Assembly: GCF_004005845.1 (NCBI RefSeq)
Contig: NZ_SADE01000001.1
Span: 682,001 to 746,000 of the forward strand
Length of the DNA stretch: 64,000 nt
DNA from: Hwanghaeella grinnelliae
GTDB taxonomy: Bacteria > Pseudomonadota > Alphaproteobacteria > UBA8366 > Aestuariispiraceae
Direction: 5' to 3'
How positions within the stretch are numbered: position 1 is the stretch's first letter; the number at the start of each line of letters is the position of its first letter. A model generated the notes under the pieces. The model was not told the DNA's origin. It ran no database searches and saw nothing but the letters and a program-made list of their open reading frames with translations. Made by a program: the position numbers and the translations under genes. This document shows positions 1 through 64,000 of the stretch, piece by piece.

Positions 1-431
1 AGAATTACTGATTTCAACAGGAACACGCCAGGAATACCGCTGGTTTCCCGGGATCCCTCGAGAACGGCCCATGAGCGAGCCACATAAGGAAAAGACGCCC
101 ACACGATGAGACTCATCACCGGGAACAGAAGGAACAGCGCGCCGAGTAAATTTACCGTGGCCTTGGTGCGCGGCGATCTGTTCGAATAGAAGATATCGAC
201 CCGCACATGCCCGTCCTTGAGAAGAGTGTAGCTGGCGCCCAGCATGAAGACGAGCGCATGCTGGTAGATGATGGCTTCCTGCAACCAAATTTCGCCCGTG
301 CCGAACACATAGCGCATGACCACGACGAGAAATTGCAGCAGCACCATCGTCAGTGCGAGCCAGGAAACGGCGCGACCGATCCGATAGCTTACAAGGTCGA
401 TCAACCGCGAGAGGGCGAGCAAAATAGTCAA
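1..431 (-). CDS. dctQ: TRAP transporter small permease DctQ (partial, runs off the left edge)
   Basis: Small membrane subunit of a tripartite ATP-independent periplasmic (TRAP) transporter, which sits with DctM in the inner membrane. Translation of the minus strand gives an open frame to position 1 with the family pattern: N-terminal LALSRLIDLVSYRIGRAV, a first membrane helix ending in VVMRYVFG, then WLQEAIIYQHALVFMLGASY and the typical KDGHVRVDIFY turn. The start is uncertain: no ATG fits, and I use the TTG at 431 (reading MTILLALSRL). A second TTG lies three codons downstream. It follows dctP on the same strand after a terminator-like hairpin (449-486), so its expression probably depends on read-through from dctP. 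The C-terminal part and the expected dctM lie outside the window. The six-frame track misses it because it has no ATG start and no stop inside the window. Confidence 0.85.
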   Translation of the reverse strand, partial: MTILLALSRLIDLVSYRIGRAVSWLALTMVLLQFLVVVMRYVFGTGEIWLQEAIIYQHALVFMLGASYTLLKDGHVRVDIFYSNRSPRTKATVNLLGALFLLFPVMSLIVWASFPYVARSWAVLEGSRETSGIPGVFLLKSVI

Positions 432-448
432 CGTACGAATGTTCCGGA

Positions 449-486
449 TAAAAAGCTGCGAGGCCCGATGAAATCGGACCTCGCAG
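449..486 (-). terminator. Rho-independent terminator/attenuator between dctP and dctQ
   Basis: On the minus strand, 6 nt after the dctP stop codon, the stem CTGCGAGG-T-CCGAT pairs with ATCGG-G-CCTCGCAG around a 3-nt loop and is followed directly by CTTTTTAT. This is a textbook intrinsic terminator. Since dctQ continues on the same strand, it probably acts as a partial terminator that keeps binding-protein mRNA in excess over permease mRNA (inference). Confidence 0.85.
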
Positions 487-491
487 TTGGA

Positions 492-1562
492 TTAAAGGGA
501 GCGGGCGTTGAGGTAGCCCTGAACGGAAATTCCGGTCCAGGCCGCCGCCTGCTCTCGGAAGGCGCTCCAGTGGTCGTAGACCTTCTTCGTCAGCGGATCC
601 GCAGCGCCTGCGGTCGCAACGACGTCCGCAGCGGCCTCACGCATCAGCGCTGTAACCTCATCCGGCATGCGTTTCAGTTGGACCTTGTGCTGGTTGATGA
701 GCTGATCAAGCGCGCGGACGTTGTTGACGTCGAACTCGGTCGTGAGCAAGTCGTTCTCGTAGCGCGTTGCCGCCTCGATAATCGACTTTTCCCAATCGGA
801 CATATCGTTCCAGACGTCGAGATTGATGCCGCAGGAAGCGACGGTCGCCGGCTCGTGGATACCGGGCCAGTAGTAGTATTTCGCGACCTGATAAAACCCG
901 AGCGTCAGGTCGTTCCAGGGACCGACGAACTCGGTAGCGTCGATCGTGCCCGATTGCAGCGCTTGGAAAATTTCACCGGCCGGCAACGTGACGGCGGTCG
1001 CGCCCAATTGGCTGATGACCTCGCCGCCAAGGCCGGGCATACGCATGGTGAGGCCCTTGAAGTCGTCAGGACCGTTGATTTCCTTGTTGAACCAACCTGC
1101 CATCTGGACACCGGTGTTGGATGCCGCGAATGATTTGACGTTGAATTGAGCGCCAACCTCGTCCCACAATTCTTGCCCACCCGACAGAAGCCAAGCGTTG
1201 GTTTCGGTACCGGTAAGGCCGAAAGGCACGGTCGAGAAGAAGTTCAATGCCTTCGACTTGCCTTGAAAGTAATAATCGGCGGCGTGATACATCTCACATG
1301 CCCCGCCTCCGGCGGCGTCATAGCACTCGAAGGCCGGCACAAGCTCGCCGGCGCCATAGACACGCACGGTGATCTTGCCTTCCGACCATTTCGCGATGTT
1401 CTGGGCCATGCGCTCGGCGCTGGTTCCTTGGCCGGGAAGGTTCTTTGGCCAGGAAGTGGCCATCCGAAGGTGGCGTGTGCCCTGACTGATGGCGGGCGTG
1501 GGTAAGACTGAGGCGGCAGCAGCGGCGACAGCGACGGTTTTTAAAGCCTGACGGCGATCCAT
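492..1562 (-). CDS. dctP: TRAP transporter substrate-binding protein DctP, Tat-exported (TakP / mannitol-chloroaromatic type)
   Basis: Periplasmic solute receptor of a TRAP importer; it would hand an organic acid to the DctQM permease. The open frame begins at 1649, but I choose the ATG at 1562 (356 aa): it follows AGAGGAAACAAA and starts MDRRQALKTVAVAAAAAS, a twin-arginine signal with an Ala-rich core ending near PAISQG. The mature protein carries the family signatures MRMPGLGGEVISQLGATA and QSGTIDATEFVGPWNDL, then YYYWPGIHEPA. The WPGIHEP segment is typical of the TakP-like subgroup, whose characterised members bind alpha-keto acids. The substrate cannot be read from sequence. Lead gene of the dctP-dctQ unit at the left edge; a palindrome at 1614-1623 lies in its leader. 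Confidence 0.93.
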   Translation of the reverse strand: MDRRQALKTVAVAAAAASVLPTPAISQGTRHLRMATSWPKNLPGQGTSAERMAQNIAKWSEGKITVRVYGAGELVPAFECYDAAGGGACEMYHAADYYFQGKSKALNFFSTVPFGLTGTETNAWLLSGGQELWDEVGAQFNVKSFAASNTGVQMAGWFNKEINGPDDFKGLTMRMPGLGGEVISQLGATAVTLPAGEIFQALQSGTIDATEFVGPWNDLTLGFYQVAKYYYWPGIHEPATVASCGINLDVWNDMSDWEKSIIEAATRYENDLLTTEFDVNNVRALDQLINQHKVQLKRMPDEVTALMREAAADVVATAGAADPLTKKVYDHWSAFREQAAAWTGISVQGYLNARSL

Positions 1563-1613
1563 TTTGTTTCCTCTCTGATGTTCCGCGCTTCTGTTGTCGA
1601 GCGCTTTGGCAAA

Positions 1614-1623
1614 ACCATATGGT
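1614..1623. promoter_or_regulatory. 10-bp perfect palindrome ACCATATGGT in the dctP leader
   Basis: ACCATATGGT lies about 52 nt upstream of the chosen dctP start. An inverted GTTC-N4-GAAC follows at about 1631-1642. Palindromes of this kind are common operators for GntR- or IclR-type regulators of TRAP loci, but no regulator gene is adjacent in the window. The function is an inference. Confidence 0.3.
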
Positions 1624-1852
1624 ACCTCGTTCAAACGAACAATTGTCATCAGTTCAGGTCAGTTTTGCTTCGCGCTAGGGGTAAGGCTATATCGCGTTAA
1701 GCAATTTAAGACTGTCGATAGCACTATATGTCAAATTTGCGGTTCTTAAGGTGCCTGTTGTGGACCTGTTTCAATCTGTGACGGCAATATTGGAAAGTCG
1801 ACAGGGCTCGGTTGGCTCCAGGGCGACCGAACGAAATTGAGGAGAGAAAGGC
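1624..1852. other. Non-coding stretch upstream of dctP
   Basis: AT-richer than its surroundings, with no convincing open frame on either strand. It must hold the dctP promoter, but I cannot place the -35/-10 boxes with confidence. It ends at the tRNA-like direct repeat at 1853. Confidence 0.5.
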
Positions 1853-1873
1853 GGCGGATCAGGGATTTGAACC
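1853..1873. repeat. Distal direct repeat of the tRNA-Met 3' end (candidate attachment-site copy)
   Basis: GGCGGATCAGGGATTTGAACC is identical over 21 bp, in the same orientation, to 3767-3787, which is the acceptor and T-arm part of the tRNA-Met gene. The rest of a tRNA is absent here. A direct repeat of a tRNA 3' end downstream of the intact gene is the classic footprint of site-specific integration. Confidence 0.7.
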
Positions 1874-1970
1874 ACACGCAAACAGAGAGAAACAGAATGC
1901 GCCATTTTTGAAGCGTCGGGTCCGATGTTAAACCCGGAAATCAGCTTTGATGTTCAGCGGCGAAAACGCT

Positions 1971-2444
1971 CTAGAAACTGAAGATGTCGCCGATATTTTC
2001 TATGACAGCAATCAGGAACAGCGCGCCCAGCACCAGCAACATCATCCACCACACGAATTGGAAAACAATTGCTGCCGCACTAAGGCTTGCGCCGTAGACC
2101 GCGTAGCGCCAGTTCTCCCGCCTCACGCCAGACAGCAGAGACAGGACAAGACCGATGGCTCCCATCATTGGGGCCGCTACCGCCAGATAGGTCCAGATGG
2201 GGGTGTGTTCCACGATCGGCTGTGGTTTCCATAAACCGAGCAATGTCCACCAGGCGGACCGTTTGATCTCCCCGGCAATTTCGCCGATCTGCGACGCGGC
2301 GGAGGGCTGCGGCTCCAGTGCCGGGCCGACGATCTGCAGGAATACGAGCATGAGTGCGGAGGCACCGATAAGCACCGCCCAGAACCCGGTCTTCCGAAAC
2401 GGGCTCGGTCCTTGGCGGGACGCAAATTCAGGCCAAATTTCCAT
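1971..2444 (-). CDS. Four-helix membrane protein of unknown function
   Basis: 157 aa, not recognised as a named family. It shows a soluble N-terminus (about 1-20), then hydrophobic segments at roughly 21-42, 82-104, 112-132 and 133-152, so an inner-membrane protein with about four helices and a periplasmic or cytoplasmic loop from 43 to 80. Start: ATG at 2444, no strong ribosome site. It lies inside the segment bounded by the tRNA-Met direct repeats and points the same way as its neighbour at 2561. The length of the hydrophobic pattern and the lack of frame breaks support a real gene, but nothing indicates a substrate or partner. Confidence 0.6.
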   Translation of the reverse strand: MEIWPEFASRQGPSPFRKTGFWAVLIGASALMLVFLQIVGPALEPQPSAASQIGEIAGEIKRSAWWTLLGLWKPQPIVEHTPIWTYLAVAAPMMGAIGLVLSLLSGVRRENWRYAVYGASLSAAAIVFQFVWWMMLLVLGALFLIAVIENIGDIFSF

Positions 2445-2560
2445 GTGCCATATTCTCTAGTTCAGCATTTCATGGAAAAGATGCCCTTTGTCCAGGCGTT
2501 GGGACGAGTGAAATCGGGCGGAAGTTTTAGAAAATTCGAGATAATTCCCGATCCGGCTCT

Positions 2561-3232
2561 TTACCTCCGGACGCGTTCATAGATCACCTGGTAGACCACG
2601 AGGTGAAGGAAAGTCTTGTCGGGCATTGGCATCGGTCGATAACCCGCGACCACTTTGAGGGCCGACAAAGCGGATTTCGGGTATTCCACGCTTCCTGATG
2701 GCCAGAGGTCCAGGGCCACCACGGTTTGATCGTTCTTGACCGCGGTTTTGCGTTCGATTCCTCTATCGGATGCCACAAGTGCTGGCATGTCCTTGAATTC
2801 CTGACTACAGGCGAGGACGGTGTCTTGGATCTTCGTTGCGCGAACCTCCAAACCAGCTGTGTCGACAGGCTTCTTTTCCTCGATAACGATGTCGCATTGA
2901 TAGCCGAGGAAGGGTTTTTCCTGGGGTTCTGCTAAGTTTGTGATCGGCGGTTTTTCAGGCACTCTGTATCGGCAGGACCGCGCATCGGGAAATAGATGTT
3001 GGGGCGCTTCCCCGTTCGGAAGGCCGAACGCTGAGGCGATCCTGTCTGCCTTCTTCTTGGAATTCTTTATGCCGCGGTTATCCAGGTGGTAGTAATACTC
3101 ATCCAGGGTGAAATGGACCGCCATAACAATGTCACGCCATTTGCGGCAGTCCACGGAAGGGGCTTGGGCGAAGGCATTTGTCGGCAGGAAAGCTGCTAAA
3201 ACCAGCAAAGTGAATATGCTGCGGTGATCCAT
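2561..3232 (-). CDS. Exported protein of unknown function
   Basis: About 223 aa from the ATG at 3232; the frame is open from an ATG at 3256. I prefer 3232 because MDHRSIFTLLVLAAFLPTNAFAQAPS then forms a standard Sec signal peptide with an AFA cleavage site. The mature part has cysteines in VDCRKWRD, SCRYRVP, YQCDIVIE and LACSQEF, four in all, so two disulfides in the periplasm are plausible. Codon use is visibly AT-richer than in flanking metabolic genes, in line with transfer. No family recognised. The tail YQVIYERVRR reaches the stop near 2561. It sits in the putative tRNA-Met island. Confidence 0.6.
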   Translation of the reverse strand: MDHRSIFTLLVLAAFLPTNAFAQAPSVDCRKWRDIVMAVHFTLDEYYYHLDNRGIKNSKKKADRIASAFGLPNGEAPQHLFPDARSCRYRVPEKPPITNLAEPQEKPFLGYQCDIVIEEKKPVDTAGLEVRATKIQDTVLACSQEFKDMPALVASDRGIERKTAVKNDQTVVALDLWPSGSVEYPKSALSALKVVAGYRPMPMPDKTFLHLVVYQVIYERVRR

Positions 3233-3427
3233 TGAGAAACTCTGGAAATATGACATCCGAAGTGTTCAGCATATCCATATGCGTAAAAATGAAAAAGTCT
3301 TAGCATCATTGATCCCAAGGTCCGGGACCCGCGAAATAGATGAACGCCTAAGCATCTGGACTGGCCTCCTCTACCTAGCCGGTAAAGCTGACCATTGAAC
3401 CCACCATTGTGCGCTCGTCGGCGTCGA

Positions 3428-3673
3428 TCACCTCAAAGCCGAGACATTCTTTAACGGCTCTGCCCTCAGTGCAGAATCGGAAAGCAGAACCTTCGCCCCC
3501 TCTTCATAGAAGCGCTGTTCCCGAAACCGTGGGCAATGGAAGAGAGGGCGGCTAAACCGGAAATTGGGGCCGCATTCGCGGCGTAGGAAACGCTTTCGTT
3601 CCGGGGGACGATAGGTCTCATCGACCGGCATATCGCGTGCGATCGCGTCGGAGTGCCGACCGAATTTCTTCAT
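3428..3673 (-). CDS. Small hypothetical protein or gene remnant
   Basis: An 81-aa frame starting MKKFGRHSDAIARDMP and rich in Arg, Phe and Cys, without a signal peptide or membrane segment. Beyond its stop, a neighbouring frame continues with plausible protein sequence (…ECLGFEVIDADERTMVGSMV), which hints that this is a frameshifted remnant of a longer gene rather than an intact small protein. That reading is inference. It lies between the island genes and tRNA-Met. Confidence 0.3.
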   Translation of the reverse strand: MKKFGRHSDAIARDMPVDETYRPPERKRFLRRECGPNFRFSRPLFHCPRFREQRFYEEGAKVLLSDSALRAEPLKNVSALR

Positions 3674-3762
3674 GGCGATCGGTCCATGCAGGGTGATATC
3701 ACGTCAGCGGTCTTCGAATGCAGCACCGCATAGCGCGAAACAGGAGAGTATAGAGAGGAAAA

Positions 3763-3838
3763 TGGTGGCGGATCAGGGATTTGAACCCCGGACACAAGGA
3801 TTATGATTCCTCTGCTCTAACCACTGAGCTAATCCGCC
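3763..3838 (-). tRNA. tRNA-Met (CAT), elongator type
   Basis: Folds as a complete cloverleaf on the minus strand: acceptor GGCGGAT/ATCCGCC, D-stem GCTC/GAGC, anticodon stem GAGGA/TCCTT around the loop ATCATAA with anticodon CAT, and T-arm CGGGG-TTCAAAT-CCCTG. The discriminator is A and CCA is encoded. The GAATCATAATCC anticodon arm resembles alphaproteobacterial elongator tRNA-Met; tRNA-Ile2 (lysidine-modified CAT) is the alternative. Its 3' 21 bp are repeated at 1853. Confidence 0.93.
3767..3787. repeat. Proximal copy of the 21-bp direct repeat, inside the tRNA-Met 3' end
   Basis: Identical to 1853-1873. It covers the acceptor 3' strand and part of the T-arm of the intact tRNA gene. Confidence 0.7.
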
Positions 3839-4081
3839 ACAGCCCTGACATGCGGGCATCGCCGTGAGGCGAGGCGTTTACCTAATGGGGGGGAGCGCGG
3901 CTGTCAATATGCGAAAAGCAGGGTTTTGCTCGTCCGCGCAAGGGATCGTCGCAATGTTTCGGGGGCGGTGTTGGGATCGGCGCAGGCCCTTGCCGAATGA
4001 CCCATTCCGGGCCTATGCCAATACCCAACCGGCCCGGCGTGTAACGGAACCGGTGTCACAAGAGACGGGTGGACTCTCCGC

Positions 4082-4705
4082 ATGCATCCTTTTGTTACCG
4101 TCATCGACTGGGTCGCGGTCGCCGTCTTCGCGATTTCCGGCGCTCTCGTCGCCAGTCGTAAGGAAATGGACATCGTGGGTTTTGGCCTGATCGCCTGCAT
4201 GACAGGCATCGGCGGCGGCACTTTGCGGGACGTATTGCTGGACCGCCCTGTTTTCTGGACCGTCGATCCGACGCCGATGGTGATCTGCCTGGTGAGCGCG
4301 CTGCTCGTCTTCTTCACCGCCCATATCGTCGACCGACGCTATCCCTATCTGTTATGGGCGGATGCGGTCGGGGTGGCGATCTATGGCGTGATGGGGGCCG
4401 AACTCGCGCGGTTGGAAGGGGCGGGCATGCTTGTTTCCGTCGTCATGGGCGTGATGACCGCGACCTTCGGCGGTTTGATCCGCGACGTGGTCTGCAACGA
4501 AACGCCGCTGATCCTGCGCAAGGAGGTCTATGTCACGTGTGCCGCCCTGGCGGCCGCCACGCATGTTGGGCTGAGCGCGATTGGTGTGCCGGCCGTCTAT
4601 GCGGCAGGGGCAGGAATCGCCCTGGGCTTCGGGCTCAGGGCGCTTGGAATATGGAAAGGGCTTTCCTTGCCGGCCTATAAGTCGAGGCCTGGCCGGGAGT
4701 ATTGA
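4082..4705 (+). CDS. Trimeric intracellular cation (TRIC/UPF0126, YicG-like) channel family protein
   Basis: 207 aa inner-membrane protein made of two homologous halves, each with three helices, plus a seventh. Both halves show the diagnostic glycine/aspartate motif: GGGTLRDVLLDRPVFW at about 43-58 and FGGLIRDVVCNETPLIL at about 129-145. Prokaryotic TRIC homologues form K+-permeable homotrimeric channels; the physiological role of the bacterial proteins is poorly known. Start is the ATG at 4082, ending 4 nt from the convergent mnmA stop. It stands alone downstream of tRNA-Met, with no operon partner on its strand. Confidence 0.9.
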   Translation: MHPFVTVIDWVAVAVFAISGALVASRKEMDIVGFGLIACMTGIGGGTLRDVLLDRPVFWTVDPTPMVICLVSALLVFFTAHIVDRRYPYLLWADAVGVAIYGVMGAELARLEGAGMLVSVVMGVMTATFGGLIRDVVCNETPLILRKEVYVTCAALAAATHVGLSAIGVPAVYAAGAGIALGFGLRALGIWKGLSLPAYKSRPGREY

Positions 4706-4709
4706 CCGC

Positions 4710-5864
4710 CTATGCGGCAGCGACCGCCGCGTCCTGCCGCTGAATCCAGCCGCCGCCCAGCACCGTTTCGCCCTCATAGAAGACGCAGGCCTGGCCGGCC
4801 GAGACGCCGTATTCCGGTTCCGCGAAACGAACGATGACGTCTCCCACCGCGTCGGCACGGACGGTGGCGGGGACGGGGGCCATGGTGTTCCTGATTTTCA
4901 CCATCACCGGGCGGGGCGTATCGGAGAGCTTTTCCGGCCCCAGCCAGTTCAAGGTGGCCAGGCGAATTTCATCGACCGCCAGCGCATCGTGCGGGCCGAC
5001 CAACACCCGGTTCGTGGCCGGGTCGATCCGAACAACATAGAGCGGATCGTTGTCGCCCGCTGCGCTGCCGTCCTTGTTGCGGCCGCCGATGCCCAGGCCC
5101 CGGCGCTGGCCGATCGTATAGTTCACGACCCCGTCGTGCCGGCCCAGTACGGTTCCGTCCAGATGGACGATATCGCCGGGCTTGCCGGCATCCGGCCGGA
5201 ACTTGGTGACGACGCTGGCATAGGACCCGTTCGGGACGAAGCAGATATCCTGGCTGTCCGGCTTGTCGGCGACCGGCAAGCCGAAGCGTTCGGCCAAGCG
5301 CCGGGTTTCCGTTTTGTCGTTACCGCCGAGAGGAAAGCGCAGGAAGTCGAGCTGTTCCTGCGTGGTGGCAAACAGGAAATAGCTTTGATCCTTGGATGCA
5401 TCGACGGCGGCCATCAGCCGGGCGCGCCCGTCGACCGCTTCGCGCCGAACATAGTGGCCCGTCGCCAGTGCTTCGGCGCCTAGGTCCCGGGCGGTGCCCA
5501 GCAGGTCGCGAAACTTTACGGTCTGATTGCAGCGGACGCAGGGGATCGGCGTTTCGCCACGGGTATAGGCGTCGACGAAATCGTCGATCACGCTTTCCCG
5601 GAATTTGCTTTCATAATCCAGAACGTAGTGGGGAATGCCGATCTCCGCGGCGACATTGCGGGCGTCGTGAATATCCTGCCCGGCGCAGCAGGCCCCTTTG
5701 CGTTCAACCGCCGCGCCATGGTCGTAAAGCTGCAGCGTGACGCCAACCACGTCGTATCCCCGCTCTTTCAGCAAGGCGGCGGTGACGGACGAATCCACAC
5801 CGCCCGACATCGCGACGACGATGCGGGTATCTTCGGGGCGCTTATCGAAACCAAGGTCATTCAT
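4710..5864 (-). CDS. mnmA: tRNA-specific 2-thiouridylase MnmA
   Basis: Transfers sulfur to U34 of tRNA-Lys, -Glu and -Gln (2-thiouridine), an ATP-dependent cytoplasmic reaction. 384 aa, close to the usual size. Visible: PP-loop SGGVDSS (20-26), the catalytic cysteine in [10 protein letters not shown] (Cys112), the second cysteine in [12 protein letters not shown] (Cys208), the central [16 protein letters not shown] motif, and a C-terminal beta-barrel ending [15 protein letters not shown] at 5864 without an obvious ribosome site. Monocistronic by spacing: 74 bp separate it from the aminotransferase upstream of it, also on the minus strand, so co-transcription is possible. Confidence 0.97.
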
Positions 5865-5938
5865 GGCGCGGAATATAGGCTTTCGCGGCCCAATCGCAAT
5901 ATGGCACTGAAATTCCGGTCAGGAACCGTCCGGGCGGT

Positions 5939-7279
5939 TTAATTCTGGATGTACCCCAGTTCCCGCAACAGCGGGCCGTTATCGACGCAGAAATCCTCAA
6001 TTGCCCGAACAAGGCCGTCATATTCCGGATGCCCCATGGGAAGGGACAGGGTCATCATACAGCGGGTCGCCATGTACTGTCCGCGCTCCAGCATTTCCAT
6101 ATAGAACAGGCGCTTGATTTGCGGGTCCAATGTCTTGACGTCTTGCGGCCGTTTGACCGGCGCATCGGTGAAATGGACGCACATCAGGGAACCCAAGCCC
6201 GTCGCCTGCGCCTTCATGCCGACGCGCTTGAAGCAGACATTAATGCGTCGGCGCAGGTCGTCGCCGGCGGCGTTCAGGGTTTTCGCCACTTTGCAGGTAT
6301 AGACCTGGGTCAGCCCGGTCAGGCCCGCCGCCATGGTCAGGACGTTGTTGTTGAACGTGCCGGCGTGCAGATAACCGCCGGGGCGGGAGGGATCGAAATG
6401 TGCCATGATGTCCCGACGGCCGCCGAAAGCGCCGAAGGTCAACCCGCCGCCGAGATATTTGCCCAGCGCGGTGAGGTCGGGGATGACGCCGGTCGCTTTC
6501 TGCAAGCCGCCTTCGGAAAGGCGGGAGGTGATGACTTCGTCGAAGATCAGAAGCGCGCCGACGGCTTCAGTCTCTTTTCGGATTGCTTCCAGGAACTCCT
6601 GGTCGGCGGGGATGCAGCCGCCGCTGCCCATCATCGGTTCCAGGGTGACGGCCGCCAGATCCTTGCCAACCCGGCGGATAGCGGCCACGGCGCCTTCGGT
6701 GTCGTTATAGTCCAGCAGTTCGACATCGTAGGGGGCGTTCAGTTTGCCATGTTCCCCATCCATCAGCAGGAAGCCGCCGTGATAGCCGCCTCGGAAAGCG
6801 AGGAATTTCTCCCGGCCGGTGACAGCCCGGGCAACCGCGAAGGTCATCAGGTTCGCTTCCGAACCGGAATTGCAGAAACGGATCAGATCGATGCCGGGAA
6901 AGCGCTGGACCAGTTCCTGGGCCAGTCCCGCTTCGTAGCGGTTCGGCGCACCCAAGACCGTGCCGCGTTCCATCGCGGTGACGACTGCTTCGCGGATGGT
7001 CTGATTGGTATGGCCGTAGAGGCCCGCTGAATATTCACCCAGAAAATCGACATAGCGGTGGCCGTCCAGGTCCTCCAGCATGCAGCCGTCCGCCAAGGTC
7101 ATGGTCAGCGGGGCCGGATCGAAATGCAGGACGGACCGTGTGTTCCCGCCGGGCATCCATTGCCGGGCGGCTTTGTGGCGTTCCATGCTGCGCGGATTGC
7201 GCGCGACAAACCGCGCTTCGGCCTCGGCCAATGCCTGGTCGAGGGTGAGATTTCTTGGGGTGTGGTTGGTCATTACCAT
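5939..7279 (-). CDS. Class-III PLP aminotransferase, glutamate-1-semialdehyde aminomutase-like
   Basis: 446 aa PLP enzyme of the ornithine/GABA/GSA aminotransferase fold. Motifs: GEYSAGLYGH near 81-90, the phosphate-cup FCNSGSEANLMT (135-146), GGYHGG (164-169), the cofactor aspartate in LIFDEVITSR (D247) and the Schiff-base lysine in ALGKYLGGG (K274). It resembles aspartate aminotransferase family proteins annotated as GSA aminomutase, but the N-terminus and loops differ from true HemL, so a catabolic or secondary role is more likely than tetrapyrrole synthesis (inference). Start 7279 or, two codons later, 7273. The gene upstream on the same strand is the N-acyltransferase-like 7413-8570. Confidence 0.88.
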   Translation of the reverse strand: MVMTNHTPRNLTLDQALAEAEARFVARNPRSMERHKAARQWMPGGNTRSVLHFDPAPLTMTLADGCMLEDLDGHRYVDFLGEYSAGLYGHTNQTIREAVVTAMERGTVLGAPNRYEAGLAQELVQRFPGIDLIRFCNSGSEANLMTFAVARAVTGREKFLAFRGGYHGGFLLMDGEHGKLNAPYDVELLDYNDTEGAVAAIRRVGKDLAAVTLEPMMGSGGCIPADQEFLEAIRKETEAVGALLIFDEVITSRLSEGGLQKATGVIPDLTALGKYLGGGLTFGAFGGRRDIMAHFDPSRPGGYLHAGTFNNNVLTMAAGLTGLTQVYTCKVAKTLNAAGDDLRRRINVCFKRVGMKAQATGLGSLMCVHFTDAPVKRPQDVKTLDPQIKRLFYMEMLERGQYMATRCMMTLSLPMGHPEYDGLVRAIEDFCVDNGPLLRELGYIQN

Positions 7280-7412
7280 GCCGGAGGTTATTGGTTCTGT
7301 GAGATCGTTCCAGCCAGCCTATCGTCTGCCCGGACCAGTGTCTACGTACCGCTCGCAGCCCCTCCGAAAGCGCGCGGTAAACCTGAACAACTAATCCTTA
7401 CGATTGGGACTA

Positions 7413-8570
7413 TCAGCCCCGTTTATAAGGGGAATGGTCATCCAGATACTCCATCACATGGGAAACCTCGTCCCGTTCCGCCACCAAAAACCGCTCAACC
7501 GCGTCGCGGAAGCCCGGATCGACGATGTGATGCGCGGAATAGGTCCGAACCGGCAGATATCCGCGCTGAACCTTGTGTTCACCCTGCGTGCCTGCCTCGA
7601 CGCGGGCCAAGCGGCGTTCGATGGCGAAATCGATCGCCTGGTAGTAACAGGCCTCGAAATGCAGGAAGGGATAGCGCCCGTCGGATCCCCAATTCCGCCC
7701 GAACAGGCATTCCGTCCCGATCAGGTTCAGGGCGCCGGCGACGGGTACGTCCCGGTCATAGACCAGGACAAGCATGACCCGGTCCCGCATTCTCTCCTGC
7801 AGCAGCCGGAAGAACTGGCGCGTCAGGTATGGGTGGCCCCATTTCCGGTCATAGGTCTGCTGGTAGAACAGATAGAAGGCGTCCCAATGGCTGTGTGTCA
7901 GGTCGTCGCCGGTCAGACGTTCGATGCGCAAGCCGCTATCGGTCGCTTTCTGTCGTTCTTTGCGGATGTTCTTGCGCTTCCGGCTGCTCAATGTGTCCAG
8001 GAAGTCGTCGAAACTGGCATAGCCCTGATTGTGCCAATGGTATTGTTGCCCATGGCGGATTAGGAATCCCGCATCCTCCAGCGCGTCGGCATCGGTCTCC
8101 GTGGCGAAATTCACATGCAGCGACGATACGCCGTGCTGCCGCGTGACCTCCATCAGTCCCGCGATCAACGCGCTGCGCGTTCCAATTTCGTCTCCCCCCG
8201 GCCGTACCATCAGGCGGGGGCCGGTGACCGGTGTGAACGGAACCGCGGACAGAAGCTTCGGATAGTATTGGCCGCCTGCGCGTTCATAAGCATGGGCCCA
8301 GCCGTAGTCGAAGACATACTCACCCTGACTGTTGCCCTTCAGGTAAAGCGGCACGGCGCCGATCAGACGGCCGGCGTCGTTCTGGATGATCAAATGCTGC
8401 GGCAGCCAGCCCTCGTCGGCGCAGGCCGACCGGCTTTCTTCAAGCGAATAGAGGAAGTCATGGCTGACGAACGGGTTTTCCGGCCCGGCACAGGCATCCC
8501 ATTCATCCCGCGCGACCGTGCCCAGGTCGCTTACGATATCGATGCGGACTGCTTCGTTGCCGTCTGGCAT
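7413..8570 (-). CDS. GNAT/FemAB-like predicted N-acyltransferase (DUF482, COG3146 family)
   Basis: 385 aa. Recognised by NPFVSHDFLYSLEESRS near the N-terminus, LPQHLIIQND, VPLYLKGNSQGEYVFDYGWA, and the C-terminal GNAT-like half with WGHPYLTRQFF and NLIGTECLFGRNWG. Family members are predicted peptidoglycan/peptide N-acyltransferases; substrate unknown. ATG at 8570 preceded by AAGGAGACACC, a strong ribosome site. The C-terminus HVMEYLDDHSPYKRG is conserved in the family. Divergent from the flavin oxidoreductase at 8733, with about 160 bp between them that should hold both promoters. Confidence 0.88.
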   Translation of the reverse strand: MPDGNEAVRIDIVSDLGTVARDEWDACAGPENPFVSHDFLYSLEESRSACADEGWLPQHLIIQNDAGRLIGAVPLYLKGNSQGEYVFDYGWAHAYERAGGQYYPKLLSAVPFTPVTGPRLMVRPGGDEIGTRSALIAGLMEVTRQHGVSSLHVNFATETDADALEDAGFLIRHGQQYHWHNQGYASFDDFLDTLSSRKRKNIRKERQKATDSGLRIERLTGDDLTHSHWDAFYLFYQQTYDRKWGHPYLTRQFFRLLQERMRDRVMLVLVYDRDVPVAGALNLIGTECLFGRNWGSDGRYPFLHFEACYYQAIDFAIERRLARVEAGTQGEHKVQRGYLPVRTYSAHHIVDPGFRDAVERFLVAERDEVSHVMEYLDDHSPYKRG

Positions 8571-8732
8571 GGTGTCTCCTTGCTTCTAGAAGACATGCGT
8601 CGACGATGGCATTGGATCAAGACCTTGTTGCGCCGCGGGGAAAGATTCCAGGCGGGCGCCGCCTTGACCGGCCGGAGGATTTCATGACTCTGCCCGGCAA
8701 ACGGCTGTTTGTTGTGGTGGAGGGTGCCGGAT

Positions 8733-10328
8733 ATGGGGAAGGCTGAAGAGTTCGATGTCATCGTTATCGGGGGCGGGCATAACGGTCTGACCTGTGCCGG
8801 CTATCTTGCGCGCGGCGGGCTGAAGGTGAAGGTCGTCGAGCGGCGCGACGTTATCGGCGGCGCCGCCCTGACGGAAGAGTTCCATCCCGGGTTCCGCAAT
8901 TCCGTCTTTTCCTATCTGGTCAGCCTGCTGTCGCCCAAGGTGATCGCGGATCTTGAACTGTCGCGCTATGGGCTGGAAATCATGGACCGCACATCTGGCA
9001 GTTTTTCCGTGCTGGAAGGCGATCATCTATGGCTGCCGCGGGACGGTGCGAAGGCGCGCGCGGAGGTCGCGCGGTTCTCCAAGGCCGATGCGGACGTGCT
9101 TCCCGAGTTTGAGGACCGGATCGCCCATGTGGCGGAGGCGCTGCGCGCCGTGGCGGAAGATGCCCCACCCGATTTCGGCGGCGGATGGCCGGACCTGTTG
9201 CGGCTGGTTTCTCTCGGCAACCGCGTCCGGAAACTCGGGCCCCAAGGGCAGGCGGATCTGGCGGACCTTATGAGCATGTCCGTCGGCCACTACCTGGAAC
9301 GTTGGTTCGAGAGCGACCCGATCAAGGGGATTTTCGGTTTCGAAGGGGTCATCGGGAATTTTGCGGGGCCGTATCAGGCCGGATCAGCCTATGTGTTGCT
9401 GCATCACGCCTTCGGTCAGGTGAACGGCCGCACCGGTGCCTGGGGCCACGCCAAGGGCGGTATGGGTGCGATTACGCAGGCCCTGGCCGCGTCGGCAAAG
9501 GCAGCGGGCGTTGATATAGAGACCGAAGCACCGGTCAAGGAAGTGATCGTCGAGAAGGGCAAGGCGGTCGGCGTTGCGCTGGAAGACGGGCGCGTGTTTC
9601 GCGGGCGCGGGGTTGCGTCGAACGTCAATCCGTCATTGTTGTTCGGGCAAATGGTCGACCCGGCCGTCGTGCCAAAAGAATTCAAGCGACGCATGGATAC
9701 CTGGCGCAGCGAATCCGCGACGTTCCGGATGAACTTGGCGCTCAGCGAAGCGCCGCGCTTCTCCTCCCTGCCGGGCGGGGATGCGGATTTCGCCTATCTG
9801 AACGGAACGATCGATATCTGTCCGTCGCTCGACTACATTCAGAACGCCTTTGACGATGCGCGGGCGGGTGGCTGGGCCAAGCGGCCGGTAATCTCCATGT
9901 GCCTGCCGACGACGCTCGACGATACCCTGGCACCGGAAGGCTGCCATGTTATGAGCTTGTTCTGTCAGCATTTCCGGCGGCATCTGCCCGATGGCACGTC
10001 TTGGGACGACCATCGTGAGGCCGTTGCCGACATGATCATCGATACGGTCGATCACTATGCGCCGAACTTCAAAGCCGCGGTCGTGGGGCGCCAGATCAAC
10101 TCACCCTTGGATATCGAGCGCAAGCTGAACATGGTGGGCGGCGATATCTTCCACGGCGCTCTGCATCTGGATCAGATATTCTCGATGCGGCCGGCACCGG
10201 GTCATTCAGACCATCGTATGCCGGTGCCGGGTTTGTACCTGTGCGGGTCCGGTGCCCATCCGGGCGGCGGCGTGACGGGCCTGCCCGGTCGGAATGCGGC
10301 GCTGGAGATCCTGCGCGACATCAAGTGA
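8733..10328 (+). CDS. FAD-dependent oxidoreductase, phytoene-desaturase / PYROXD2-like
   Basis: 531 aa amine-oxidase-superfamily flavoprotein. The frame opens at 8709, but ATG 8733 has GGAGGG 8 nt upstream and gives the canonical start MGKAEEFDVIVIGGGHNGL with the dinucleotide-binding GxGxxG. Further motifs: the second FAD strand VVERRDVIGGAA, GMGAITQALAASAK and the C-terminal FAD motif GLYLCGSGAHPGGGVTGLPGRNA. Bacterial homologues are often called phytoene dehydrogenase-like, yet no carotenoid genes are nearby, so a carotenoid role is unsupported. It ends 32 nt before the convergent RidA gene. Confidence 0.9.
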   Translation: MGKAEEFDVIVIGGGHNGLTCAGYLARGGLKVKVVERRDVIGGAALTEEFHPGFRNSVFSYLVSLLSPKVIADLELSRYGLEIMDRTSGSFSVLEGDHLWLPRDGAKARAEVARFSKADADVLPEFEDRIAHVAEALRAVAEDAPPDFGGGWPDLLRLVSLGNRVRKLGPQGQADLADLMSMSVGHYLERWFESDPIKGIFGFEGVIGNFAGPYQAGSAYVLLHHAFGQVNGRTGAWGHAKGGMGAITQALAASAKAAGVDIETEAPVKEVIVEKGKAVGVALEDGRVFRGRGVASNVNPSLLFGQMVDPAVVPKEFKRRMDTWRSESATFRMNLALSEAPRFSSLPGGDADFAYLNGTIDICPSLDYIQNAFDDARAGGWAKRPVISMCLPTTLDDTLAPEGCHVMSLFCQHFRRHLPDGTSWDDHREAVADMIIDTVDHYAPNFKAAVVGRQINSPLDIERKLNMVGGDIFHGALHLDQIFSMRPAPGHSDHRMPVPGLYLCGSGAHPGGGVTGLPGRNAALEILRDIK

Positions 10329-10360
10329 CGCGCAGGATCCGCACCGATCCGTGGGGATAG

Positions 10361-10828
10361 TTACTCGACCTCGAAGACCGCTTCGACTTCGACGGCGACG
10401 TTGAAGGGCAGGGAACCGACGCCAACGGCGAAGCGGGAATGAGCGCCCTTGTCGCCGAAAATTTCACCGACGACATTGCTGGCGCCGTTGATGACCATCG
10501 GGTGCTGTTCGAAATCGGCCGGGCAATTGACGAAACCGCCCAATTTCACGACGCGCGTCACCTTGTCCAGGTCGCCGCCCAGCATATCCTTGGCGACGGC
10601 GATGGCGTTAAGCGCGCAGACGCGGGCACATTCCTGACCCTGCTCAACGGTGAATTCAGCACCGACCTTGCCCTTGTAGGCAAGCTCGCCGTTAACGAAG
10701 GGAACCTGACCGGAAACGAAGATCAGGTTGCCGGTACGTACGCCGGGAACATAGGCGGCGGCGGGTTTCGCCACGGTCGGGATTTCAATGCCGAGTTCTT
10801 TGAGACGAGCGTCGATTTGGCCTGCCAT
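10361..10828 (-). CDS. RidA family (YjgF/YER057c/UK114) protein
   Basis: 155 aa. RidA enzymes hydrolyse reactive enamine/imine intermediates from PLP enzymes in the cytosol. The longer subgroup starts with an N-terminal extension (DARLKELGIEIPTVAKPAAAY) as here, followed by GNLIFVSGQVP and ending SRFAVGVGSLPFNVAVEVEAVFEVE, including the conserved Arg and Glu of the inter-subunit active site. ATG at 10828 follows AGGAGGAATTT. The presence of a class-III aminotransferase and threonine aldolase in the window gives possible sources of substrate, but no direct operon link exists. Confidence 0.94.
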   Translation of the reverse strand: MAGQIDARLKELGIEIPTVAKPAAAYVPGVRTGNLIFVSGQVPFVNGELAYKGKVGAEFTVEQGQECARVCALNAIAVAKDMLGGDLDKVTRVVKLGGFVNCPADFEQHPMVINGASNVVGEIFGDKGAHSRFAVGVGSLPFNVAVEVEAVFEVE

Positions 10829-11221
10829 AAATTCCTCCTGGGAGTTTTGAGGGTATGTTTATTCCGTGGGGTCTTATTCACTGGGACATTCGGTGGCACC
10901 CGGTTTTGCCGTAGTGCCCGTCTGTCCGCGGGCGAAGTATTACCACCGCAAAATGGATGGTCCAACAGCGGAAAGCTTGCCGCATTGTAAATCGCAGGAG
11001 TGGGGCGTGTGCGCTACCCGTGCGGCTTCTTTCATTCCCTGGACGTCAGCGGCCTTGTTGTCTTGTTTGTGGAAAGGATGTCATGACCTTTGTTTCAGGC
11101 CATGTTGGTCTTCGACGGAGGTTTGCCGTTCGCGGAACGAGCGGGTAATGTTCGCTCAATTGTTCAAATCTGGCCGAATACCCAATCATCTTGCCGGGGC
11201 ATGGCCGTTTGGGAGTTTGAC
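10829..11221. other. Divergent intergenic region between RidA and N-formylglutamate amidohydrolase
   Basis: 393 bp without a convincing gene; the short plus-strand frames here have poor codon use and no ribosome site. It should carry two divergent promoters. I see no clear palindrome, riboswitch or terminator. Confidence 0.5.
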
Positions 11222-12100
11222 GTGAGCGACCTAGCCGTCCCGGGTGTATTCAGCTTGCACAGACCAGCCGGTCCAACCGCACCGGTGGTTTTCGACTCGC
11301 CGCATAGCGGAACCGTCTTTCCGGCGGACTTCGGATCCATCGTGCCTGAGCGGATCCTGCGCCGGGTGCAGGACAACTTCGTAGACGACCTTTTCTTTGA
11401 TGTGTTGGAAGTCGGCGCCAGCTTGCTCTGTGCGCATTTTCCCCGCAGCTATATCGATCCAAACAGGGCGCGGGATGACCTGGACAGCAGGCTCTTGTCT
11501 GAAGCCTGGCCCGACCCGCTACGGCCGACCGACAAATCCCGCCTGGGTCATGGACTGATTTGGCGCGCCTGTCCGACGGACCGCGCGATGTACGACCGGC
11601 GCCTGACCGTGCAGGAAGTGCGGGGTCGCATCGCGACCTACTGGGAACCGTATCATGCGGCGCTGGGTGATGAGATCGATCGCCTCTGGCGGCAATTCGG
11701 GCAGGTCTGGCATGTGAATTGTCATTCGATGCCGGCTGGCAGCAGCCCCATCGTCGCGCGGCGCGGTGGATCGCAGCGCGCCGATATCGTGATCGGCGAC
11801 CGCGACGGCCGGTCATCCGATCCGGAATTCACCTCCTTCGTTCGCGACCGATTGGAACAGCGTGGCTATTCCGTTCGGCTGAACGACCCGTACAAGGGCG
11901 CCTATCTTGTCGAAGCCTATGCCGCCCCGGCAGTCGGCCGCAGCAGTATCCAAATGGAAATCAATCGGTCGATCTATATGAATGAAGGCACGCTGGAGAA
12001 GTCTGACAATTTCGAAGTGTTGCGGCGTGACCTTGCCGCGGTTGCGGAGGAAATAGCCGGCTTTGCCCTGGACCGAACCATGCCGCAGGCGGCGGAGTGA
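11222..12100 (+). CDS. N-formylglutamate amidohydrolase
   Basis: Zn-dependent hydrolase that releases formate from N-formylglutamate (last step of one histidine-degradation route) or acts on related N-formyl or N-acyl amino acids. I choose GTG 11222 because GGGAG lies 6 nt upstream; ATG 11201 gives seven more residues and has no ribosome site. 292 aa. Motifs: VVFDSPHSGTVFP (metal site), NRARDDLDSRLL, VWHVNCHSMPAG, the DIVIGDRDG loop and ending IQMEINRSIYMNEGT. No hut genes are adjacent, so the exact substrate is open. Ends 4 nt before the ArsC-like gene, suggesting co-transcription. Confidence 0.88.
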   Translation: MSDLAVPGVFSLHRPAGPTAPVVFDSPHSGTVFPADFGSIVPERILRRVQDNFVDDLFFDVLEVGASLLCAHFPRSYIDPNRARDDLDSRLLSEAWPDPLRPTDKSRLGHGLIWRACPTDRAMYDRRLTVQEVRGRIATYWEPYHAALGDEIDRLWRQFGQVWHVNCHSMPAGSSPIVARRGGSQRADIVIGDRDGRSSDPEFTSFVRDRLEQRGYSVRLNDPYKGAYLVEAYAAPAVGRSSIQMEINRSIYMNEGTLEKSDNFEVLRRDLAAVAEEIAGFALDRTMPQAAE

Positions 12101-12104
12101 TCGC

Positions 12105-12449
12105 ATGATTGTCATTCACGGATTGAAGAACTGCGACACTTGCAAGAAAGCTCGGAAATGGGCTGAACAGGAAGGGCTGGAGCACAGCTTCCATGATGTT
12201 CGCGCGGATGGTTTGACCGCTGAAATGATCGACAAATGGTTGGGGCAAGTGTCCTGGGAACTCTTACTCAACCGCCGCGGCACAACTTGGCGCGGATTGG
12301 ACGAGGCGGTAAAGGCAAGCGTCGATGCATCCCAGGCGCGTGATTTGATGCTGGAACATCCGGCGCTGATTAAGCGGCCGGTCTTCGACCATGACGGTAC
12401 GGTCAGTGTCGGCTTTACCGATGCGGTCAAGCAGGGCCTGAAGGGCTAG
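12105..12449 (+). CDS. ArsC/Spx-family (YffB-like) thioredoxin-fold protein
   Basis: 114 aa from ATG 12105. Thioredoxin fold with the redox motif GLKNCDTCKKARKW (Cys-x-x-Cys), then the family lines NRRGTTWRGLD and HPALIKRPVFDHDG. These proteins use glutathione or a disulfide relay; YffB-type members have no proven arsenate reductase activity. Four nt after the N-formylglutamate amidohydrolase stop, so likely translated from the same mRNA. It converges with the HNH gene 16 nt downstream. Confidence 0.92.
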   Translation: MIVIHGLKNCDTCKKARKWAEQEGLEHSFHDVRADGLTAEMIDKWLGQVSWELLLNRRGTTWRGLDEAVKASVDASQARDLMLEHPALIKRPVFDHDGTVSVGFTDAVKQGLKG

Positions 12450-12465
12450 TGGGCGGGCGGCACGA

Positions 12466-12777
12466 TCATCCGCGACGTCGGTTTGGTTTCGCGTGACGAC
12501 CGATCAGTTCCGGCGGTTGCTTCCTAACCCATTTCACGAATGTTTGAATGTCCGGATGGGCCAGCAAGGCCTCGGCGCTGGAAAATTCCTTCGCCAAAGT
12601 GTCTTCCGAAAAAAGGGAATGGATTTTCTTGTGGCAGATGCGGTGGAGCGTGGACCAGCCGCTGCCGCCTTTGGAACGCGGTATCCAATGATGCCGGTCG
12701 ATGCTGGGGCCTTCTATCAACGGGCGGCCGCATATCGGGCAAGGGCCTAGAGTTGCGGGCTGGGTGCGGACCGGCAT
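12466..12777 (-). CDS. HNH endonuclease domain protein
   Basis: 103 aa from ATG 12777; a longer reading to 12870 would overlap the cupin gene. A zinc-coordinating CPICGRPL knuckle is followed by the HNH core DRHHWIPRSKGG...LHRICHKKIHSLFS, so the metal-binding and catalytic His-Asn/His pattern is present. Small HNH proteins of this type occur widely in Alphaproteobacteria as free-standing genes; cellular role unknown. It is the last gene of the minus-strand run that begins at livK, 22 nt after the cupin stop, with no strong ribosome site. Confidence 0.82.
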   Translation of the reverse strand: MPVRTQPATLGPCPICGRPLIEGPSIDRHHWIPRSKGGSGWSTLHRICHKKIHSLFSEDTLAKEFSSAEALLAHPDIQTFVKWVRKQPPELIGRHAKPNRRRG

Positions 12778-12799
12778 CGGCGAAAGTCCGATGGCGGTG

Positions 12800-13459
12800 C
12801 TACACTTCGATGAAGCTGTCGACGTATGTCTTGTAGGTCTGCCGCTTCGGCTTTTCCCAATCCGCTTCACTCAGATAGGTTATCGAGCTTTTGCCCAGAT
12901 ATGTCCGGGGCAAAACCATGACACGGATGAAACCGGTCATCTTTTCCTTCGACGCCACGCCGGTGACGGAAATCGTGCCCGGTTCGAACCAGGCGTCGTT
13001 CGGGCCGAAAACCTGCCGCTCCCCATCGATGTCCAGGGTCAGTTTTCCGCAATGCAAGCAGCGTATGCCGGGGCCGGCATGGGTGTGGTCGTAAATCTGG
13101 CAATTCAGCGGAAAGTTCACCGCGTCGCACCTGATCAGGTAGCCATGCGGTTGTTCAAGGGTCACTTCCTCTTGAATTTTCAATTCGCTGGAAACGGCGC
13201 CGATCGGTTGACCGCCCGGCTCGTCGCCGTTCCTGAACAATTCGAACCGCCAGATGATGGCGCCGTCCATCGATCCGGTGACCGTGACGGGGTCCTGACT
13301 ATGGGTTGCCCCGTCGCACAACAGTTCCGTCTGTTGCCCGCTGATCGAGAAACCGCCGAAACGGCAATAAAGGATGCGATGACAGGCGCCGGGATAGGTG
13401 GCCGTTTCACCTTGCCCGATCCGATCGTGATACAATCGCAGCGTATGCGTCCCGCCCAA
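12800..13459 (-). CDS. Cupin-domain protein
   Basis: 219 aa. Starts with TTG at 13459, supported by AAGGAG 6 nt upstream; no ATG fits. A C-terminal cupin fold is visible: YDHTHAGPGIRCLHCGKLTLDIDGE (metal-binding histidines of motif 1 and the strand pair), then GPNDAWFEPG (motif 2). The N-terminal half (about 1-100) contains VTVTGSMDGAIIWRFEL and may form a second beta-barrel. Function unknown; cupins of this type are often small-molecule binders or dioxygenases. Downstream of the succinate-semialdehyde dehydrogenase with a 66-bp gap on the same strand. Confidence 0.78.
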   Translation of the reverse strand: MGGTHTLRLYHDRIGQGETATYPGACHRILYCRFGGFSISGQQTELLCDGATHSQDPVTVTGSMDGAIIWRFELFRNGDEPGGQPIGAVSSELKIQEEVTLEQPHGYLIRCDAVNFPLNCQIYDHTHAGPGIRCLHCGKLTLDIDGERQVFGPNDAWFEPGTISVTGVASKEKMTGFIRVMVLPRTYLGKSSITYLSEADWEKPKRQTYKTYVDSFIEV

Positions 13460-13525
13460 GATCTGCTCCTTGTACTCGTGGAGGATACGACGCCGGGTCG
13501 GCGTGTCGCCTCTTCTTTGCCGGTC

Positions 13526-14980
13526 TTAAATGCCGCCTATGCAAATGTATTTCAGCTCGACCCACTCATCCATCCCGTAATGGGATCCTTCCCGTCCCAA
13601 TCCGGATTCCTTGACGCCGCCGAAAGGCGCGACTTCGGTGGAGATCAGTCCGCTGTTCACCCCGACCATGCCGTATTCCAGCCCTTCCGAAACGCGCCAA
13701 GTGCGGGCGTTGTCGCGGGAGTAGAAATAGGCGGCCAGTCCATATGGGGTGTCGTTCGCCATCCGCACCGCGTCTTTTTCATCCTTGAACCGGATGATGG
13801 AGGCGACGGGTCCGAAGATCTCGTCATTGGCGATTTCCATATCCGAATTGACCCCGGTCAGGATCGTCGGCGTGTAGAAGCTGCCACCGAGGGGCGAGGG
13901 GTCCCCGCCCAGGGTTGTGGTCGCGCCGGAAGCTTTCGCCGAGGAGACCAGGCTTTCAACCTTGGTAATAGCCTTTTCGTCGATCAGCGGTCCGATGGTC
14001 ACACCTTCTTCAAGACCGTTGCCCACCTTGAGGGCTGATACCGCCGCACCGAGCTTGTCCAAGTAACGGTCATAAATGTCGTCTTGGACGAAGATACGGT
14101 TCGCGCAGACGCATGTCTGTCCGGCATTGCGGAACTTCGAAATCATCGTGCCTTCGATGGCGGCGTCCAAATCCGCATCGTCGAAGACGATGAAAGGCGC
14201 ATTCCCGCCAAGTTCCAGGCTGACCTTCTTCACGGTGCCCGCTGCCTGTTCCATCAGCGTCTTACCGACCTGTGTGGACCCGGTGAAACCGAGTTTGCGG
14301 ATCGTCGGATTGGTCGCCAATTCTGTGCCGATTTCGCGTGCATTGTTGCCGGTGACGACCGAAAGGATGCCGGCAGGCACCCCGGCGCGCTCGGCCAGTT
14401 CGGCCATTGCGAGCGCCGAGAGCGGCGTCAGCTGAGCCGGTTTCACAACCATCGCACAGCCGCTGGCAAGGGCGGGACCGGCTTTCCGGGTGATCATCGC
14501 GGCCGGGAAGTTCCAAGGCGTGATGCCGGCGGTGACGCCGATCGGCTGCTTGATAACCAGAATGCGGTTGTCCGCGCGATGCTGGGGGATGGTGTCGCCG
14601 TAGAGCCGTTTGGCTTCCTCGCCAAACCATTCGATGAACGAGGCGGCATAGGCAACCTCACCCTTCGCTTCGGCCAACGGCTTACCCTGTTCCAGGGTCA
14701 TGATCATGCCAAGATCGTCCTGATGTTCCATCATCAGGTCGAACCATTTGCGCATGATGGCTGCACGTTCCTTACCGGTGCGTGCTGCCCAGGCGGGTTG
14801 AGCCTTTTCCGCTGCGGCGATCGCGGCGCGGGTATCGTCCGCCGTGCAGCAGGTGACATCGGCCAAGCGTTCCTGCGTGGCCGGGTTCATGACGGGATAG
14901 GTCGCGCCATTGGCGGCGTCGGTCCATTTACCGTTGATATAGGCCTTGGAGCGTAAAAGCGTGGGGTCGTTCAATTGCAT
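13526..14980 (-). CDS. gabD: NAD(P)-dependent succinate-semialdehyde dehydrogenase
   Basis: 484 aa aldehyde dehydrogenase that oxidises succinate semialdehyde to succinate (GABA catabolism). Evidence: PWNFPAAMITRK cofactor segment (156-166), GSTQVGK (234-240), general base E256 in LELGGNAP, nucleophile C290 in NAGQTCVCANR, and PFGGVKESGLGREGS near the C-terminus. The CVCANR sequence with two Cys around the nucleophile is typical of the GabD branch. ATG 14980 follows GGGAGACAGATTA. It directly follows the liv transporter genes, so the substrate entering through LivK may feed this step (inference). Confidence 0.93.
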   Translation of the reverse strand: MQLNDPTLLRSKAYINGKWTDAANGATYPVMNPATQERLADVTCCTADDTRAAIAAAEKAQPAWAARTGKERAAIMRKWFDLMMEHQDDLGMIMTLEQGKPLAEAKGEVAYAASFIEWFGEEAKRLYGDTIPQHRADNRILVIKQPIGVTAGITPWNFPAAMITRKAGPALASGCAMVVKPAQLTPLSALAMAELAERAGVPAGILSVVTGNNAREIGTELATNPTIRKLGFTGSTQVGKTLMEQAAGTVKKVSLELGGNAPFIVFDDADLDAAIEGTMISKFRNAGQTCVCANRIFVQDDIYDRYLDKLGAAVSALKVGNGLEEGVTIGPLIDEKAITKVESLVSSAKASGATTTLGGDPSPLGGSFYTPTILTGVNSDMEIANDEIFGPVASIIRFKDEKDAVRMANDTPYGLAAYFYSRDNARTWRVSEGLEYGMVGVNSGLISTEVAPFGGVKESGLGREGSHYGMDEWVELKYICIGGI

Positions 14981-15000
14981 TAATCTGTCTCCCTTGGGGC

Positions 15001-15019
15001 GGGCCCGTTGACCGGGCCC
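15001..15019 (-). promoter_or_regulatory. GC-rich stem-loop between livF and gabD
   Basis: GGGCCCG pairs with CGGGCCC across a 5-nt loop, between the livF stop and the gabD ribosome site. No U-tract follows, so mRNA processing or stabilisation is more likely than termination. Confidence 0.45.
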
Positions 15020-15046
15020 TAAATTGTCAACGCTAAGGTTCGTCCC

Positions 15047-15769
15047 CTATACAGCGAGGTAGCGCTTTCGGACGGCATCGTCCAGGGCTAGCTCGCTCAT
15101 GGACCCTTCATACTGTAGTGAGCCACTTTCAATAATGGCAGCCCGGTCTGCAACCTTGGCGGTGAAGACCGTGTTCTGCTCGCATAGCAGTATACCCAAC
15201 CCTTCCTGTTTAAGGGTTTTCACGACCTGCGCCAGGGCATCGACGATGACAGGCGCCAGCCCCTCGGACGGTTCGTCGAGCAACAGCATTCGAGGGTTGC
15301 CCATCAACGTTCTGGCCAACGCCAGCATTTGTTGTTCGCCGCCGCTCAACTGCGCCGCATGCCGGTCCCGCGCGGGCGCCAGGTTCGGGAACAGGTCGAA
15401 CAGCTTTTTCGGCGTCCATGCATCGGTGCCATCGGCAGGCCTGCGTCCGGCCTCCAGGTTTTCCGAGACCGTCAGGCCGGTGAAGATGCGCCGGTCTTCC
15501 GGCACATAACCGATGCCGGTGCGAGCGCGGGCATGGACCGGGCGGTTCGACACCGTGACCCCGTCCATCGAAACGCTGCCGCTTCGCAAGTGAAGCATGC
15601 CCATAACGGCCTTCAAGGTCGTCGATTTGCCGGCCCCGTTGCGGCCCAAAAGCGCGACGACCTGGCCCGGTGCGACCGTCAGCGATATGTCCCGGATCGC
15701 CAGGGCCTGCCCATAGCCGGCCGAAATATTTTCAATCGTAAGGCCGTTGGCGGCCTGGGGCGAAGTCAT
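15047..15769 (-). CDS. livF: Branched-chain amino acid-type ABC transporter ATP-binding protein LivF
   Basis: 240 aa ATPase of a HAAT-family importer. Walker A GRNGAGKST (about 42-50), ABC signature LSGGEQQML, Walker B MLLLDEPSEGLAP, and the switch region LLCEQNTVF. LivF normally pairs with LivG as a heterodimer on the inner face of the LivHM permease. ATG 15769 overlaps the livG TGA by 4 nt (ATGA), so the two are translationally coupled. The DEPSEGL variant is the LivF hallmark. Confidence 0.95.
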   Translation of the reverse strand: MTSPQAANGLTIENISAGYGQALAIRDISLTVAPGQVVALLGRNGAGKSTTLKAVMGMLHLRSGSVSMDGVTVSNRPVHARARTGIGYVPEDRRIFTGLTVSENLEAGRRPADGTDAWTPKKLFDLFPNLAPARDRHAAQLSGGEQQMLALARTLMGNPRMLLLDEPSEGLAPVIVDALAQVVKTLKQEGLGILLCEQNTVFTAKVADRAAIIESGSLQYEGSMSELALDDAVRKRYLAV

Positions 15770-16509
15770 GCTTCCTCCCCCAAATACACGGCCTGTACGG
15801 CAGGGTCGGCGCGAATTTCATCCGGCGTGTCGAGGGCGAGGACCTGCCCCTTATTCAGGACCAAAATCCTGTCGGCATGATTGAAGACGACGTCCATGTC
15901 ATGTTCGGTGAACAGAACGCTGATGCCCGATTTGTCGGCAAGCGACCGCACCAGGCGCATCATCTGTTGGCGGCCGTCGGGCGCCATTCCCGCCGTCGGT
16001 TCATCCATCAACAACAGCCTTGGCCGGTTGGCGAGTGCGAGGGCAAGTTCCACCCGTTTCAAGTCGCCATAGGAAAGCGCGCGGCATTCCGTGTTCAAGA
16101 AGTCCTGGAGGCCGACGGAGGCAGCGAGTTCATCCGCTTCCTCGCCCTTGTATCGGCGGGCGGGAAACAGGAAGGATGCGGTCCTGCCGTCGCGCGACAG
16201 CAGCGCCGTCTGCAGTACTTCCCTGACGTTCATCGACTGGAATACCGCGGCGATCTGGAAGGTTCTGCCGATACCGGATCGAAACAGTTTTTGCGGGGTA
16301 TCGCGGGTGATATCGGTCCCGTCGAACAGGACCGTCCCCATATCGGGTTCGATCTGTCCCCCGATCATGTTGAAGCAAGTAGACTTGCCTGCGCCGTTCG
16401 GGCCGATGATGGCCAGCATCTCCGTCCGCGCCACGTCGAAGGAAACATTGTCGACGGCGCTGACGGCGCCGAAGCGTTTGGACAGGCGTTGCACATCCAA
16501 CAGCGTCAT
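15766..16509 (-). CDS. livG: Branched-chain amino acid-type ABC transporter ATP-binding protein LivG
   Basis: 247 aa, start ATG 16509 (the frame is open far upstream but overlaps livHM). Walker A GPNGAGKST, the LivG-type signature LSYGDLKRVELA, Walker B LLLMDEPTAGMAP and H-loop FTEHDMDVVF. The ATG overlaps the livHM stop as ATGA and its own stop overlaps livF, so livHM-livG-livF form a tightly coupled translation unit. Works with LivF to power import of the ligand bound by the LivK-like protein at 18430. Confidence 0.95.
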   Translation of the reverse strand: MTLLDVQRLSKRFGAVSAVDNVSFDVARTEMLAIIGPNGAGKSTCFNMIGGQIEPDMGTVLFDGTDITRDTPQKLFRSGIGRTFQIAAVFQSMNVREVLQTALLSRDGRTASFLFPARRYKGEEADELAASVGLQDFLNTECRALSYGDLKRVELALALANRPRLLLMDEPTAGMAPDGRQQMMRLVRSLADKSGISVLFTEHDMDVVFNHADRILVLNKGQVLALDTPDEIRADPAVQAVYLGEEA

Positions 16510-18344
16510 ATGCGCCTCCGCATGGCAAAGGCCCGTATCATGGCTGGCAGGCCGGAAAGGCCGGCGGGCGCGAGGGTCGAGACCAGGATGATCACGATGC
16601 CCAGCAGCAGACGCCACTGATCGAAACGGGACAGTTGGTCGTGCAACAGGGTGAAGGCGGCGGATCCCAGCACCGGTCCGGCGAGATGGCCGACCCCGCC
16701 TAGCAGGACCATTACCAACGCGTCGACCGATCGAGGAATGGCGGCCTCGTCGGGAAAGATGCTGCCTTTGGAAAAGACGAATAACGCGCCGGCCAATCCG
16801 GCGGCAGCACCGGCCAGGGCAAAGGCGAGCCATTGCTGGTGCATGACGTCAATGCCGATGGCCTCGGCACGGGCTTTCGCATCGCGTCCCGCGCGCAAGG
16901 CGAAACCGAACGGCGCATGCACCGCGCGGCGCAGCAGCAATATCGCGGCAAGGGATAGGGCGAGTGTCAGATAGTAATAGACCATGCGGCTGTCCGCCCA
17001 GTCGCTGGGCCACAGACCCAACAGACCGTCATCGCCGCCGGTGAGATCGGTCCATTGTACGCAAAGCGACCAGACGATTTGTGCTACCGCCAATGTCAGC
17101 ATGGCAAAGTAGATGCCGCTCAAACGGACGCAGAACCAGCCGAACAACAGGGCGGCTGCACCCGCAAGGACCGGCGCCGAGGCCAAGGCGATTTCCATGC
17201 CGGGCCCGTCGATCTGTTGAGAGATCAATGCCGCTGCATAGGCGCCGATGGCGAAATAGGCGGCATGGCCAAAACTGACCAGCCCCGCCGGGCCGAGCAG
17301 GAAATGGAGAGAGGTGGCGAACAAGGCCGCGACGGCGATATCGGTCGCCAGCACCAGAATGAAATCGTCCTGTGCGAGAGGCAGCAGCAGGGCGCCGATC
17401 AGGACAACGGACCAGATTGCTTTTTCCATGGCCCCGGCCGCGGGATAGCCCGCGCCGGGCGTATGGCCGCGTTCCGCGCGTTCCGGCTGCCCGAACAACC
17501 CATGGGGACGCAGCAGCAGGACAACCGCCATCACCAGGAACATCAGGACGAGAGTGGCCTGCGGCAACAGGACGACACCGAAAGTATTCGCAAGCCCGAT
17601 GACGACGGCCGCGACATAGGCGCCGGTCAGGCTGCCCATTCCGCCGACCACGACGACGACGAAGGCAGGCGCAATGACGGTGAGATCCATCATCAAGTCC
17701 GCCCCGCCCTTCGGCAATTGCAGCGCCCCGCCGAGGCCGGCCAAGGCGGACCCCAGGAAGAAGACACCGGTGAAAAGGATGCGTTGATCGATGCCCAACG
17801 CAGCGGCCATTTCCCGGTCTTCGGTGGCGGCGCGGACCAGGATGCCCCAGCGCGTCTTATTCAGCAGCAACCAGACCAGACCCAAGACGACGGGGCCGGC
17901 CGCGATCAGGAAGAAGTCGTAACTGGGGATCTGTGTTCCCAGCAATTCCACAGCGCCGCTTAATCCCGGGGCGCGCTGACCCAACCGGTCTTCCGGTCCC
18001 CATACCAGCAAGGTGAGATCTTCGATGATCAAAACCAGCCCAAAGGTGACGAGCAATTGAAACAGCGGCGGCGCTTTGTAGACCGGCTTAAGGACGGTGA
18101 TTTCGGCCAGGGCTCCTATCATGCCCACGGCAAGCGCGCTTAACAGGATGGATGGCCAGAACCCCAGTCCGGACGCGCCGAACGCCTCGGTCAGCGTATA
18201 GGCGATATAGGCCCCCAGCATGTAGAAGGAGCCATGGGCGAAGTTGACGATTTTCGTGACACCGAAAATCAGCGACAGGCCCGCCGCGATGAAGAACAGG
18301 ACGGACGCGCCGGCGAGCCCGGTTAGAATTTGTCCGGTCAACAT
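16506..18344 (-). CDS. livHM: Fused LivH-LivM branched-chain amino acid-type ABC permease
   Basis: 612 aa, the sum of the two permeases that are usually separate. LivH part about 1-288: MLTGQILTGLAGASVLFF, IFGVTKIVNFAHGSFYMLGAY and VVVVGGMGSLTGAYVA. A short polar linker (RAERGHTPGAGYPAAGAMEK, about 290-309) joins it to the LivM part: FLLGPAGLVSFGHAAYFAIGAYAAA, AIGIDVMHQQ and a VMVLLGGVGHLAGPVLG loop. Both EAA-like coupling loops are present, so one polypeptide can form the whole membrane pore. No frame break is needed to read through. ATG 18344, separated from livK by a strong stem-loop. Confidence 0.94.
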   Translation of the reverse strand: MLTGQILTGLAGASVLFFIAAGLSLIFGVTKIVNFAHGSFYMLGAYIAYTLTEAFGASGLGFWPSILLSALAVGMIGALAEITVLKPVYKAPPLFQLLVTFGLVLIIEDLTLLVWGPEDRLGQRAPGLSGAVELLGTQIPSYDFFLIAAGPVVLGLVWLLLNKTRWGILVRAATEDREMAAALGIDQRILFTGVFFLGSALAGLGGALQLPKGGADLMMDLTVIAPAFVVVVVGGMGSLTGAYVAAVVIGLANTFGVVLLPQATLVLMFLVMAVVLLLRPHGLFGQPERAERGHTPGAGYPAAGAMEKAIWSVVLIGALLLPLAQDDFILVLATDIAVAALFATSLHFLLGPAGLVSFGHAAYFAIGAYAAALISQQIDGPGMEIALASAPVLAGAAALLFGWFCVRLSGIYFAMLTLAVAQIVWSLCVQWTDLTGGDDGLLGLWPSDWADSRMVYYYLTLALSLAAILLLRRAVHAPFGFALRAGRDAKARAEAIGIDVMHQQWLAFALAGAAAGLAGALFVFSKGSIFPDEAAIPRSVDALVMVLLGGVGHLAGPVLGSAAFTLLHDQLSRFDQWRLLLGIVIILVSTLAPAGLSGLPAMIRAFAMRRRI

Positions 18345-18388
18345 GGGGATACCTTGTCCAGCGCGATCATTTGAATGGCGCTGCGAGC

Positions 18389-18420
18389 CGCGGCGGTCCG
18401 GCTGGAACCGGGCCGCCGCG
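18389..18420 (-). promoter_or_regulatory. Strong intercistronic stem-loop between livK and livHM
   Basis: On the minus strand CGCGGCGG-C-CCGG pairs with CCGG-A-CCGCCGCG (one internal mismatch, 6-nt loop), in the 85-bp gap between livK and livHM. There is no U-tract. Such hairpins protect the upstream binding-protein mRNA from 3' exonucleases or attenuate downstream genes. Confidence 0.7.
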
Positions 18421-18429
18421 ACATGCGGA

Positions 18430-19656
18430 TCAGTTACCCGCCCGCAGGTGTTTCACTTCATCCGGTCCCGGCAGGTGATCGGCGCCGTTTGCGTAGCGCC
18501 AGTCGACCATCACACCGTTCCCGTTCTGAACCGCGGTGCGGCCGACGAAGGCACCCATCGTCGATTGATGATCCGACTTCCGGAACGTGATCGGACCGAT
18601 CGGGGTCGACACCTCGATGCCTTCCGCGGCATCGACCATGGCTTCCGTGTCGGTTGAGCCTGCCTTTTCGATAATAGCGGCGATGGACATGAAGGTGTTG
18701 TAACCGACAAGTGACCCGACCTTAGGGGATTCCCCAAATTTTTCGTCATAGGCATTCACGAATGCCTTATGTTCGGGCGTGTTGATCGCATACCAGGGAT
18801 ACCCGGTGACGATCCAGCCATCCGGTGTTTCGTCCTTTAACGGTTCCAGGTATTCCGGTTCGCCGGTCAGCAGACTGACCACCGTGCGGTCTTTGAACAA
18901 GCCGCGCAGGCTGCCTTCGCGCACAAATTTGGACAGGTCGCCGCCGAATGTGACGTTATAGATCGCGTCCGGATTGGCGGCTGCCAGGGCTTCGGCTTCG
19001 GCGCCGGCGTCAATCTTGAACAGGGCCGGCCATTGCGCGGCAACGAACTTTACATCGGGACGGCGTTCTTTCAGCAGGCGCTGAAAGGCGGCAACGGCGT
19101 CCTGGCCGTATTTGTAGTTCGGCGCGATTGTCGCCCAGGTCTTTGCGGGAAGTTTCGCCGCTTCCTCCGCCAACATGGAAGCCTGCATATGCGTGCTCGG
19201 CCGCAGGCGGAATGTGTAGCGGTTGCCCTTGCTCCAGACCATTGCGTCGCTCAGCGGCTCGGCGGCCATGAAGAATACCTTTTGCCGTTTGGCGACATCG
19301 GCAACCGCAAGCCCGATATGGGAGAAGAAGGTGCCTGCGATCAGGTCGACTTTGTCGCGGCTCAGCAATTCCTCGACGATCCGAACCGCGTCGCCCGGCT
19401 TACCGGCATCGTCGCGGGAGATGACCTCCAAGGGTCGTCCGAGCACGCCGCCGGCCGCGTTGATTTCCTCAACGGCCAGTTCCCATCCTTGTTTATAGGG
19501 GACGGTGAAGGCGGGTAGGGATGTATAACTGTTGATCTCGCCAATCTTGATGGCGTCGGCCGCGTTCGCGGTTCCATGCATGGATGTCAGGGCCAGGGAG
19601 CCCATTGCGAAGGTGGCTATCAGTCCGGCGGCGATCTGGCGTCGAGTCCGTGTCAT
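18430..19656 (-). CDS. livK: Branched-chain amino acid-type ABC transporter substrate-binding protein (LivK-like)
   Basis: 408 aa periplasmic receptor. The N-terminus MTRTRRQIAAGLIATFAMGSLAL is a signal peptide ending ANA-AD; mature protein begins IKIGEINSYTSLPAFTVPYKQGWELAVEEINAAGGVLGRPLE, the type-1 periplasmic binding fold start of Peripla_BP_6 proteins. GEINSYTS at the hinge and AEPLSDAMVW vary from amino acid-specific LivK proteins, so the ligand may be another amide or acid. Followed by gabD in the same run, which makes a GABA-related compound a reasonable but untested guess. ATG 19656. 189 bp of leader lie between it and the next gene. Confidence 0.92.
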   Translation of the reverse strand: MTRTRRQIAAGLIATFAMGSLALTSMHGTANAADAIKIGEINSYTSLPAFTVPYKQGWELAVEEINAAGGVLGRPLEVISRDDAGKPGDAVRIVEELLSRDKVDLIAGTFFSHIGLAVADVAKRQKVFFMAAEPLSDAMVWSKGNRYTFRLRPSTHMQASMLAEEAAKLPAKTWATIAPNYKYGQDAVAAFQRLLKERRPDVKFVAAQWPALFKIDAGAEAEALAAANPDAIYNVTFGGDLSKFVREGSLRGLFKDRTVVSLLTGEPEYLEPLKDETPDGWIVTGYPWYAINTPEHKAFVNAYDEKFGESPKVGSLVGYNTFMSIAAIIEKAGSTDTEAMVDAAEGIEVSTPIGPITFRKSDHQSTMGAFVGRTAVQNGNGVMVDWRYANGADHLPGPDEVKHLRAGN

Positions 19657-19845
19657 GCTCTGCCCTTATCTGTATGCCGGCCTCGGCCGGCAAACCTAAC
19701 GAATGTCTGCACCCTGGGAACCTCAAACCAGTGTACTACGCCGGCAATCATACCGGCCCACTGTCCCGCGGAGTGTGCGGCTCCGACGAGTCCCCCTACG
19801 ATAGTAAATAACTAAGGCGGCTTGTGCGGCTTCTCAACAGCAGAA

Positions 19846-20859
19846 TTATTGGATTGCCGTAATGTCGGTGACGATACCGTCCCTTTCACAGCCCAGAACA
19901 TGCATCGTCCCGGTGGCCATGTCGCATTCCAGGGCCAGTCGCGTATCCTTGTTGAGGACGGGCGGCGATAGCCAACCAAAGTTCAAACGGTCGTCGTTCC
20001 AACTTTGGACCATATGTGCTGCCCGTTCCGGACTGGTCTTGCCGCGCGCCCTCGCAGGTTCGTCGTACAGCCGCCAGTGATTGGCGGCGACAGCGCTTTC
20101 CCGGTCGATGCGGGCTGCGTTTCTCTGCCTTTCGATGGTCAGCGTCTGCCCGGGTTCCATCCCGGCAATCGTGAAGATGACGGGTAGCGCGATCGGCGTA
20201 TGTGTCAGCTTGTCGACAGCCTCGTCGAAATCCGCGCAGGTCTCGAAGACCATCCGCAGCAGATGAGAAGGGGGAAGGGCCATCGAACGCCCCGTGGCGA
20301 TCCGAGCCGCAACCCAGTCGAATGGCAGGATTCCCGTCTTTTTCGTCATCGGCGCCTGATTGATCATGATGGCGAAGCGGCCCGGTGCCATGCCGCTGAT
20401 CGCCCCCAGATAACCGGGCCAGGTCGGATACAGGTTAGGTCCTTTCGGTCCAACCTGGCGGACCAGCACCATGTTTCGGCCGATTTCATCAAAAGGCCAG
20501 TCCAGGGTTCTGCGCAGCATGGGGGCCGATCTGCCTTCCGGCGTCGCGGCGCCGGTCGTGCAGCCCCATTCGTAGCAGAAATTCATGAACCACAGGCCCT
20601 GCGGGCGGCCCGTCGTAACGGCTCGGACTTCATGCAGGAAAGGGTTCCCGGTCCGTCCGGCCCATTTTTCCGATCTTCTGTCCAGGAACCGCAAAGGAAG
20701 AGTTCCCAGATGTCGGCGTCCCGATGCGAGAATTTTGGCGAGGCGTTCGGGCTCCAAATCCGCAAGCACGCCAAGCGGCGCATCGCCGATGTCATGCACA
20801 GGGATCTTTGGAAACCCTTGCTGGTTCGATGCAGTCGATGCGCCGGGGGCCGTCGTCAT
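19846..20859 (-). CDS. Ntn-hydrolase of the acid ceramidase / N-acylethanolamine amidase-like group
   Basis: 337 aa, no signal peptide. Autocatalytic N-terminal-nucleophile fold: the likely nucleophile Cys100 in FCYEWGCTTGAA is followed by RRTLDWPFDEIG (the R-x-x-D-W site, 116-121) and GYLGAISGMAPGRFAIMINQAP, with NHWRLYDEPARA near the C-terminus. Related enzymes cleave linear amide bonds (acyl-amino acid, acylethanolamine, ceramide). A pro-segment of about 99 residues would be released on activation. ATG 20859 overlaps the tam stop as ATGA, so the two are co-translated although no metabolic link is obvious. Confidence 0.75.
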   Translation of the reverse strand: MTTAPGASTASNQQGFPKIPVHDIGDAPLGVLADLEPERLAKILASGRRHLGTLPLRFLDRRSEKWAGRTGNPFLHEVRAVTTGRPQGLWFMNFCYEWGCTTGAATPEGRSAPMLRRTLDWPFDEIGRNMVLVRQVGPKGPNLYPTWPGYLGAISGMAPGRFAIMINQAPMTKKTGILPFDWVAARIATGRSMALPPSHLLRMVFETCADFDEAVDKLTHTPIALPVIFTIAGMEPGQTLTIERQRNAARIDRESAVAANHWRLYDEPARARGKTSPERAAHMVQSWNDDRLNFGWLSPPVLNKDTRLALECDMATGTMHVLGCERDGIVTDITAIQ

Positions 20860-21626
20860 TCGGGTTTGCCCGCCACGATGAATAACCGCAGGAAAGGCAA
20901 CAGTGTCTTTCCGTTCTCTTGTTTCGGATAGGCGGCGGCGATCCGTTTGCGGTAGGCCTGCTCAAAGCCGGATTTGTCCGGTTCGTCCAAGGCGTCCAGG
21001 AATGGCCGCAGCCAGGTGCCTTTGGTCCATTCGGCGACCGGGTTGTCACCCTCCAGCGCTTGGATGTAGTTGGTTTCCCAAATGTCCAGTTCGCCTGCCA
21101 AAGGGGCCAGAATGTCGTAATAGACATTTGGCGCATGTGTCGGCGGTGGTTTGATCATCGGTGCCAGCGTCGCTTCCCAGGGGCCGTCCTTCGCCGCCTC
21201 GGCGACGCTGATATGGGACGGGCGGCTGAAGTTGCGCGGAATTTGAACGGCCAGAATGCCGCCGGGTTTTAGGTGGGAGAACAATTTCGGGAACAGGTCC
21301 TGATGATCCGGCAGCCAATGCAGGGCTGCGTTTGTATAAATCAGGTCGACGGGTTCCGACGGTTCCCATTCGCCGATATCGGCAACCTCGAACCGTGCGT
21401 TGGGTGCCGCTTCACCGGCCTTGGCCAGCATCTCTTCGCTGGAATCCAAACCCAGGACATCCGCGTCCGGCCATCGATCGGTCAGGAAGGTCGTGACCGT
21501 ACCGGGACCGCATCCAAGATCGACAATTTTTTTCTGACCCTTGTCCGGAATTCGGGCAAGCAGATCCAAGGCGGGTCGCAGGCGGTGCCCGGCAAAGGCA
21601 AGATACTGATGTGGATCCCAAACCAT
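20856..21626 (-). CDS. tam: Trans-aconitate 2-methyltransferase
   Basis: 256 aa from ATG 21626 (AGAGGT upstream); the frame is open to 21692. Transfers a methyl group from SAM to trans-aconitate, which detoxifies an inhibitor of the TCA cycle. Family line-up: MVWDPHQYLAFAGHRLRPALDLL, SAM motif VDLGCGPGTVTTFL, the ALHWLPDHQDLFP segment, YYDILAPLAGELDIWETNY and ending QENGKTLLPFLRLFIVA, all matching the E. coli Tam pattern. Overlaps the amidase gene by 4 nt. Confidence 0.94.
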   Translation of the reverse strand: MVWDPHQYLAFAGHRLRPALDLLARIPDKGQKKIVDLGCGPGTVTTFLTDRWPDADVLGLDSSEEMLAKAGEAAPNARFEVADIGEWEPSEPVDLIYTNAALHWLPDHQDLFPKLFSHLKPGGILAVQIPRNFSRPSHISVAEAAKDGPWEATLAPMIKPPPTHAPNVYYDILAPLAGELDIWETNYIQALEGDNPVAEWTKGTWLRPFLDALDEPDKSGFEQAYRKRIAAAYPKQENGKTLLPFLRLFIVAGKPE

Positions 21627-21761
21627 CGGTCGACCTCTCGCTGTTGCGCGTTTTGGTGCCGGAAATGTGAAGCTTGCGGCGCCGACCTGCAATGTTATTG
21701 ATGCGGCTGCGGCGGTGCGCCGTCAAATGGATCCCATGCCGAAGTTTGTGAAGGGAAGATA

Positions 21762-22040
21762 ATGAAGCGAACGGAAAACGCCGTCTCACTCGCGCGGGAT
21801 GCGTTGATCTATCTCTCTCAGGATGCCGACCGGATCGGTCGTTTCCTGGCCGTGACCGGTGTGGGGCCGGTGGAAATTCGCAACCAAGTGGACGATCCGG
21901 TGTTTCTAGCGGGCGTCCTCGACTTCATCCTGGCGGATGACGCCATGGTCATGGATTTCGCCGAAAGTGCGTCGATTGAACCTGAGGAACCGGCCCGTGC
22001 GCGGCGGCTTCTTCCCGGCGGGGATGTTCTGGAATACTGA
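21762..22040 (+). CDS. DUF3572 family protein
   Basis: 92 aa, acidic. Lines ARDALIYLSQDADRIGRFLAVTGVGP, DDPVFLAGVLDFILADDAMVMDFAE and RARRLLPG are the DUF3572 pattern found mostly in Alphaproteobacteria. Function unknown. ATG 21762 after AAGGGAAGATA. Divergent from tam, convergent with the small gene at 22055. Confidence 0.85.
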   Translation: MKRTENAVSLARDALIYLSQDADRIGRFLAVTGVGPVEIRNQVDDPVFLAGVLDFILADDAMVMDFAESASIEPEEPARARRLLPGGDVLEY

Positions 22041-22054
22041 CGAAACCGGCCGTT

Positions 22055-22243
22055 TTAGGCGTGTTCAAGTTCGTCTGCCCGACCAGTCGCTTTCAGGTGC
22101 ACCGTAACCCGGTGCATCGCTTGCTTGGCTTTTTGGCCCAGATCTTCCGCCGTGGCGGGGTCCGATTTTGTTGCCTTTTTCAGCAGCGAATGTGCCCAAT
22201 CCGATTGGGTCCGTGCGTAGTCTCCATAGTCGATCCATGGCAT
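22055..22243 (-). CDS. Small conserved-looking hypothetical protein
   Basis: 62 aa from ATG 22243 (TAGGAAT upstream); 69 aa if started at 22264. Basic, with helix-forming stretches (HSLLKKATKSDPATAEDLGQ, QAMHRVTVHLKATG). No signal peptide, membrane helix or known motif. Codon use fits a real gene. Role not assignable. Confidence 0.55.
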   Translation of the reverse strand: MPWIDYGDYARTQSDWAHSLLKKATKSDPATAEDLGQKAKQAMHRVTVHLKATGRADELEHA

Positions 22244-22353
22244 TTTTGAATTCCTAGCTTTCACTTCTGGGCCTTGCGCGTATTGGGGGAGAAGCGCAAA
22301 CCCGAACAGTGTTGAAGTCGCGGAAAAGGTGACGCAGTTTCAATAGAGACGCA

Positions 22354-22367
22354 GTGATTGTGGTCAC
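22354..22367. promoter_or_regulatory. Crp/Fnr-type palindrome GTGA-N6-TCAC upstream of the MATE gene
   Basis: GTGATTGTGGTCAC, about 65-78 bp before the MATE start. The half-sites match the Crp-family consensus TGTGA-N6-TCACA. A second copy of the pattern lies at 26740-26753. Confidence 0.4.
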
Positions 22368-22431
22368 TGGGTACCGCAATGCGCGACGATGCTTAAATAG
22401 CGCTTTTTTCAAATTGAGGGCGGGAAGCGGC

Positions 22432-23760
22432 GTGAACACCGGGGTTCAGGCAGGCAACTGGCATCGCCGAATTTGGCGGCTGGCCATGCCGATGATCATT
22501 TCCAATATTTCGGTGCCCTTGCTCGGCGCGGTGGATACGGCGGTCATGGGGCATTTGCCCGACCCCGCCTATCTCGGCGCGGTCGCTATTGGGGCGCTGA
22601 TCTTTTCATATGTCTATTGGAGTTTCGGTTTCCTTCGGATGAGCACGACGGGCCTGATAGCGCAGGCCTTCGGCAGTGCTGACGAGGCCGGTATTCAAAC
22701 CGTTTTGTTCCGTGCCGGCGCCATCGCTTTCGGCCTCGCCGCCGGGATCATCCTGTTGCAGCTACCGATCGCGTTGCTTTCCTTCAGTCTTATCCCCGCC
22801 AGTGAGCAGGTAGAGGACTTCGCGCGAACATATTTCTTTATTCGTGTTTGGGGCGCGCCCGCCGCCTTGGGTACTTTTGTGATCCTGGGCTGGTTTCTGG
22901 GGCAGGAAGACGCGCGGACGCCGCTTGCCATCCAAGTGTTCACAAACGGTATCAATATCGCGTTGGACCTTTTGTTCGTCGTCGGGTTGGGCTGGGGCGT
23001 CGAAGGCGTGGCGGCCGCAACCTTGATCGCGGAATTCGCCGGCTTTGCGTTGGGTGGTGTGTTGGTCCTGCGTCGTCTTGGCGGGATGAGCGGCCGGATC
23101 CCCATCGACCGCAGTCATTTCAGTTTCCGTGAATTCAAGACGATGGTGGCTATCAACCGCGACATCTTCATCCGCACTTTCTGCTTGCTGACCGCTTTCG
23201 GGATTTTCACAGCACGGGGCGCGCAGATGGGCGACGTGACCCTGGCCGCAAACGCCGTGCTGTACCAATTCCTGACCTTCAGCTCTCACGGGCTTGATGC
23301 CTTCGCCCATGCGGCGGAAGCATTGGTCGGGGGCGCGAAAGGACGGCGGGACCGCGCCGGCTTTCACGAAGCCTCAAAGGTTGCCTTGCTTTGGGGCTTG
23401 GGCATCGCCGTCGGGGCTACCGCGATATTCTTCGTCGCAGGCCCCTATATCATCGATGGTCTGACCGGCATTCCGGAAGTGCGTAACACCGCGAACACCT
23501 ATCTGTTCTGGGCGGCGATCATGCCGATCGTCTCGGTTTGGTGCTTTACCTTGGACGGCATATTCATCGGCGCGACGCGGTCGGTGGATTTGCGCAACAG
23601 CATGCTCATCACCTTCATCGGATATCTGGCTGCGCTGGCCGTGTTGGAGCAGGCATTCGGCAATCACGGTCTTTGGGCGTCGCTTGTGGTCCTTATGATT
23701 TTGCGTGGGGTGACGCTTGGTCTGCGCTATCCGGCTTTGCTGCGCAGCATCGACCGCTGA
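22432..23760 (+). CDS. MATE family efflux transporter (DinF/NorM-like)
   Basis: 442 aa with 12 predicted helices in the inner membrane; exports drugs or metabolites in exchange for H+ or Na+. Start chosen as GTG 22432 (VNTGVQAGNWHRRIW), with GGGAAG 5 nt upstream; the frame is open from a GTG at 22354. Diagnostic: WRLAMPMIISNISVPLLGAVDTAVMGHL at the start, FLRMSTTGLIAQAFG, and the mirror in the second half (FGIFTARGAQMGD, FSSHGLDAFAHAAEALVG). The MGHLPDPAYLGAVAIG arrangement is typical of the DinF branch. A Crp-like palindrome precedes it. Confidence 0.92.
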   Translation: MNTGVQAGNWHRRIWRLAMPMIISNISVPLLGAVDTAVMGHLPDPAYLGAVAIGALIFSYVYWSFGFLRMSTTGLIAQAFGSADEAGIQTVLFRAGAIAFGLAAGIILLQLPIALLSFSLIPASEQVEDFARTYFFIRVWGAPAALGTFVILGWFLGQEDARTPLAIQVFTNGINIALDLLFVVGLGWGVEGVAAATLIAEFAGFALGGVLVLRRLGGMSGRIPIDRSHFSFREFKTMVAINRDIFIRTFCLLTAFGIFTARGAQMGDVTLAANAVLYQFLTFSSHGLDAFAHAAEALVGGAKGRRDRAGFHEASKVALLWGLGIAVGATAIFFVAGPYIIDGLTGIPEVRNTANTYLFWAAIMPIVSVWCFTLDGIFIGATRSVDLRNSMLITFIGYLAALAVLEQAFGNHGLWASLVVLMILRGVTLGLRYPALLRSIDR

Positions 23761-23761
23761 C

Positions 23762-25036
23762 TTAATCTTCCCGTCGTAGAACCGCGACCGCTTCCAAATG
23801 CGATGACCAAGTGAACTGGTCGATCGGCGTGACGCTTTCTATGTGGTATCCGCCATCCGCCAGGATGCGAAGGTCGCGCGCCAGCGTCGCCGGGTTGCAG
23901 GAAACAGCCACGACCGTGGGCACGGTGGACGCGGCAATTTCGGTCGCCTGATCGGCCGCACCGGCGCGTGGTGGGTCGAAAACCACAGCATCGTAGGGGG
24001 CGAGGTCTGCGGTCGGGATAGGGCTTCGCGCCAAGTCGCGAGCTTCGATGGTGACATTCCCGCCCCCCATGCGTTGGACCGCTGCGAGCAGGGCGCGGTC
24101 GATCTCCACGGCGTGGACACTGTGTCCGGCGGCGGCGAGCGGCAGGGAAATGGTGCCGCATCCACAGAACAGGTCGGCGACGCGCCGCGCGCCCTTGGCC
24201 GCGGTCAGCGCCCGTTCCACGATCGCTTCTTCGCCATCTTCGCTGGCCTGCAGGAAGGCGGCGGCCGGCGGGGCCAATGTCGCGCCCTTGATCCGCAGGA
24301 CGAATGGCCGCCGTTCAACCACCGGATCCGCGCCAGACCGGTCCTGCCAAACAAGGCGGGAAAGGTCGTTTTCCTCGGCCCAGTCGGTCAGCAGGTATCG
24401 CTCATCCAGCGTAAGGTCCTTGGGCTTTTCAGGGAACAGAACGGCTTCGACGCCCGAAGACCCCTCGGTCAACTGGATGTCGCCGCCCCGTCCCATCGAG
24501 GGCAGGTCGTTCAATAACTTCTTAAGCCCCGGCAGCAAGGCGGTCAGCGCGGGGCTCAGGATCAAACAGCCTTCTATCCCCGTTATCCGATTGGTGCCGC
24601 GTTCATTGAAGCCGATGACCCAGCCTTTGATCGTCTTGATGCAGGAAAGCCGCGCCCGGCGGCGGGTGCCGGCGGGGACGGAGACGGTTTCCGCGACATC
24701 GATGTCCGTGAATCCGCGCTTGGAAAGCGCATCGGCGAGCATTTCGCGTTTGAAAGCCGCGATCAGATCCACGGAGACATGTTGCAGGCTGCACCCTCCG
24801 CAGGTTCCGAAATGCGGGCAGGGCGGGTCCGTGCGACCGGCCCCTGAACTGACAAGTTCGGATTGCACGGCGACCTTGCCGTCGCCCCGCGAGGCGGTTT
24901 TGAGAACCCGGATCAGGTCGCCCGGGGCCGAAAACGGGATATAGATCGGTCCATCCGGCCCATCCGCGATGCCGTCGCCGCGGGCGCCAAGCCGTGTCAC
25001 TTCAACCGGGTTTGATTGGTCCATTTTCGTATCCAT
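23762..25036 (-). CDS. TRAM-domain class I SAM-dependent RNA methyltransferase (RlmD/RumA-type m5U)
   Basis: 424 aa. N-terminal TRAM-like domain (about 8-60), then the [4Fe-4S] ligands C73, C79 and C82 in CPHFGTCGGC with C157 in GIEGCLIL; SAM motif VADLFCGCGTISLPLA; catalytic cysteine in VAVSCNPATLARD; and the terminal HLEAVAVLRR with the general base. Family members form 5-methyluridine in 23S rRNA or tRNA; which position this one modifies cannot be told. Start ATG 25036, or MDQSN at 25024. Converges with the MATE gene by one nucleotide of spacing. Confidence 0.93.
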   Translation of the reverse strand: MDTKMDQSNPVEVTRLGARGDGIADGPDGPIYIPFSAPGDLIRVLKTASRGDGKVAVQSELVSSGAGRTDPPCPHFGTCGGCSLQHVSVDLIAAFKREMLADALSKRGFTDIDVAETVSVPAGTRRRARLSCIKTIKGWVIGFNERGTNRITGIEGCLILSPALTALLPGLKKLLNDLPSMGRGGDIQLTEGSSGVEAVLFPEKPKDLTLDERYLLTDWAEENDLSRLVWQDRSGADPVVERRPFVLRIKGATLAPPAAAFLQASEDGEEAIVERALTAAKGARRVADLFCGCGTISLPLAAAGHSVHAVEIDRALLAAVQRMGGGNVTIEARDLARSPIPTADLAPYDAVVFDPPRAGAADQATEIAASTVPTVVAVSCNPATLARDLRILADGGYHIESVTPIDQFTWSSHLEAVAVLRRED

Positions 25037-25178
25037 CAAAGAAACGTTTAAATATTAAGTGAACTAATGTAACTTTTCGTGGGGAATTTCTTATTTACGC
25101 TGGTGGTTTGGCTGTTTTTTTACATGGCCATACTTAAGATTTAGCCGCCTTTACTTAGGAATGGACGGCCTGGAACCG

Positions 25179-25976
25179 ATGTCGATCAATACGTTCATTG
25201 CCTTCCTTCTATGCATCAGCCTGTTTATCGGGTCGATCGTCATCAGCACGGACAACTATTGGATTTTCGCCAGCGGTTCCAGCTTTGTGATGGTTGTCGG
25301 CGGAACCTTGGCCGCCACATTCCTGGGGCAGGAGGCGCGCTATGTCCTGCTCGCTCTGCGTGGAATCTTATCCACTTTCTCGGTCCAGCGCATCGGCCGA
25401 AGCATTCTGAACCAGGAAGTCGGCCGAATTATCCGTTGGGGGTATTTGTCCCAGCAAAAGGGCGTTACGGCGTTGGAGCAGGAAGCCCAGAAGGTCAAGG
25501 CGGACCCGTTCCTGAGCTTCGGGCTTGAACTTGTCTTGTCGGGATACAAGGCAGACGACATCCGGTCCAACCTGCAATCTGTCGCGAATTCCACCTTCGA
25601 ACGGAACATGGTGCCGGCCAATATCTGCAAGAACATGGCGAGCACGGCGCCTGCCTTCGGCATGATCGGCACCTTGGTGGGGCTGATCATCATGCTGGAT
25701 GATATGGGAACGGATCCGACGCAACTGGGCAATGGACTTGCTGTCGCCCTCAATACCACGCTCTACGGCGTCATCATGGCGCGGATGATCTGTCTGCCGG
25801 CGGCCAACAAAATGACCCAGCGGCATGAAATCAACCGGTTTCGGCACGAATTGTTGTTGGAAGGACTGGCCCTTTTGGCCGACCGCAAGAACCCGCGCTT
25901 TATCCAGGACCGTATGAACAGTTTCCTGGACCCGGCAATCCGTTTCGACATCGACAAGCAACTGCGCGAACGGTAG
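25179..25976 (+). CDS. motA: Flagellar motor / MotA-TolQ-ExbB family proton channel subunit MotA
   Basis: 265 aa from ATG 25179 (271 aa if ATG 25161 is used; neither has a strong ribosome site). Four helices: two at the N-terminus (TFIAFLLCISLFIGSIVIS and a second at about 27-45), and two after the cytoplasmic domain (APAFGMIGTLVGLIIML and LNTTLYGVIMARMICLPAA). The PAFGMIGTLVGLI and TTLYGV sequences are the MotA/PomA signature. With MotB it forms the stator that couples ion flow to flagellar rotation. No other flagellar structural genes are in the window. motB follows after 10 nt. Confidence 0.92.
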   Translation: MSINTFIAFLLCISLFIGSIVISTDNYWIFASGSSFVMVVGGTLAATFLGQEARYVLLALRGILSTFSVQRIGRSILNQEVGRIIRWGYLSQQKGVTALEQEAQKVKADPFLSFGLELVLSGYKADDIRSNLQSVANSTFERNMVPANICKNMASTAPAFGMIGTLVGLIIMLDDMGTDPTQLGNGLAVALNTTLYGVIMARMICLPAANKMTQRHEINRFRHELLLEGLALLADRKNPRFIQDRMNSFLDPAIRFDIDKQLRER

Positions 25977-25986
25977 GAGAAACAAC

Positions 25987-26670
25987 ATGCCGCATCGCCG
26001 CCGCAGATCGGACGCCGTCCAGGAGAACGAGGATGACTGGCTCGTCACCTATGCGGATGCGATCACGCTGTTGATGGCCTTTTTCGTAATGTTGATCTCG
26101 TTCTCGAAAATCGACCTCGTGCGATTCGAAGAGGTCCAGGCTGGCATCAAGGGTACAGTCGGCAAGCAGGAGCAGGAAGAAGCCAAGGAAGTTCTGCCGA
26201 TCTACAAGATGCACAGCAAGGTCCAGGCAATTGTAGACACCACGTCTGAGCTGCCGCCGGGCGACGTGCAGGTCGGCTTCGACGACGAAGGGATCGTCAT
26301 CGATTTCGTTGTGGCATCGTTCTTCAAGCCGCAATCGGTGGAAATGACCGATCAGGCAAAATTGATCCTGCGGCAGATCCGCTACGAATTGCAGGATCCG
26401 CCCTACAACCTCTATTTCGTTGATGTGGAAGGGCATACGGATGATGTGCCCATCAGCACACCGGAATTTCCGTCGAATTGGGAACTGTCCGCGCTTCAGG
26501 CGGCAAGCGTGGTACGATATTTGATTGAAGAAGGGATGGATCCCGAGCGAATGCAAGCGGCGGGCTATGCGGATACACGGCCTAAACTTAAAGCGACCAA
26601 TGTTGCGGGCGAGGCAATTCCTGAGAACCGGCGTCAGAACCGGCGCATCGCTATTCGGCTTCATCCATGA
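25987..26670 (+). CDS. motB: MotB-like stator protein with OmpA peptidoglycan-binding domain
   Basis: 227 aa. Cytoplasmic basic N-terminus, one membrane helix WLVTYADAITLLMAFFVML (18-36) with the ion-binding aspartate D24, a linker, then an OmpA/MotB domain (about 95-227) with YFVDVEGHTDDVPIS, FPSNWELSALQAASVVRYLIE and RRQNRRIAIRLHP. The linker QEQEEAKEVLP is short and charged. ATG 25987 with TAGGAGAAACAAC in front. Anchors the stator to the cell wall. The pair lacks linked motor genes, so it might also serve another energised envelope process, but motor stator is the simplest reading. Confidence 0.93.
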   Translation: MPHRRRRSDAVQENEDDWLVTYADAITLLMAFFVMLISFSKIDLVRFEEVQAGIKGTVGKQEQEEAKEVLPIYKMHSKVQAIVDTTSELPPGDVQVGFDDEGIVIDFVVASFFKPQSVEMTDQAKLILRQIRYELQDPPYNLYFVDVEGHTDDVPISTPEFPSNWELSALQAASVVRYLIEEGMDPERMQAAGYADTRPKLKATNVAGEAIPENRRQNRRIAIRLHP

Positions 26671-26739
26671 TGAAAGTGGTCCTAAATCCAGCCAATAACG
26701 GCGATATTAGCAGAAAACAGGTTGCCTCTGACTCTGTCT

Positions 26740-26753
26740 GTGACGTGGGTCAC
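26740..26753. promoter_or_regulatory. Crp/Fnr-type palindrome upstream of the metallo-hydrolase gene
   Basis: GTGACGTGGGTCAC is a perfect GTGAC-N4-GTCAC inverted repeat preceded by T and followed by T, so it also reads TGTGA-N6-TCACT. It lies about 108 bp before the start of the MBL-fold gene. Confidence 0.45.
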
Positions 26754-26831
26754 TGGTTTTTCCTTGAAAACCAACTATCGGTATCCAAAGGTGTTTTGAG
26801 CATTGGGCTATGCTCAACCCGGGGGGGAAGA

Positions 26832-26876
26832 ATGAAAACGAATTCGGTTGATTTGTCGGCATGGCCTTCAAAGTAA
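26832..26876 (+). CDS. 14-codon leader peptide overlapping the start of the MBL-fold gene
   Basis: ATG 26832 follows a G-run GGGGGGGAAGA that should bind ribosomes well and encodes MKTNSVDLSAWPSK, stopping at 26876, 13 nt inside the MBL gene (ATG 26861), in another frame. The MBL gene itself has no visible ribosome site. This layout fits translational coupling through a short leader ORF (inference). Confidence 0.4.
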   Translation: MKTNSVDLSAWPSK

Positions 26877-27685
26877 AATTCTGGGGCGTTCGCGGGTCGA
26901 TCGCTTGTCCGTCGCCGCGCCATATCGGCTTTGGCGGCAATACGAGCTGTATCGAAGTTTCGACTGGCGGCGAGCGTATCATCTTCGATGCCGGAACGGG
27001 TATCCGGAATCTGGGTGCCTGGTTGCTGCGCAAGGATGTGCACCGCGCCAATATCATGCTGTCCCACACCCATTGGGACCACATCAACGGCTTTCCTTTC
27101 TTCACCCCGGCCTTTGTTCCCGGCAAAAGCTTCAACATCATGGCCGGCCATATCCAGGAAGAAGGCGGCGTGCGCAAAGTGCTCGGCGGGCAGATGGCGC
27201 AGCCGTTTTTCCCGGTGCCGCTGGAAGCGATGCAGTCCAACCTGTCCTTCGAGGATTTTTCCGCTGGCGACTCGTTCAGCCTGACGCCGGGTGTGGTAAT
27301 CCGGACAAAACCGTTGAACCATCCGAACGGCGCGACCGGTTATCGGGTGGAGTTCAAGGGCAAGGCGATGTGCTATGTCACCGACCTTGAGCATATCCCA
27401 GGACGACCGGATGAAACGGTCCTTGAATTGATCGAGGGCGCCGATCTGGTGATTTACGACAGCACCTATACGGAAGAAGAATTTCCAAGCAAGGTTGGTT
27501 GGGGGCATTCGACCTGGGAAGAAGGCGTGCGGCTTTGCAAAATGGCGAATGCCAAGATGCTGGCGATCTTCCATCATGACCCGACCCATGAAGACAAGTT
27601 CATGGAAGAGCTTGAGATGCAGGCAAGGGACACATGGTCAGGCGCCGTTGTCGCGCGTGAAAACATGCGGATCAACCTGCTTTAG
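26861..27685 (+). CDS. MBL-fold metallo-hydrolase (PhnP/phosphodiesterase-like)
   Basis: 274 aa. Begins MAFKVKFWGVRGSIACP, the typical start of COG1235-type hydrolases, and carries the dinuclear zinc motif LSHTHWDHINGFPFF (H69, H71, D73, H74), then NHPNGATGYRVEF, the AspGly-type line YVTDLEHIPG and a second His cluster FHHDPTHEDKF. Proteins of this layout often neighbour GAF and HD-GYP proteins, as here (27886). The reaction is probably hydrolysis of a phosphodiester or related ester, but the substrate is unknown. It has no strong ribosome site of its own; a short leader ORF overlaps its start. Confidence 0.85.
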   Translation: MAFKVKFWGVRGSIACPSPRHIGFGGNTSCIEVSTGGERIIFDAGTGIRNLGAWLLRKDVHRANIMLSHTHWDHINGFPFFTPAFVPGKSFNIMAGHIQEEGGVRKVLGGQMAQPFFPVPLEAMQSNLSFEDFSAGDSFSLTPGVVIRTKPLNHPNGATGYRVEFKGKAMCYVTDLEHIPGRPDETVLELIEGADLVIYDSTYTEEEFPSKVGWGHSTWEEGVRLCKMANAKMLAIFHHDPTHEDKFMEELEMQARDTWSGAVVARENMRINLL

Positions 27686-27719
27686 CCGCCGGCAGGCACT
27701 CTCTCTGCTTTTCACCGCA

Positions 27720-27734
27720 TGCAAATCGTTTGCA
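27720..27734. promoter_or_regulatory. Palindrome TGCAAATCGTTTGCA upstream of the HD-GYP gene
   Basis: GCAAA-TCG-TTTGC inverted repeat, 152 bp before the TTG start of the GAF/HD-GYP gene. It is nearly identical to the palindrome at 29742-29758, downstream of that gene. Likely operator or protein-binding site; binder unknown. Confidence 0.4.
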
Positions 27735-27885
27735 ACGCCCTTACCATAAGCGCCCGAAGCGATTATCCTGTTGTATGACGGCGGGGGTGCCGAATGGCTT
27801 TCCGGCCCTGGCCGGGCGGCTGAAGGTCTGGGGCGCTGCGGAATCTCGGCGCTTTGAACCAATACGGGGTGAGGGCTGAATCCAT

Positions 27886-29718
27886 TTGACTGATGACGTG
27901 CAGGACGTGACGACCACGCCGGATTTTATGCTGTCTCCGGAAAGGGACCCTTATGGACTGCAGGCGAAGGCCGAAAGGCGTTCGTCCGGGGTGTTCGGCG
28001 GGCGGCGTGAAGGCGATCGTGTTATCCGGCGTTTGATCGAACTGGGCATAGCCCTGTCGGCGGAACGGAATACCGATCGCTTGCTGGAGATGATCCTGCT
28101 GGAAGCCAAGCAGATCTATAACTCGGATGGCGGCACACTCTATCTGACCACCGAAGACGAGACGGGCCTGGCATTCAAGATCATGCGCAACGATACGCTG
28201 CAGGTCGCGCTCGGTGGGACGACGGGCAAGGAAATTCCGTTCCCACCGGTGCCGCTTGTCCGAGAAGATGGGTCCAAGAATACGAACAATGTTGCGTCCA
28301 ACGTCTGGCATCAGCGCCAAGCCGTGAACATCGTCGATGCCTATGAGGCGGAAGATTACGATTTCAGCGGCACCAAGAAATTCGACGAAAGCACAGGCTA
28401 TCGGTCAAAATCCTTTCTGACCGTGCCGATGATCAATACGAGCGAGGAGGTCATCGGCGTCCTGCAGCTGATCAACGCGCGGGATGCGACGGGAAAGACG
28501 GTCTCTTTCGACCGTAAGCTTCAGCCCTTGATCGAGGCGCTGACCAGTCAGGCTGCCGTGGCGCTTGAAAACTCGATGCTGATCAATGAACAGCGGCGGC
28601 TGTGGGATTCGTTGATCGAAATGCTGGCGTCTTCGATCGATGACAAATCGCCCTATACCGGCGGCCATTGCCAGCGCGTGCCGGTGATCACCAAGATGTT
28701 GGTCGATGCGGCCTGCAAAAGCACGGAAGGTATCTATTCCGATTTCGATCTGACCGAGGAGGAATGGTACGAACTGCATGTCGCGGCCTGGCTACATGAT
28801 TGCGGTAAGGTGACGACGCCGGAATATGTGGTCGACAAGGCCTCGAAGCTTGAAACGATCTATAACCGTATCAACGAAATTCGAACCAGGTTCGAGGTGT
28901 TGCGCCGGGATGCCGAAATCGAATGCCTCAAGGCGCAACTGGCCGGCAAGGACAAGGCCGAGGCGGAAGCCCAGTTCGATGCGGCATGCACGCGACTGGC
29001 TGAAGAATTCAAGTTTGTTGCTCAGGCCAATGTGGGCGGCGAGTTCATGGATGACGACGCCCTGGCCAAATTGAATGAGATTGCGCAGCAGACCTGGATG
29101 CGCCATTTCGACAAAACATTGGGATTGAGTCCGGCGGAAGAAACCTTCCTGAAGCACAAGATGCCGTCTACGCCCGGTCTGGAACCTTTGCTGGGCGATC
29201 TGCCGGAGCATGAGGTCGGCAAGTATAACCGCGGCGAGTTGTACAATCTCTCCATCCGGCGCGGGACTTTAACCAGCGAGGAACGGGAAACGATTAACGA
29301 CCATATCGTCGTCACGATCAAAATGCTGGAACAACTGCCCTTCCCGAAGAACATGCGCCGGATACCGGAATATGCGGGCGGACATCATGAGAAGATGGAT
29401 GGAACAGGCTATCCGCGCGGTTTGACGAAGTCCGAAATGTCGGTGCCGGCACGCGTCATGGCCATCGCCGATATCTTCGAGGCGCTGACCGCCGCCGACC
29501 GGCCATACAAAAAGGCGAAGACGATCAGCGAGTCCCTTCGGATCATGAGCTTCATGGTCAAGGATCAGCATATCGACGCGGATCTGTTTGACCTCTTCCT
29601 GCGGTCAGGCGTATGGCGGAAATATGCTGACCAATTCCTGGAACCGCAGCAGATCGACGATGTGGATATCGAGGACTATCTTCCGGCACCCGATCTGCTT
29701 TCCGCGGTGGATGCCTGA
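27886..29718 (+). CDS. GAF-domain HD-GYP phosphodiesterase with a large central insertion
   Basis: 610 aa. Start TTG 27886 is tentative; ATG 27928 (Met15) is an alternative. A GAF domain (about 48-232; YNSDGGTLYLTTED, GYRSKSFLTVPMINTSEEVIGVLQLIN) precedes an HD-GYP domain with LHDCGKVTTPEYVVDKASKLE (H304, D305), DHIVVTIKML (H473) and GGHHEKMDGTGYPRGL (H500-H501, GYP 508-510). HD-GYP enzymes hydrolyse cyclic di-GMP (or hybrid cyclic dinucleotides) to linear products or GMP. Between the HD and HHE motifs lie about 195 residues instead of roughly 60, a charged helical insertion with QLAGKDKAEAEAQFDAA. The metal ligands are intact. Follows the MBL hydrolase. Confidence 0.9.
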   Translation: MTDDVQDVTTTPDFMLSPERDPYGLQAKAERRSSGVFGGRREGDRVIRRLIELGIALSAERNTDRLLEMILLEAKQIYNSDGGTLYLTTEDETGLAFKIMRNDTLQVALGGTTGKEIPFPPVPLVREDGSKNTNNVASNVWHQRQAVNIVDAYEAEDYDFSGTKKFDESTGYRSKSFLTVPMINTSEEVIGVLQLINARDATGKTVSFDRKLQPLIEALTSQAAVALENSMLINEQRRLWDSLIEMLASSIDDKSPYTGGHCQRVPVITKMLVDAACKSTEGIYSDFDLTEEEWYELHVAAWLHDCGKVTTPEYVVDKASKLETIYNRINEIRTRFEVLRRDAEIECLKAQLAGKDKAEAEAQFDAACTRLAEEFKFVAQANVGGEFMDDDALAKLNEIAQQTWMRHFDKTLGLSPAEETFLKHKMPSTPGLEPLLGDLPEHEVGKYNRGELYNLSIRRGTLTSEERETINDHIVVTIKMLEQLPFPKNMRRIPEYAGGHHEKMDGTGYPRGLTKSEMSVPARVMAIADIFEALTAADRPYKKAKTISESLRIMSFMVKDQHIDADLFDLFLRSGVWRKYADQFLEPQQIDDVDIEDYLPAPDLLSAVDA

Positions 29719-29741
29719 ACCCACGGTCAATGAAGCTTTGC

Positions 29742-29758
29742 CTGCAAAGCGTTTGCAG
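29742..29758. promoter_or_regulatory. 17-bp palindrome CTGCAAA-GCG-TTTGCAG between HD-GYP and threonine aldolase
   Basis: Perfect 7-3-7 inverted repeat, 24 bp after the HD-GYP stop and about 65 bp before the threonine aldolase start. Shares TGCAAA-nCG-TTTGCA with 27720-27734. Confidence 0.45.
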
Positions 29759-29822
29759 CGCGCGCAGACATAGGATACGGCAATTCCGTATTCCCTCTTC
29801 GATCCGCCACTGGAGCTGAAAA

Positions 29823-30893
29823 ATGACCTATCCCGCCGCTTCGTCGGACCGCCCGGCCGCCTTTTCCGGTGCAAACCGCGTCATCGATCTGCGGAGCGAT
29901 ACCGTGACGCGGCCGTCGCAAGGCATGTATGACGCGATTGCCTCGGCGGCGGTTGGCGATGACGTCTACGGCGACGACCCAACGGTGAACGCGCTGGAGG
30001 CAAAGGCGGCGGATTTGATGGGCAAGGAGGCGGCGGTTCTGTTTGCTAGCGGCACGCAGTCGAACCTGGCCGCGGTCATGGCGCATTGCGGGCGGGGTGA
30101 GGAATTTATCATTGGAACCGGCTATCACATCGTGACCTACGAAGCGATGGGGACGGCCGTCCTCGGCAGCGTCGCTGCCTATTCGATCCCGACGAACGAT
30201 GTCGGGGAAATACCGCTGGACGCGATCAAGGGGGCGGTGAAATTGCCGGATCCGCATTTCCCGGTGACGCGCCTACTATCGCTGGAGAACACTCATAACG
30301 GCATGCCGCTTTCCATGGACTATATGGCCAAGGCGACCGCCGTTGTACGGGAAGCGGGCCTGAACACCCATCTGGATGGGGCCAGGGTGATGAATGCCGC
30401 TGTTGCCCTGGGCGTCCAGCCCGCAGAAGTTGGGGCCTATTTCGACACCGTATCCGTATGCCTGTCCAAGGGTTTGGGATCGCCGGTCGGGTCGGTTCTG
30501 GTCGGGTCGGCGGATTTGATCGCCAAAGCGCGCAGGATCCGGAAAATGCTCGGCGGCGCGATGCGGCAGGCTGGCGTCATTGCGGCCTGCGGTCTTTATG
30601 CATTGGAAAACAATATCGACCGTTTGGCTGAAGACCATCTGCATGCCTCACAATTGGCGGACGGCCTTGCGGGTTTGAATGTCGACGGGCTCGATGTGGT
30701 GGCGTGTAACACGAACATGGTCTTTGTCGATTTGTCCGATGCCTTGGTGGCGCGTTTGCCGTCGGCCTTGCTGGAACGCGGCGTGCAGATTTCCGGTCGC
30801 AGCAGCAGGATCCGGCTGGTCGCGCATTTGGACGTCAGTGCCGATGATGTCGACAAGGTGGTGTCGGCCTTCGGGGATGCGTGCTCCGCCTGA
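29823..30893 (+). CDS. ltaE: Low-specificity L-threonine aldolase
   Basis: 356 aa PLP enzyme that splits L-threonine/allo-threonine to glycine and acetaldehyde. Beta-eliminating lyase fold: VIDLRSDTVTRP (20-31) and VGDDVYGDDPTVNALE (44-59) are the threonine-aldolase start, with ASGTQSNLAAV (75-85), HLDGARVMNAAV (183-194) and the Schiff-base lysine K216 in VCLSKGLGSPVGS. ATG 29823 after CTGGAGCTGAAAA. A palindrome sits in its leader. Ends 15 nt from the convergent LysR gene. Confidence 0.93.
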   Translation: MTYPAASSDRPAAFSGANRVIDLRSDTVTRPSQGMYDAIASAAVGDDVYGDDPTVNALEAKAADLMGKEAAVLFASGTQSNLAAVMAHCGRGEEFIIGTGYHIVTYEAMGTAVLGSVAAYSIPTNDVGEIPLDAIKGAVKLPDPHFPVTRLLSLENTHNGMPLSMDYMAKATAVVREAGLNTHLDGARVMNAAVALGVQPAEVGAYFDTVSVCLSKGLGSPVGSVLVGSADLIAKARRIRKMLGGAMRQAGVIAACGLYALENNIDRLAEDHLHASQLADGLAGLNVDGLDVVACNTNMVFVDLSDALVARLPSALLERGVQISGRSSRIRLVAHLDVSADDVDKVVSAFGDACSA

Positions 30894-30908
30894 CCCCGGC
30901 GCTCCGTC

Positions 30909-31913
30909 TTATTCGTGAAGGACTTCGATCGCATTTACCAGTTGCGGCGCGATTTCCACGATCCGGCTGATTGTTTGCCGGTTGATGATGCGCCGGCAAT
31001 CGGTTGCCAGCCGTTCCGGTAGGCGGCCCAACTCGTCCGATCGGGCGATCAGCCAGATGCGCCGCGACAAGGCAGGGAAGGGCATTTGGTGCACGTCGAT
31101 ATAGGGGGCGAACCGTTCGGCATCCAACATGTTCAACGGTGAGGTCAAAGCCCAGCCGCCCGATTGCACGACCGATGCATAGACCGACCGTGACGCGTCG
31201 AAGGCGAAGCGCCGAGGTGGGGTAAACCGAACCCGCCGCAAATGCTGCGTGATCTGGTGGCCGGCATGGGTTTCTTCAGAAAACTGCACACAGGGCAAAG
31301 CGGAGAGCTGGGGCAGGATTTCTTGGTCCGGATCGATGACGCCCTTTGCGCAGATCATAAAGTAATTTTCACGCAGAAGCGGCGTCACCCAATACGCGCT
31401 GGTGTCGTCCGGCAGGATCGCGGCAATCGCAATGTCGGACCGACGGCTGACCAGTTCCTGGACCATTACGTCGGACCGGCCTGAGGACGCGCTGACGAAA
31501 CAGTTGCGGAACTGAGCCTGCAGCCGGGATACAAGCGCCGGCGTCAGGGAAACGTCGAAATCGTCAATGATTGACAAGTTGAGCTTCGGCAGGGCCGTCA
31601 GGTTCAGTTCGGCCAATTCCGTCTGTGCTTCCGCGACGGTTTCCAGAATTTTATGCGCGTGCCTGCGCAGCACCTGCCCGGCCGGCGTCAAGGTGATCGG
31701 ACGCCCGCGTCGGTCGAACAGTTTCGCGCCGACTGCCTGTTCCAACGCAGTGATTTGCTGACTGACGCTCGACGGGCTGCTTCCGATCCGTTCCGCCGCG
31801 CCGCCGATGGTACGGGTTTCCTCGACCGCAACGAAGGTTTTCAAACCCCGCAACGTGAGGTCCGTGCCGGTCTTCGCTTCAGATCCGGTTGAGCGTATGG
31901 AATTGTCCGTCAT
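30909..31913 (-). CDS. LysR family transcriptional regulator
   Basis: 334 aa. An unusually long N-terminal tail (MTDNSIRSTGSEAKTGTD) precedes the winged HTH (about 19-80: LRGLKTFVAVEETRTIGGAAERIGSSPSSVSQQITALEQAVGAKLFDR), and the effector domain follows (LNLSIIDDFDVSLTPALVSRLQ, VVQSGGWALTSPLNML). Target genes are unknown: neighbours are threonine aldolase (convergent) and RraA (same strand, upstream). ATG 31913. Confidence 0.92.
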   Translation of the reverse strand: MTDNSIRSTGSEAKTGTDLTLRGLKTFVAVEETRTIGGAAERIGSSPSSVSQQITALEQAVGAKLFDRRGRPITLTPAGQVLRRHAHKILETVAEAQTELAELNLTALPKLNLSIIDDFDVSLTPALVSRLQAQFRNCFVSASSGRSDVMVQELVSRRSDIAIAAILPDDTSAYWVTPLLRENYFMICAKGVIDPDQEILPQLSALPCVQFSEETHAGHQITQHLRRVRFTPPRRFAFDASRSVYASVVQSGGWALTSPLNMLDAERFAPYIDVHQMPFPALSRRIWLIARSDELGRLPERLATDCRRIINRQTISRIVEIAPQLVNAIEVLHE

Positions 31914-32044
31914 GCGTTATCGGCCCGCGCGGAAAAGGGACGCGCCCGTTCGGATGGCGCGGGTCCCTGCGTTGTCGCTGCTTCAACAAAGCGGGTCATT
32001 TCAGGATGCTCAGCAAATAATTGTGATAGTGCTTATATACACGG

Positions 32045-32076
32045 AAAAACCGGGTCCCACACAAGTGGGCCCGGTT
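32045..32076 (-). terminator. Rho-independent terminator after the RraA gene
   Basis: On the minus strand AACCGGGCCCAC pairs with GTGGGACCCGGTT around TTGT, followed by TTTTCC. It closes the minus-strand rraA/dehydratase transcript before the LysR gene. Confidence 0.85.
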
Positions 32077-32122
32077 GTCGCACCGCAACATCGTCTGCAC
32101 GAACAATCGTGGGGATTGCCGC

Positions 32123-32833
32123 TTAGCGGCCGTTCTTTTCTCGCCACGTGGCAAAGTCGGCCAAGGTTTGCTCATTGGTCGGCGGGTAGAGGCCGATGAT
32201 GGATTGCCCTGCCATGACCTGTTCCGTCACGAAGTCTTCGAACGCCGTCATTTCATGGGCCTCATTGGCAATCTCGTCGGCAATATTGGCGGGAATCACG
32301 ACAACACCTTCACCGTCACCGACGACGATGTCGCCCGGGAAGACAGGAACGCCGCCGCAGCCGATTGGAAGATTGAAATCGATGGCCTGATGCAGCGTCA
32401 GGTTCGTCGGTGAGGACGGGCGCTGCTGATAGGCCGGAATTTCCAACGTGCCGATTGTCGGGCTGTCTCGGAACCCACCATCCGTTACGATGCCGGCGCC
32501 CCCGCGTTTCATCAGGCGGCGGATCAAGATGTCCCCGGCGGATGCTGCCCGTGCATCCTGCCTGCTGTCGATGACCATGACATGGCCTTCGGGGCATTGC
32601 TCGATAGCGGCCCTTTGCGGGTGTTCCGGGTTTTGGAAAACCGTGATCGGGTTCAAGTCCTCACGCGCGGGAATGTAGCGCAGGGTGAAGGCCGGCCCAA
32701 CCATGTTCCGCTCTTTCGCGGCTATCGGCCGAACGTTCTGGATGAAGACATTGCGCAGACCGCGTTTGAACAACGCCGTGGTCAGTGTCGCACAGGAGAC
32801 CGCGGAGAGTTTTTCTCGGGTTTCTGGATTCAT
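32123..32833 (-). CDS. RraA family protein, probable 4-hydroxy-2-oxo-acid aldolase type
   Basis: 236 aa. Long RraA-like proteins of this kind (MVGPAFTLRYIPAREDLNP; DARAASAGDILIRRLMKRGGAGIVTDGGFRDSP; CGGVPVFPGDIVVGDGEGVVVIPANIADEIA) act as Mg-dependent retro-aldolases; the GGFRD metal/substrate motif is intact. In a cluster with an aldonate dehydratase and a lactonase it could cleave the 2-keto-3-deoxy product (inference), although the family also includes mere RNase E regulators. ATG 32833 after GGGGAACAATCA; 43 nt downstream of the dehydratase stop. Confidence 0.85.
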   Translation of the reverse strand: MNPETREKLSAVSCATLTTALFKRGLRNVFIQNVRPIAAKERNMVGPAFTLRYIPAREDLNPITVFQNPEHPQRAAIEQCPEGHVMVIDSRQDARAASAGDILIRRLMKRGGAGIVTDGGFRDSPTIGTLEIPAYQQRPSSPTNLTLHQAIDFNLPIGCGGVPVFPGDIVVGDGEGVVVIPANIADEIANEAHEMTAFEDFVTEQVMAGQSIIGLYPPTNEQTLADFATWREKNGR

Positions 32834-32876
32834 TGATTGTTCCCCGTTTTCCCGATGGTTCGGGATGTTGTTTTAG

Positions 32877-34607
32877 CTAGAAAATGTCAGGTTCCGGAAC
32901 CGGTTCTCCGAACCCTGTTTCCAGGAAATCGAAGTCGCAGCCTTCATCCGCTTGTTTTACGTGTTTCGCGAAAGCATGGCCATAACCACGTCCGTAATAC
33001 GGTTTCGGCACGACCCAGGCGGCTCGGCGGCGGGCCAACTCGTCCTCGTCCACCAGCATGTCGATTGACCGGTTCGGGACGTCGACCCGAATGATGTCGC
33101 CTGTCTTCAAAAACGCCAGCGGACCGCCGATATGGGATTCCGGTGCCACATGCAGGATACAGGCGCCATAGCTCGTACCGCTCATCCGCGCATCGGACAG
33201 GCGCAGCATGTCGCGAATGCCTTTCTTAACCAGCTTTGTCGGGATGGGCAGCATCCCCCATTCCGGCATTCCCGGGCCACCCTGCGGGCCGGCATTGCGC
33301 AGACAGAGGATGTCGTTCTCGGTCACATCCAGATCCGGGTCGTCCACGGCTTTTTTCATTTCCGGGTAGCTGTCGAAAACGATGGCCCGTCCTTCATGGA
33401 CCAAAAGATGTTCGGCACAGGCGGATGGTTTGATGACGCATCCGTTGGGCGCAAGATTCCCCCTTAGCACCGCCAAGGCGCCTTCATGATAAACCGGGTT
33501 GGTGATCGGTCGGATGACATCGTCGTTGATGACCTCGGCCCCATCGATCCCTTCGCCCAGCGTGACGCCCGCAACCGTCTTCGCCGTCAGGTCCAGCTTG
33601 TCGCCGAGGGAGGCCATCAGCGCCCGTATCCCGCCGGCATAATAGAAGTCCTCCATAAGGTATTTGTCGCCGCTGGGGCGGACGTTCGCCAGGACCGGCG
33701 TCGTGCGTCCCAATGCGTCGAGTTGGTCGAGAGTGAAATCGACACCGGCTCGGCGCGCCATGGCGACCAGATGGATAACCGCGTTGGTGGAACATCCCAT
33801 GGTCATCGCGACGACGGCGGCGTTTCGTACGGCGGCGGGGGTCAGGATTTCGGACGGAACCAGGTCTTCCCAAACCATTTCGACGGCTCGGCGTCCGGTC
33901 TGCGTCGACATCCGGATATGGTTGACGTCGGCCGCGGGAATAGAACTGGCGCCCGGCAGGGTAAGGCCCAAAGCCTCCGCAATGGCTGTCATTGTCGATG
34001 CGGTTCCCATTGTCATGCAATGGCCGTAGGAACGCGCGATCCCACCTTCGATGCCGACCCATTCCTTGTCTGAGATATTCCCGGCACGTCTTTCGTCCCA
34101 GTACTTCCAGGCGTCGGAGCCGGACCCCAGATACTCGCCCTTGTAGTTTCCGCGCAACATCGGCCCTGCCGGCAGGTAGATGCTGGGCAGGCCGGCGCTG
34201 ATCGCCCCCAGAACAAGGCCCGGGGTGGTCTTGTCACAACCGCCCATCAGGACCGCCGCGTCGACAGGGTGCGACCGCAACAGTTCTTCTGTCTCCATCG
34301 CCAGCATATTGCGATAGAGCATCGTGGTCGGTTTCACGAAACTTTCAGATAGGGAAAGGGCGGGCAATTCCAGCGGGAAACCACCGGCTTGAAGCACGCC
34401 GCGCTTAACATCGTCCACACGATGCTTAAAATGGGCATGACAGGGCTGTGCGTCCGACCAGGTATTGATGATCGCGATAACCGGACGGCCAGTCCAATCT
34501 TCCGGGTCGTATCCCATCTGCATCATGCGGGACCGGTGCCCGAATGACCTTAGATCGTCGGGCGCAAACCACCGCGCGCTGCGGAGCGTTTCTTTGGTCT
34601 TTGCCAT
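32877..34607 (-). CDS. IlvD/Edd family sugar-acid dehydratase
   Basis: 576 aa from ATG 34607 (GGAAGGC nearby); the frame is open to 34694. Fe-S-dependent dehydratase: cysteine ligands in LMGGCDKTTPG and GIARSYGHCMTMGTASTM, further NAGPQGGPGMPEWG and DARMSGTSYGACILHVAPES. The GTSYGACILHV line is characteristic of the pentonate/hexonate branch (L-arabinonate, D-xylonate, D-galactonate dehydratases) rather than IlvD itself. It removes water from an aldonate to give a 2-keto-3-deoxy acid. Transcribed divergently from the GntR regulator; the intergenic region has a TAATATATTA operator. Confidence 0.92.
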   Translation of the reverse strand: MAKTKETLRSARWFAPDDLRSFGHRSRMMQMGYDPEDWTGRPVIAIINTWSDAQPCHAHFKHRVDDVKRGVLQAGGFPLELPALSLSESFVKPTTMLYRNMLAMETEELLRSHPVDAAVLMGGCDKTTPGLVLGAISAGLPSIYLPAGPMLRGNYKGEYLGSGSDAWKYWDERRAGNISDKEWVGIEGGIARSYGHCMTMGTASTMTAIAEALGLTLPGASSIPAADVNHIRMSTQTGRRAVEMVWEDLVPSEILTPAAVRNAAVVAMTMGCSTNAVIHLVAMARRAGVDFTLDQLDALGRTTPVLANVRPSGDKYLMEDFYYAGGIRALMASLGDKLDLTAKTVAGVTLGEGIDGAEVINDDVIRPITNPVYHEGALAVLRGNLAPNGCVIKPSACAEHLLVHEGRAIVFDSYPEMKKAVDDPDLDVTENDILCLRNAGPQGGPGMPEWGMLPIPTKLVKKGIRDMLRLSDARMSGTSYGACILHVAPESHIGGPLAFLKTGDIIRVDVPNRSIDMLVDEDELARRRAAWVVPKPYYGRGYGHAFAKHVKQADEGCDFDFLETGFGEPVPEPDIF

Positions 34608-34712
34608 GCCTTCCTTCTTCCTCCCAAGTCGGTCGTTGCCGGTTTTCCCAGCTTCGGTGCTCACCCCGCCAATCGTTACCGATTCCAATAACATGGCCAG
34701 AGTTGAATCGTT

Positions 34713-34740
34713 GTTATGATATTAATATATTAGTTTTAAC
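34713..34740. promoter_or_regulatory. Candidate FadR/FCD-type GntR operator (dehydratase/regulator promoter)
   Basis: TAATATATTA palindrome at 34723-34732 inside AT-rich DNA, flanked by GTTA (34713) and TAAC (34737). A 13-bp core, ACTAATATATTAA on the minus strand, is shared with 39439-39451 in front of the TRAP dctP gene. Confidence 0.6.
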
Positions 34741-34822
34741 TTCGCAAATCCATGTGTATGTTGTCCCTTATGGATTGCTGGATGGGCCAGCGTGAATCCA
34801 AAAAAGTTTTGGTGAGATGAGA

Positions 34823-35533
34823 ATGAATGCCAGTGGAAAACGATGGATGGGGGACAAAAGAACACCCCTTGCGGACCAAGTCTATGCGGACTTGCGTAAA
34901 CGCATCGTTTCTTTGGAACTTCCGCCGAACAGTAGTTTGTCGCGGCAGGAATTGTCGGCCTATTACGGGGTAAGCCAGACGCCGTTGCGCGACGCGATCC
35001 AGCGCTTGGAAGCCGAAGGTCTTTTGGACATCTTTCCGCAATCGAAGACGGTGGTGACGCTGATCGACGATAGTCTGGTGCGTGAATGCCAATTCCTGCG
35101 AACGGCGCTGGAGACGGAGATCGTCGCCCTGCTTGCCGCGGACCCGGACAAAAGCAAGATCGATGCTGCACAGGAAAGTCTGGCGCGGATGGAATGGGTT
35201 CTGGCCCGTGATAGGGAGCTGGAGGAGTTCGATCGGCTCGACAAGCAATTCCATCGCGGCCTTTTTATCGCGGCGGACAAACAGGGTCTGCATGATCTTG
35301 TGGAATCGCGCAGCGGCCCGTTGGACCGCCTTCGCCGGCTTCATCTTCATGCGCAGGGCGAACGGAAGCCCGAGCGCGTGATTGCCGATCATACGAAGAT
35401 CATCGACATGATCCGGGAGTCGCGTGTGGAAGACGCTAAGGAGGCGATGCGGGCCCATCTTGCCGGCACCTTGGCGCGGCTGGAAACCTTGACGGAATTG
35501 TTTCCGGATCATTTCCCGATAACCGCCGAATAG
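34823..35533 (+). CDS. GntR family regulator, FCD (FadR C-terminal) type
   Basis: 236 aa from ATG 34823, which has GGTGAG 7 nt upstream; ATG 34817 is two codons earlier. Winged HTH at about 17-75 (LADQVYADLRKRIVSLELPPNSSLSRQELSAYYGVSQTPLRDAIQRLEAEGLL), then an all-helical FCD domain with FDRLDKQFHRGLF and ADHTKIIDMI, the histidines expected for metal-assisted ligand binding. It is divergent from the dehydratase and probably represses both that operon and the TRAP operon, since the same palindrome is found at both promoters. Its 3' end overlaps the convergent lactonase gene by 25 bp. Confidence 0.93.
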   Translation: MNASGKRWMGDKRTPLADQVYADLRKRIVSLELPPNSSLSRQELSAYYGVSQTPLRDAIQRLEAEGLLDIFPQSKTVVTLIDDSLVRECQFLRTALETEIVALLAADPDKSKIDAAQESLARMEWVLARDRELEEFDRLDKQFHRGLFIAADKQGLHDLVESRSGPLDRLRRLHLHAQGERKPERVIADHTKIIDMIRESRVEDAKEAMRAHLAGTLARLETLTELFPDHFPITAE

Positions 35534-36432
35534 TCTTCCCGGGCGTCTGGGCGCGCCCCGAACAGCGTTACGGCGCTGCCGTTTTCCGATGTGTCGGCGA
35601 CGGTCAAATGGCCACCTTCGCCACCGGTTTCATCTGCCTTCGATGTCAGGAAAATACGGGTGAGGTCCGCCCCCCCGAAAACGGGCTTGGTCGGTGCCGG
35701 CATGGGAGTGGCGTATTCAGCCAGATGGGTACCGTCCGGATCCAACTTATGCACGGCGGCGCCGCCAACACCGGCGATCCAGTAGTTTCCGTCCGCATCT
35801 AAAGTGGCGCCGTCCGGCCGTCCGCTGTGATCGTGCATTGGAAAGAAATCGTGACGTTCCCCGACCGACCCGTCGTCCAGATCGATCGGATGCCACCACA
35901 CGGTTTGAATTGAGGGGTGCGAGTCCGAAACATAGAGTCGTCCGCGTTCCGCATCGACGGCCAGTCCGTTGGGTGTGATGAAGCCGGACATGACCTCGGT
36001 GACCGTGAAATCCGGCGTAATCCGGAACAGCGTTCCAATCGGCTTGGTGTTGTCGACATCCATGATCGCGGCCCAAAGAGTGCCGTTCCGGTCGACGGTG
36101 GAATCGTTGAACCGAACACCGTTCCGTCCAAGGTCCACGACACAGGTGAAAGCACCGCTATCGCAATTCAACAGGAATAGGCCCGTTTCCATGCCGACAA
36201 CGATCTGACCTGTTGCCGAAACCGCGACGCAGCCGGCGAATTCGGGGGCCGGCCATACCCGTGTCGCGCCGGTTTCCGCATCGGTCTTGAACACTTTGCT
36301 GCCGTCTATATCGACCCACCAGACGGCGTTGGCGGATGCATCCCATACCGGGCTTTCGCCCAGCATGGCGCGGGCGTCGGACAGCCGACGGAATTGCAGG
36401 GTGGACGACGGGGCGTTGGGCGGCATGGTCAT
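35509..36432 (-). CDS. SMP-30/gluconolactonase (LRE) family sugar lactonase
   Basis: 307 aa from ATG 36432; a TTG at 36450 gives six more residues. Six-bladed beta-propeller: AMLGESPVWDASANAVWWVDIDG (family start with the metal Glu), GRNGVRFNDSTVDRNGTLWAA, TPNGLAVDAERGRLYVSDSH and HDHSGRPDGATLDADGNYWIA carry the metal-binding Asn and Asp. It opens aldonolactones to aldonates, feeding the dehydratase. 27 nt after dctM on the same strand, so part of the TRAP operon. Its end overlaps the GntR gene by 25 bp on the opposite strand. Confidence 0.9.
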   Translation of the reverse strand: MTMPPNAPSSTLQFRRLSDARAMLGESPVWDASANAVWWVDIDGSKVFKTDAETGATRVWPAPEFAGCVAVSATGQIVVGMETGLFLLNCDSGAFTCVVDLGRNGVRFNDSTVDRNGTLWAAIMDVDNTKPIGTLFRITPDFTVTEVMSGFITPNGLAVDAERGRLYVSDSHPSIQTVWWHPIDLDDGSVGERHDFFPMHDHSGRPDGATLDADGNYWIAGVGGAAVHKLDPDGTHLAEYATPMPAPTKPVFGGADLTRIFLTSKADETGGEGGHLTVADTSENGSAVTLFGARPDAREDYSAVIGK

Positions 36433-36459
36433 ATCAGTGGATCGGGTCAATCGGTCGGG

Positions 36460-37740
36460 TCACATCAATTGGTTGGGCAGGAACAGGACCAGGTCCGGTA
36501 TAAGGGCCAGGGCCGCGATCAATCCTACCATCGCGGCGATATAGGGCCACGACCATTTAACGAACTCGCCGAAACTGCATTTCAAGATGCCGCAGACGGT
36601 ATACATGATGACCCCGACCGGGGGCGTGTTACCGCCAAGCGAAACCAGGATGATCATCACCACGCCCATATGCACCGGATCGAAGCCGACATGGACGAGG
36701 GACGGAAGGACCAGTGGCGTCACCAACAGGACGTTGACGGTTGCTTCCATCACCGTGCCCGCGATGAAGACCAGGGCCAGCACGACGAACAGCGTCAGGT
36801 ATTTTTCGCCCGGCAGACTTGCCAGAAAACCGGTGATGGCACTGGGCGCTTGTTCCACCGTCAGGGCATGGCCTAGCACGGCCGCCATTACGATGATCAA
36901 CATGACCATGCCGATGTCGAAAACGGATTCACGCATGGCGCCGATCAGCCCGTCCCAGGTCAATTCCCGGTAGACGAATAGGCCGATTACCAGGGCATAG
37001 ACCACAACGATGGCGCCGGCTTCCGTCGCGGTGAAGAACCCGAACCGGAACCCGATCAAAAGGAAGACCGGGAACATCAGCGCCCACAGGCATTCGATGA
37101 AGCTTTTCCCCAATTCCCGCAGCGTCGGTTTCTCCGGCAGGTCCGGTTCGTATCCTTTATGGCGCGCGATGATCGAGGTGACGAAAATCAGAACCACGGT
37201 CATCAGGATTCCTGGGACGACACCGCCAAGGAGTAGTCGGCCGATGGAAACCTCGCTGATGAAACCGAACAGGATCAACCCGATGCTGGGCGGAATGGTG
37301 GAGGTGATGACCGAGGAAAACGCGATGACGGACGCCGTGAACCCCTTATCGTAGCCGCGCTTGTACATCGCGTCGCCCAGCAGGCGGGATTCCATGGCGG
37401 CATCGGCAACGGCGGACCCCGAAATACCGCCCATCAAGGCGCTGAGAACAATGGAAACCTGGGCCAATCCCCCGACCATCCAGCCGGTCAGCAGACGGGC
37501 GAAACGCAGCAGGCGGTCGGTGATGCCGACATTGTTCATCAGGTTGCCGGCAAGAATGAAGAAAGGCACGGCAAGCAGCGGGAAGGACTGCGTCGCACCA
37601 TACATGCGCTGCATGGCGACGGTCATCGGCATATAGTCGGCGAAAAGAAACAGCGGCAGCGTCGACAGGCCCAGCGCGAAGGCCACGGGAATACCGATGG
37701 CGAGACCGATGAAGAAGAGGGCGGCGATGGTTCCGATCAT
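36460..37740 (-). CDS. dctM: TRAP transporter large permease DctM
   Basis: 426 aa, about 12 hydrophobic segments. Motifs: MIGTIAALFFIGLAIGIPVAFALGLS start, PFFILAGNLMNNVGITDRLLRFARLLTGWMVGGLAQ, GISGSAVADAAMES, ITSTIPPSIGLILFG, VTPLVLPSLVHVGFDPVHMGVVMI and TPPVGVIMYTVCGI: all DctM hallmarks. It carries the substrate and the Na+ coupling in the inner membrane. ATG 37740 shares one nucleotide with the dctQ stop (TAATG). Confidence 0.95.
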   Translation of the reverse strand: MIGTIAALFFIGLAIGIPVAFALGLSTLPLFLFADYMPMTVAMQRMYGATQSFPLLAVPFFILAGNLMNNVGITDRLLRFARLLTGWMVGGLAQVSIVLSALMGGISGSAVADAAMESRLLGDAMYKRGYDKGFTASVIAFSSVITSTIPPSIGLILFGFISEVSIGRLLLGGVVPGILMTVVLIFVTSIIARHKGYEPDLPEKPTLRELGKSFIECLWALMFPVFLLIGFRFGFFTATEAGAIVVVYALVIGLFVYRELTWDGLIGAMRESVFDIGMVMLIIVMAAVLGHALTVEQAPSAITGFLASLPGEKYLTLFVVLALVFIAGTVMEATVNVLLVTPLVLPSLVHVGFDPVHMGVVMIILVSLGGNTPPVGVIMYTVCGILKCSFGEFVKWSWPYIAAMVGLIAALALIPDLVLFLPNQLM

Positions 37741-38234
37741 TACATTACATCCAATACGTCCGGTTCGACGGTACCTTTGTGACGGATATGGTCGATGATT
37801 TGCTCCACCGCTGTAATCAGCATCAACCCGTACGCGATGGGCAGGGCCGCGCCGGCATAGGAAGAGGGGACGCCCGTCATCGGCAAGGGACGCGGGTTAA
37901 ACACCTTTGCCAGGATCACGCCGTAATAGACCAGCACGACCAGCAGCGCGGCGATGATGAGTTTGATGGCGAGGTCGAGCAAAAACCGGGGCGTTTCCGG
38001 CAAAAGGCCGATTAAGGCGTTTATCCGGAAGTGACCGGAACGCTGAAGGGTGAGGTCCGCCGACAGCATAGCGAGCCAGACGAACAGCGCCTGCGCCACT
38101 TCATCAGACCAGATGACCGGATGCCCGCCATACCGTCCGATCGTGCCTGCCAGGACGATGGCGACGATCACGCCCAATAGGGTGATGGCCGTATAGAGTT
38201 CGATGCGCCGCAAGAGCGCCAAGGCTTTTCTCAC
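37740..38234 (-). CDS. dctQ: TRAP transporter small permease DctQ
   Basis: 164 aa from GTG 38234 (GGGGGG 8 nt upstream) or 176 aa from ATG 38270; the frame is open further but that part reads through a hairpin and is unlikely to be coding. Four helices; IVLAGTIGRYGGHPVIWSDEVAQALFVWLAMLSADLTL and GHFRINALIGLLPETPRFLLDL are the DctQ lines (motif DEVAQ). It forms the membrane complex with DctM. Stop overlaps dctM by 1 nt. Confidence 0.88.
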   Translation of the reverse strand: MRKALALLRRIELYTAITLLGVIVAIVLAGTIGRYGGHPVIWSDEVAQALFVWLAMLSADLTLQRSGHFRINALIGLLPETPRFLLDLAIKLIIAALLVVLVYYGVILAKVFNPRPLPMTGVPSSYAGAALPIAYGLMLITAVEQIIDHIRHKGTVEPDVLDVM

Positions 38235-38300
38235 AATTCGTCCCCCCCGAAGAAGACTTGTAAAAGGCATGAAAACATTGCCGAAGAACGGTCTTAGAGA

Positions 38301-38349
38301 AACGGCCGCTCCGGTCCAGTCTACCATGAGACCGGCCGGAACGGCCGTT
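38301..38349 (-). promoter_or_regulatory. Long intercistronic stem-loop between dctP and dctQ
   Basis: The arms AACGGCCG/CGGCCGTT, CCGG/CCGG and GGTCT/AGACT pair to form a stem of about 21 bp with few mismatches around CATGGT, in the gap between dctP and dctQ. No U-tract follows. Likely mRNA stabiliser or attenuator that favours the binding protein. Confidence 0.75.
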
Positions 38350-38383
38350 CTTGCGCCTGCCTCGTTGAACAGGAGGTTTGTTT

Positions 38384-39361
38384 TTAGTTGCCGAGCGTTT
38401 TCTGCACTTCGGCGACAAGGTCGGTCAGTTCCAGCTTGTCCCAAACCGGTTTGACGGCGTCGCGGAACGGCGCGATGTCGATGGCCGTGACTTCGACGCC
38501 GGTAGCGCGGATGTCGTTGAAGATCTTTTCGGCGCCGTCGACGTTGGATTTCAGCGCGCTTGCGCCCCAACGCTTGGATTCTTCGGTGACGATGGCCTGC
38601 AGATCGGCCGGCAAGGATTTCAACCAGGCGTCGGATACCAGCATGCCGCTCATCAGGAAGATGTGCTTGGTCAGGGTGACGTTCTTGATCACTTCATACA
38701 GTTTCGCCCCCCAGATCGCCGAGGGTTGGGCTTCCGCGCCGTCGATCACCCCGGTCTGCAGGGAAGGATAGACCTCTGCCCAGGGAAGCGGTGTCGCGAC
38801 CGCGCCCATGGCGTTGATCGTCTCGACCCACAAGGGCTGTCCGATGGTGCGGACACGAACGCCGTTCAGATCGGCCGGTTTCGTGATCGGCTTTTTGGTC
38901 AGCATGTGGCGCGCGCCCTGGTACCAATTGAACGACAAAAGGGTCAGGCCGCTCTTTTCCTTCAGTTTCTCGTTCCAGGAAGCAAAGGTGTCGGACTCGA
39001 CGAATTCAGCGAGTTCGCTGACGTCAGAGAATGCATAGGGTGCGACGAGGACGTTGAATTCAGGCACGAAGACGGAAACCCGCGATGCTTCGACGAATGT
39101 CCCGACATTGGCGCCGGCTGCGGCCTGATCCATCATGTCCTGCGTATCGCCCAGTTGAGAACTGGGAAACAGTTGGACTTCGATCCGGCCGCCGGATTTT
39201 TCCTCAACCGATTTCTTGAACCCTTCCGCCGCGATCTGCAGCGGGTCGGTCGGTGATAGGACGGAGCCCAATTTCAAGGTGAAGTCCGCCGCCATTGTTT
39301 GTGTCGACAGCGTGGCGAGCAGAAGTGCTGTCCCCAAGGCCAGCGATTTACCGAATTTCAT
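38384..39361 (-). CDS. dctP: TRAP transporter substrate-binding protein DctP
   Basis: 325 aa from ATG 39361 (GGGAGGAACTA upstream); the frame opens at 39406. Sec signal MKFGKSLALGTALLLATLSTQTMA-AD. Mature motifs: FTLKLGSVLSPTDPLQIAAEGFKK, SSQLGDTQDMMDQAAAG, and the carboxylate-clamp region GVRVRTIGQPLWVETINAMGA followed by PLPWAEVYPSLQTGVIDGAE. The arginine in VRVRT is the usual contact for the substrate carboxylate. In this cluster the ligand is probably an aldonate or related sugar acid (inference). First gene of the TRAP operon; a TAATATATTA operator lies about 80 bp upstream. Confidence 0.95.
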   Translation of the reverse strand: MKFGKSLALGTALLLATLSTQTMAADFTLKLGSVLSPTDPLQIAAEGFKKSVEEKSGGRIEVQLFPSSQLGDTQDMMDQAAAGANVGTFVEASRVSVFVPEFNVLVAPYAFSDVSELAEFVESDTFASWNEKLKEKSGLTLLSFNWYQGARHMLTKKPITKPADLNGVRVRTIGQPLWVETINAMGAVATPLPWAEVYPSLQTGVIDGAEAQPSAIWGAKLYEVIKNVTLTKHIFLMSGMLVSDAWLKSLPADLQAIVTEESKRWGASALKSNVDGAEKIFNDIRATGVEVTAIDIAPFRDAVKPVWDKLELTDLVAEVQKTLGN

Positions 39362-39567
39362 TAGTTCCTCCCATTGGTGGACCCGATCCCTTATGGCCGC
39401 GCACAAGCGCGACGACGGTGTTATGCCGGGTTGTTACACTAATATATTAAAATAACAATTGCGCGGACGTCAATGCACATCGTGGATTTGGGGCGGATTT
39501 CTGGGGATAGGGCGCAGTTCACGCACCGCCGGCAAATCGTTGCACGCGGGAACTACTAAAGGATGAC
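39362..39567. other. Promoter region of the TRAP/lactonase operon
   Basis: AT-rich segment with the candidate operator at 39433-39456, then a GC-rich part. At 39531-39542 there is GCAAATCGTTGC, a weaker relative of the palindromes at 27720 and 29742. No gene is seen. Confidence 0.5.
39433..39456. promoter_or_regulatory. Candidate GntR operator upstream of dctP
   Basis: Symmetric GTTA-N3-TAATATATTA-N3-TAAC, about 72-95 bp upstream of the dctP start. Shares the ACTAATATATTAA core with the site in front of the dehydratase (34713-34740), so one regulator probably controls both units. Confidence 0.65.
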
Positions 39568-39585
39568 CTTCCCGCGGGCGGGAAG
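39568..39585 (-). terminator. Terminator-like hairpin ending the TAXI-TRAP operon
   Basis: On the minus strand CTTCCCGC and GCGGGAAG pair tightly, followed by GTCATCCTTTAG (short U-rich tail), about 90 nt after the small membrane gene. Weak U-tract, so function is uncertain. Confidence 0.45.
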
Positions 39586-39616
39586 CCGGGGGGAGGCCGG
39601 GGGAGGCCGGGGGGAG
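39585..39616. repeat. Short GC-rich tandem repeat (three units of 10-11 bp)
   Basis: Three consecutive copies of GCCGGGGGGAG (11, 10 and 11 bp, differing in the G-run length) beside the terminator. Likely replication-slippage product; G-run length may vary between isolates. Confidence 0.6.
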
Positions 39617-39673
39617 CGCATTGGGACCGGCCTGACTGGAATCAAAGGACCGGGTGGAAAACGGAAAGTCGGC

Positions 39674-39904
39674 TTACGCGTCGCCTTCCGGGTCCAAGGG
39701 ATCGCGTGTTGCCCGCTCACCCGGTTTGTATACGGCCAGCACGATTGCGACCGCTGAAACCGCAATGCCCAGGATGATGAATTGGAACGACACGAAATGC
39801 CTGACATGCATCTGGTTCGCGCCAAGCACGGCGAGGGCGGCAATAATGGCGAGGGCCAGGATCCAATAAACAGGACGGCCGATGAAGAGGGTTGAGAGTT
39901 TCAT
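39674..39904 (-). CDS. Small membrane protein of the TAXI-TRAP operon
   Basis: 76 aa from ATG 39904, overlapping the TGA of the fused permease gene as ATGA. Two helices: YWILALAIIAALAVLGA and FVSFQFIILGIAVSAVAIVLAVY, separated by NQMHVRH. Such short two-helix proteins accompany TAXI-type TRAP permeases in several bacteria; function unknown. The polar tail KPGERATRDPLDPEGDA is cytoplasmic or periplasmic. Longer upstream reading frames here are shadows of the permease. Confidence 0.7.
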   Translation of the reverse strand: MKLSTLFIGRPVYWILALAIIAALAVLGANQMHVRHFVSFQFIILGIAVSAVAIVLAVYKPGERATRDPLDPEGDA

Positions 39905-41913
39905 CGTGCGGTCTCCGGCATCGAACGTTGACGGGTATATGTGAAGAAAACGATCCCGGCGGCGCCGAGTACGGGAAGAATGAAGCCCGGAACCCCCGGT
40001 ATGACGTCTTCCAACGGCGGCATCAGCGCCATCAGCGACAAGACGGTGAGGATGGCCCTGGTAATGGGGGGGACGCGGCCCCTGAACCAGCCTTCCAGCA
40101 CGACGGACAGGCCCCACAGGCTTATGAAGGCCAGGATGCCGGAAAGGATTGTCAGCCAAACCGGACCTTCGAAAAGCAGGGCAGGGTTATAGACGAAGGC
40201 GAAGGGAACCAGATATTTGGCGATGCCGATCCGGGCGGATTCCACGGCGGTTTCCATCGGCCTCGATCCGGCGATGGCGGCGGCTGCGAAGGATGCCAAC
40301 GCAACCGGCGGCGTAATCGTCGACACGACGCCGAAATAGAAGGCGAACATATGGGCCGCCATCGGTGCCACATCCATTTGGATCAGGGAGGGAACGATCA
40401 ACGCCGCGACGGTGATATAGACCGCCGTCGTCGTCATTCCCATGCCCAGGATGATGGCGGCGATACCGGTCAAGGTCAGAAGGATGAACAGATTGCCGTC
40501 GGCGATGCCGATGACTTCGTTAGTAAACTTCAGCCCCAAACCGGAAACGAAGATGGACCCGATGATGATACCGGCGCAGCCGCAGGCAACCGTAACCGGC
40601 ATCGCCGCGCGAACGCCCGATTCCAGGGCGGCCAGCAGATCGACCGGGCTCAACCGGGTCAGCGGGTCACGGAAGCTGAGCGCAACCAGGGCGACGATGG
40701 CCCAGAAGGCGGACATCATCGGCGAATAACCCATGCCCAGCAGCGCGAGCAGGACACCCAGTGTAAGCAACTGATGCCAGCCGTGCTTCAGTACGTGCCA
40801 GACCTTGGGCAGGGTACGGCGGTCGAGGCGTTTGATGCCGTCCTTTTCCGCTTCGATATCGACCATGAAATAGATGGTCGCGAAATACAGCAGCGTCGGG
40901 ATGATCGCGGCGATGATGACGGTGAAATAACTGACCCGCATGAATTCCGCGATGATGAAGGCGGCGGCCCCCATGATCGGCGGCGTGATCTGCCCGCCGG
41001 AAGAGGCACAGGCTTCGACCGCGCCAGCGAATTTCGACCGGTATCCGAGTTTTTTCATCAATGGGATGGTGAAAGACCCGGTGGTCACCACATTGGCTAC
41101 GGCGGAACCGGAAACCGTGCCCAGGAAGGCGCTGGCCACGACGGAGGCCTTGGCGGGGCCGCCGGTCCGGTGCCCGGTCAATGCGATGGCCAGGTCGATG
41201 AACATGCGCCCCGCGCCCGTCCGGATCAGGACAGCGCCGAAGATGATGAACAGCACGATATAGGTCGCGGCAACCGAAATCGGGATGCCGAAGATGCCTT
41301 CCGACCGGATAAAGACGATATCCATGTATTTCTTGAACGAGGTCGGCGGCCCATAGAGGAACCCGAAGAAGTAATTGGCGTAAAGCGTATGGGCGACGAA
41401 GAACAGGGTCACCAGCACCATCGGGATGCCGACCGCGCGCCGTGTCGTTTCCATGACCAATGCGATAAGCAAGGCACCGACCCATAGGTCGGAGGTGATA
41501 AGCGCGCCTTCCCGCTGATTGAAGGCATCCAGGTCGTAAAGCGTGTAGACCTGCACGCCCAGGATCGCCAAGACCATCAGCAGGTCCAAAGCGAACAATC
41601 CCCATTGCAGCGACGTTGTCGGGCGGACCGACCATTTTTCCCGGCCAAGCGGATAGAGCAGGACGGCGAGCACCATCATGCCGGTCAGATGCGTGGACCG
41701 GAAGGCGCGTGATTCCGGCGTGCCGAACAGCGCGATGAACAGATGGAAAAGCGCGAGCGAGATGGCGATGGTCGAAACGACGACAGCCAGCCATTTGATC
41801 ACATCGAATCCACGCCGCATCAGCGCGGTTTCCAAGACCGAGTATTCACGGACCTCGTCGTAGTTGAGTGCTTCCGCGTCTGCTTCAGGGGCTGTGCTGG
41901 TGGTATCGGTCAT
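39901..41913 (-). CDS. TRAP transporter fused permease (DctQM, 4TM-12TM type)
   Basis: 670 aa. The small and large permeases are fused: about 40-180 holds the DctQ-like helices, and the rest the DctM-like core with FFVAHTLYANYFFGFLYGP, FIIFGAVLIRTGAGRMFIDLAIALTGHRTGGPAKASVVASAFLGTVSGSAVANVVTTGSFTIPLM, ASSGGQITPPIMGAAAFIIAEFM and TPPVALASFAAAAIAG. The GSAVANVVTTGSFTIP and TPP motifs are the TAXI-associated signature. Imports an unknown acid using the TAXI receptor at 42064. ATG 41913; a stem-loop separates it from the receptor gene. Confidence 0.95.
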   Translation of the reverse strand: MTDTTSTAPEADAEALNYDEVREYSVLETALMRRGFDVIKWLAVVVSTIAISLALFHLFIALFGTPESRAFRSTHLTGMMVLAVLLYPLGREKWSVRPTTSLQWGLFALDLLMVLAILGVQVYTLYDLDAFNQREGALITSDLWVGALLIALVMETTRRAVGIPMVLVTLFFVAHTLYANYFFGFLYGPPTSFKKYMDIVFIRSEGIFGIPISVAATYIVLFIIFGAVLIRTGAGRMFIDLAIALTGHRTGGPAKASVVASAFLGTVSGSAVANVVTTGSFTIPLMKKLGYRSKFAGAVEACASSGGQITPPIMGAAAFIIAEFMRVSYFTVIIAAIIPTLLYFATIYFMVDIEAEKDGIKRLDRRTLPKVWHVLKHGWHQLLTLGVLLALLGMGYSPMMSAFWAIVALVALSFRDPLTRLSPVDLLAALESGVRAAMPVTVACGCAGIIIGSIFVSGLGLKFTNEVIGIADGNLFILLTLTGIAAIILGMGMTTTAVYITVAALIVPSLIQMDVAPMAAHMFAFYFGVVSTITPPVALASFAAAAIAGSRPMETAVESARIGIAKYLVPFAFVYNPALLFEGPVWLTILSGILAFISLWGLSVVLEGWFRGRVPPITRAILTVLSLMALMPPLEDVIPGVPGFILPVLGAAGIVFFTYTRQRSMPETAR

Positions 41914-41989
41914 GTCGGATCAAAACTTCGCATCGAAAAAAGGCCTGGTGTGAACCGGGGCCGGGGATATCAGGGGAAAACAGTGTCTT

Positions 41990-42043
41990 TTGAAGGCGAA
42001 AGGTCCCGAGGCGCACTGCCCCGGAACCTTTCACGCGCTTCAA
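41990..42043 (-). promoter_or_regulatory. Intercistronic stem-loop between TAXI receptor and permease genes
   Basis: On the minus strand GAAAGGUUCCGGGGC pairs with GCCUCGGGACCUUUC (two G-U pairs, 5-nt loop), extended by outer TTGAAG/CTTCAA arms. It lies 20 nt after the receptor stop. No U-tract follows. Confidence 0.75.
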
Positions 42044-42063
42044 GAAAAAGCCGGGTAGGCTTC

Positions 42064-43026
42064 TTACTTCACACCTTTTTCGTCATAGAAGCGCTTGGCA
42101 CCCGGATGCACGTCCAGGGCGGCACCGAGCAGGGCGTTCTCGAGTTTGACGGTCTTCCAGACGTCCTTCACCTGAACCAGATCGTCGTGATGTTCCCACA
42201 GGGCCTTGGTGATTTCGTAGACAACGTCATCCGGCACGTCCGCGTTCACGACCATGATGGTGACGGCGCCCAGCGTCGGGACCGTTTTGCCTTCAAGCGA
42301 CTTGTACTGCTCACCCGAAAGGTCGACCTGGATGTAACCGGGATTTTCCTTGCGGATACCGTCCAGAACCTCTTTGTCGACCGGCAGGAAGCGGATGCCG
42401 GGGCTGAATTCCAGATCCAGGAAGGTTGCCTGCGGGAAGCTGGTCAGTGCGGTATAGGCGTCGATATGGCCGTCCTTCATCAGCGAGACGGAGTCGGAAT
42501 AACCGACATGGTGAACCGTACCGCCGGCGTTCTTCACATCGTCTACCGAATAGCCGTATTTGCTGAAGATCAGCTGGGCGGCGGCATAGCCGGACCAGGT
42601 GAGCTTGCCCGGGCTAAGGTTCTTGTCCTTCAGGTCGCCGTAGCCCTGGATATCCGAGTCCTTCGGAACCGCGGTCTGGATGGCGGCGGGGTAGAGCGTC
42701 GCCAGGTGGCGAATGTTCGGGTTCGCTGCCTTGAAGACCGGGGCGTTGCCCTTCAGACCGTCATAGGCGGTGTGGCCATAGGTCCAGCCGATTTCGGCTT
42801 CCTTGTTGTTGACGTCCAGCACGTTGCCGACGCCGCCGCCGGGACCGTTGGAAACGGCCAGTCCGTCGATGTCGTTGAAGATTTCCGCCATCTTGGCGCC
42901 CAGCGGGTACCAGCTGCCGCCGGACGGGCCGGAAGCAATGCGGATGAATTCGTCCGCCTGGGCGGCGACGTTGCCGGCCAGCACCAGCGGTGCGGACAGC
43001 ATGAGAGCATGAATGAACTTCTTCAT
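42064..43026 (-). CDS. TAXI family TRAP transporter solute-binding protein
   Basis: 320 aa. Signal peptide MKKFIHALMLSAPLVLAGNVAAQA; mature part RIASGPSGGSWYPLGAKMAEIFND and PGGGVGNVLDVNNKEAEIGWTYGHTAYDG, the NMT1/TAXI fold (IASGPSGGSWYP is the diagnostic loop). ATG 43026 with AAGGGAGGGAACCAA in front. Ligand unknown; in characterised TAXI proteins the ligand is often glutamate-like or an organic acid. Gene order receptor-permease-small protein is canonical. Confidence 0.95.
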   Translation of the reverse strand: MKKFIHALMLSAPLVLAGNVAAQADEFIRIASGPSGGSWYPLGAKMAEIFNDIDGLAVSNGPGGGVGNVLDVNNKEAEIGWTYGHTAYDGLKGNAPVFKAANPNIRHLATLYPAAIQTAVPKDSDIQGYGDLKDKNLSPGKLTWSGYAAAQLIFSKYGYSVDDVKNAGGTVHHVGYSDSVSLMKDGHIDAYTALTSFPQATFLDLEFSPGIRFLPVDKEVLDGIRKENPGYIQVDLSGEQYKSLEGKTVPTLGAVTIMVVNADVPDDVVYEITKALWEHHDDLVQVKDVWKTVKLENALLGAALDVHPGAKRFYDEKGVK

Positions 43027-43202
43027 TTGGTTCCCTCCCTTGGGATGTCTGAGTTGTTCGGATCTTTTTCGGCTATCCGCTTATTATGGAGCCTTGTTCC
43101 GAAGCGGCCGGCCCTTTGATCGAGAGTATGAAGTGGACGGCCGGGATGTCAAATTAATGAACGGCGATTCACCGGGAACAGCACTGTTGTCCAAGGCGCC
43201 AA

Positions 43203-43220
43203 AACCGGGTGCCGGTCCGG
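43203..43220 (-). terminator. Weak terminator-like hairpin after the flavoprotein gene
   Basis: ACCGG and CCGGT pair around a short loop and are followed by TTTTGG on the minus strand, 7 nt beyond the stop of the FAD-dependent oxidoreductase. Short stem, so low confidence. Confidence 0.3.
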
Positions 43221-43226
43221 GTATCC

Positions 43227-44945
43227 TTATTCGTTCGCGCCGGACATGTGGCGCGCGGCGATATAGCCGAACGTTACCGCCGGGCCGAGCGTGATGCCGC
43301 CGCCTGGATAGTTTCCGCCCATGATGCTGGCGGCGTCGTTCCCGGCGGCATAAAGACCGGCGATCGGCTTCCCCGAATCGTCCAGAACCTGGGCGTTCTC
43401 GTTGCAGCGCAGCCCGGCATATGTGCCCAGGTCACCCATCACGAGTTTCACCGCGTAGTAAGGACCGGTTTCAATCGGGGCGACGCAGGGGTTTGGTTTG
43501 TGTTCCGGGTCCCCCAAGGAACGATTGTAAGCGGTCGTGCCGCGGCCGAATTCCGGGTCTTCGCCCTGCCGGGCCGGGCCGTTGAAGCCCTCGACCGTTT
43601 TGGCCAATTGGGCAGGGTCGACGCCGATCTGTTCGCCCAGTTCGGCCAGCGTCTTGCCGCGGAACAGATAGCCTTTCTTGATGTGATGCTCGTAAGGCAC
43701 CGGCGCGGGCTTCACATAGCCAAGCCCGTATTTGCGCAGGGTTCGATGATCGCAAATGAAGAAGGCGCAGATTTCCCCACCTTCCTCGTTGCAGCGTTTG
43801 GTCATCGATTGGCCGAAATCGTGATAACTGTTCGACTCGTTGCAGAACCGTTTACCGGATCGCGTGACGGCGATGACGCCCGGTTTCGACCGATCCACGA
43901 AATGCGGAAACGTGCCCAATGTGCCGTCCGGGCGCACGGGGCGGGAAATCGGAACCCAGGCTGCGGAATTGGGAAGGGTATCGTCCACCGTCGCGCCGAC
44001 ATCCTCACCCAGCCGCAAGCCGTCGCCGGTATTGCCCGGGGGCGCGGGGGAGGCATGTTCGTGCCCACTTTGTGCGTGCGGAAACAATTCTTTCCGGCGG
44101 ACGGGGTCCTGCGGGAAACCGCCCGCGGCCAGTACGACGCCCTTGGCGGCATGGACTTCGACCGTGCCTTTCACGGTGTGCAGCACGGCGCCGGAAATCC
44201 GGCCGTCATCGCCCTTGATCAATTGCTTCACCGGCGCGCGGGTCCAGATTTCGCCGCCTTTGTCGAAGAGGGATTTCGCCAGCCGTGCCACCAGCGCGTT
44301 ACCGTTCATCAACCGCATGGATCGGCCGTGGAAAAGTAGGTCCCGTCCGAATTTCAGGAGAAGTTTGGCGACGAAAAAGGCCGAGATGGGCGACCGCGTG
44401 ACATTGAAGAAATGCAGCAGTTCCTTGCCCGTGCCAATCATCATGCCGACGAAGGTTATTTCCGCCAGTGGCGGCCGCAGGCGTTTGATCTCCGGGCCCA
44501 ATTCACGCCCGTCAAAGGGGCGCGCGACAATTGAGCGGCCGGCGTCCATGCCGCCAGGCGCGGTCGGGTGATAATCGGCGAAGGTGGGGCCCAGGTCGAA
44601 TTGCAGACTGGTCTTTTGTTCGAAGAAATCGACCGCCTTCGGCCCAGCTTCCAGGAAGGCCTGCACGCGGGCTTCGTCATAATGCGCGCCCGTCTCGTGT
44701 TTCAAATACTCGGTGGCTTTTTCTCGGCTGTCGTCGATGCCCGCGCGCACAGCAGGCGCGTTGCAGGGAATCCACATCCATCCCCCGGACCGCGCGGATG
44801 TGCCGCCGTAGACCGGTTCCTTCTCGACGACGAGAACCTTCAAACCGCGATGAGCAGCGCAGACGGCGGAAGCCAGGCCGCCCGCGCCGGAGCCCACCAC
44901 AAGAACGTCGCAGTCGTAAGAAGTGGCCGCCATCGCTGTTTCCAT
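43227..44945 (-). CDS. FAD-dependent oxidoreductase, fumarate-reductase/3-ketosteroid-dehydrogenase type
   Basis: 572 aa from ATG 44945; ATG 44933 (MAATSYDCD) is equally possible. Flavoprotein with the Rossmann motif CDVLVVGSGAGGLASAVCAAHRG, GGTSARSGGWMW, VVLAAGGFPQDP, VKLVMGDLGTYAGLRCNENAQVLD and the C-terminal GLYAAGNDAASIMGGNYPGGGITLGPAVTFG, which is typical of FAD_binding_2 reductases and 3-ketosteroid 1-dehydrogenases. No signal peptide and no cytochrome domain, so it acts in the cytosol. Probably processes the substrate of the TAXI-TRAP importer next to it (inference). 200 bp separate it from the receptor gene. Confidence 0.88.
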   Translation of the reverse strand: METAMAATSYDCDVLVVGSGAGGLASAVCAAHRGLKVLVVEKEPVYGGTSARSGGWMWIPCNAPAVRAGIDDSREKATEYLKHETGAHYDEARVQAFLEAGPKAVDFFEQKTSLQFDLGPTFADYHPTAPGGMDAGRSIVARPFDGRELGPEIKRLRPPLAEITFVGMMIGTGKELLHFFNVTRSPISAFFVAKLLLKFGRDLLFHGRSMRLMNGNALVARLAKSLFDKGGEIWTRAPVKQLIKGDDGRISGAVLHTVKGTVEVHAAKGVVLAAGGFPQDPVRRKELFPHAQSGHEHASPAPPGNTGDGLRLGEDVGATVDDTLPNSAAWVPISRPVRPDGTLGTFPHFVDRSKPGVIAVTRSGKRFCNESNSYHDFGQSMTKRCNEEGGEICAFFICDHRTLRKYGLGYVKPAPVPYEHHIKKGYLFRGKTLAELGEQIGVDPAQLAKTVEGFNGPARQGEDPEFGRGTTAYNRSLGDPEHKPNPCVAPIETGPYYAVKLVMGDLGTYAGLRCNENAQVLDDSGKPIAGLYAAGNDAASIMGGNYPGGGITLGPAVTFGYIAARHMSGANE

Positions 44946-45123
44946 CCCGATTTCTTGCTTCGTGCGCTGCCCGCGTGGGGCACGAATGCTGATTTGTTGA
45001 CCGCAGTGCAGCACATGGGGAATAGGGCGTGCAAGGCGGTCGAGACGGTCCCGGTCACAACACGGTTGCCGCCGGCAACCCGTGCCCTCAGTCTATAACT
45101 GGCGGAAAACGGAGGGTAGGGGC

Positions 45124-45723
45124 ATGGCGAAGATCGGTTTGGTGATTTTCGACGGGTTTACGGACATAGACCTTTTCCTGCATTGGGATTTGCTGAACCG
45201 GCCCGTCACAATGTTTCCGGACATGGTGTCCCGGGAATGGTCGGTGAAAATCCTGGGCACGGCACCAATGCACCTCTCCGCCGCTGGGTTGGAGACGAAA
45301 ACGCATGGCCGTGTGGCGGAGGCCCGCAACTGTGATGCGGTCATCCATACCAGCGGCCCGTTGACCCGAAACTTGATGAAGGATGAGGGCTACTTGGAAA
45401 CGCTGGCGCTGGATCCGGAACGGCAATTGGTCGGCTCGCAATGTTCGGGCGCGTTGATTCTGGCGGCGAGCGGTTTGCTGGCGGGCCGCACGGCAACAAC
45501 CTATCCGACGGCGGTCGGCCATCTGCGCGAATTGGGGGCGGTTCCGGTGGAAGAGCCTTTCGTGCTGCATGACGCAGACAATATCGCGACCGCCGCCGGT
45601 TGCCTGGCCGGTGTCGACCTTTCGCGTTGGATTCTCGACCGTTTGATCAATGCGGAGGCTGCGGAAAGATGTGTCGCTTCCGCAAGTGCAATTGGGGGCG
45701 GTCTGTCATTTTCTAAAGCGTAA
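45124..45723 (+). CDS. DJ-1/PfpI family protein
   Basis: 199 aa from ATG 45124 (GGAGGG upstream; the frame opens at 45082). DJ-1/PfpI fold: MAKIGLVIFDGFTDIDLFLHWDLLNR start, SGPLTRN and the nucleophile elbow GSQCSGALILAASGLLAGRTATTYP with Cys107. GATase1-like proteins of this type include isocyanide hydratases (InhA-like); the AATTYP segment fits them. Divergent from the flavoprotein gene, convergent with the SDR gene, whose end it overlaps by 11 bp. Confidence 0.88.
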   Translation: MAKIGLVIFDGFTDIDLFLHWDLLNRPVTMFPDMVSREWSVKILGTAPMHLSAAGLETKTHGRVAEARNCDAVIHTSGPLTRNLMKDEGYLETLALDPERQLVGSQCSGALILAASGLLAGRTATTYPTAVGHLRELGAVPVEEPFVLHDADNIATAAGCLAGVDLSRWILDRLINAEAAERCVASASAIGGGLSFSKA

Positions 45724-46465
45724 GATACCCCCCATCCACCGGCAGTAGGGCGCCGGTGACGTAGCTGGCGGCGTCGGAGGCGAGGAAGAGGATCGGGCCG
45801 ACCAATTCTTCGGGCTCGCCGACGCGGCCCATCGGGGTATGCGCCAGGAACCGGGCGATGGCGTCGGGATTGTCGCGGGTCGCCTGGGTCATCGGCGTGG
45901 CAATCACACCGGGTAGCAGCGCGTTCACACGCACCCCCTTGGGGGCCAATTCGGCGGCCAATGCCTTGGTGAATTGGCCGACTGCGCCCTTGCTGGCGGC
46001 ATAGGCCGTCAGGCCCGGCCCCGATGTGACCGACATGATCGATCCCAGATTGACGATGCTGCCCTTCGTTTCGATCAACTGCTCCAGAAAGGCGCGCGCC
46101 ATATGCCGTGTGCCGTCCACGTTTACGGCGAAGACTTTTGCCCAATCGTCGGGATGCGCCGCTTCATCGATCGGCGTGCGGTGGATGACACCTGCATTGT
46201 TCACCAACAGTTTGGCTGGTCCCAACGCGGCACACGCGGCTTTGGCGAAGCCCTGCGCGGCATCGGCATCCGTAACGTCCAAGCGCTGCGCGAAGGCTTT
46301 CCCGCCGGCCGATACAATGTCCTGCGCCACGGCGGCGACCGCCGCTTCGTTGATATCCGCCAGGGCGACGGCCGCGCCGGATTCAGCCAAACCCCGCGCG
46401 ATAGCGGCCCCATTGCCTTGCCCCGCGCCGGTCACAATAGCGACCGACGACCCTATACCAACCAT
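45713..46465 (-). CDS. SDR family oxidoreductase
   Basis: 250 aa classical short-chain dehydrogenase. NAD(P)-binding VTGAGQGNGAAIARGLAESGAAVALADIN, NNAGVIHRTPI, the catalytic Ser in LGSIMSVTSGPG, YAASK at the active site, and PGVIATPMTQ. Ends VTGALLPVDGGYLTL, as usual. Substrate unknown. ATG 46465 after GGGGAGAGGAAC. Confidence 0.95.
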   Translation of the reverse strand: MVGIGSSVAIVTGAGQGNGAAIARGLAESGAAVALADINEAAVAAVAQDIVSAGGKAFAQRLDVTDADAAQGFAKAACAALGPAKLLVNNAGVIHRTPIDEAAHPDDWAKVFAVNVDGTRHMARAFLEQLIETKGSIVNLGSIMSVTSGPGLTAYAASKGAVGQFTKALAAELAPKGVRVNALLPGVIATPMTQATRDNPDAIARFLAHTPMGRVGEPEELVGPILFLASDAASYVTGALLPVDGGYLTL

Positions 46466-46802
46466 GTTCCTCTCCCCGGCATTTCGCTCTGGCTTCGCAT
46501 ACCCTTAATGGGAGCGTTGTCGGCAGACTATCCGTGCCCGCAAGGGATGTCAGGTATCTGCGTGGCGCGCGATATCTCTACGAAAATCAGGGTTTGGCGC
46601 GGAAACAAAGGGGCTGACAGAAAAATACCGCAGGTTTCATCATAACTTCATTGAAAAGTTTACAATTAATTAGAAGATTCGTACTTTAGAATAATCGCTG
46701 CACTTTGGCGCGCTGTAACGATTGGGACAAAAAAGCAGAACAACAATCGACAGTCGGACACGGTTTGGGGAAGCACGCCGCAGCCGACTAGGAGGAAATG
46801 CA
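46466..46802. other. Leader region upstream of the first MCP gene
   Basis: 337 bp with no gene. Around 46650-46680 it is AT-rich (TTTACAATTAATTAG), which may hold a promoter. AGGAGG at 46790-46795 is the MCP ribosome site. Confidence 0.5.
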
Positions 46803-49277
46803 ATGGTGGGGCGCATCGGGGGACTGGACCGGATCAAGGGCCGACTATTCTTGGCATTCGGCACCGTGACTGTCTTGACGATCGCGGCGGGCGTCGTCGC
46901 ATTGAAGGGTTTCGATACAGTTGAAAGCAGTTTTTCGTCGGTCACGGAACGCTCTATACCGACGATGGAAACGGCGCTGGAATTGGCGCGGGGAAGCGCG
47001 GAACTTTCCGCTGCTGCGCCCAGCCTGTCGACGGCGACCAGCATCGAGGACAGCGACAATATCCAAGCGGAACTCAAGGGCAGGCTATCCCGCATTACTG
47101 AATTGATCGGGCGGCTCGCTGCGCTGTCGGGGAACGGGGGCGGACAAGATCAGCTGACCGGGTTGGTCGACCGTTTCGGCACTGTGATCAGCACCCTGCA
47201 CGACGAGGTGAATGCCGGGCTTGCCGCAGAGTCGAAGTTGCGCGACGCCACAATCGGTGTGGCGCAAGTCCACAATACTTTGCTTGAGAAGATCGCCCCC
47301 ATCCTCGCCGCTGCTCAGGCGGAGGTTGGCAAAGGGTCGGCGGGACTCAGTCTCGGCGGTGTGCAGGCGGTCAACAAATTGACGGGCGAAGACCTGCCGC
47401 GGTTGACTGCGCTGTATGAACTTCAGTCCGGTATTGGCCAAGCGATCACAATGGTCGCCACGGGGGCGCCGGACGATAATCGGACGGCGATTTCCGAGGC
47501 GTTGGCGGCATCCGTCGCGAAACTGACGAAAAAGCATGAATATCCGGACCTTGCCGCTTCGGTCGAAGGCTTCGTCGCGACGATGGGCGCGGGCAACCTT
47601 GTCGCCCTGCTCGATCGGGAAGGGCCGATGCGGGCACAGATTGAAGAGCAGCGCGCGGCATTGGCCAAGGAACTTGCAGACGCCATGCAGCAATTCATGA
47701 TCGATAATTCGGTACGCGGTTCGACGCTGGTCAATACGTTGGTGAAGGAGGTCGGGACGCTGCTTAAGATCGAGGCCAATGCGAACCGCGCGGCCGGGCT
47801 GCTCAGCACCACTGCCAACCTGAATGACGCAGGGCAGATCGCGGAGTTGGAAGAAGCTTTGCTGCTGGCCATACGACAAACCTTGTTCGAGATCGGCGAA
47901 TTGCAGAACAAGGAATTCGCTGAGGAACTCAAAGCCGTCGCCGAGACGTTCAACGGCCTTGCGGAAGGGGAGGGCGGCATCGTTCAGATGCGCCAATCCT
48001 ACCTTGCTGCAAAAGACCGGGCCGCGGCGGCGCTGGGAGAGGCTCGCGAGGTTTCGGCGGCCTTCTCGGCGGCCGTAAACGATATTGTCGAAGGCGCCAG
48101 GGCCGAGGTTCGATCCGGCAATGAAGCGATTGCTGACGCTTTCGATAACAGCAAGAGCCTGTTGACGGTCATCGTCGCGGTCAGCGTTCTGGTGGCGCTT
48201 GCCATCGCATGGCTGTATGTCGGGCGGAATGTCGGCCGCAGGTTGGATGAACTTACCAAGGCGACGCGGGCCGTCGCCGATGGCGATCTCGACACCGAGA
48301 TCAATTTCACCGGTAAGGATGAAATCGCCGAAATGGGCGAGGCGCTGTTGGTCTTCAAGGACGGATTGGCAAATGCGCGGCTGGCCGATGAACGCGCCGC
48401 GAAGGAGCGTGAGGAAGCCGAGCGGAAACGCCGGACCGAGATGCACAAGATGGCCGATGAATTCGATGCAGGCGTGGGCGGCGTCGTCCGTGCCTTGGCT
48501 TCGGCATCGTCGGACCTTCAGGTTGCGTCCGAGAAAATGACCGGTGCGGCGGAAAATACCAGTCAGCAATCGGCCATCGTTGCCTCGGCCGCCGGCGATG
48601 CGTCGAATAACGTGAATACGGTGCGGTCCGCCTCGGAAGAACTGACCGCGTCGATCCTTGAGATCAGCCAACAGGTCCAACAGTCTTCGCAGATTGCCGC
48701 GCAGGCGGTGCAGGACGCCAGCGACACCGATAACCGGATCCAAAATCTGGCGCGGGCCGCCGACAAGATTGGCGAAGTGGTCGCGTTGATCACCGATATC
48801 GCCGAGCAGACGAACCTGCTCGCTCTGAACGCTACCATCGAAGCGGCCCGCGCGGGGGATGCCGGCAAGGGCTTCGCGGTCGTGGCCTCGGAAGTGAAGA
48901 GCCTCGCGACGCAAACGGCGAAGGCAACGGAAGAGATCAGCGGCCAGATTCAAAACATCCAATCCGCGACACGGGATTCCGTGCAGGCCATACAAAAGAT
49001 CAGCGAGACGATCGGCCGGATCGACTCGATCGGGTCCACGATTGCTTCGGCGATCGAGGAGCAAGGGGCCGCGACGCAGGAAATTTCCCGCAACGTGGAC
49101 GAGGCGGCGCAGGGGACCGGGCAGGTTTCCGCCAGTATCGACAATGTGACCTCGGCTGCATCGGAAACCGGGCAGGCGGCGGAGCAGATCCGAACCTCGT
49201 CGCAGGAGTTGTCCAAACAGTCCGACGTTTTGCGCGCGGAAATGAACAAGTTCCTCGAGCAGGTCCGCGCCGGTTAG
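46803..49277 (+). CDS. Methyl-accepting chemotaxis protein with large periplasmic domain
   Basis: 824 aa from ATG 46803 (TAGGAGGAAATGCA upstream). Helix 1 at about 15-36, a long helical periplasmic region to about 450, helix 2 [26 protein letters not shown] with [20 protein letters not shown], and a signalling domain with the tip IADQ-type line [38 protein letters not shown]. No CheB/CheR pentapeptide at the C-terminus (…KFLEQVRAG). The periplasmic part is long and helix-rich, like the HBM or NIT-type ligand domains, but I cannot name it. CheA/CheY genes are not in the window. Confidence 0.93.
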
Positions 49278-49365
49278 GTGGGATCTGTGCAGGCGTCCGC
49301 AAGCCCTATCCCGTCATGCTTATGTGAAGCCTTTAAGCGGTAAGGGATAAGCAGATTAGGAAAAA

Positions 49366-49454
49366 TGGCGGAGAGACCGGGACTCGAACCCGGGGACCGC
49401 TTTAAGACGGTCACGGATTAGCAATCCGCTGCATTACCACTCTGCCATCTCTCC
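49366..49454 (-). tRNA. tRNA-Ser (GCT)
   Basis: Minus-strand cloverleaf with acceptor GGAGAGA/TCTCTCC, anticodon GCT in GATTGCTAATC, a long variable arm (CCGTCTTAAAGCGG) typical of class-II tRNAs, T-arm CCGGGTTCGAGTCCCGG and encoded CCA. Discriminator G. Confidence 0.95.
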
Positions 49455-49666
49455 AAGCCATGACACCGTCCGCCGGGTTGGGCGGGGTGTCGAGCGGTAA
49501 GCCGCGTGCTTAAGGGTGACGGCGGGTGATGTCAATCCGATTCCGGTCCGATTTCAGGGGCTGAATCCCGGCATGCCCGGATGCCGTCCCCGGCGATGCA
49601 AAAAATACGGTCCAAAGGACGCACCGGCCGTTCTTTGCCCCCTGCCTTCAATCACCGTACATCGCA

Positions 49667-50506
49667 TTACGTCGCCGGCGCGACGGAAGCGGTGCAGGCC
49701 GCGTCGGATAATTCCGTGCCGGCATATCCGGCGCCTTGAGGGACCAACCGAAGGACCAGGCCGGGCGCATCCGGCGCCTGGATGGAAAGGCCCTTATCCG
49801 TCGCTATAGTCGCGAACCGCTGCACATTCGCCCACATCCAGACTTCCGTGCTGCTGACGACGCCGAAATACTGAACTTGGGCGTCGTCGGTCATTTCAAA
49901 CGCGGTTCCGTCCTGGGCTAAGTCGAAATCTCCCACCGGAAGACCGCAATCGGCCGCGGCTGCCACGCTGACCTTGCCCGGCAGTTGGATCGGCGCGTCG
50001 ATTGTGCCCAACTGTTCGTGGGCGAATTGCGTGATATGGACATTCAGGATCTGCGCGATGTGGAGCGGCAGTGTCGTTGTCGTGCCGTCCGGATTGTGTT
50101 GCGTATGCTGGGCCAGCGATAGCTGCTGGTTCTGCTGCGCCGGGGGCGCGTTCCGGAATGCGCCGAGGATGGTCGCGCGTTGAAGTTCGATTGCGATCAA
50201 AGCGTCCCATGCCGACATGAACTCCTGGGCGTAGTCGTCTGCGGGCAAAGCCTGCTCCCGCACCGTGTTGCGCATCTCATCGCTGACGCTTTTCAACTCG
50301 CCCTGCATATAGGCGAAATCCTCGCCCAGAATGGCCCTAAGGCGGTCCAGATACAGGCCCTTTGTCATAATGGACGGATCGTTGATCTGGACGCGGACCG
50401 GCTTTTCATCCTGCGCGGCGGCAGAGTGAATGGCCGGGGGGGCGAATTGGGTGGCGCTCAAGACGGAGACCACCGCCAGGAGCTTGAATACTGAGCGGAA
50501 ATGCAA
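49667..50506 (-). CDS. Exported protein of unknown function
   Basis: 279 aa. TTG start at 50506 with AAGG upstream. Signal peptide HFRSVFKLLAVVSVLSATQFAPPAIHSAAAQ. Mature protein: helical region MRNTVREQALPADDYAQEFMSAWDALIAIELQRATILGAF, a QNQQLSLAQHTQHNPDGTTTTL loop and a C-terminal beta-rich region with two Cys (DCGLP, DAACTAS) that may pair. No family recognised. Stands alone between tRNA-Ser and sufE (divergent). Confidence 0.65.
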   Translation of the reverse strand: MHFRSVFKLLAVVSVLSATQFAPPAIHSAAAQDEKPVRVQINDPSIMTKGLYLDRLRAILGEDFAYMQGELKSVSDEMRNTVREQALPADDYAQEFMSAWDALIAIELQRATILGAFRNAPPAQQNQQLSLAQHTQHNPDGTTTTLPLHIAQILNVHITQFAHEQLGTIDAPIQLPGKVSVAAAADCGLPVGDFDLAQDGTAFEMTDDAQVQYFGVVSSTEVWMWANVQRFATIATDKGLSIQAPDAPGLVLRLVPQGAGYAGTELSDAACTASVAPAT

Positions 50507-50739
50507 GGGAAAGACCTTTCAAACTGTCAAATCGCGAATGGCGTGGTTTTGCGTTCGGTATAGTCCACAGGATATCTGGGCCCGCTTGGCCGGCAAAGCA
50601 AATCCCGGGGAAGATCGTGGGCCGAGTGGAGCGTTGAACCCCTTCCTCTCCGGCCCTTGCCACCCTTGCGGGGCTTGCTAAGTATCGGCTGGGCTTCTAT
50701 GTCCCTGGCCCGACGCATTGGCGGAGACTGGAATTCAGC

Positions 50740-51159
50740 ATGACCATGACCGTGGACGAACTTGTCGAGAGTTTCGAGTTCTTCGATGATTGGGAAGATC
50801 GCTACGCCTATGTCATCGACCTCGGCAAAAAACTGCCGCCGATGCCCGAGTCCGAGATGGTCGAGGAAAACAAGGTGCGCGGCTGCATGAGCCAGGTTTG
50901 GCTGGTCTGCGAAAAGGACGTGGCCGCCGCCCCCCCTGTTCTGCGGTTCCGCGCCAATTCCGATGCCTTCATCGTGAAGGGCCTTATCGCCATCCTGCTG
51001 GAACTTTATGACGGGCAAACGCCCGCGTTCATTCTGGAAACCGACGCGCTCGACGTAATGGGCCGTATCGGCCTGGACCAGCATTTGAGCCCGAACCGCC
51101 GTAACGGTTTGGTTGCGATGGTGGAGCGTATCAAGAAAATCGCGGCTGAAGCCAACTAG
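50740..51159 (+). CDS. sufE: SufE family cysteine-desulfurase sulfur acceptor
   Basis: 139 aa. Accepts persulfide sulfur from SufS and passes it to the Fe-S scaffold. MTMTVDELVESFEFFDDWEDRYAYVIDLGKKL and the acceptor cysteine Cys49 in ENKVRGCMSQVWL are the family hallmarks. Length typical. ATG 50740 (a second ATG two codons later). The suf operon itself is not in the window. Confidence 0.95.
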   Translation: MTMTVDELVESFEFFDDWEDRYAYVIDLGKKLPPMPESEMVEENKVRGCMSQVWLVCEKDVAAAPPVLRFRANSDAFIVKGLIAILLELYDGQTPAFILETDALDVMGRIGLDQHLSPNRRNGLVAMVERIKKIAAEAN

Positions 51160-51387
51160 GCCTGAAAATCATTTTTGTTTGAGTTTTCCGGTCCCCGGTT
51201 TGCTGCCGAAATGATGCCTTGGCCGGGTTGTTTTGCATGTTTGGTTGTTTCCTTTTCGTTAACGAATGCTGTTTAGCGTACCTCTCCTGACGGTGCGATC
51301 GCGCCGTTTTCAAAGAACGTCGGTTCCGGGAAAAGAGGCACTCAGACGGGTGCACGACCGAGGCGGAACAATTCCTAGGGGGGAACG

Positions 51388-53574
51388 ATGTCTGACGACG
51401 AACAGGTCCACGAGACCGAAGATCAAAACGAAAATGACGGTGCCTCCGGCAAGCGTAAAGGCGTCGGTATTGCAGCGAAACTCATGGGGGCCTTTGCCGT
51501 CTGCACACTGCTGACGGTGGTGGTGTCCGGCCTTGCCTGGTTCAATGTGGGCCGGATTGGCGGCCTGTTCGAACAGACGGTCGGCGAAAGCGTCCCCAAG
51601 ATCGTAAATTCCGCCGAACTTGTTGTCGGCGCGAACCGGGTGGCGGCGGGCATGCCGGACTTGGCCTTTGCGGGTAATGACGAACACCGTCAGGCGGCCT
51701 ATTCGGCGCTCGATACCGGCATTCAAAATCTTCAAGCGGGGGTAGCTGAGATCGGCGCGACGACGCTTGAACAGAGTGTCGCGGAACTTCGTGCCCTCCT
51801 TACCACGGTGGATGCCGGGGTGCGCGCGCGGTTCGGGGTCGAAGAGCGCATCGCCGAGAAGGTGGCCCTCATAAAGGCCTTGTCCGAGAAAGGATTGTCG
51901 GTCATTCCGCCGCTGGTCACCAAGGCCAATGTCGATGTGATTTCAGCGACGGATACCATGTACGACATGGCCGACGAGCAAGGCGCGAACGCTGATGTTG
52001 AAGAAATCATCGATGCGGGACAAAGCCTTATCATGCAGCGGTTGCAGCCGCTTCGGGCCTCTCTGGACCTTCAGTCGAGCCTCACTCAGTCCGTCAGCAT
52101 TCTGAACCGCGCGGTGAACGAGACAACCGAGGAAGAGGTCGTCGCCAGCGCCAACGAATACCTGGCTGTGCTGGGCAAACTGACGGCCGTTCTGGTTAAA
52201 TTTGACGAAAGCCCGCAGGCGCCGGCCTTGAAGGAAGTGCTCGACGGGCTTATCGCACTTGGCGACACGACGGACGGTCTGTTTGCCGTGGTCGTGGAAA
52301 AAATAAGACTGAAGCAGGAAGCGGACGCGCTACTGACCAAGCAGGAAGCGTTGCTGAAAGGCCTTCTAACCGAAGCGGACGGGATCGTGACCGCGGCTCG
52401 GCAAAGCGCCGCGCAGGATGGCGAAACGGCCCTCGTAACCGTTGAAAACACCAAGATGCTCAGCATTGCGCTTGGCATCGTTGCGGTTGTGGTCGCGGCG
52501 GCCATAGCCTGGTTCTTCGTCCATGCGAACCTGGTCCGGCGCTTGACCGCGATGGTCGCTTCGATGCGCAAAATAGCGGATGGCGACCTAGACACCGATA
52601 TCCCAGCGGGTGGCACCGACGAAATCGGGACGATCGGGGAGACCCTGGAAGTCTTCCGGGAAAACTCTCGCGAGGTTTTGCGGGCATCTGAACAAAGACA
52701 GGTCGAGCGTGACCGGGCAGCGGCGGAACGCAAGACGGCGATGAACGATTTGGCGAATAATTTTGACCAAACCGTCAGCGGTATCGTTCAACGGGTCGGC
52801 GAAATGTCGTCCATCGTTCGCGGCGCGGCAGAGGGCATGAACGCCTCGGCCGGGACTTCGAAGCAGGAATCGACAGAAGCGGCCAGCCTGTCGAGCCAGA
52901 TGAACGACACGATGCAGACCGTGTCTTCCGCGACTGAGGAAATGGCCGCATCCATCGGCGAAATCAGTCAACAGGTTAGTAAATCGGTGGAAATCGCCGG
53001 CCGTGCGGTGGCCGAGGTCAATAGTACGGACCGGCAAATCTCTGAACTGTCGACGGCGGCGGACGAGATCGGCAGTATCCTGGGCATCATTTCCGACATT
53101 GCCGAGCAGACCAACCTGCTTGCCTTGAACGCCACGATCGAAGCGGCGCGGGCCGGTGACGCGGGCAAGGGGTTTGCTGTGGTCGCAAATGAAGTGAAAA
53201 GCCTGGCCAGTCAGACAGTCAAGGCGACGGACCAGATTGCGGAACAGATCGCGACCATGCAGGCATCGACGAAAGGGGCGGTACAGGCCGTCTCGGGCAT
53301 CGGTGAGATCGTGGCCGAAATCGACAGCATTTCCAGTGCGATCGCTGGGGCGGTCGAGGAGCAGGGCGCGGTCACACAGGAAATTGCCCGCAGCGTTTCT
53401 GAAAGCTTCCAGTCCTCCACCCAGATGTCCGAAAGCGTGAACCGTGTCGCCGAAGCCTCGGAATCGGCGGGACAACAGGCCGGTCAGTTGCTCGAAAATG
53501 CAGCGGAGATGACCGAGCTTTCAGGCGCTTTGAACCAGGAAATCGACCGTTTCGTGTCTTCCGTTCGGGCTTGA
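51388..53574 (+). CDS. Methyl-accepting chemotaxis protein with helical periplasmic domain
   Basis: 728 aa. Short charged cytoplasmic tail ([20 protein letters not shown]), helix 1 at about 31-52, periplasmic four-helix-type region to about 355, helix 2 ([22 protein letters not shown], 356-378), HAMP ([25 protein letters not shown]) and a signalling domain with [38 protein letters not shown]. No pentapeptide. It resembles 46803-49277 in layout but not in the sensor domain. ATG 51388 after CTAGGGGGGAACG, an excellent ribosome site. Confidence 0.93.
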
Positions 53575-53739
53575 TCGGCTGATTCTACCGAGCATTTGCG
53601 CGCGGGTTTTCCGGATACGTCCGGTAGACCTGCGCGCTTTGCATTTTCACATGGGCCCTTTCGCCCTATATGGTATGGGACACGCAAAATTTTGTAAGGG
53701 CGGCTAGGTCGCCCGCATTTAAGGGATGGAGAGCAGGTC

Positions 53740-55164
53740 ATGACCGCTGAAGCCGCCGGAACCCAGCAGGATGCGCCTGAGGCGCGGCACATGAACCTAG
53801 AGCCGGTCGTGGCCAAGCTTACACGGCTGTTCGGCGACCGCGCCACCACGGCGGCGTCGGTGCGGGATCATCACGGCCATGGTGAGGGGTATTTCCCGAC
53901 CCGCGCCCCGGATATGGTCATCTTTCCGCACACGACCGAAGAAGTGTCCGATGCGGTCAAGGTCTGCGCGCTGCATAACGTGCCGATCGTTCCCTTCGGC
54001 ACGGGCACGTCGCTGGAAGGTCATGTTGCAGCGGTCGAAGGCGGTGTCTGCATCGACCTCTCCCAGATGAACTCGGTGGTCGAAGTGAACGACGAAGATC
54101 TGGACTGTAGGGTCCAAGCCGGGGTCACGCGCAAGCAGTTGAACGAACACCTTCGCGACACGGGACTGTTCTTTCCGATCGATCCGGGGGCCGATGCGTC
54201 GATCGGCGGTATGGCTTCAACACGGGCTTCGGGCACCAATGCCGTTCGTTACGGGACGATGCGTGAAAACGTGATGGGGTTAACCGTGGTTACGGCCGAT
54301 GGACGCATCATCAAAACCGGCGGGCGTGCGCGGAAGTCTTCCGCCGGGTACGACCTGACGCGGATATTCGTCGGGGCCGAGGGCACGCTGGGGATCATCA
54401 CCGAAGTTCAATTGCGGCTCTATGGCATACCCGAGGCGATCACCAGCGCGGTCTGCCAATATCCGGATATGGAATCCGCGGTGAATACCGTGATCATGAC
54501 CATTCAGTTGGGCATTCCGGTCGCGCGTATCGAATTTCTGGACGATGTGCAGATGCAAGCCTGCATCGATTATTCGAAGCTGGAAGGCTACGAAGGGAAG
54601 CCTACCTTGTTCTTCGAATTCCACGGCACGGAGGCAGGCGCCGCGGAGCAGGCGGAACAGGTGAAGGCTATTTCCGACGATCTGGGCGGAAGCGCTTTCC
54701 AATGGACCGCCAAGGCCGAAGACCGGACACATCTGTGGCAGGCGCGGCACGATGCCTATTACGCCGCCTTGGCGCTGGCGCCGGGCAAGAAAGGGATCGC
54801 GACGGATGCCTGCGTACCGATCTCCCGACTTGCCGAGGCTATCCTGGACACGAAGAAAGATATTGAAGAATCCGGCCTCGTCGCGCCGATCGTCGGTCAT
54901 GTCGGCGATGGCAATTTCCATCTCGTCCTGCTTTATGATGAGGGCGACAAGGAAGAATTGGGCCGCTGCAAGGCATTGATCGAACGGATGAACCACCGTG
55001 CCATCGCCATGGGGGGCACCTGCACCGGCGAGCACGGCATCGGCATGGGCAAAAAGCATTTCCTGGTTGCCGAGCATGGCGATGCGGTCAGCTATATGCG
55101 GCAGGTGAAGAAGGCTTTCGACCCGGAAAACATTATGAATCCGGGGAAGATGGTCAGTCTCTAA
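53740..55164 (+). CDS. FAD-binding oxidase (GlcD / D-lactate dehydrogenase type)
   Basis: 474 aa. FAD_binding_4 domain (about 40-220): VPFGTGTSLEGHVAAVEGGVCIDLSQMN, then GGMASTRASGTNAVRYGTMRENVMGLTVVTADG; FAD-oxidase C domain with FFEFHGTEAGAAEQAE, VGHVGDGNFH and GEHGIGMGKKHF, ending KKAFDPENIMNPGKM. Members oxidise glycolate, D-lactate or D-2-hydroxyglutarate and reduce cytochrome c or a quinone. Without GlcE/GlcF neighbours, D-lactate or D-2-hydroxyacid dehydrogenase is likelier than glycolate oxidase. ATG 53740 after GGAGAGCAGGTC. Confidence 0.93.
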   Translation: MTAEAAGTQQDAPEARHMNLEPVVAKLTRLFGDRATTAASVRDHHGHGEGYFPTRAPDMVIFPHTTEEVSDAVKVCALHNVPIVPFGTGTSLEGHVAAVEGGVCIDLSQMNSVVEVNDEDLDCRVQAGVTRKQLNEHLRDTGLFFPIDPGADASIGGMASTRASGTNAVRYGTMRENVMGLTVVTADGRIIKTGGRARKSSAGYDLTRIFVGAEGTLGIITEVQLRLYGIPEAITSAVCQYPDMESAVNTVIMTIQLGIPVARIEFLDDVQMQACIDYSKLEGYEGKPTLFFEFHGTEAGAAEQAEQVKAISDDLGGSAFQWTAKAEDRTHLWQARHDAYYAALALAPGKKGIATDACVPISRLAEAILDTKKDIEESGLVAPIVGHVGDGNFHLVLLYDEGDKEELGRCKALIERMNHRAIAMGGTCTGEHGIGMGKKHFLVAEHGDAVSYMRQVKKAFDPENIMNPGKMVSL

Positions 55165-55185
55165 CCGGTTTCAGGCTGATTTTCG

Positions 55186-55392
55186 CTACGCGGTTTCAGG
55201 CGGACCGTCCGCGGGCCTGTCATCGCGTTTCTTGCCGTCCAAAAGGCCGTCCTCGCGGGACTTTCGCGCTGCACTCTGTTCTTTTTCAAGTTTGGAAAGA
55301 CCGAACAGGATGCGGTTGTCATCAGCCTGTTTTTCCCGTTTTTCCCGCACCTTGCGCTTCCGGTGATTGCGCAGGTTCACTACTGTTCCCAT
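55186..55392 (-). CDS. DUF4169 family protein
   Basis: 68 aa from ATG 55392. MGTVVNLRNHRKRKVREKREKQADDNRILFG and KLEKEQSAARKSRED follow the DUF4169 pattern (Gly-x-Val-Val-Asn-Leu-Arg...), a small basic alphaproteobacterial protein of unknown function. Converges with the oxidase gene. Confidence 0.8.
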   Translation of the reverse strand: MGTVVNLRNHRKRKVREKREKQADDNRILFGLSKLEKEQSAARKSREDGLLDGKKRDDRPADGPPETA

Positions 55393-55554
55393 GGTTGGGC
55401 CTGTATCTCTTGCAGTTCTTTCGTGGCCAGTGGACATGGTTTAGAGCATGTTCCGGCCCATGAGAACCGTTTGTATCATGGATGAATCTTCGTTTGGTGA
55501 TGAAACCGCGTTTGGGCATAGAGATACGGATTTGACGGGAATGGTTGGATCGGC

Positions 55555-58413
55555 ATGAAGTGGCTGGGTATCGTCGCAGGGGTGGTTCTGGCGGGCATTG
55601 TCGGCGCTGCCGTCCTGTTGCCGCGATTGATCGACTGGCAATCGTATCGGCCGGAAATCGCCGCGATCGCGGAAGAGGCAATCGGCTTTCCCGTTGTGAT
55701 CGACGGCAACATTCAGGCGGAATTGTTTCCGACACCGCAGCTGACCGCAGGGGGTATACGCGTCCTTGATCGGGCCGGCGCGGACGACCTTGCCACCGTG
55801 CGTTGGGCAGAGGCGCGGTTCAAATTCTCCGATCTGCTGCGCGGCACCGTTACCTTGACCAGCTTGGCCTTGGTCGAACCGGTCGTTTCCCTGTCGGGTG
55901 ATCTGTTGGGCCATTTGCGTGCCGCGCCGGTGAAGGGCGATGACGGCCGGTCCGAGGGGGCCTCCCTGGGCGGTCCGCAGCGGCGGGAGGCGCAACAGAT
56001 CGAAATCCGGAATGGCACCTTCACCATGGCGCGGTCCGACCCGGACGCTGCTGCATTCCTGATCGAGCGTGTTTCAGGCACAGTTGAAAATGCCGCTGTC
56101 GGGAGCCGTATGACGGTTTCATTGTCCGGCCGCGTTCAGGGCCGGGACCTGGATTTGGAGATGCGTGTGGCGCCACCGCAGCAAGCGGCGTCAGCGCCGA
56201 TCGCCTTCACGCTTACCGACAAGGCGAATGCGTCATTGCTTCGTGTTGTCGGCGAATGGTCGATGAAAGACGGGAAAGTCGGACTGGCGGGCGGGTTTTC
56301 GGTGAATGGCGGCGACATGGCCTCAATTGCCGCTCTGACCGGGATGTCTCTGCCGCCAAAAATCGCCGCTTCCGGCGGCGACTTTCGGGTCGACGGAAAC
56401 TTCGCCCTCGACGGGGCCGCCTCTACACTGCAGGTGACCGATCTGTCCGCAAATACGGATGCGTTAAGCATTACAGGCGAGGCGTCCGCCCAGTGGTCGG
56501 GACGCCCGAAATTGGACTTCGCCTTGCGTGCCGGCCGGCTCGACCTGGATGGGTTCGTCAGCCCGGGCGGAGATGCAGAGGGCACAGGCGCCGCGCCGAC
56601 GGGCGCTGATGGGCCAGCGAATGCGTCGCCCGACCCGTCCGCCACCCCATCCGCCTCCCCATTCGCCTCCCCATCCGCCTCCCCGGGGGCGCCGGACCTG
56701 ATGGCGTGGATCGGGACGCTGCCCGCCGATGTTTCGCTGGACCTGTCCGTGGCGGGTGCGCGGTTCCGCGATACGATCGTACGGCGGATCACCGTGCGCG
56801 GAACGGTGGACCGCGGGACAGTAACCTTGGAAGAACTTAGTGCGCAGCTTCCGGGGGGCACCGACCTGTCGATCGCCGGCTTCGGGGATATGACCGGGCC
56901 TGAACCATTGCTGGAGGGGAATGCGACCCTTCGGGCAGACGATCTGCGTCGCTTGTTGAACTGGGCCGGCCTGCCCATCCCCAATGTGTCGGCGGACCGC
57001 CTGCGCCGGTTCTCGATGGTCAGTGGCATCAGTCTGCGGCCGCGCCGGCTGGATATCATCGATGCCGCCGTCGAACTGGACGGGGTGACGGCCAGCGCCG
57101 CGGCGGCGGTTGCGTTGCGCCGGCGGCCGGGATTGGGCCTGCGGGTGTCGATCGATCATATCAACCTGGATGCCTATCGTTCGGTCTATGCGCCGCCCGA
57201 TTCGGAAGGGGCGGCACCCGGCGCCGACAATCCACCGGGACAGACGGGTGATGCGGCGGAGGCGGTGGACGGGGCGGGGACAGTGGAGGGCCCCAGCCTA
57301 TGGTCGCGGTTCGATGCGTCTCTCGATTTGCGTATCGGGCGCGCCGTCGCCCTGGAAGTGCCGTTCAACGATGTCGTCGGCAATCTGGTTTTGAAGGACG
57401 GCGTCGTGACCATCAATGAAATCACATTCCGGGATGCCGCTGGCGTATCGGGTCAATTTGGCGGCCAATTGTCGGTTGTCGGCGATGCGGACTCGACCTT
57501 CCTTGCCTTCGAGGGGCAGTCGGCGGATATGGGCCAAGTCGTTGCGTTGTTGGAAGGGCCGGATTTCGTGGCCGGAATTTTGCGGTCCATCGGGCCGACG
57601 GCGCTGAATATATCCTATCGGCCGGCTTCAGACGACGCGCCATTGGTGTTCCAGGCAAACGGGGACGATGGCGCGCTGTCCTTTGGCGCGGCGTTGTCCC
57701 GCGGTGAAGCCGGCGAACCGGCCTTGGATATCTTGTCGGGCGATATGAAAGCCTATGGCTTGGAGCTTTCGGGGCTGGCTGGGCGTTTGACCTTCCCGGC
57801 AGAGGCCTATCAGTTGGAAAAACTCTCTGGCACTTTGAACGGCGGCACCCTTAATTTGAGCGGCAGCCTGCGCCGCCGCGCAGACGGGCTGCAACAGTTG
57901 CTGATAACCGGGGCGCTGGATGGTCTTGAGGTCGACCGGCATCTTGCCGACCTGGACGGTCCAATCGGCCTGAAGGGCTCGATCTCGATCCGTGGCCAGG
58001 GGGAGTCTACCGGAAGCGACTGGCGCGCGATGGCTGCCCTCAATAGCGGGTGGTTCGATATGGAAGGTGCGTTGGCGATCGATGTCGGGCCGTCCCGATC
58101 CAGTATCGTTACCGTCCGTCAAGTCAGCGACGTTCGGGAAGCCTTGCGCGAACGGTTTTCCGAGCCTGCCTCCATCGAGGGCGCGTTGGTCTTGGAAAAC
58201 GGGGCCCTGATTGCGCGGGATTTGGCCCTGCGTGGGAATACGGGCGGTGTCCTGGAGCTGTCCGGACGTCTCGGTCTGACCGACCTTAACCTGTCCGCTG
58301 AATTGGTTCTTCGGAAAGCTGAGAACGCGCCGCAATTTGCGCGTCTATTAGCGGAGGGACCGGCCAAAGCCCCTAATTTGAGGCTCGAAGGGGCCGTTCC
58401 TTCCAAGAACTAG
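55555..58413 (+). CDS. AsmA family protein (AsmA/YhdP-type, envelope lipid transport)
   Basis: 952 aa. N-terminal membrane helix (WLGIVAGVVLAGIVGAAVLLP, 3-23) then the AsmA repeat LIDWQSYRPEIAAIAEEAIGFPVVIDG and beta-strand stretches to the end. AsmA-like proteins form long periplasmic bridges involved in phospholipid transport to the outer membrane. The second half has LRPRRLDIIDAAVELDGV, the AsmA_2 type. Residues about 358-385 are a low-complexity Pro/Ala/Ser linker built from a 12-nt repeated unit (SASPFASPSASPGAP). Start ATG 55555 after GGATCGGC. Confidence 0.88.
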   Translation: MKWLGIVAGVVLAGIVGAAVLLPRLIDWQSYRPEIAAIAEEAIGFPVVIDGNIQAELFPTPQLTAGGIRVLDRAGADDLATVRWAEARFKFSDLLRGTVTLTSLALVEPVVSLSGDLLGHLRAAPVKGDDGRSEGASLGGPQRREAQQIEIRNGTFTMARSDPDAAAFLIERVSGTVENAAVGSRMTVSLSGRVQGRDLDLEMRVAPPQQAASAPIAFTLTDKANASLLRVVGEWSMKDGKVGLAGGFSVNGGDMASIAALTGMSLPPKIAASGGDFRVDGNFALDGAASTLQVTDLSANTDALSITGEASAQWSGRPKLDFALRAGRLDLDGFVSPGGDAEGTGAAPTGADGPANASPDPSATPSASPFASPSASPGAPDLMAWIGTLPADVSLDLSVAGARFRDTIVRRITVRGTVDRGTVTLEELSAQLPGGTDLSIAGFGDMTGPEPLLEGNATLRADDLRRLLNWAGLPIPNVSADRLRRFSMVSGISLRPRRLDIIDAAVELDGVTASAAAAVALRRRPGLGLRVSIDHINLDAYRSVYAPPDSEGAAPGADNPPGQTGDAAEAVDGAGTVEGPSLWSRFDASLDLRIGRAVALEVPFNDVVGNLVLKDGVVTINEITFRDAAGVSGQFGGQLSVVGDADSTFLAFEGQSADMGQVVALLEGPDFVAGILRSIGPTALNISYRPASDDAPLVFQANGDDGALSFGAALSRGEAGEPALDILSGDMKAYGLELSGLAGRLTFPAEAYQLEKLSGTLNGGTLNLSGSLRRRADGLQQLLITGALDGLEVDRHLADLDGPIGLKGSISIRGQGESTGSDWRAMAALNSGWFDMEGALAIDVGPSRSSIVTVRQVSDVREALRERFSEPASIEGALVLENGALIARDLALRGNTGGVLELSGRLGLTDLNLSAELVLRKAENAPQFARLLAEGPAKAPNLRLEGAVPSKN
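56641..56690. repeat. 12-bp imperfect tandem repeat inside asmA (Pro/Ser/Ala linker)
   Basis: Repeated TCCGCCTCCCCA units (three to four copies with one-base differences) encode the SASP/FASP linker. It is in-frame and probably a flexible spacer that arose by slippage. Confidence 0.7.
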
Positions 58414-58463
58414 GGCAAATTTTGATTAAGTCTGGTGGCCGTGGCGGGGATACCAGGCCGAAG

Positions 58464-58494
58464 TCACCGGGCGGGCCAATGCCCGGCCCGGTGA
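58464..58494. terminator. Hairpin between convergent asmA and RHH genes
   Basis: TCACCGGGC-GGGC pairs with GCCC-GGCCCGGTGA (one bulge, 4-nt loop). Neither strand continues with a clear U-tract; possible bidirectional terminator or RNA end-protecting hairpin. Confidence 0.45.
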
Positions 58495-58499
58495 ACCAA

Positions 58500-58775
58500 T
58501 CAAGCGACCAGCGAAGCGGTCAGAACGTAGGTGCGGATGGCGCTGGACAGGTTGCCCGTGCGCTTGCTGTCGATTTCGGAAACGAGTTGGTTCACCGAAA
58601 GGCTACGGTTGGCGGCCAGATCGCGAAGTCTTTCCCAGAAGATGTTCTCCAGGGAGACGCTGGTGCGATGGCCCGCAATCACGACCGAGCGCTTCTTAAT
58701 TTCAGAAGGATCAACAGAGGTGTCCGTGGAGACGGTGTCTTCAACGGGCGCAAATTCATGAACAATACCGTGCAT
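58500..58775 (-). CDS. Ribbon-helix-helix domain protein (RHH_4)
   Basis: 91 aa from ATG 58775 (GGAAGAAAACT upstream). HRTSVSLENIFWERLRDLAANRSLSVNQLVSEIDSKRTGNLSSAIRTYVL is the alphaproteobacterial RHH_4 domain (beta-strand RTSVSL, then two helices). The N-terminal tail of about 40 residues is acidic. Presumed DNA-binding dimer; targets unknown, possibly self. Downstream of nothing on its strand. Confidence 0.85.
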   Translation of the reverse strand: MHGIVHEFAPVEDTVSTDTSVDPSEIKKRSVVIAGHRTSVSLENIFWERLRDLAANRSLSVNQLVSEIDSKRTGNLSSAIRTYVLTASLVA

Positions 58776-58990
58776 AGTTTTCTTCCAATTCTTGTTTAAA
58801 AGTGGCCAATCCACGAGGCGACTTTTAATGCGACTCCACAACAAGTGACGTCAGTCGGCTCGCGTTAACTTGTTGGCATCGTTGTACCGCTGATTGGTTA
58901 ACGAATGGTGAGTAAAGTCGCATTTTCGAGGCCTAGAAGTGGCACTCAGAACCGACTATGTTAACCACTGTTGACAAAACATCGTTATTG

Positions 58991-59659
58991 CTAACGCGGC
59001 TGATCCGGTTCCATGAAATCGACCATGGCGGCTATCGTTGCAGCCAAGTTTTCCTCCTTGGTGTATCCCGACTTTACCCTGGGGGCTAGGTCGTGATTTC
59101 CGTCCGGGAGCCAGCAAAACTGCACATGGGAAGGCAGGGCGTAGTTTTCAATCTCTGCCCTGGTACCGAAAGGGTCGCGGTCCCCCTGACAGACAAGCAC
59201 AGGGCATGAAATTTCGGGAAAGTGATCGGTACGTGTCTTCTCAGGCTTGCCTGGCGGATGGAACGGATACCCCAAGCACAGAACGGCCTGGAACAATGGT
59301 TTTTCAACGGCTTGCGCCGCCAGCAGGGTGGCCATCCGCCCCCCCATCGATTTCCCACCGATATAAATAGAAGCACCCTTGGGCGCGGTCTCCGAAATCT
59401 GTTGGATCACTTTTTGGAAATGATCCAACAGGACGGGCTGTCGATCCGGCGGACGTTTCTTACCACCGTGACGACGCCCGGCCATGTACGGAAACTCGAA
59501 CCGGACACAGCGGATGGCAGCCGTGGCGACGCCATCGGCAACGGCATTCATAAAAGGGGAATCCATCGGCGCGCCTGCGCCATGCGCCAGAATCAATACG
59601 GTGGAACTCTGTACGGGGCCTGTCGATAGAAAATCCATGGGTGGTGTGTACTCTGTCAC
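58991..59659 (-). CDS. Alpha/beta hydrolase (Tex30/KANL3-like small hydrolase)
   Basis: 222 aa from GTG 59659 (VTEYTPP) or 215 aa from ATG 59638. The long frame upstream to 61045 is antisense to the CheW-globin gene and rejected. Lines VLILAHGAGAPMDSPFMNAVADG (oxyanion region), FPYMAGRRHGGKKRPPDRQPVLLDHF, nucleophile elbow GGKSMGGRMATLLA, VLVCQGDRDPFG and GNHDL with Asp and His to complete the triad. Family function unknown (dienelactone-hydrolase-like). Convergent genes on either side are far; promoter region 59660-59851 is shared with the CheW-globin gene. Confidence 0.85.
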   Translation of the reverse strand: MTEYTPPMDFLSTGPVQSSTVLILAHGAGAPMDSPFMNAVADGVATAAIRCVRFEFPYMAGRRHGGKKRPPDRQPVLLDHFQKVIQQISETAPKGASIYIGGKSMGGRMATLLAAQAVEKPLFQAVLCLGYPFHPPGKPEKTRTDHFPEISCPVLVCQGDRDPFGTRAEIENYALPSHVQFCWLPDGNHDLAPRVKSGYTKEENLAATIAAMVDFMEPDQPR

Positions 59660-59719
59660 TTGCCGTCTCTTGCCGTTGTTTGTGGATCGTCGCCGGTTGC
59701 GGTAAAATTGTACGTTCCG

Positions 59720-59734
59720 TAAATGCTCCGTTAA
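59720..59734. promoter_or_regulatory. CtrA-box-like TAAA-N7-TTAA upstream of the CheW-globin gene
   Basis: TAAATGCTCCGTTAA matches the CtrA consensus TTAA-N7-TTAA at seven of eight fixed bases, 118 bp before the CheW-globin start. CtrA controls motility and chemotaxis genes in many alphaproteobacteria. A single weak match, so only suggestive. Confidence 0.25.
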
Positions 59735-59851
59735 CCTTTGTCTGTGAATATGATCGAGATGCCAATGGGGTATCTCAGATAATAACCATGGCTGCCGTGA
59801 CCGAAATTGGCGTCTCGGTTTCCATGAAAGCGTTCGAAGCGAGGAATTAGA

Positions 59852-60994
59852 ATGTCCAATTTGGTTGTCGCCGAAAGCACCGAATTGACCATGATCGACG
59901 AAGAGCAGCTGGTCACCATGATGGTCGATAATCAGTTGTTTGGTATTCCGATCTTGAAGGTCCAGGACATCGTTGAGCCGTCTCAGATCACGCCGGTGCC
60001 CTGTGCGCCCAGCGCGATCGCGGGGGTATTGAACTTGCGCGGACGTATCGTCACGGTCATCGACCTGCGTGAACTTCTCGGCGCGAAGGAAGAAGATGCC
60101 CGCCGTCAGATGAGTGTGACGATCGAGCACAAGGGCGACCTCTATACCCTTCTTGTCGATTCGATCGGCGATGTCCGCTCGCTGCCTAAGCGTGATTTCG
60201 ACAAGCCGCCGGCGACGCTGGACGAGAATATGCGGCGCCTTTGTTCCGGGGTATTCCGGTTGGAAGACAATCTTCTCGTCGTGCTGGACGTCAGCCGGAT
60301 CCTCGATGAAGAGACAATCATGAAGACGCCCCGCCGCACGCGCCGGCGCCGTGTGTTGAAAGCTGCGTCCGGTGGTAAGAAAAGCGCCAGCACGGACGAG
60401 GATGGCCCGGCAGCCGCCGAGGCCAAAGCGATTGAAGACAAACAGGACGGATCCGCACCGCGCGGCGATGCGAAAAGTGGGGTGACCTCCGCCCGCAGTT
60501 CGGCCCCTGCCAACGACACGGATACCAAGAAGCGGGAGACGAAACAGGCTAGTGCATCCAAGTCGGACAGCGCCCCGAAACCGGCGAACGCCCCAAAACC
60601 AGCTAGTGCAGGGCCGAAGCAGGCGGGCGACGCCTTGGTCGACCGGTTGGGCGGCGAAGCCAAAGTCGAGGCCTATGCAAGTTCGCTGTTCGACCTGGTG
60701 ATGGCGGACCCGATTCTGAATCATTTCGCTGAAGGTCAGGATACATGGGCGATTGCCTCGGCATTCAAATCCTACAGCCTGGCAGCGACAGGCGGTAAAT
60801 CCTCGGACAGTGTCGAGGATTTGAAAGTGGTGCTTCAACTCCTCGCCCGAGAAGAAGGATTGGATGACGATCACTTCATTGCGGTCGCAAAGCACGCCAA
60901 TGAAGTCCTGTCCAAGGATCGTGCCCCTGCACCGGCCGTGCACGATGTGCTGGAATTGATCGACAGCCTCAGGAACGAAACCGTCACGCATTAA
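59852..60994 (+). CDS. CheW-domain protein fused to a truncated-globin-like domain
   Basis: 380 aa. CheW domain at about 15-158: VTMMVDNQLFGIPILKVQDIVEP, PSAIAGVLNLRGRIVTVIDLRELLG and LLVVLDVSRILD are canonical adaptor motifs. A flexible Ala/Lys/Pro/Ser linker (about 160-258) leads to a C-terminal domain (260-376) that aligns with group-I truncated haemoglobins: LVDRLGGEAKVEAYASSLFDLVMADPILNHF and GLDDDHFIAVAKHANEVL. In the alignment I can make by eye, the proximal heme His (HbN ...VHQ...) is Leu328 (VLQ) and the B10 Tyr is Asp281; Phe292 remains at CD1. So the domain may not bind heme. ATG 59852, GAGGA upstream. Probably links receptor arrays to CheA while sensing something. Confidence 0.88.
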   Translation: MSNLVVAESTELTMIDEEQLVTMMVDNQLFGIPILKVQDIVEPSQITPVPCAPSAIAGVLNLRGRIVTVIDLRELLGAKEEDARRQMSVTIEHKGDLYTLLVDSIGDVRSLPKRDFDKPPATLDENMRRLCSGVFRLEDNLLVVLDVSRILDEETIMKTPRRTRRRRVLKAASGGKKSASTDEDGPAAAEAKAIEDKQDGSAPRGDAKSGVTSARSSAPANDTDTKKRETKQASASKSDSAPKPANAPKPASAGPKQAGDALVDRLGGEAKVEAYASSLFDLVMADPILNHFAEGQDTWAIASAFKSYSLAATGGKSSDSVEDLKVVLQLLAREEGLDDDHFIAVAKHANEVLSKDRAPAPAVHDVLELIDSLRNETVTH

Positions 60995-61010
60995 TCTCAT
61001 CGTGGGCCGG

Positions 61011-61043
61011 GCCGGCCAGTGCCGGGAAAAAACGCTGGCTGGC
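61011..61043 (+). promoter_or_regulatory. Weak hairpin between CheW-globin and histidine kinase genes
   Basis: GCCGGCCAG pairs with CTGGCTGGC (one G-U) around a 15-nt loop in the 176-bp gap. No U-tract follows the stem, so terminator function is doubtful. Confidence 0.3.
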
Positions 61044-61170
61044 AATAGTTCGTCCGAAATATTACTCGGCCGGCGCTCTGCAGCTTTACGTTGACGCGGG
61101 ATGCCTATTTACATCAGATGAATCTGATACTCTGATGGTGCCGTGATCCAGTAGAGGGTTTGGCGCAGGC

Positions 61171-63141
61171 ATGGAATACCTCCCTGAATTCAAATCGGTA
61201 CAAACCGGAAAATCCGCGGTCGACGATAAAACGACGGCCGCGTTCCCATATGGGCCCTTGGGGCGTGGGGTTTGTCGGTATGCCGCCTTTTACTGCCTTT
61301 CCGTCACTGTTCTGACGTCCGTCATTTGGTTCGTGGCGAGAGACCTGACCGCAGCGGTTTGGTGCGCGTTGGGTGTTTCCCTGATTCTCACCGCGGCTGC
61401 CGTGTTGTTATTGGGGAATAGAAAATTCTGGCCGAAACATGACGACGTAGGCGACCGCCTTACGCCTGAGGAGGCTTTGGTCGCATACGATTTGCTCTCC
61501 ACGTTGATCGATTCGATGCCGGCCAACTTCTTGGTCAAGGACAAGGAGCACAGATATATCCTGGTCAATAAGACGATGGGGGATTGGTTCGGCTGGGACC
61601 CGGCGGATGTTCTTGGCAAGCGCTTCGACGAAATTTCATGGAACAGGGATTACAGCGCTGAATTTCCGAAAATCGAGGAGGAAGACGAGCGTGTCCTGAA
61701 GACGGGCGAATCCACCGAACGGTTCTTTGAAATCGAAGGCCCGTATGGAAACTGGATCAAGCTGTTGTCGCGGCGTTTTGCGATCCGGTCCGCCGAAGGA
61801 GAAATCGTCGGTATCGCTGTCATCAACGTCGATATGACGGAACTTGAGGCAACCCGGGATGAATTCGAGGCGCTTCGGCGTGAAAGAGACCGACAGGCGT
61901 TCATTTTCAAGAACTTCTTCGAAGCACTCCCCTTTCCGGCGGCCATGAAAGATATGGACGGTCGCTTCTTGAGCGTGAATTCGCAGCTCTACAAATGGCC
62001 ACCCTTCTCCGGAACCAATATCATCGGGCGTCGTCTCGACGAGGTCATGGAATATGAAGCTGCGAAAGACTCCATAGAACTCGACGCGCAAGTTCTCCGC
62101 ACGAGGGAGCCAGGGGAAATCGAACGCGATGTACCCTATGTTGGCGAGACAACTCGAAGCGTGCGGATTCTTCGATTCCCGATTTTGGACGATGATGGCG
62201 AATTGTTTGGCCTGGGCTTGTTTAATATCGACGTGACGGATCAACGTGCAGCCGAGCGTTTGCTAAAAGACACCAATGTGGAACTGGAGCGATTGGTCAG
62301 CGACCGCACGTCCGAATTGGAAAATGCGAATGCCGAGCTGACGCGAACGCTGGATGAATTGAAGGCAACGACCGACCTGCTGATTGAATCGGACCGGATG
62401 GCCTCGCTTGGGTCCATGGTCGCCGGCATGGCACATGAAATAAACACGCCGATCGGTGTAGGGGTTACGGCTGCCAGCCTGGTTCGGGACAAGGTCGATC
62501 AATTGCAGAAAGACTTTGGGGCAGGGACGCTGACGCGGGACGGCATGACCGAATCCATGTCGGTCATTGACGAAGCGTCGGACGTGATGTTGCGCAATAT
62601 GGCGCGCGCGGATGGCCTGATACGAAGCCTGAAACAGGTCGCCGTCGATCAAACCAATCTGGAAACACGCGATGTGCAGTTAGAGCACTATATTCGCGAC
62701 GTTGAATTGAGTGTCGCCCCTGTATTACGAAAATCAGGTATTTCTATTGAAATCGACTGCCGGGCCGATCTAACCCTGTGTCTTCAACCGGGTCCTTTGG
62801 CTCAGGTTATGACAAATATCCTGATGAATTGCGTCCATCACGCCTATCCGGAAGGCGAGGGTGGCCGGATAAAGATCACGACGGTGCTTTCCGATGACGG
62901 TGTCGAAATCCGCTTTCGGGATTTCGGCGTCGGGATGGATCAGGAAACCGCCGGTCAGGCCTTCGTGCCATTTTTTACCACGCGGCGGAACAAGGGCGGG
63001 ACAGGACTGGGGCTGTCGATCGTCTACAACGTGGTGCGGTCGGTTCTGGGCGGCGATATCGCCTGTGAGAGCGTGAAAGGCAAAGGGACCCTCTTCATCG
63101 TCACCTTGCCGGCAAACTGCGTGGTCAATCAGACTGCATAA
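61171..63141 (+). CDS. PAS-domain sensor histidine kinase
   Basis: 656 aa. Two N-terminal membrane helices (about 36-54 and 62-80), then two PAS domains (about 108-224 and 246-360), each ending in a VDMTELE / IDVTDQRA C-terminal signature, a coiled coil (ERLVSDRTSELENANAELTRTLDELK) and a kinase core: H-box MASLGSMVAGMAHEINTPIGV (His422), N-box MTNILMNCVHHAYPEGEGG, G1 FRDFGVGMD, F-box and G2 NKGGTGLGLSIVYNVV. The NTPIGV type is common in kinases with NtrB-like H-boxes. No receiver domain, and no response regulator next to it. Overlaps the convergent TetR gene by 13 nt. Confidence 0.93.
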   Translation: MEYLPEFKSVQTGKSAVDDKTTAAFPYGPLGRGVCRYAAFYCLSVTVLTSVIWFVARDLTAAVWCALGVSLILTAAAVLLLGNRKFWPKHDDVGDRLTPEEALVAYDLLSTLIDSMPANFLVKDKEHRYILVNKTMGDWFGWDPADVLGKRFDEISWNRDYSAEFPKIEEEDERVLKTGESTERFFEIEGPYGNWIKLLSRRFAIRSAEGEIVGIAVINVDMTELEATRDEFEALRRERDRQAFIFKNFFEALPFPAAMKDMDGRFLSVNSQLYKWPPFSGTNIIGRRLDEVMEYEAAKDSIELDAQVLRTREPGEIERDVPYVGETTRSVRILRFPILDDDGELFGLGLFNIDVTDQRAAERLLKDTNVELERLVSDRTSELENANAELTRTLDELKATTDLLIESDRMASLGSMVAGMAHEINTPIGVGVTAASLVRDKVDQLQKDFGAGTLTRDGMTESMSVIDEASDVMLRNMARADGLIRSLKQVAVDQTNLETRDVQLEHYIRDVELSVAPVLRKSGISIEIDCRADLTLCLQPGPLAQVMTNILMNCVHHAYPEGEGGRIKITTVLSDDGVEIRFRDFGVGMDQETAGQAFVPFFTTRRNKGGTGLGLSIVYNVVRSVLGGDIACESVKGKGTLFIVTLPANCVVNQTA

Positions 63142-63788
63142 ATTTTCAGGAAACGGTCGACGCCTTTCTCCGCAATCTCTTTGATTTCCTTCTGGCTTGG
63201 CGTGTCCTGAAGCCCGATCAGAAGCTTCAAATGGATCGGGTCTTTCACCATGGCGAGGAAGTGCCAGGCAGCCTGGTTAGGGTCGTCAATGTCAAGCGTT
63301 CCCAATTCGTGCTGACGGGCAAGATAGACCGACAATTGTTCCGTTAATTTTTTGGGCCCCTTTTCAAAAAATTCCCGGCCCAATTGCGGGAAACGGCTCG
63401 CTTCCCCGATGATGATGCGGAACAGGGCCACATCCGTCTGATCGGAGATCAAGGTCAGGAAACGGCAACCCAGCACCTGCAACATCTCGGCCATTTCCGG
63501 ATCGGGGCCGGTCGCCGTTTCGGCCTTTGCCATCATCACGTCGATCTGTTCCTGGATGGCCGCGCCAAGTACGCTGCACATCTGGGACATGATGCTGTCG
63601 AACAGCGCTTCCTTGCATTCGAAATGGCTATAGACCGTTCGTTTGGACACACCGGCGCGTTCGGCGACGGCGTCCATGCTGGTCGGACCGAAACCGGTTT
63701 CCAGGAATAGCTGCTTCGCCGCGTCGATAATGGCCAAGTGCTTTTCTTGGGAGCGGGGCGGCAGATCGTTGAATTCAGTTGCAAACAT
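63129..63788 (-). CDS. TetR family transcriptional regulator
   Basis: 219 aa. HTH at about 15-60: KHLAIIDAAKQLFLETGFGPTSMDAVAERAGVSKRTVYSHFECKEALF, typical of TetR. Ligand domain follows, ending EKGVDRFLKIYAV, resembling the AefR-like C-terminal domain. ATG 63788 with TAGGATACATTT upstream. Overlaps the kinase gene end-on. Regulated genes unknown; the partial gene beyond 63798 is a candidate neighbour. Confidence 0.93.
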   Translation of the reverse strand: MFATEFNDLPPRSQEKHLAIIDAAKQLFLETGFGPTSMDAVAERAGVSKRTVYSHFECKEALFDSIMSQMCSVLGAAIQEQIDVMMAKAETATGPDPEMAEMLQVLGCRFLTLISDQTDVALFRIIIGEASRFPQLGREFFEKGPKKLTEQLSVYLARQHELGTLDIDDPNQAAWHFLAMVKDPIHLKLLIGLQDTPSQKEIKEIAEKGVDRFLKIYAV

Positions 63789-63797
63789 AAATGTATC

Positions 63798-64000
63798 CTA
63801 CACCAACTCGGCTGACCGCATCAGTAGCCATAGCACCGGGATTGGGCAAATCGGCATTTCCTTTCCGTCATAACATTGGTCGGCAAACGGCGGCCCAACG
63901 GCCGCTGTTTCGGTGATCGCCTTCGCAACAGGGTCATACGCGGCCAGGACCGGCACGGATAATATCGTCACAAAATTTTCCAATGGTAGGTCTTGTAAAG
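63798..64000 (-). CDS. Partial gene of unknown function (C-terminus, runs off the right edge)
   Basis: An open minus-strand frame reaches the window edge without a stop and ends at 63798, 9 nt before the TetR start. The visible C-terminus reads LQDLPLENFVTILSVPVLAAYDP and later CYDGKEMPICPIPVLWLLMRSAELV. No domain recognised. Same strand as the TetR gene and only 9 nt before it, so it may form an operon with it. It could also be chance coding, since only 67 codons are visible. Confidence 0.4.
   Translation of the reverse strand, partial: LQDLPLENFVTILSVPVLAAYDPVAKAITETAAVGPPFADQCYDGKEMPICPIPVLWLLMRSAELV

Follow-up and report, generated by a model that had tools for sequence, protein, structure and literature searches.

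Sensors built onto the coupling protein CheW are already known as a kind. CheWS of Treponema denticola, a CheW joined to a CheR-like SAM sensor, is called the first reported characterised CheW-fused chemotaxis sensor in PMC10653840, where its extra domain was modelled below the ring, beside CheA P4. The same paper (2023) counts 30 unstudied CheW architectures in Pfam, given in a supplementary figure, and the word globin is absent from its main text. CheV (PMC4742279) is another adaptor, in which a receiver domain with a regulatory role is joined to CheW. Globins feed chemotaxis arrays in HemAT-type receptors and in a Corallococcus Bac_globin-PAS-MCP protein (PMC6194562), and the stressosome globins of the RsbR type (PMC4976288) have heme and non-heme members in one signalling family, the non-heme ones being without the proximal His and the distal Tyr.

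We analysed a 64,000-nucleotide stretch of the Hwanghaeella grinnelliae genome (the window), in which one gene encodes a CheW domain followed by a globin. It resembles CheWS in architecture, with a ligand-type domain C-terminal to CheW, the ligand role being putative here. However, CheWS has a CheR-like fold, SAM as its ligand and a classical CheW alongside, whereas the window fusion has no known ligand, a globin fold and a long linker; no other stand-alone CheW accompanies the globin fusion in 11 of 16 genomes. As in the HemAT-type and Corallococcus proteins, of which the latter is also a Bac_globin, a globin would feed the chemotaxis array, but theirs sits on an MCP receptor. The window globin sits C-terminally on a coupling protein, is closest to group-1 truncated haemoglobins (trHb1) and lacks the heme-binding His at F8, which separates it from HemAT-type globin-coupled sensors. 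CheV likewise joins a regulatory domain to CheW, but it is an additional adaptor; the window protein, with no receiver domain match in a Pfam search, carries a globin and looks like a core CheW. Heme and non-heme members occur together as in RsbR, although RsbR belongs to the sensor-globin class and has a STAS output, whereas the window fusion combines trHb1 with CheW. Single-domain trHb1 proteins (1dly, THB1 and HbN) share the sequence family and fold of the window domain, which, unlike them, has lost heme-pocket residues and is tethered to CheW. The first-pass annotation knew of no described CheW-globin adaptor, and none is described among the matches listed in the open-access full-text literature. 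Within the known kind, a globin on an apparent core CheW, with some branches that keep the heme residues and others that have lost them, appears to be a new version.

The features of the gene, in window coordinates, are as follows.

59842..59845, plus strand: AGGA, a probable ribosome-binding stretch, 6 bases 5' of the ATG (by eye)
59852..60994, plus strand: cheW-globin fusion gene, ATG start, 380 amino acids, with full-length or two-piece one-frame relatives
59906..60310, plus strand: CheW domain, residues 19-153 (PF01584, 116.9 bits, E 6.8e-34, profile positions 1-136 of 138)
60320..60616, plus strand: low-complexity linker, residues 157-255 (from sequence; without secondary structure in a low-confidence full-length model)
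60629..60991, plus strand: trHb1-derived domain, residues 260-380 (from sequence, by Pfam, phmmer and profile, and from fold)
60689..60691, plus strand: Phe280, at the B10 Tyr position (alignment)
60728..60730, plus strand: Ala293, at the CD1 Phe position, with Phe292 one place earlier (alignment)
60833..60835, plus strand: Leu328, at the F8 proximal-His position (alignment)
60845..60916, plus strand: helix-G region, residues 332-355 with approximate bounds, where the domain is most conserved within the window clade (83% identical)

A CheW protein with a trHb1-derived domain

The open reading frame, the complete CheW domain and the low-complexity linker of about 100 residues all stand as the first-pass annotation had read them. 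CheW scored far above the Pfam cut-off (116.9 against 23.5 bits), which places the protein, by sequence, among CheW coupling proteins, and no kinase domain match was returned for it by the Pfam search. The linker is probably disordered, and the full-length fold model (pLDDT 42.9) is too poor for domain placement. An antisense open frame of 684 amino acids (58991-61045, minus strand) spans the whole cheW-globin gene and runs into a hydrolase-like gene; its stretch opposite cheW is probably non-coding.

The C-terminal domain, which had been likened to group-I truncated haemoglobins, is derived from trHb1, with a similarity beyond chance. Pfam Bac_globin matched the isolated C terminus at 15.8 bits (E 0.017), under its cut-off of 21, and a phmmer search of PDB sequences matched the window domain to the trHb1 1dly at 1.1e-7. 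With a three-sequence profile of the window domain and two relatives, the values were 3.1e-16 for 1dly, 2.4e-15 for 1uvx and 1.7e-11 for THB1. TAL-effector repeat chains stood at the top of PDB sequence searches and were rejected because their score sums many repeats, each of at most 7 bits in the printed alignments. Bac_globin scored 31-66 bits in eight of ten same-architecture relatives tested; it was weak in one more (G005, locus L005, 12.5 bits), and in the tenth, Aestuariispira (L002), there was no match. These scores do not strictly follow the presence of the F8 His, with 53-66 bits in four His members, 47 in the His-less G006, 46 in G010 and 31 in both G035 and G038.

Structure prediction, which had been proposed as a check, agreed with the sequence searches. 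For the model of the globin domain (pLDDT 71.7, three-sequence alignment), Foldseek ranks 1-36 went to haemoglobins, almost every one carrying the label truncated, with a single row at E <0.001, and structure comparison gave Z 12.7 to THB1, 12.3 to 1dly and 11.8 to HbN (1idr). Helical proteins may reach high structural scores without kinship, so the sequence evidence bears the weight. A chance match or mis-assembly of the fusion was rejected because the same architecture occurs in several genera.

Heme-pocket residues and the spread of the fusion

In alignments to 1dly and 1uvx, the proximal His at F8 is replaced by Leu328, as had been seen by eye; the adjoining details changed. The B10 Tyr had been placed on Asp281, one place off from the aligned column at Phe280, and the CD1 Phe, thought to be kept as Phe292, corresponds to Ala293. 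The four-residue insertion reported after the Leu is absent relative to THB1 and amounts to two residues relative to 1dly. B10, CD1 and F8 lie in the ungapped part of the alignment, and all three heme-pocket positions are thus altered; the E7 and E11 columns hold Ile301 and Phe305. Helix positions carry the usual globin labels and reference numbers, and the aligned columns themselves were computed. Because F8 is Leu328, we class the domain as trHb1-derived and not as a haemoglobin. With the heme-holding residues lost, it probably works without heme.

The fusion is common to three families of one order. The two named relatives, a Hwanghaeella MAG and Aestuariispira insulae, are both Aestuariispiraceae (NCBI taxonomy). 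Searches for the CheW matched 12 of 14 genomes of the window's family and 34 of 43 of its order, some of these being other CheWs. Among 30 CheW proteins extracted from the order, the window's included, 22 have the globin. In seven others, from family f3, the same CheW ends in a long disordered tail without a visible globin, an absence read directly in five of the seven since L044 and L045 end at a contig edge. In these orthologues (L040-L045 and L047) the disordered tail stands in place of the globin and has a K-rich end in most, and no Bac_globin match was found anywhere in six of the seven f3 genomes searched. Eight of the 30 proteins are omitted from the globin alignment, namely the seven of f3 and G017, which is cut by a contig end, and the fusion profile was aligned from 21 of the 22 fusions. 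This 21-row profile was run on a sample of 398 Pseudomonadota genomes, at most five candidates being scored per genome, and the window's own genome alone gave a full-length match; the other matches listed were to the CheW half or the globin half. In the class sample, 137 of 385 genomes had a match, and all those outside the window's family stopped at or before query residue 257, ahead of the globin. Elsewhere in the Pseudomonadota, G615:C275 and G506:C14 hold longer truncated-haemoglobin frames with two globin matches each, and G642:C93 (L125) has one globin match in a 616-residue frame.

Heme-pocket residues differ between branches. The B10-CD1-F8 triplet is Tyr-Phe-His in seven of the 22 fusions, Tyr-Tyr-His in two and Phe-Phe-His in one; these ten, with an F8 His and aromatic B10 and CD1, look heme-competent from their residues. 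None of the 11 fusions in the window's family has this combination. Their triplets are Phe-Ala-Leu (two, one of them the window), Tyr-Ala-Leu (one), Ala-Phe-Tyr (three), Leu-Ile-Val, Leu-Leu-Tyr, Gln-Val-Tyr, Leu-Leu-Ser and, in G010, Ile-Leu-His. The fused globin of G038 has a deletion at F8. That the window domain still binds heme by some other residue and is a gas sensor of an unusual type is very improbable in our estimation: the family descends from heme-binding trHb1 and G004 has a His one place past the F8 column, but at this place the window has Gln and G005 has Asp, and all three members of the window clade have Leu at F8 and Ala at CD1.

On the CheW tree, the F8 His requires five label changes, at least four of them forced by well-supported branches. 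One loss at the base of family f1 with a regain in G010 and several losses are histories that cannot be told apart. The globin tree, built without rows L107, L109 and L110, needs two changes, and 34% of its bootstrap trees show a single origin, which falls short of proof of one fusion event. Separate lateral insertions of the fusion are not favoured because the neighbours recur: an AsmA-like gene in 12 of 19 loci, a fumarase-like gene in 12 and an alpha/beta hydrolase in 10 (the latter two named by eye), counts that are lower bounds since ORF picking sometimes took the antisense frame. A PAS-PAS histidine kinase lies directly 3' of the fusion (61171-63141, plus strand) and recurs in at most one of 18 other loci.

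A probable CheW of the flagellar che system

The fusion appears to be the core cheW of the flagellar operon in a new location. We compared 26 class-level loci (L052-L077), the best-scoring 26 of 133 matching genomes outside the window's family: in 25 of them the nearest CheW is preceded by CheA, and it is followed by CheY in 24 and by CheB in 23, one locus having CheW alone and one ending just after CheW. The CheA parts from these loci are 54-64% identical to the 948-residue CheA of the window genome, which is encoded on contig C4 in an operon chpT-cheA-cheY-cheB-cheR adjoining ctrA, fliI and fliJ. Calls of cheA rest on PF02895 and PF01584, those of cheY, cheB and cheR were made by eye and then by BLAST, and chpT, ctrA, fliI and fliJ were named by eye. 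The flagellar CheA itself (L111, G000:C4:118000-136000, positions 7244-10087) contains a pair of CheW-type domains, and a receiver domain at its C terminus was read by eye.

Six che operons of the window's order have no separate cheW, and in one of them (L116) cheY was likewise not found. Besides the CheA gene, the fusion is the sole CheW-domain gene in 11 of the 16 genomes in which both a fusion and a CheA were detected, a count that covers genomes other than G004; in five more fusion genomes, all <90% complete, no CheA was found. The window genome belongs to the other five: it has two CheA genes, and a 190-residue CheW accompanies the second on contig C1, so the fusion is not the sole CheW there. 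Its partnership with the flagellar CheA of contig C4 is suggested by these gene arrangements. MCP signalling domains occur in 31 frames of the window genome. The window holds two MCPs, as annotated (46722-49277 and 51388-53574), and of the motAB pair ascribed to it, the MotA part was recovered as a MotA/ExbB-type protein at 25161-25976. Two other CheW genes were seen in passing. The CheW at G020:C194:69260-69747 has stops within it, and no CheA was detected in that genome, whose chemotaxis system is decaying. A 527-residue frame at G032:C52:2476-3984 has three tandem CheW domains, with a CheA on the same contig.

Constraint on the globin and its possible role

We read the window protein as a flagellar core CheW with a captured trHb1 that would now serve as a heme-independent contact module tuning the array, a proposal on which our confidence is evenly balanced. 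A sensor-type globin would have become attached to the coupling protein, and the window lineage would later have lost heme and re-used the domain. By analogy with CheWS, the CheW domain may take its place in the ring of CheA, CheW and receptors, with the globin hanging on a long flexible tether from which it could influence CheA. In related lineages that retain the heme residues, the globin could be a built-in O2/NO sensor.

The constraint on the globin bears on this proposal from both sides. Relative to G004 and G005, the window protein is 87-90% identical in CheW, 59-60% in the globin and 33-40% in the linker, and over eight pairs within the window's family the globin is 41-71% identical against 83-96% for CheW. 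In four of five pairs that keep the His, conservation of the globin comes close to that of CheW (90 against 93% for G014/G015, 72 against 80% for G022/G024, 74 against 77% for G018/G019 and 87 against 95% for G034/G035); in the fifth, G014/G016, it is lower (68 against 89%). Most pairs are close to saturation at synonymous sites, so that dN/dS is hardly informative. Globin evolution much faster than that of CheW in His-less lineages, with the globin no better conserved than the linker in two of the eight family pairs, fits decay too. It counts against a contact module, as do the second CheA and the 190-residue CheW of the window genome, the poor full-length model, the two family clades in which the helix-G bias described below is not significant, and the same CheW without a globin in f3.

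The main rival is a relic, in which the function of the globin went with its heme and left a drifting tail on a working CheW. We consider this unlikely, though it has several observations on its side: the low identities within the family, the variation of F8 between Leu, Tyr, Val and Ser with B10 and CD1 varying too, and the f3 CheW, which does without the globin. The distribution of separate globin genes also bears on it. A separate Bac_globin gene scoring 57 bits or more is present in all ten genomes in the alignment with the His and aromatic B10 and CD1; in the 11 searched fusion genomes without intact heme residues (G004 lay outside the search) there is none above 31 bits, as if the cell had lost its heme-trHb1 function. 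This correlation is a lead only, since about two independent losses (family f1 and G038) stand behind it, and G017, outside the alignment, is an exception, its cut fused globin reading Tyr-Phe-His by eye in a genome without a separate Bac_globin gene. Among the separate globins, seven full-length ones share 48-60% identity with the domain fused to CheW in G019.

Against a relic, the matched frame is free of stop codons in 11 members of the window's family, the model still has the truncated-haemoglobin fold, and the globin exceeds the linker in identity in six of the eight family pairs (it does not in G006/G007, 41% for both, or in G010/G012, 67 against 70%). Conservation within the globin has also shifted. 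The window clade has 83% identity in helix G against 50% in helices A-F (p 5e-5 by column shuffling, the lowest value that 20,000 shuffles can give), whereas the pattern is reversed in the His-keeping f2 (61% against 72%; contrast with the window clade p 2.5e-4), p values that are rough because alignment columns depend on one another and the helix boundaries are approximate. The same bias appears in family clade g7, which includes the His-bearing G010 (p 0.012), and is not significant in two further family clades (p 0.20 and p 0.48). On the contact-module reading, the window domain would use chiefly its helix-G face to contact a protein, be it itself, CheA or some other partner in the array, and in this way tune the array.

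Next after the relic comes a heme-free ligand sensor, in which the emptied pocket would bind another small molecule, such as an alcohol or a fatty acid, and signal through CheW. There are precedents: the globin of Bacillus subtilis HemAT binds ethanol without using its heme (PMC7542364), RsbR includes non-heme globins (PMC4976288), and CheWS has a CheW-tethered domain able to sense a ligand (PMC10653840). We nevertheless find such a sensor rather improbable here, as a conserved ligand site predicts the opposite of what the window clade displays, where the pocket helices A-F are less conserved than helix G.

For the order as a whole, we tentatively suggest that its core CheW may be a heme-based O2/NO sensor in the His members and, in the window's family, a heme-free part in signalling or assembly. 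If so, the gas state would gate the whole array whatever its receptors, and the order would supply a natural series of one sensor before and after the loss of its cofactor. CheW is usually seen as a linker, and the fusion lets input at the coupling layer be tested directly; related proteins with and without the heme residues could show what a sensor domain does after its cofactor is lost.
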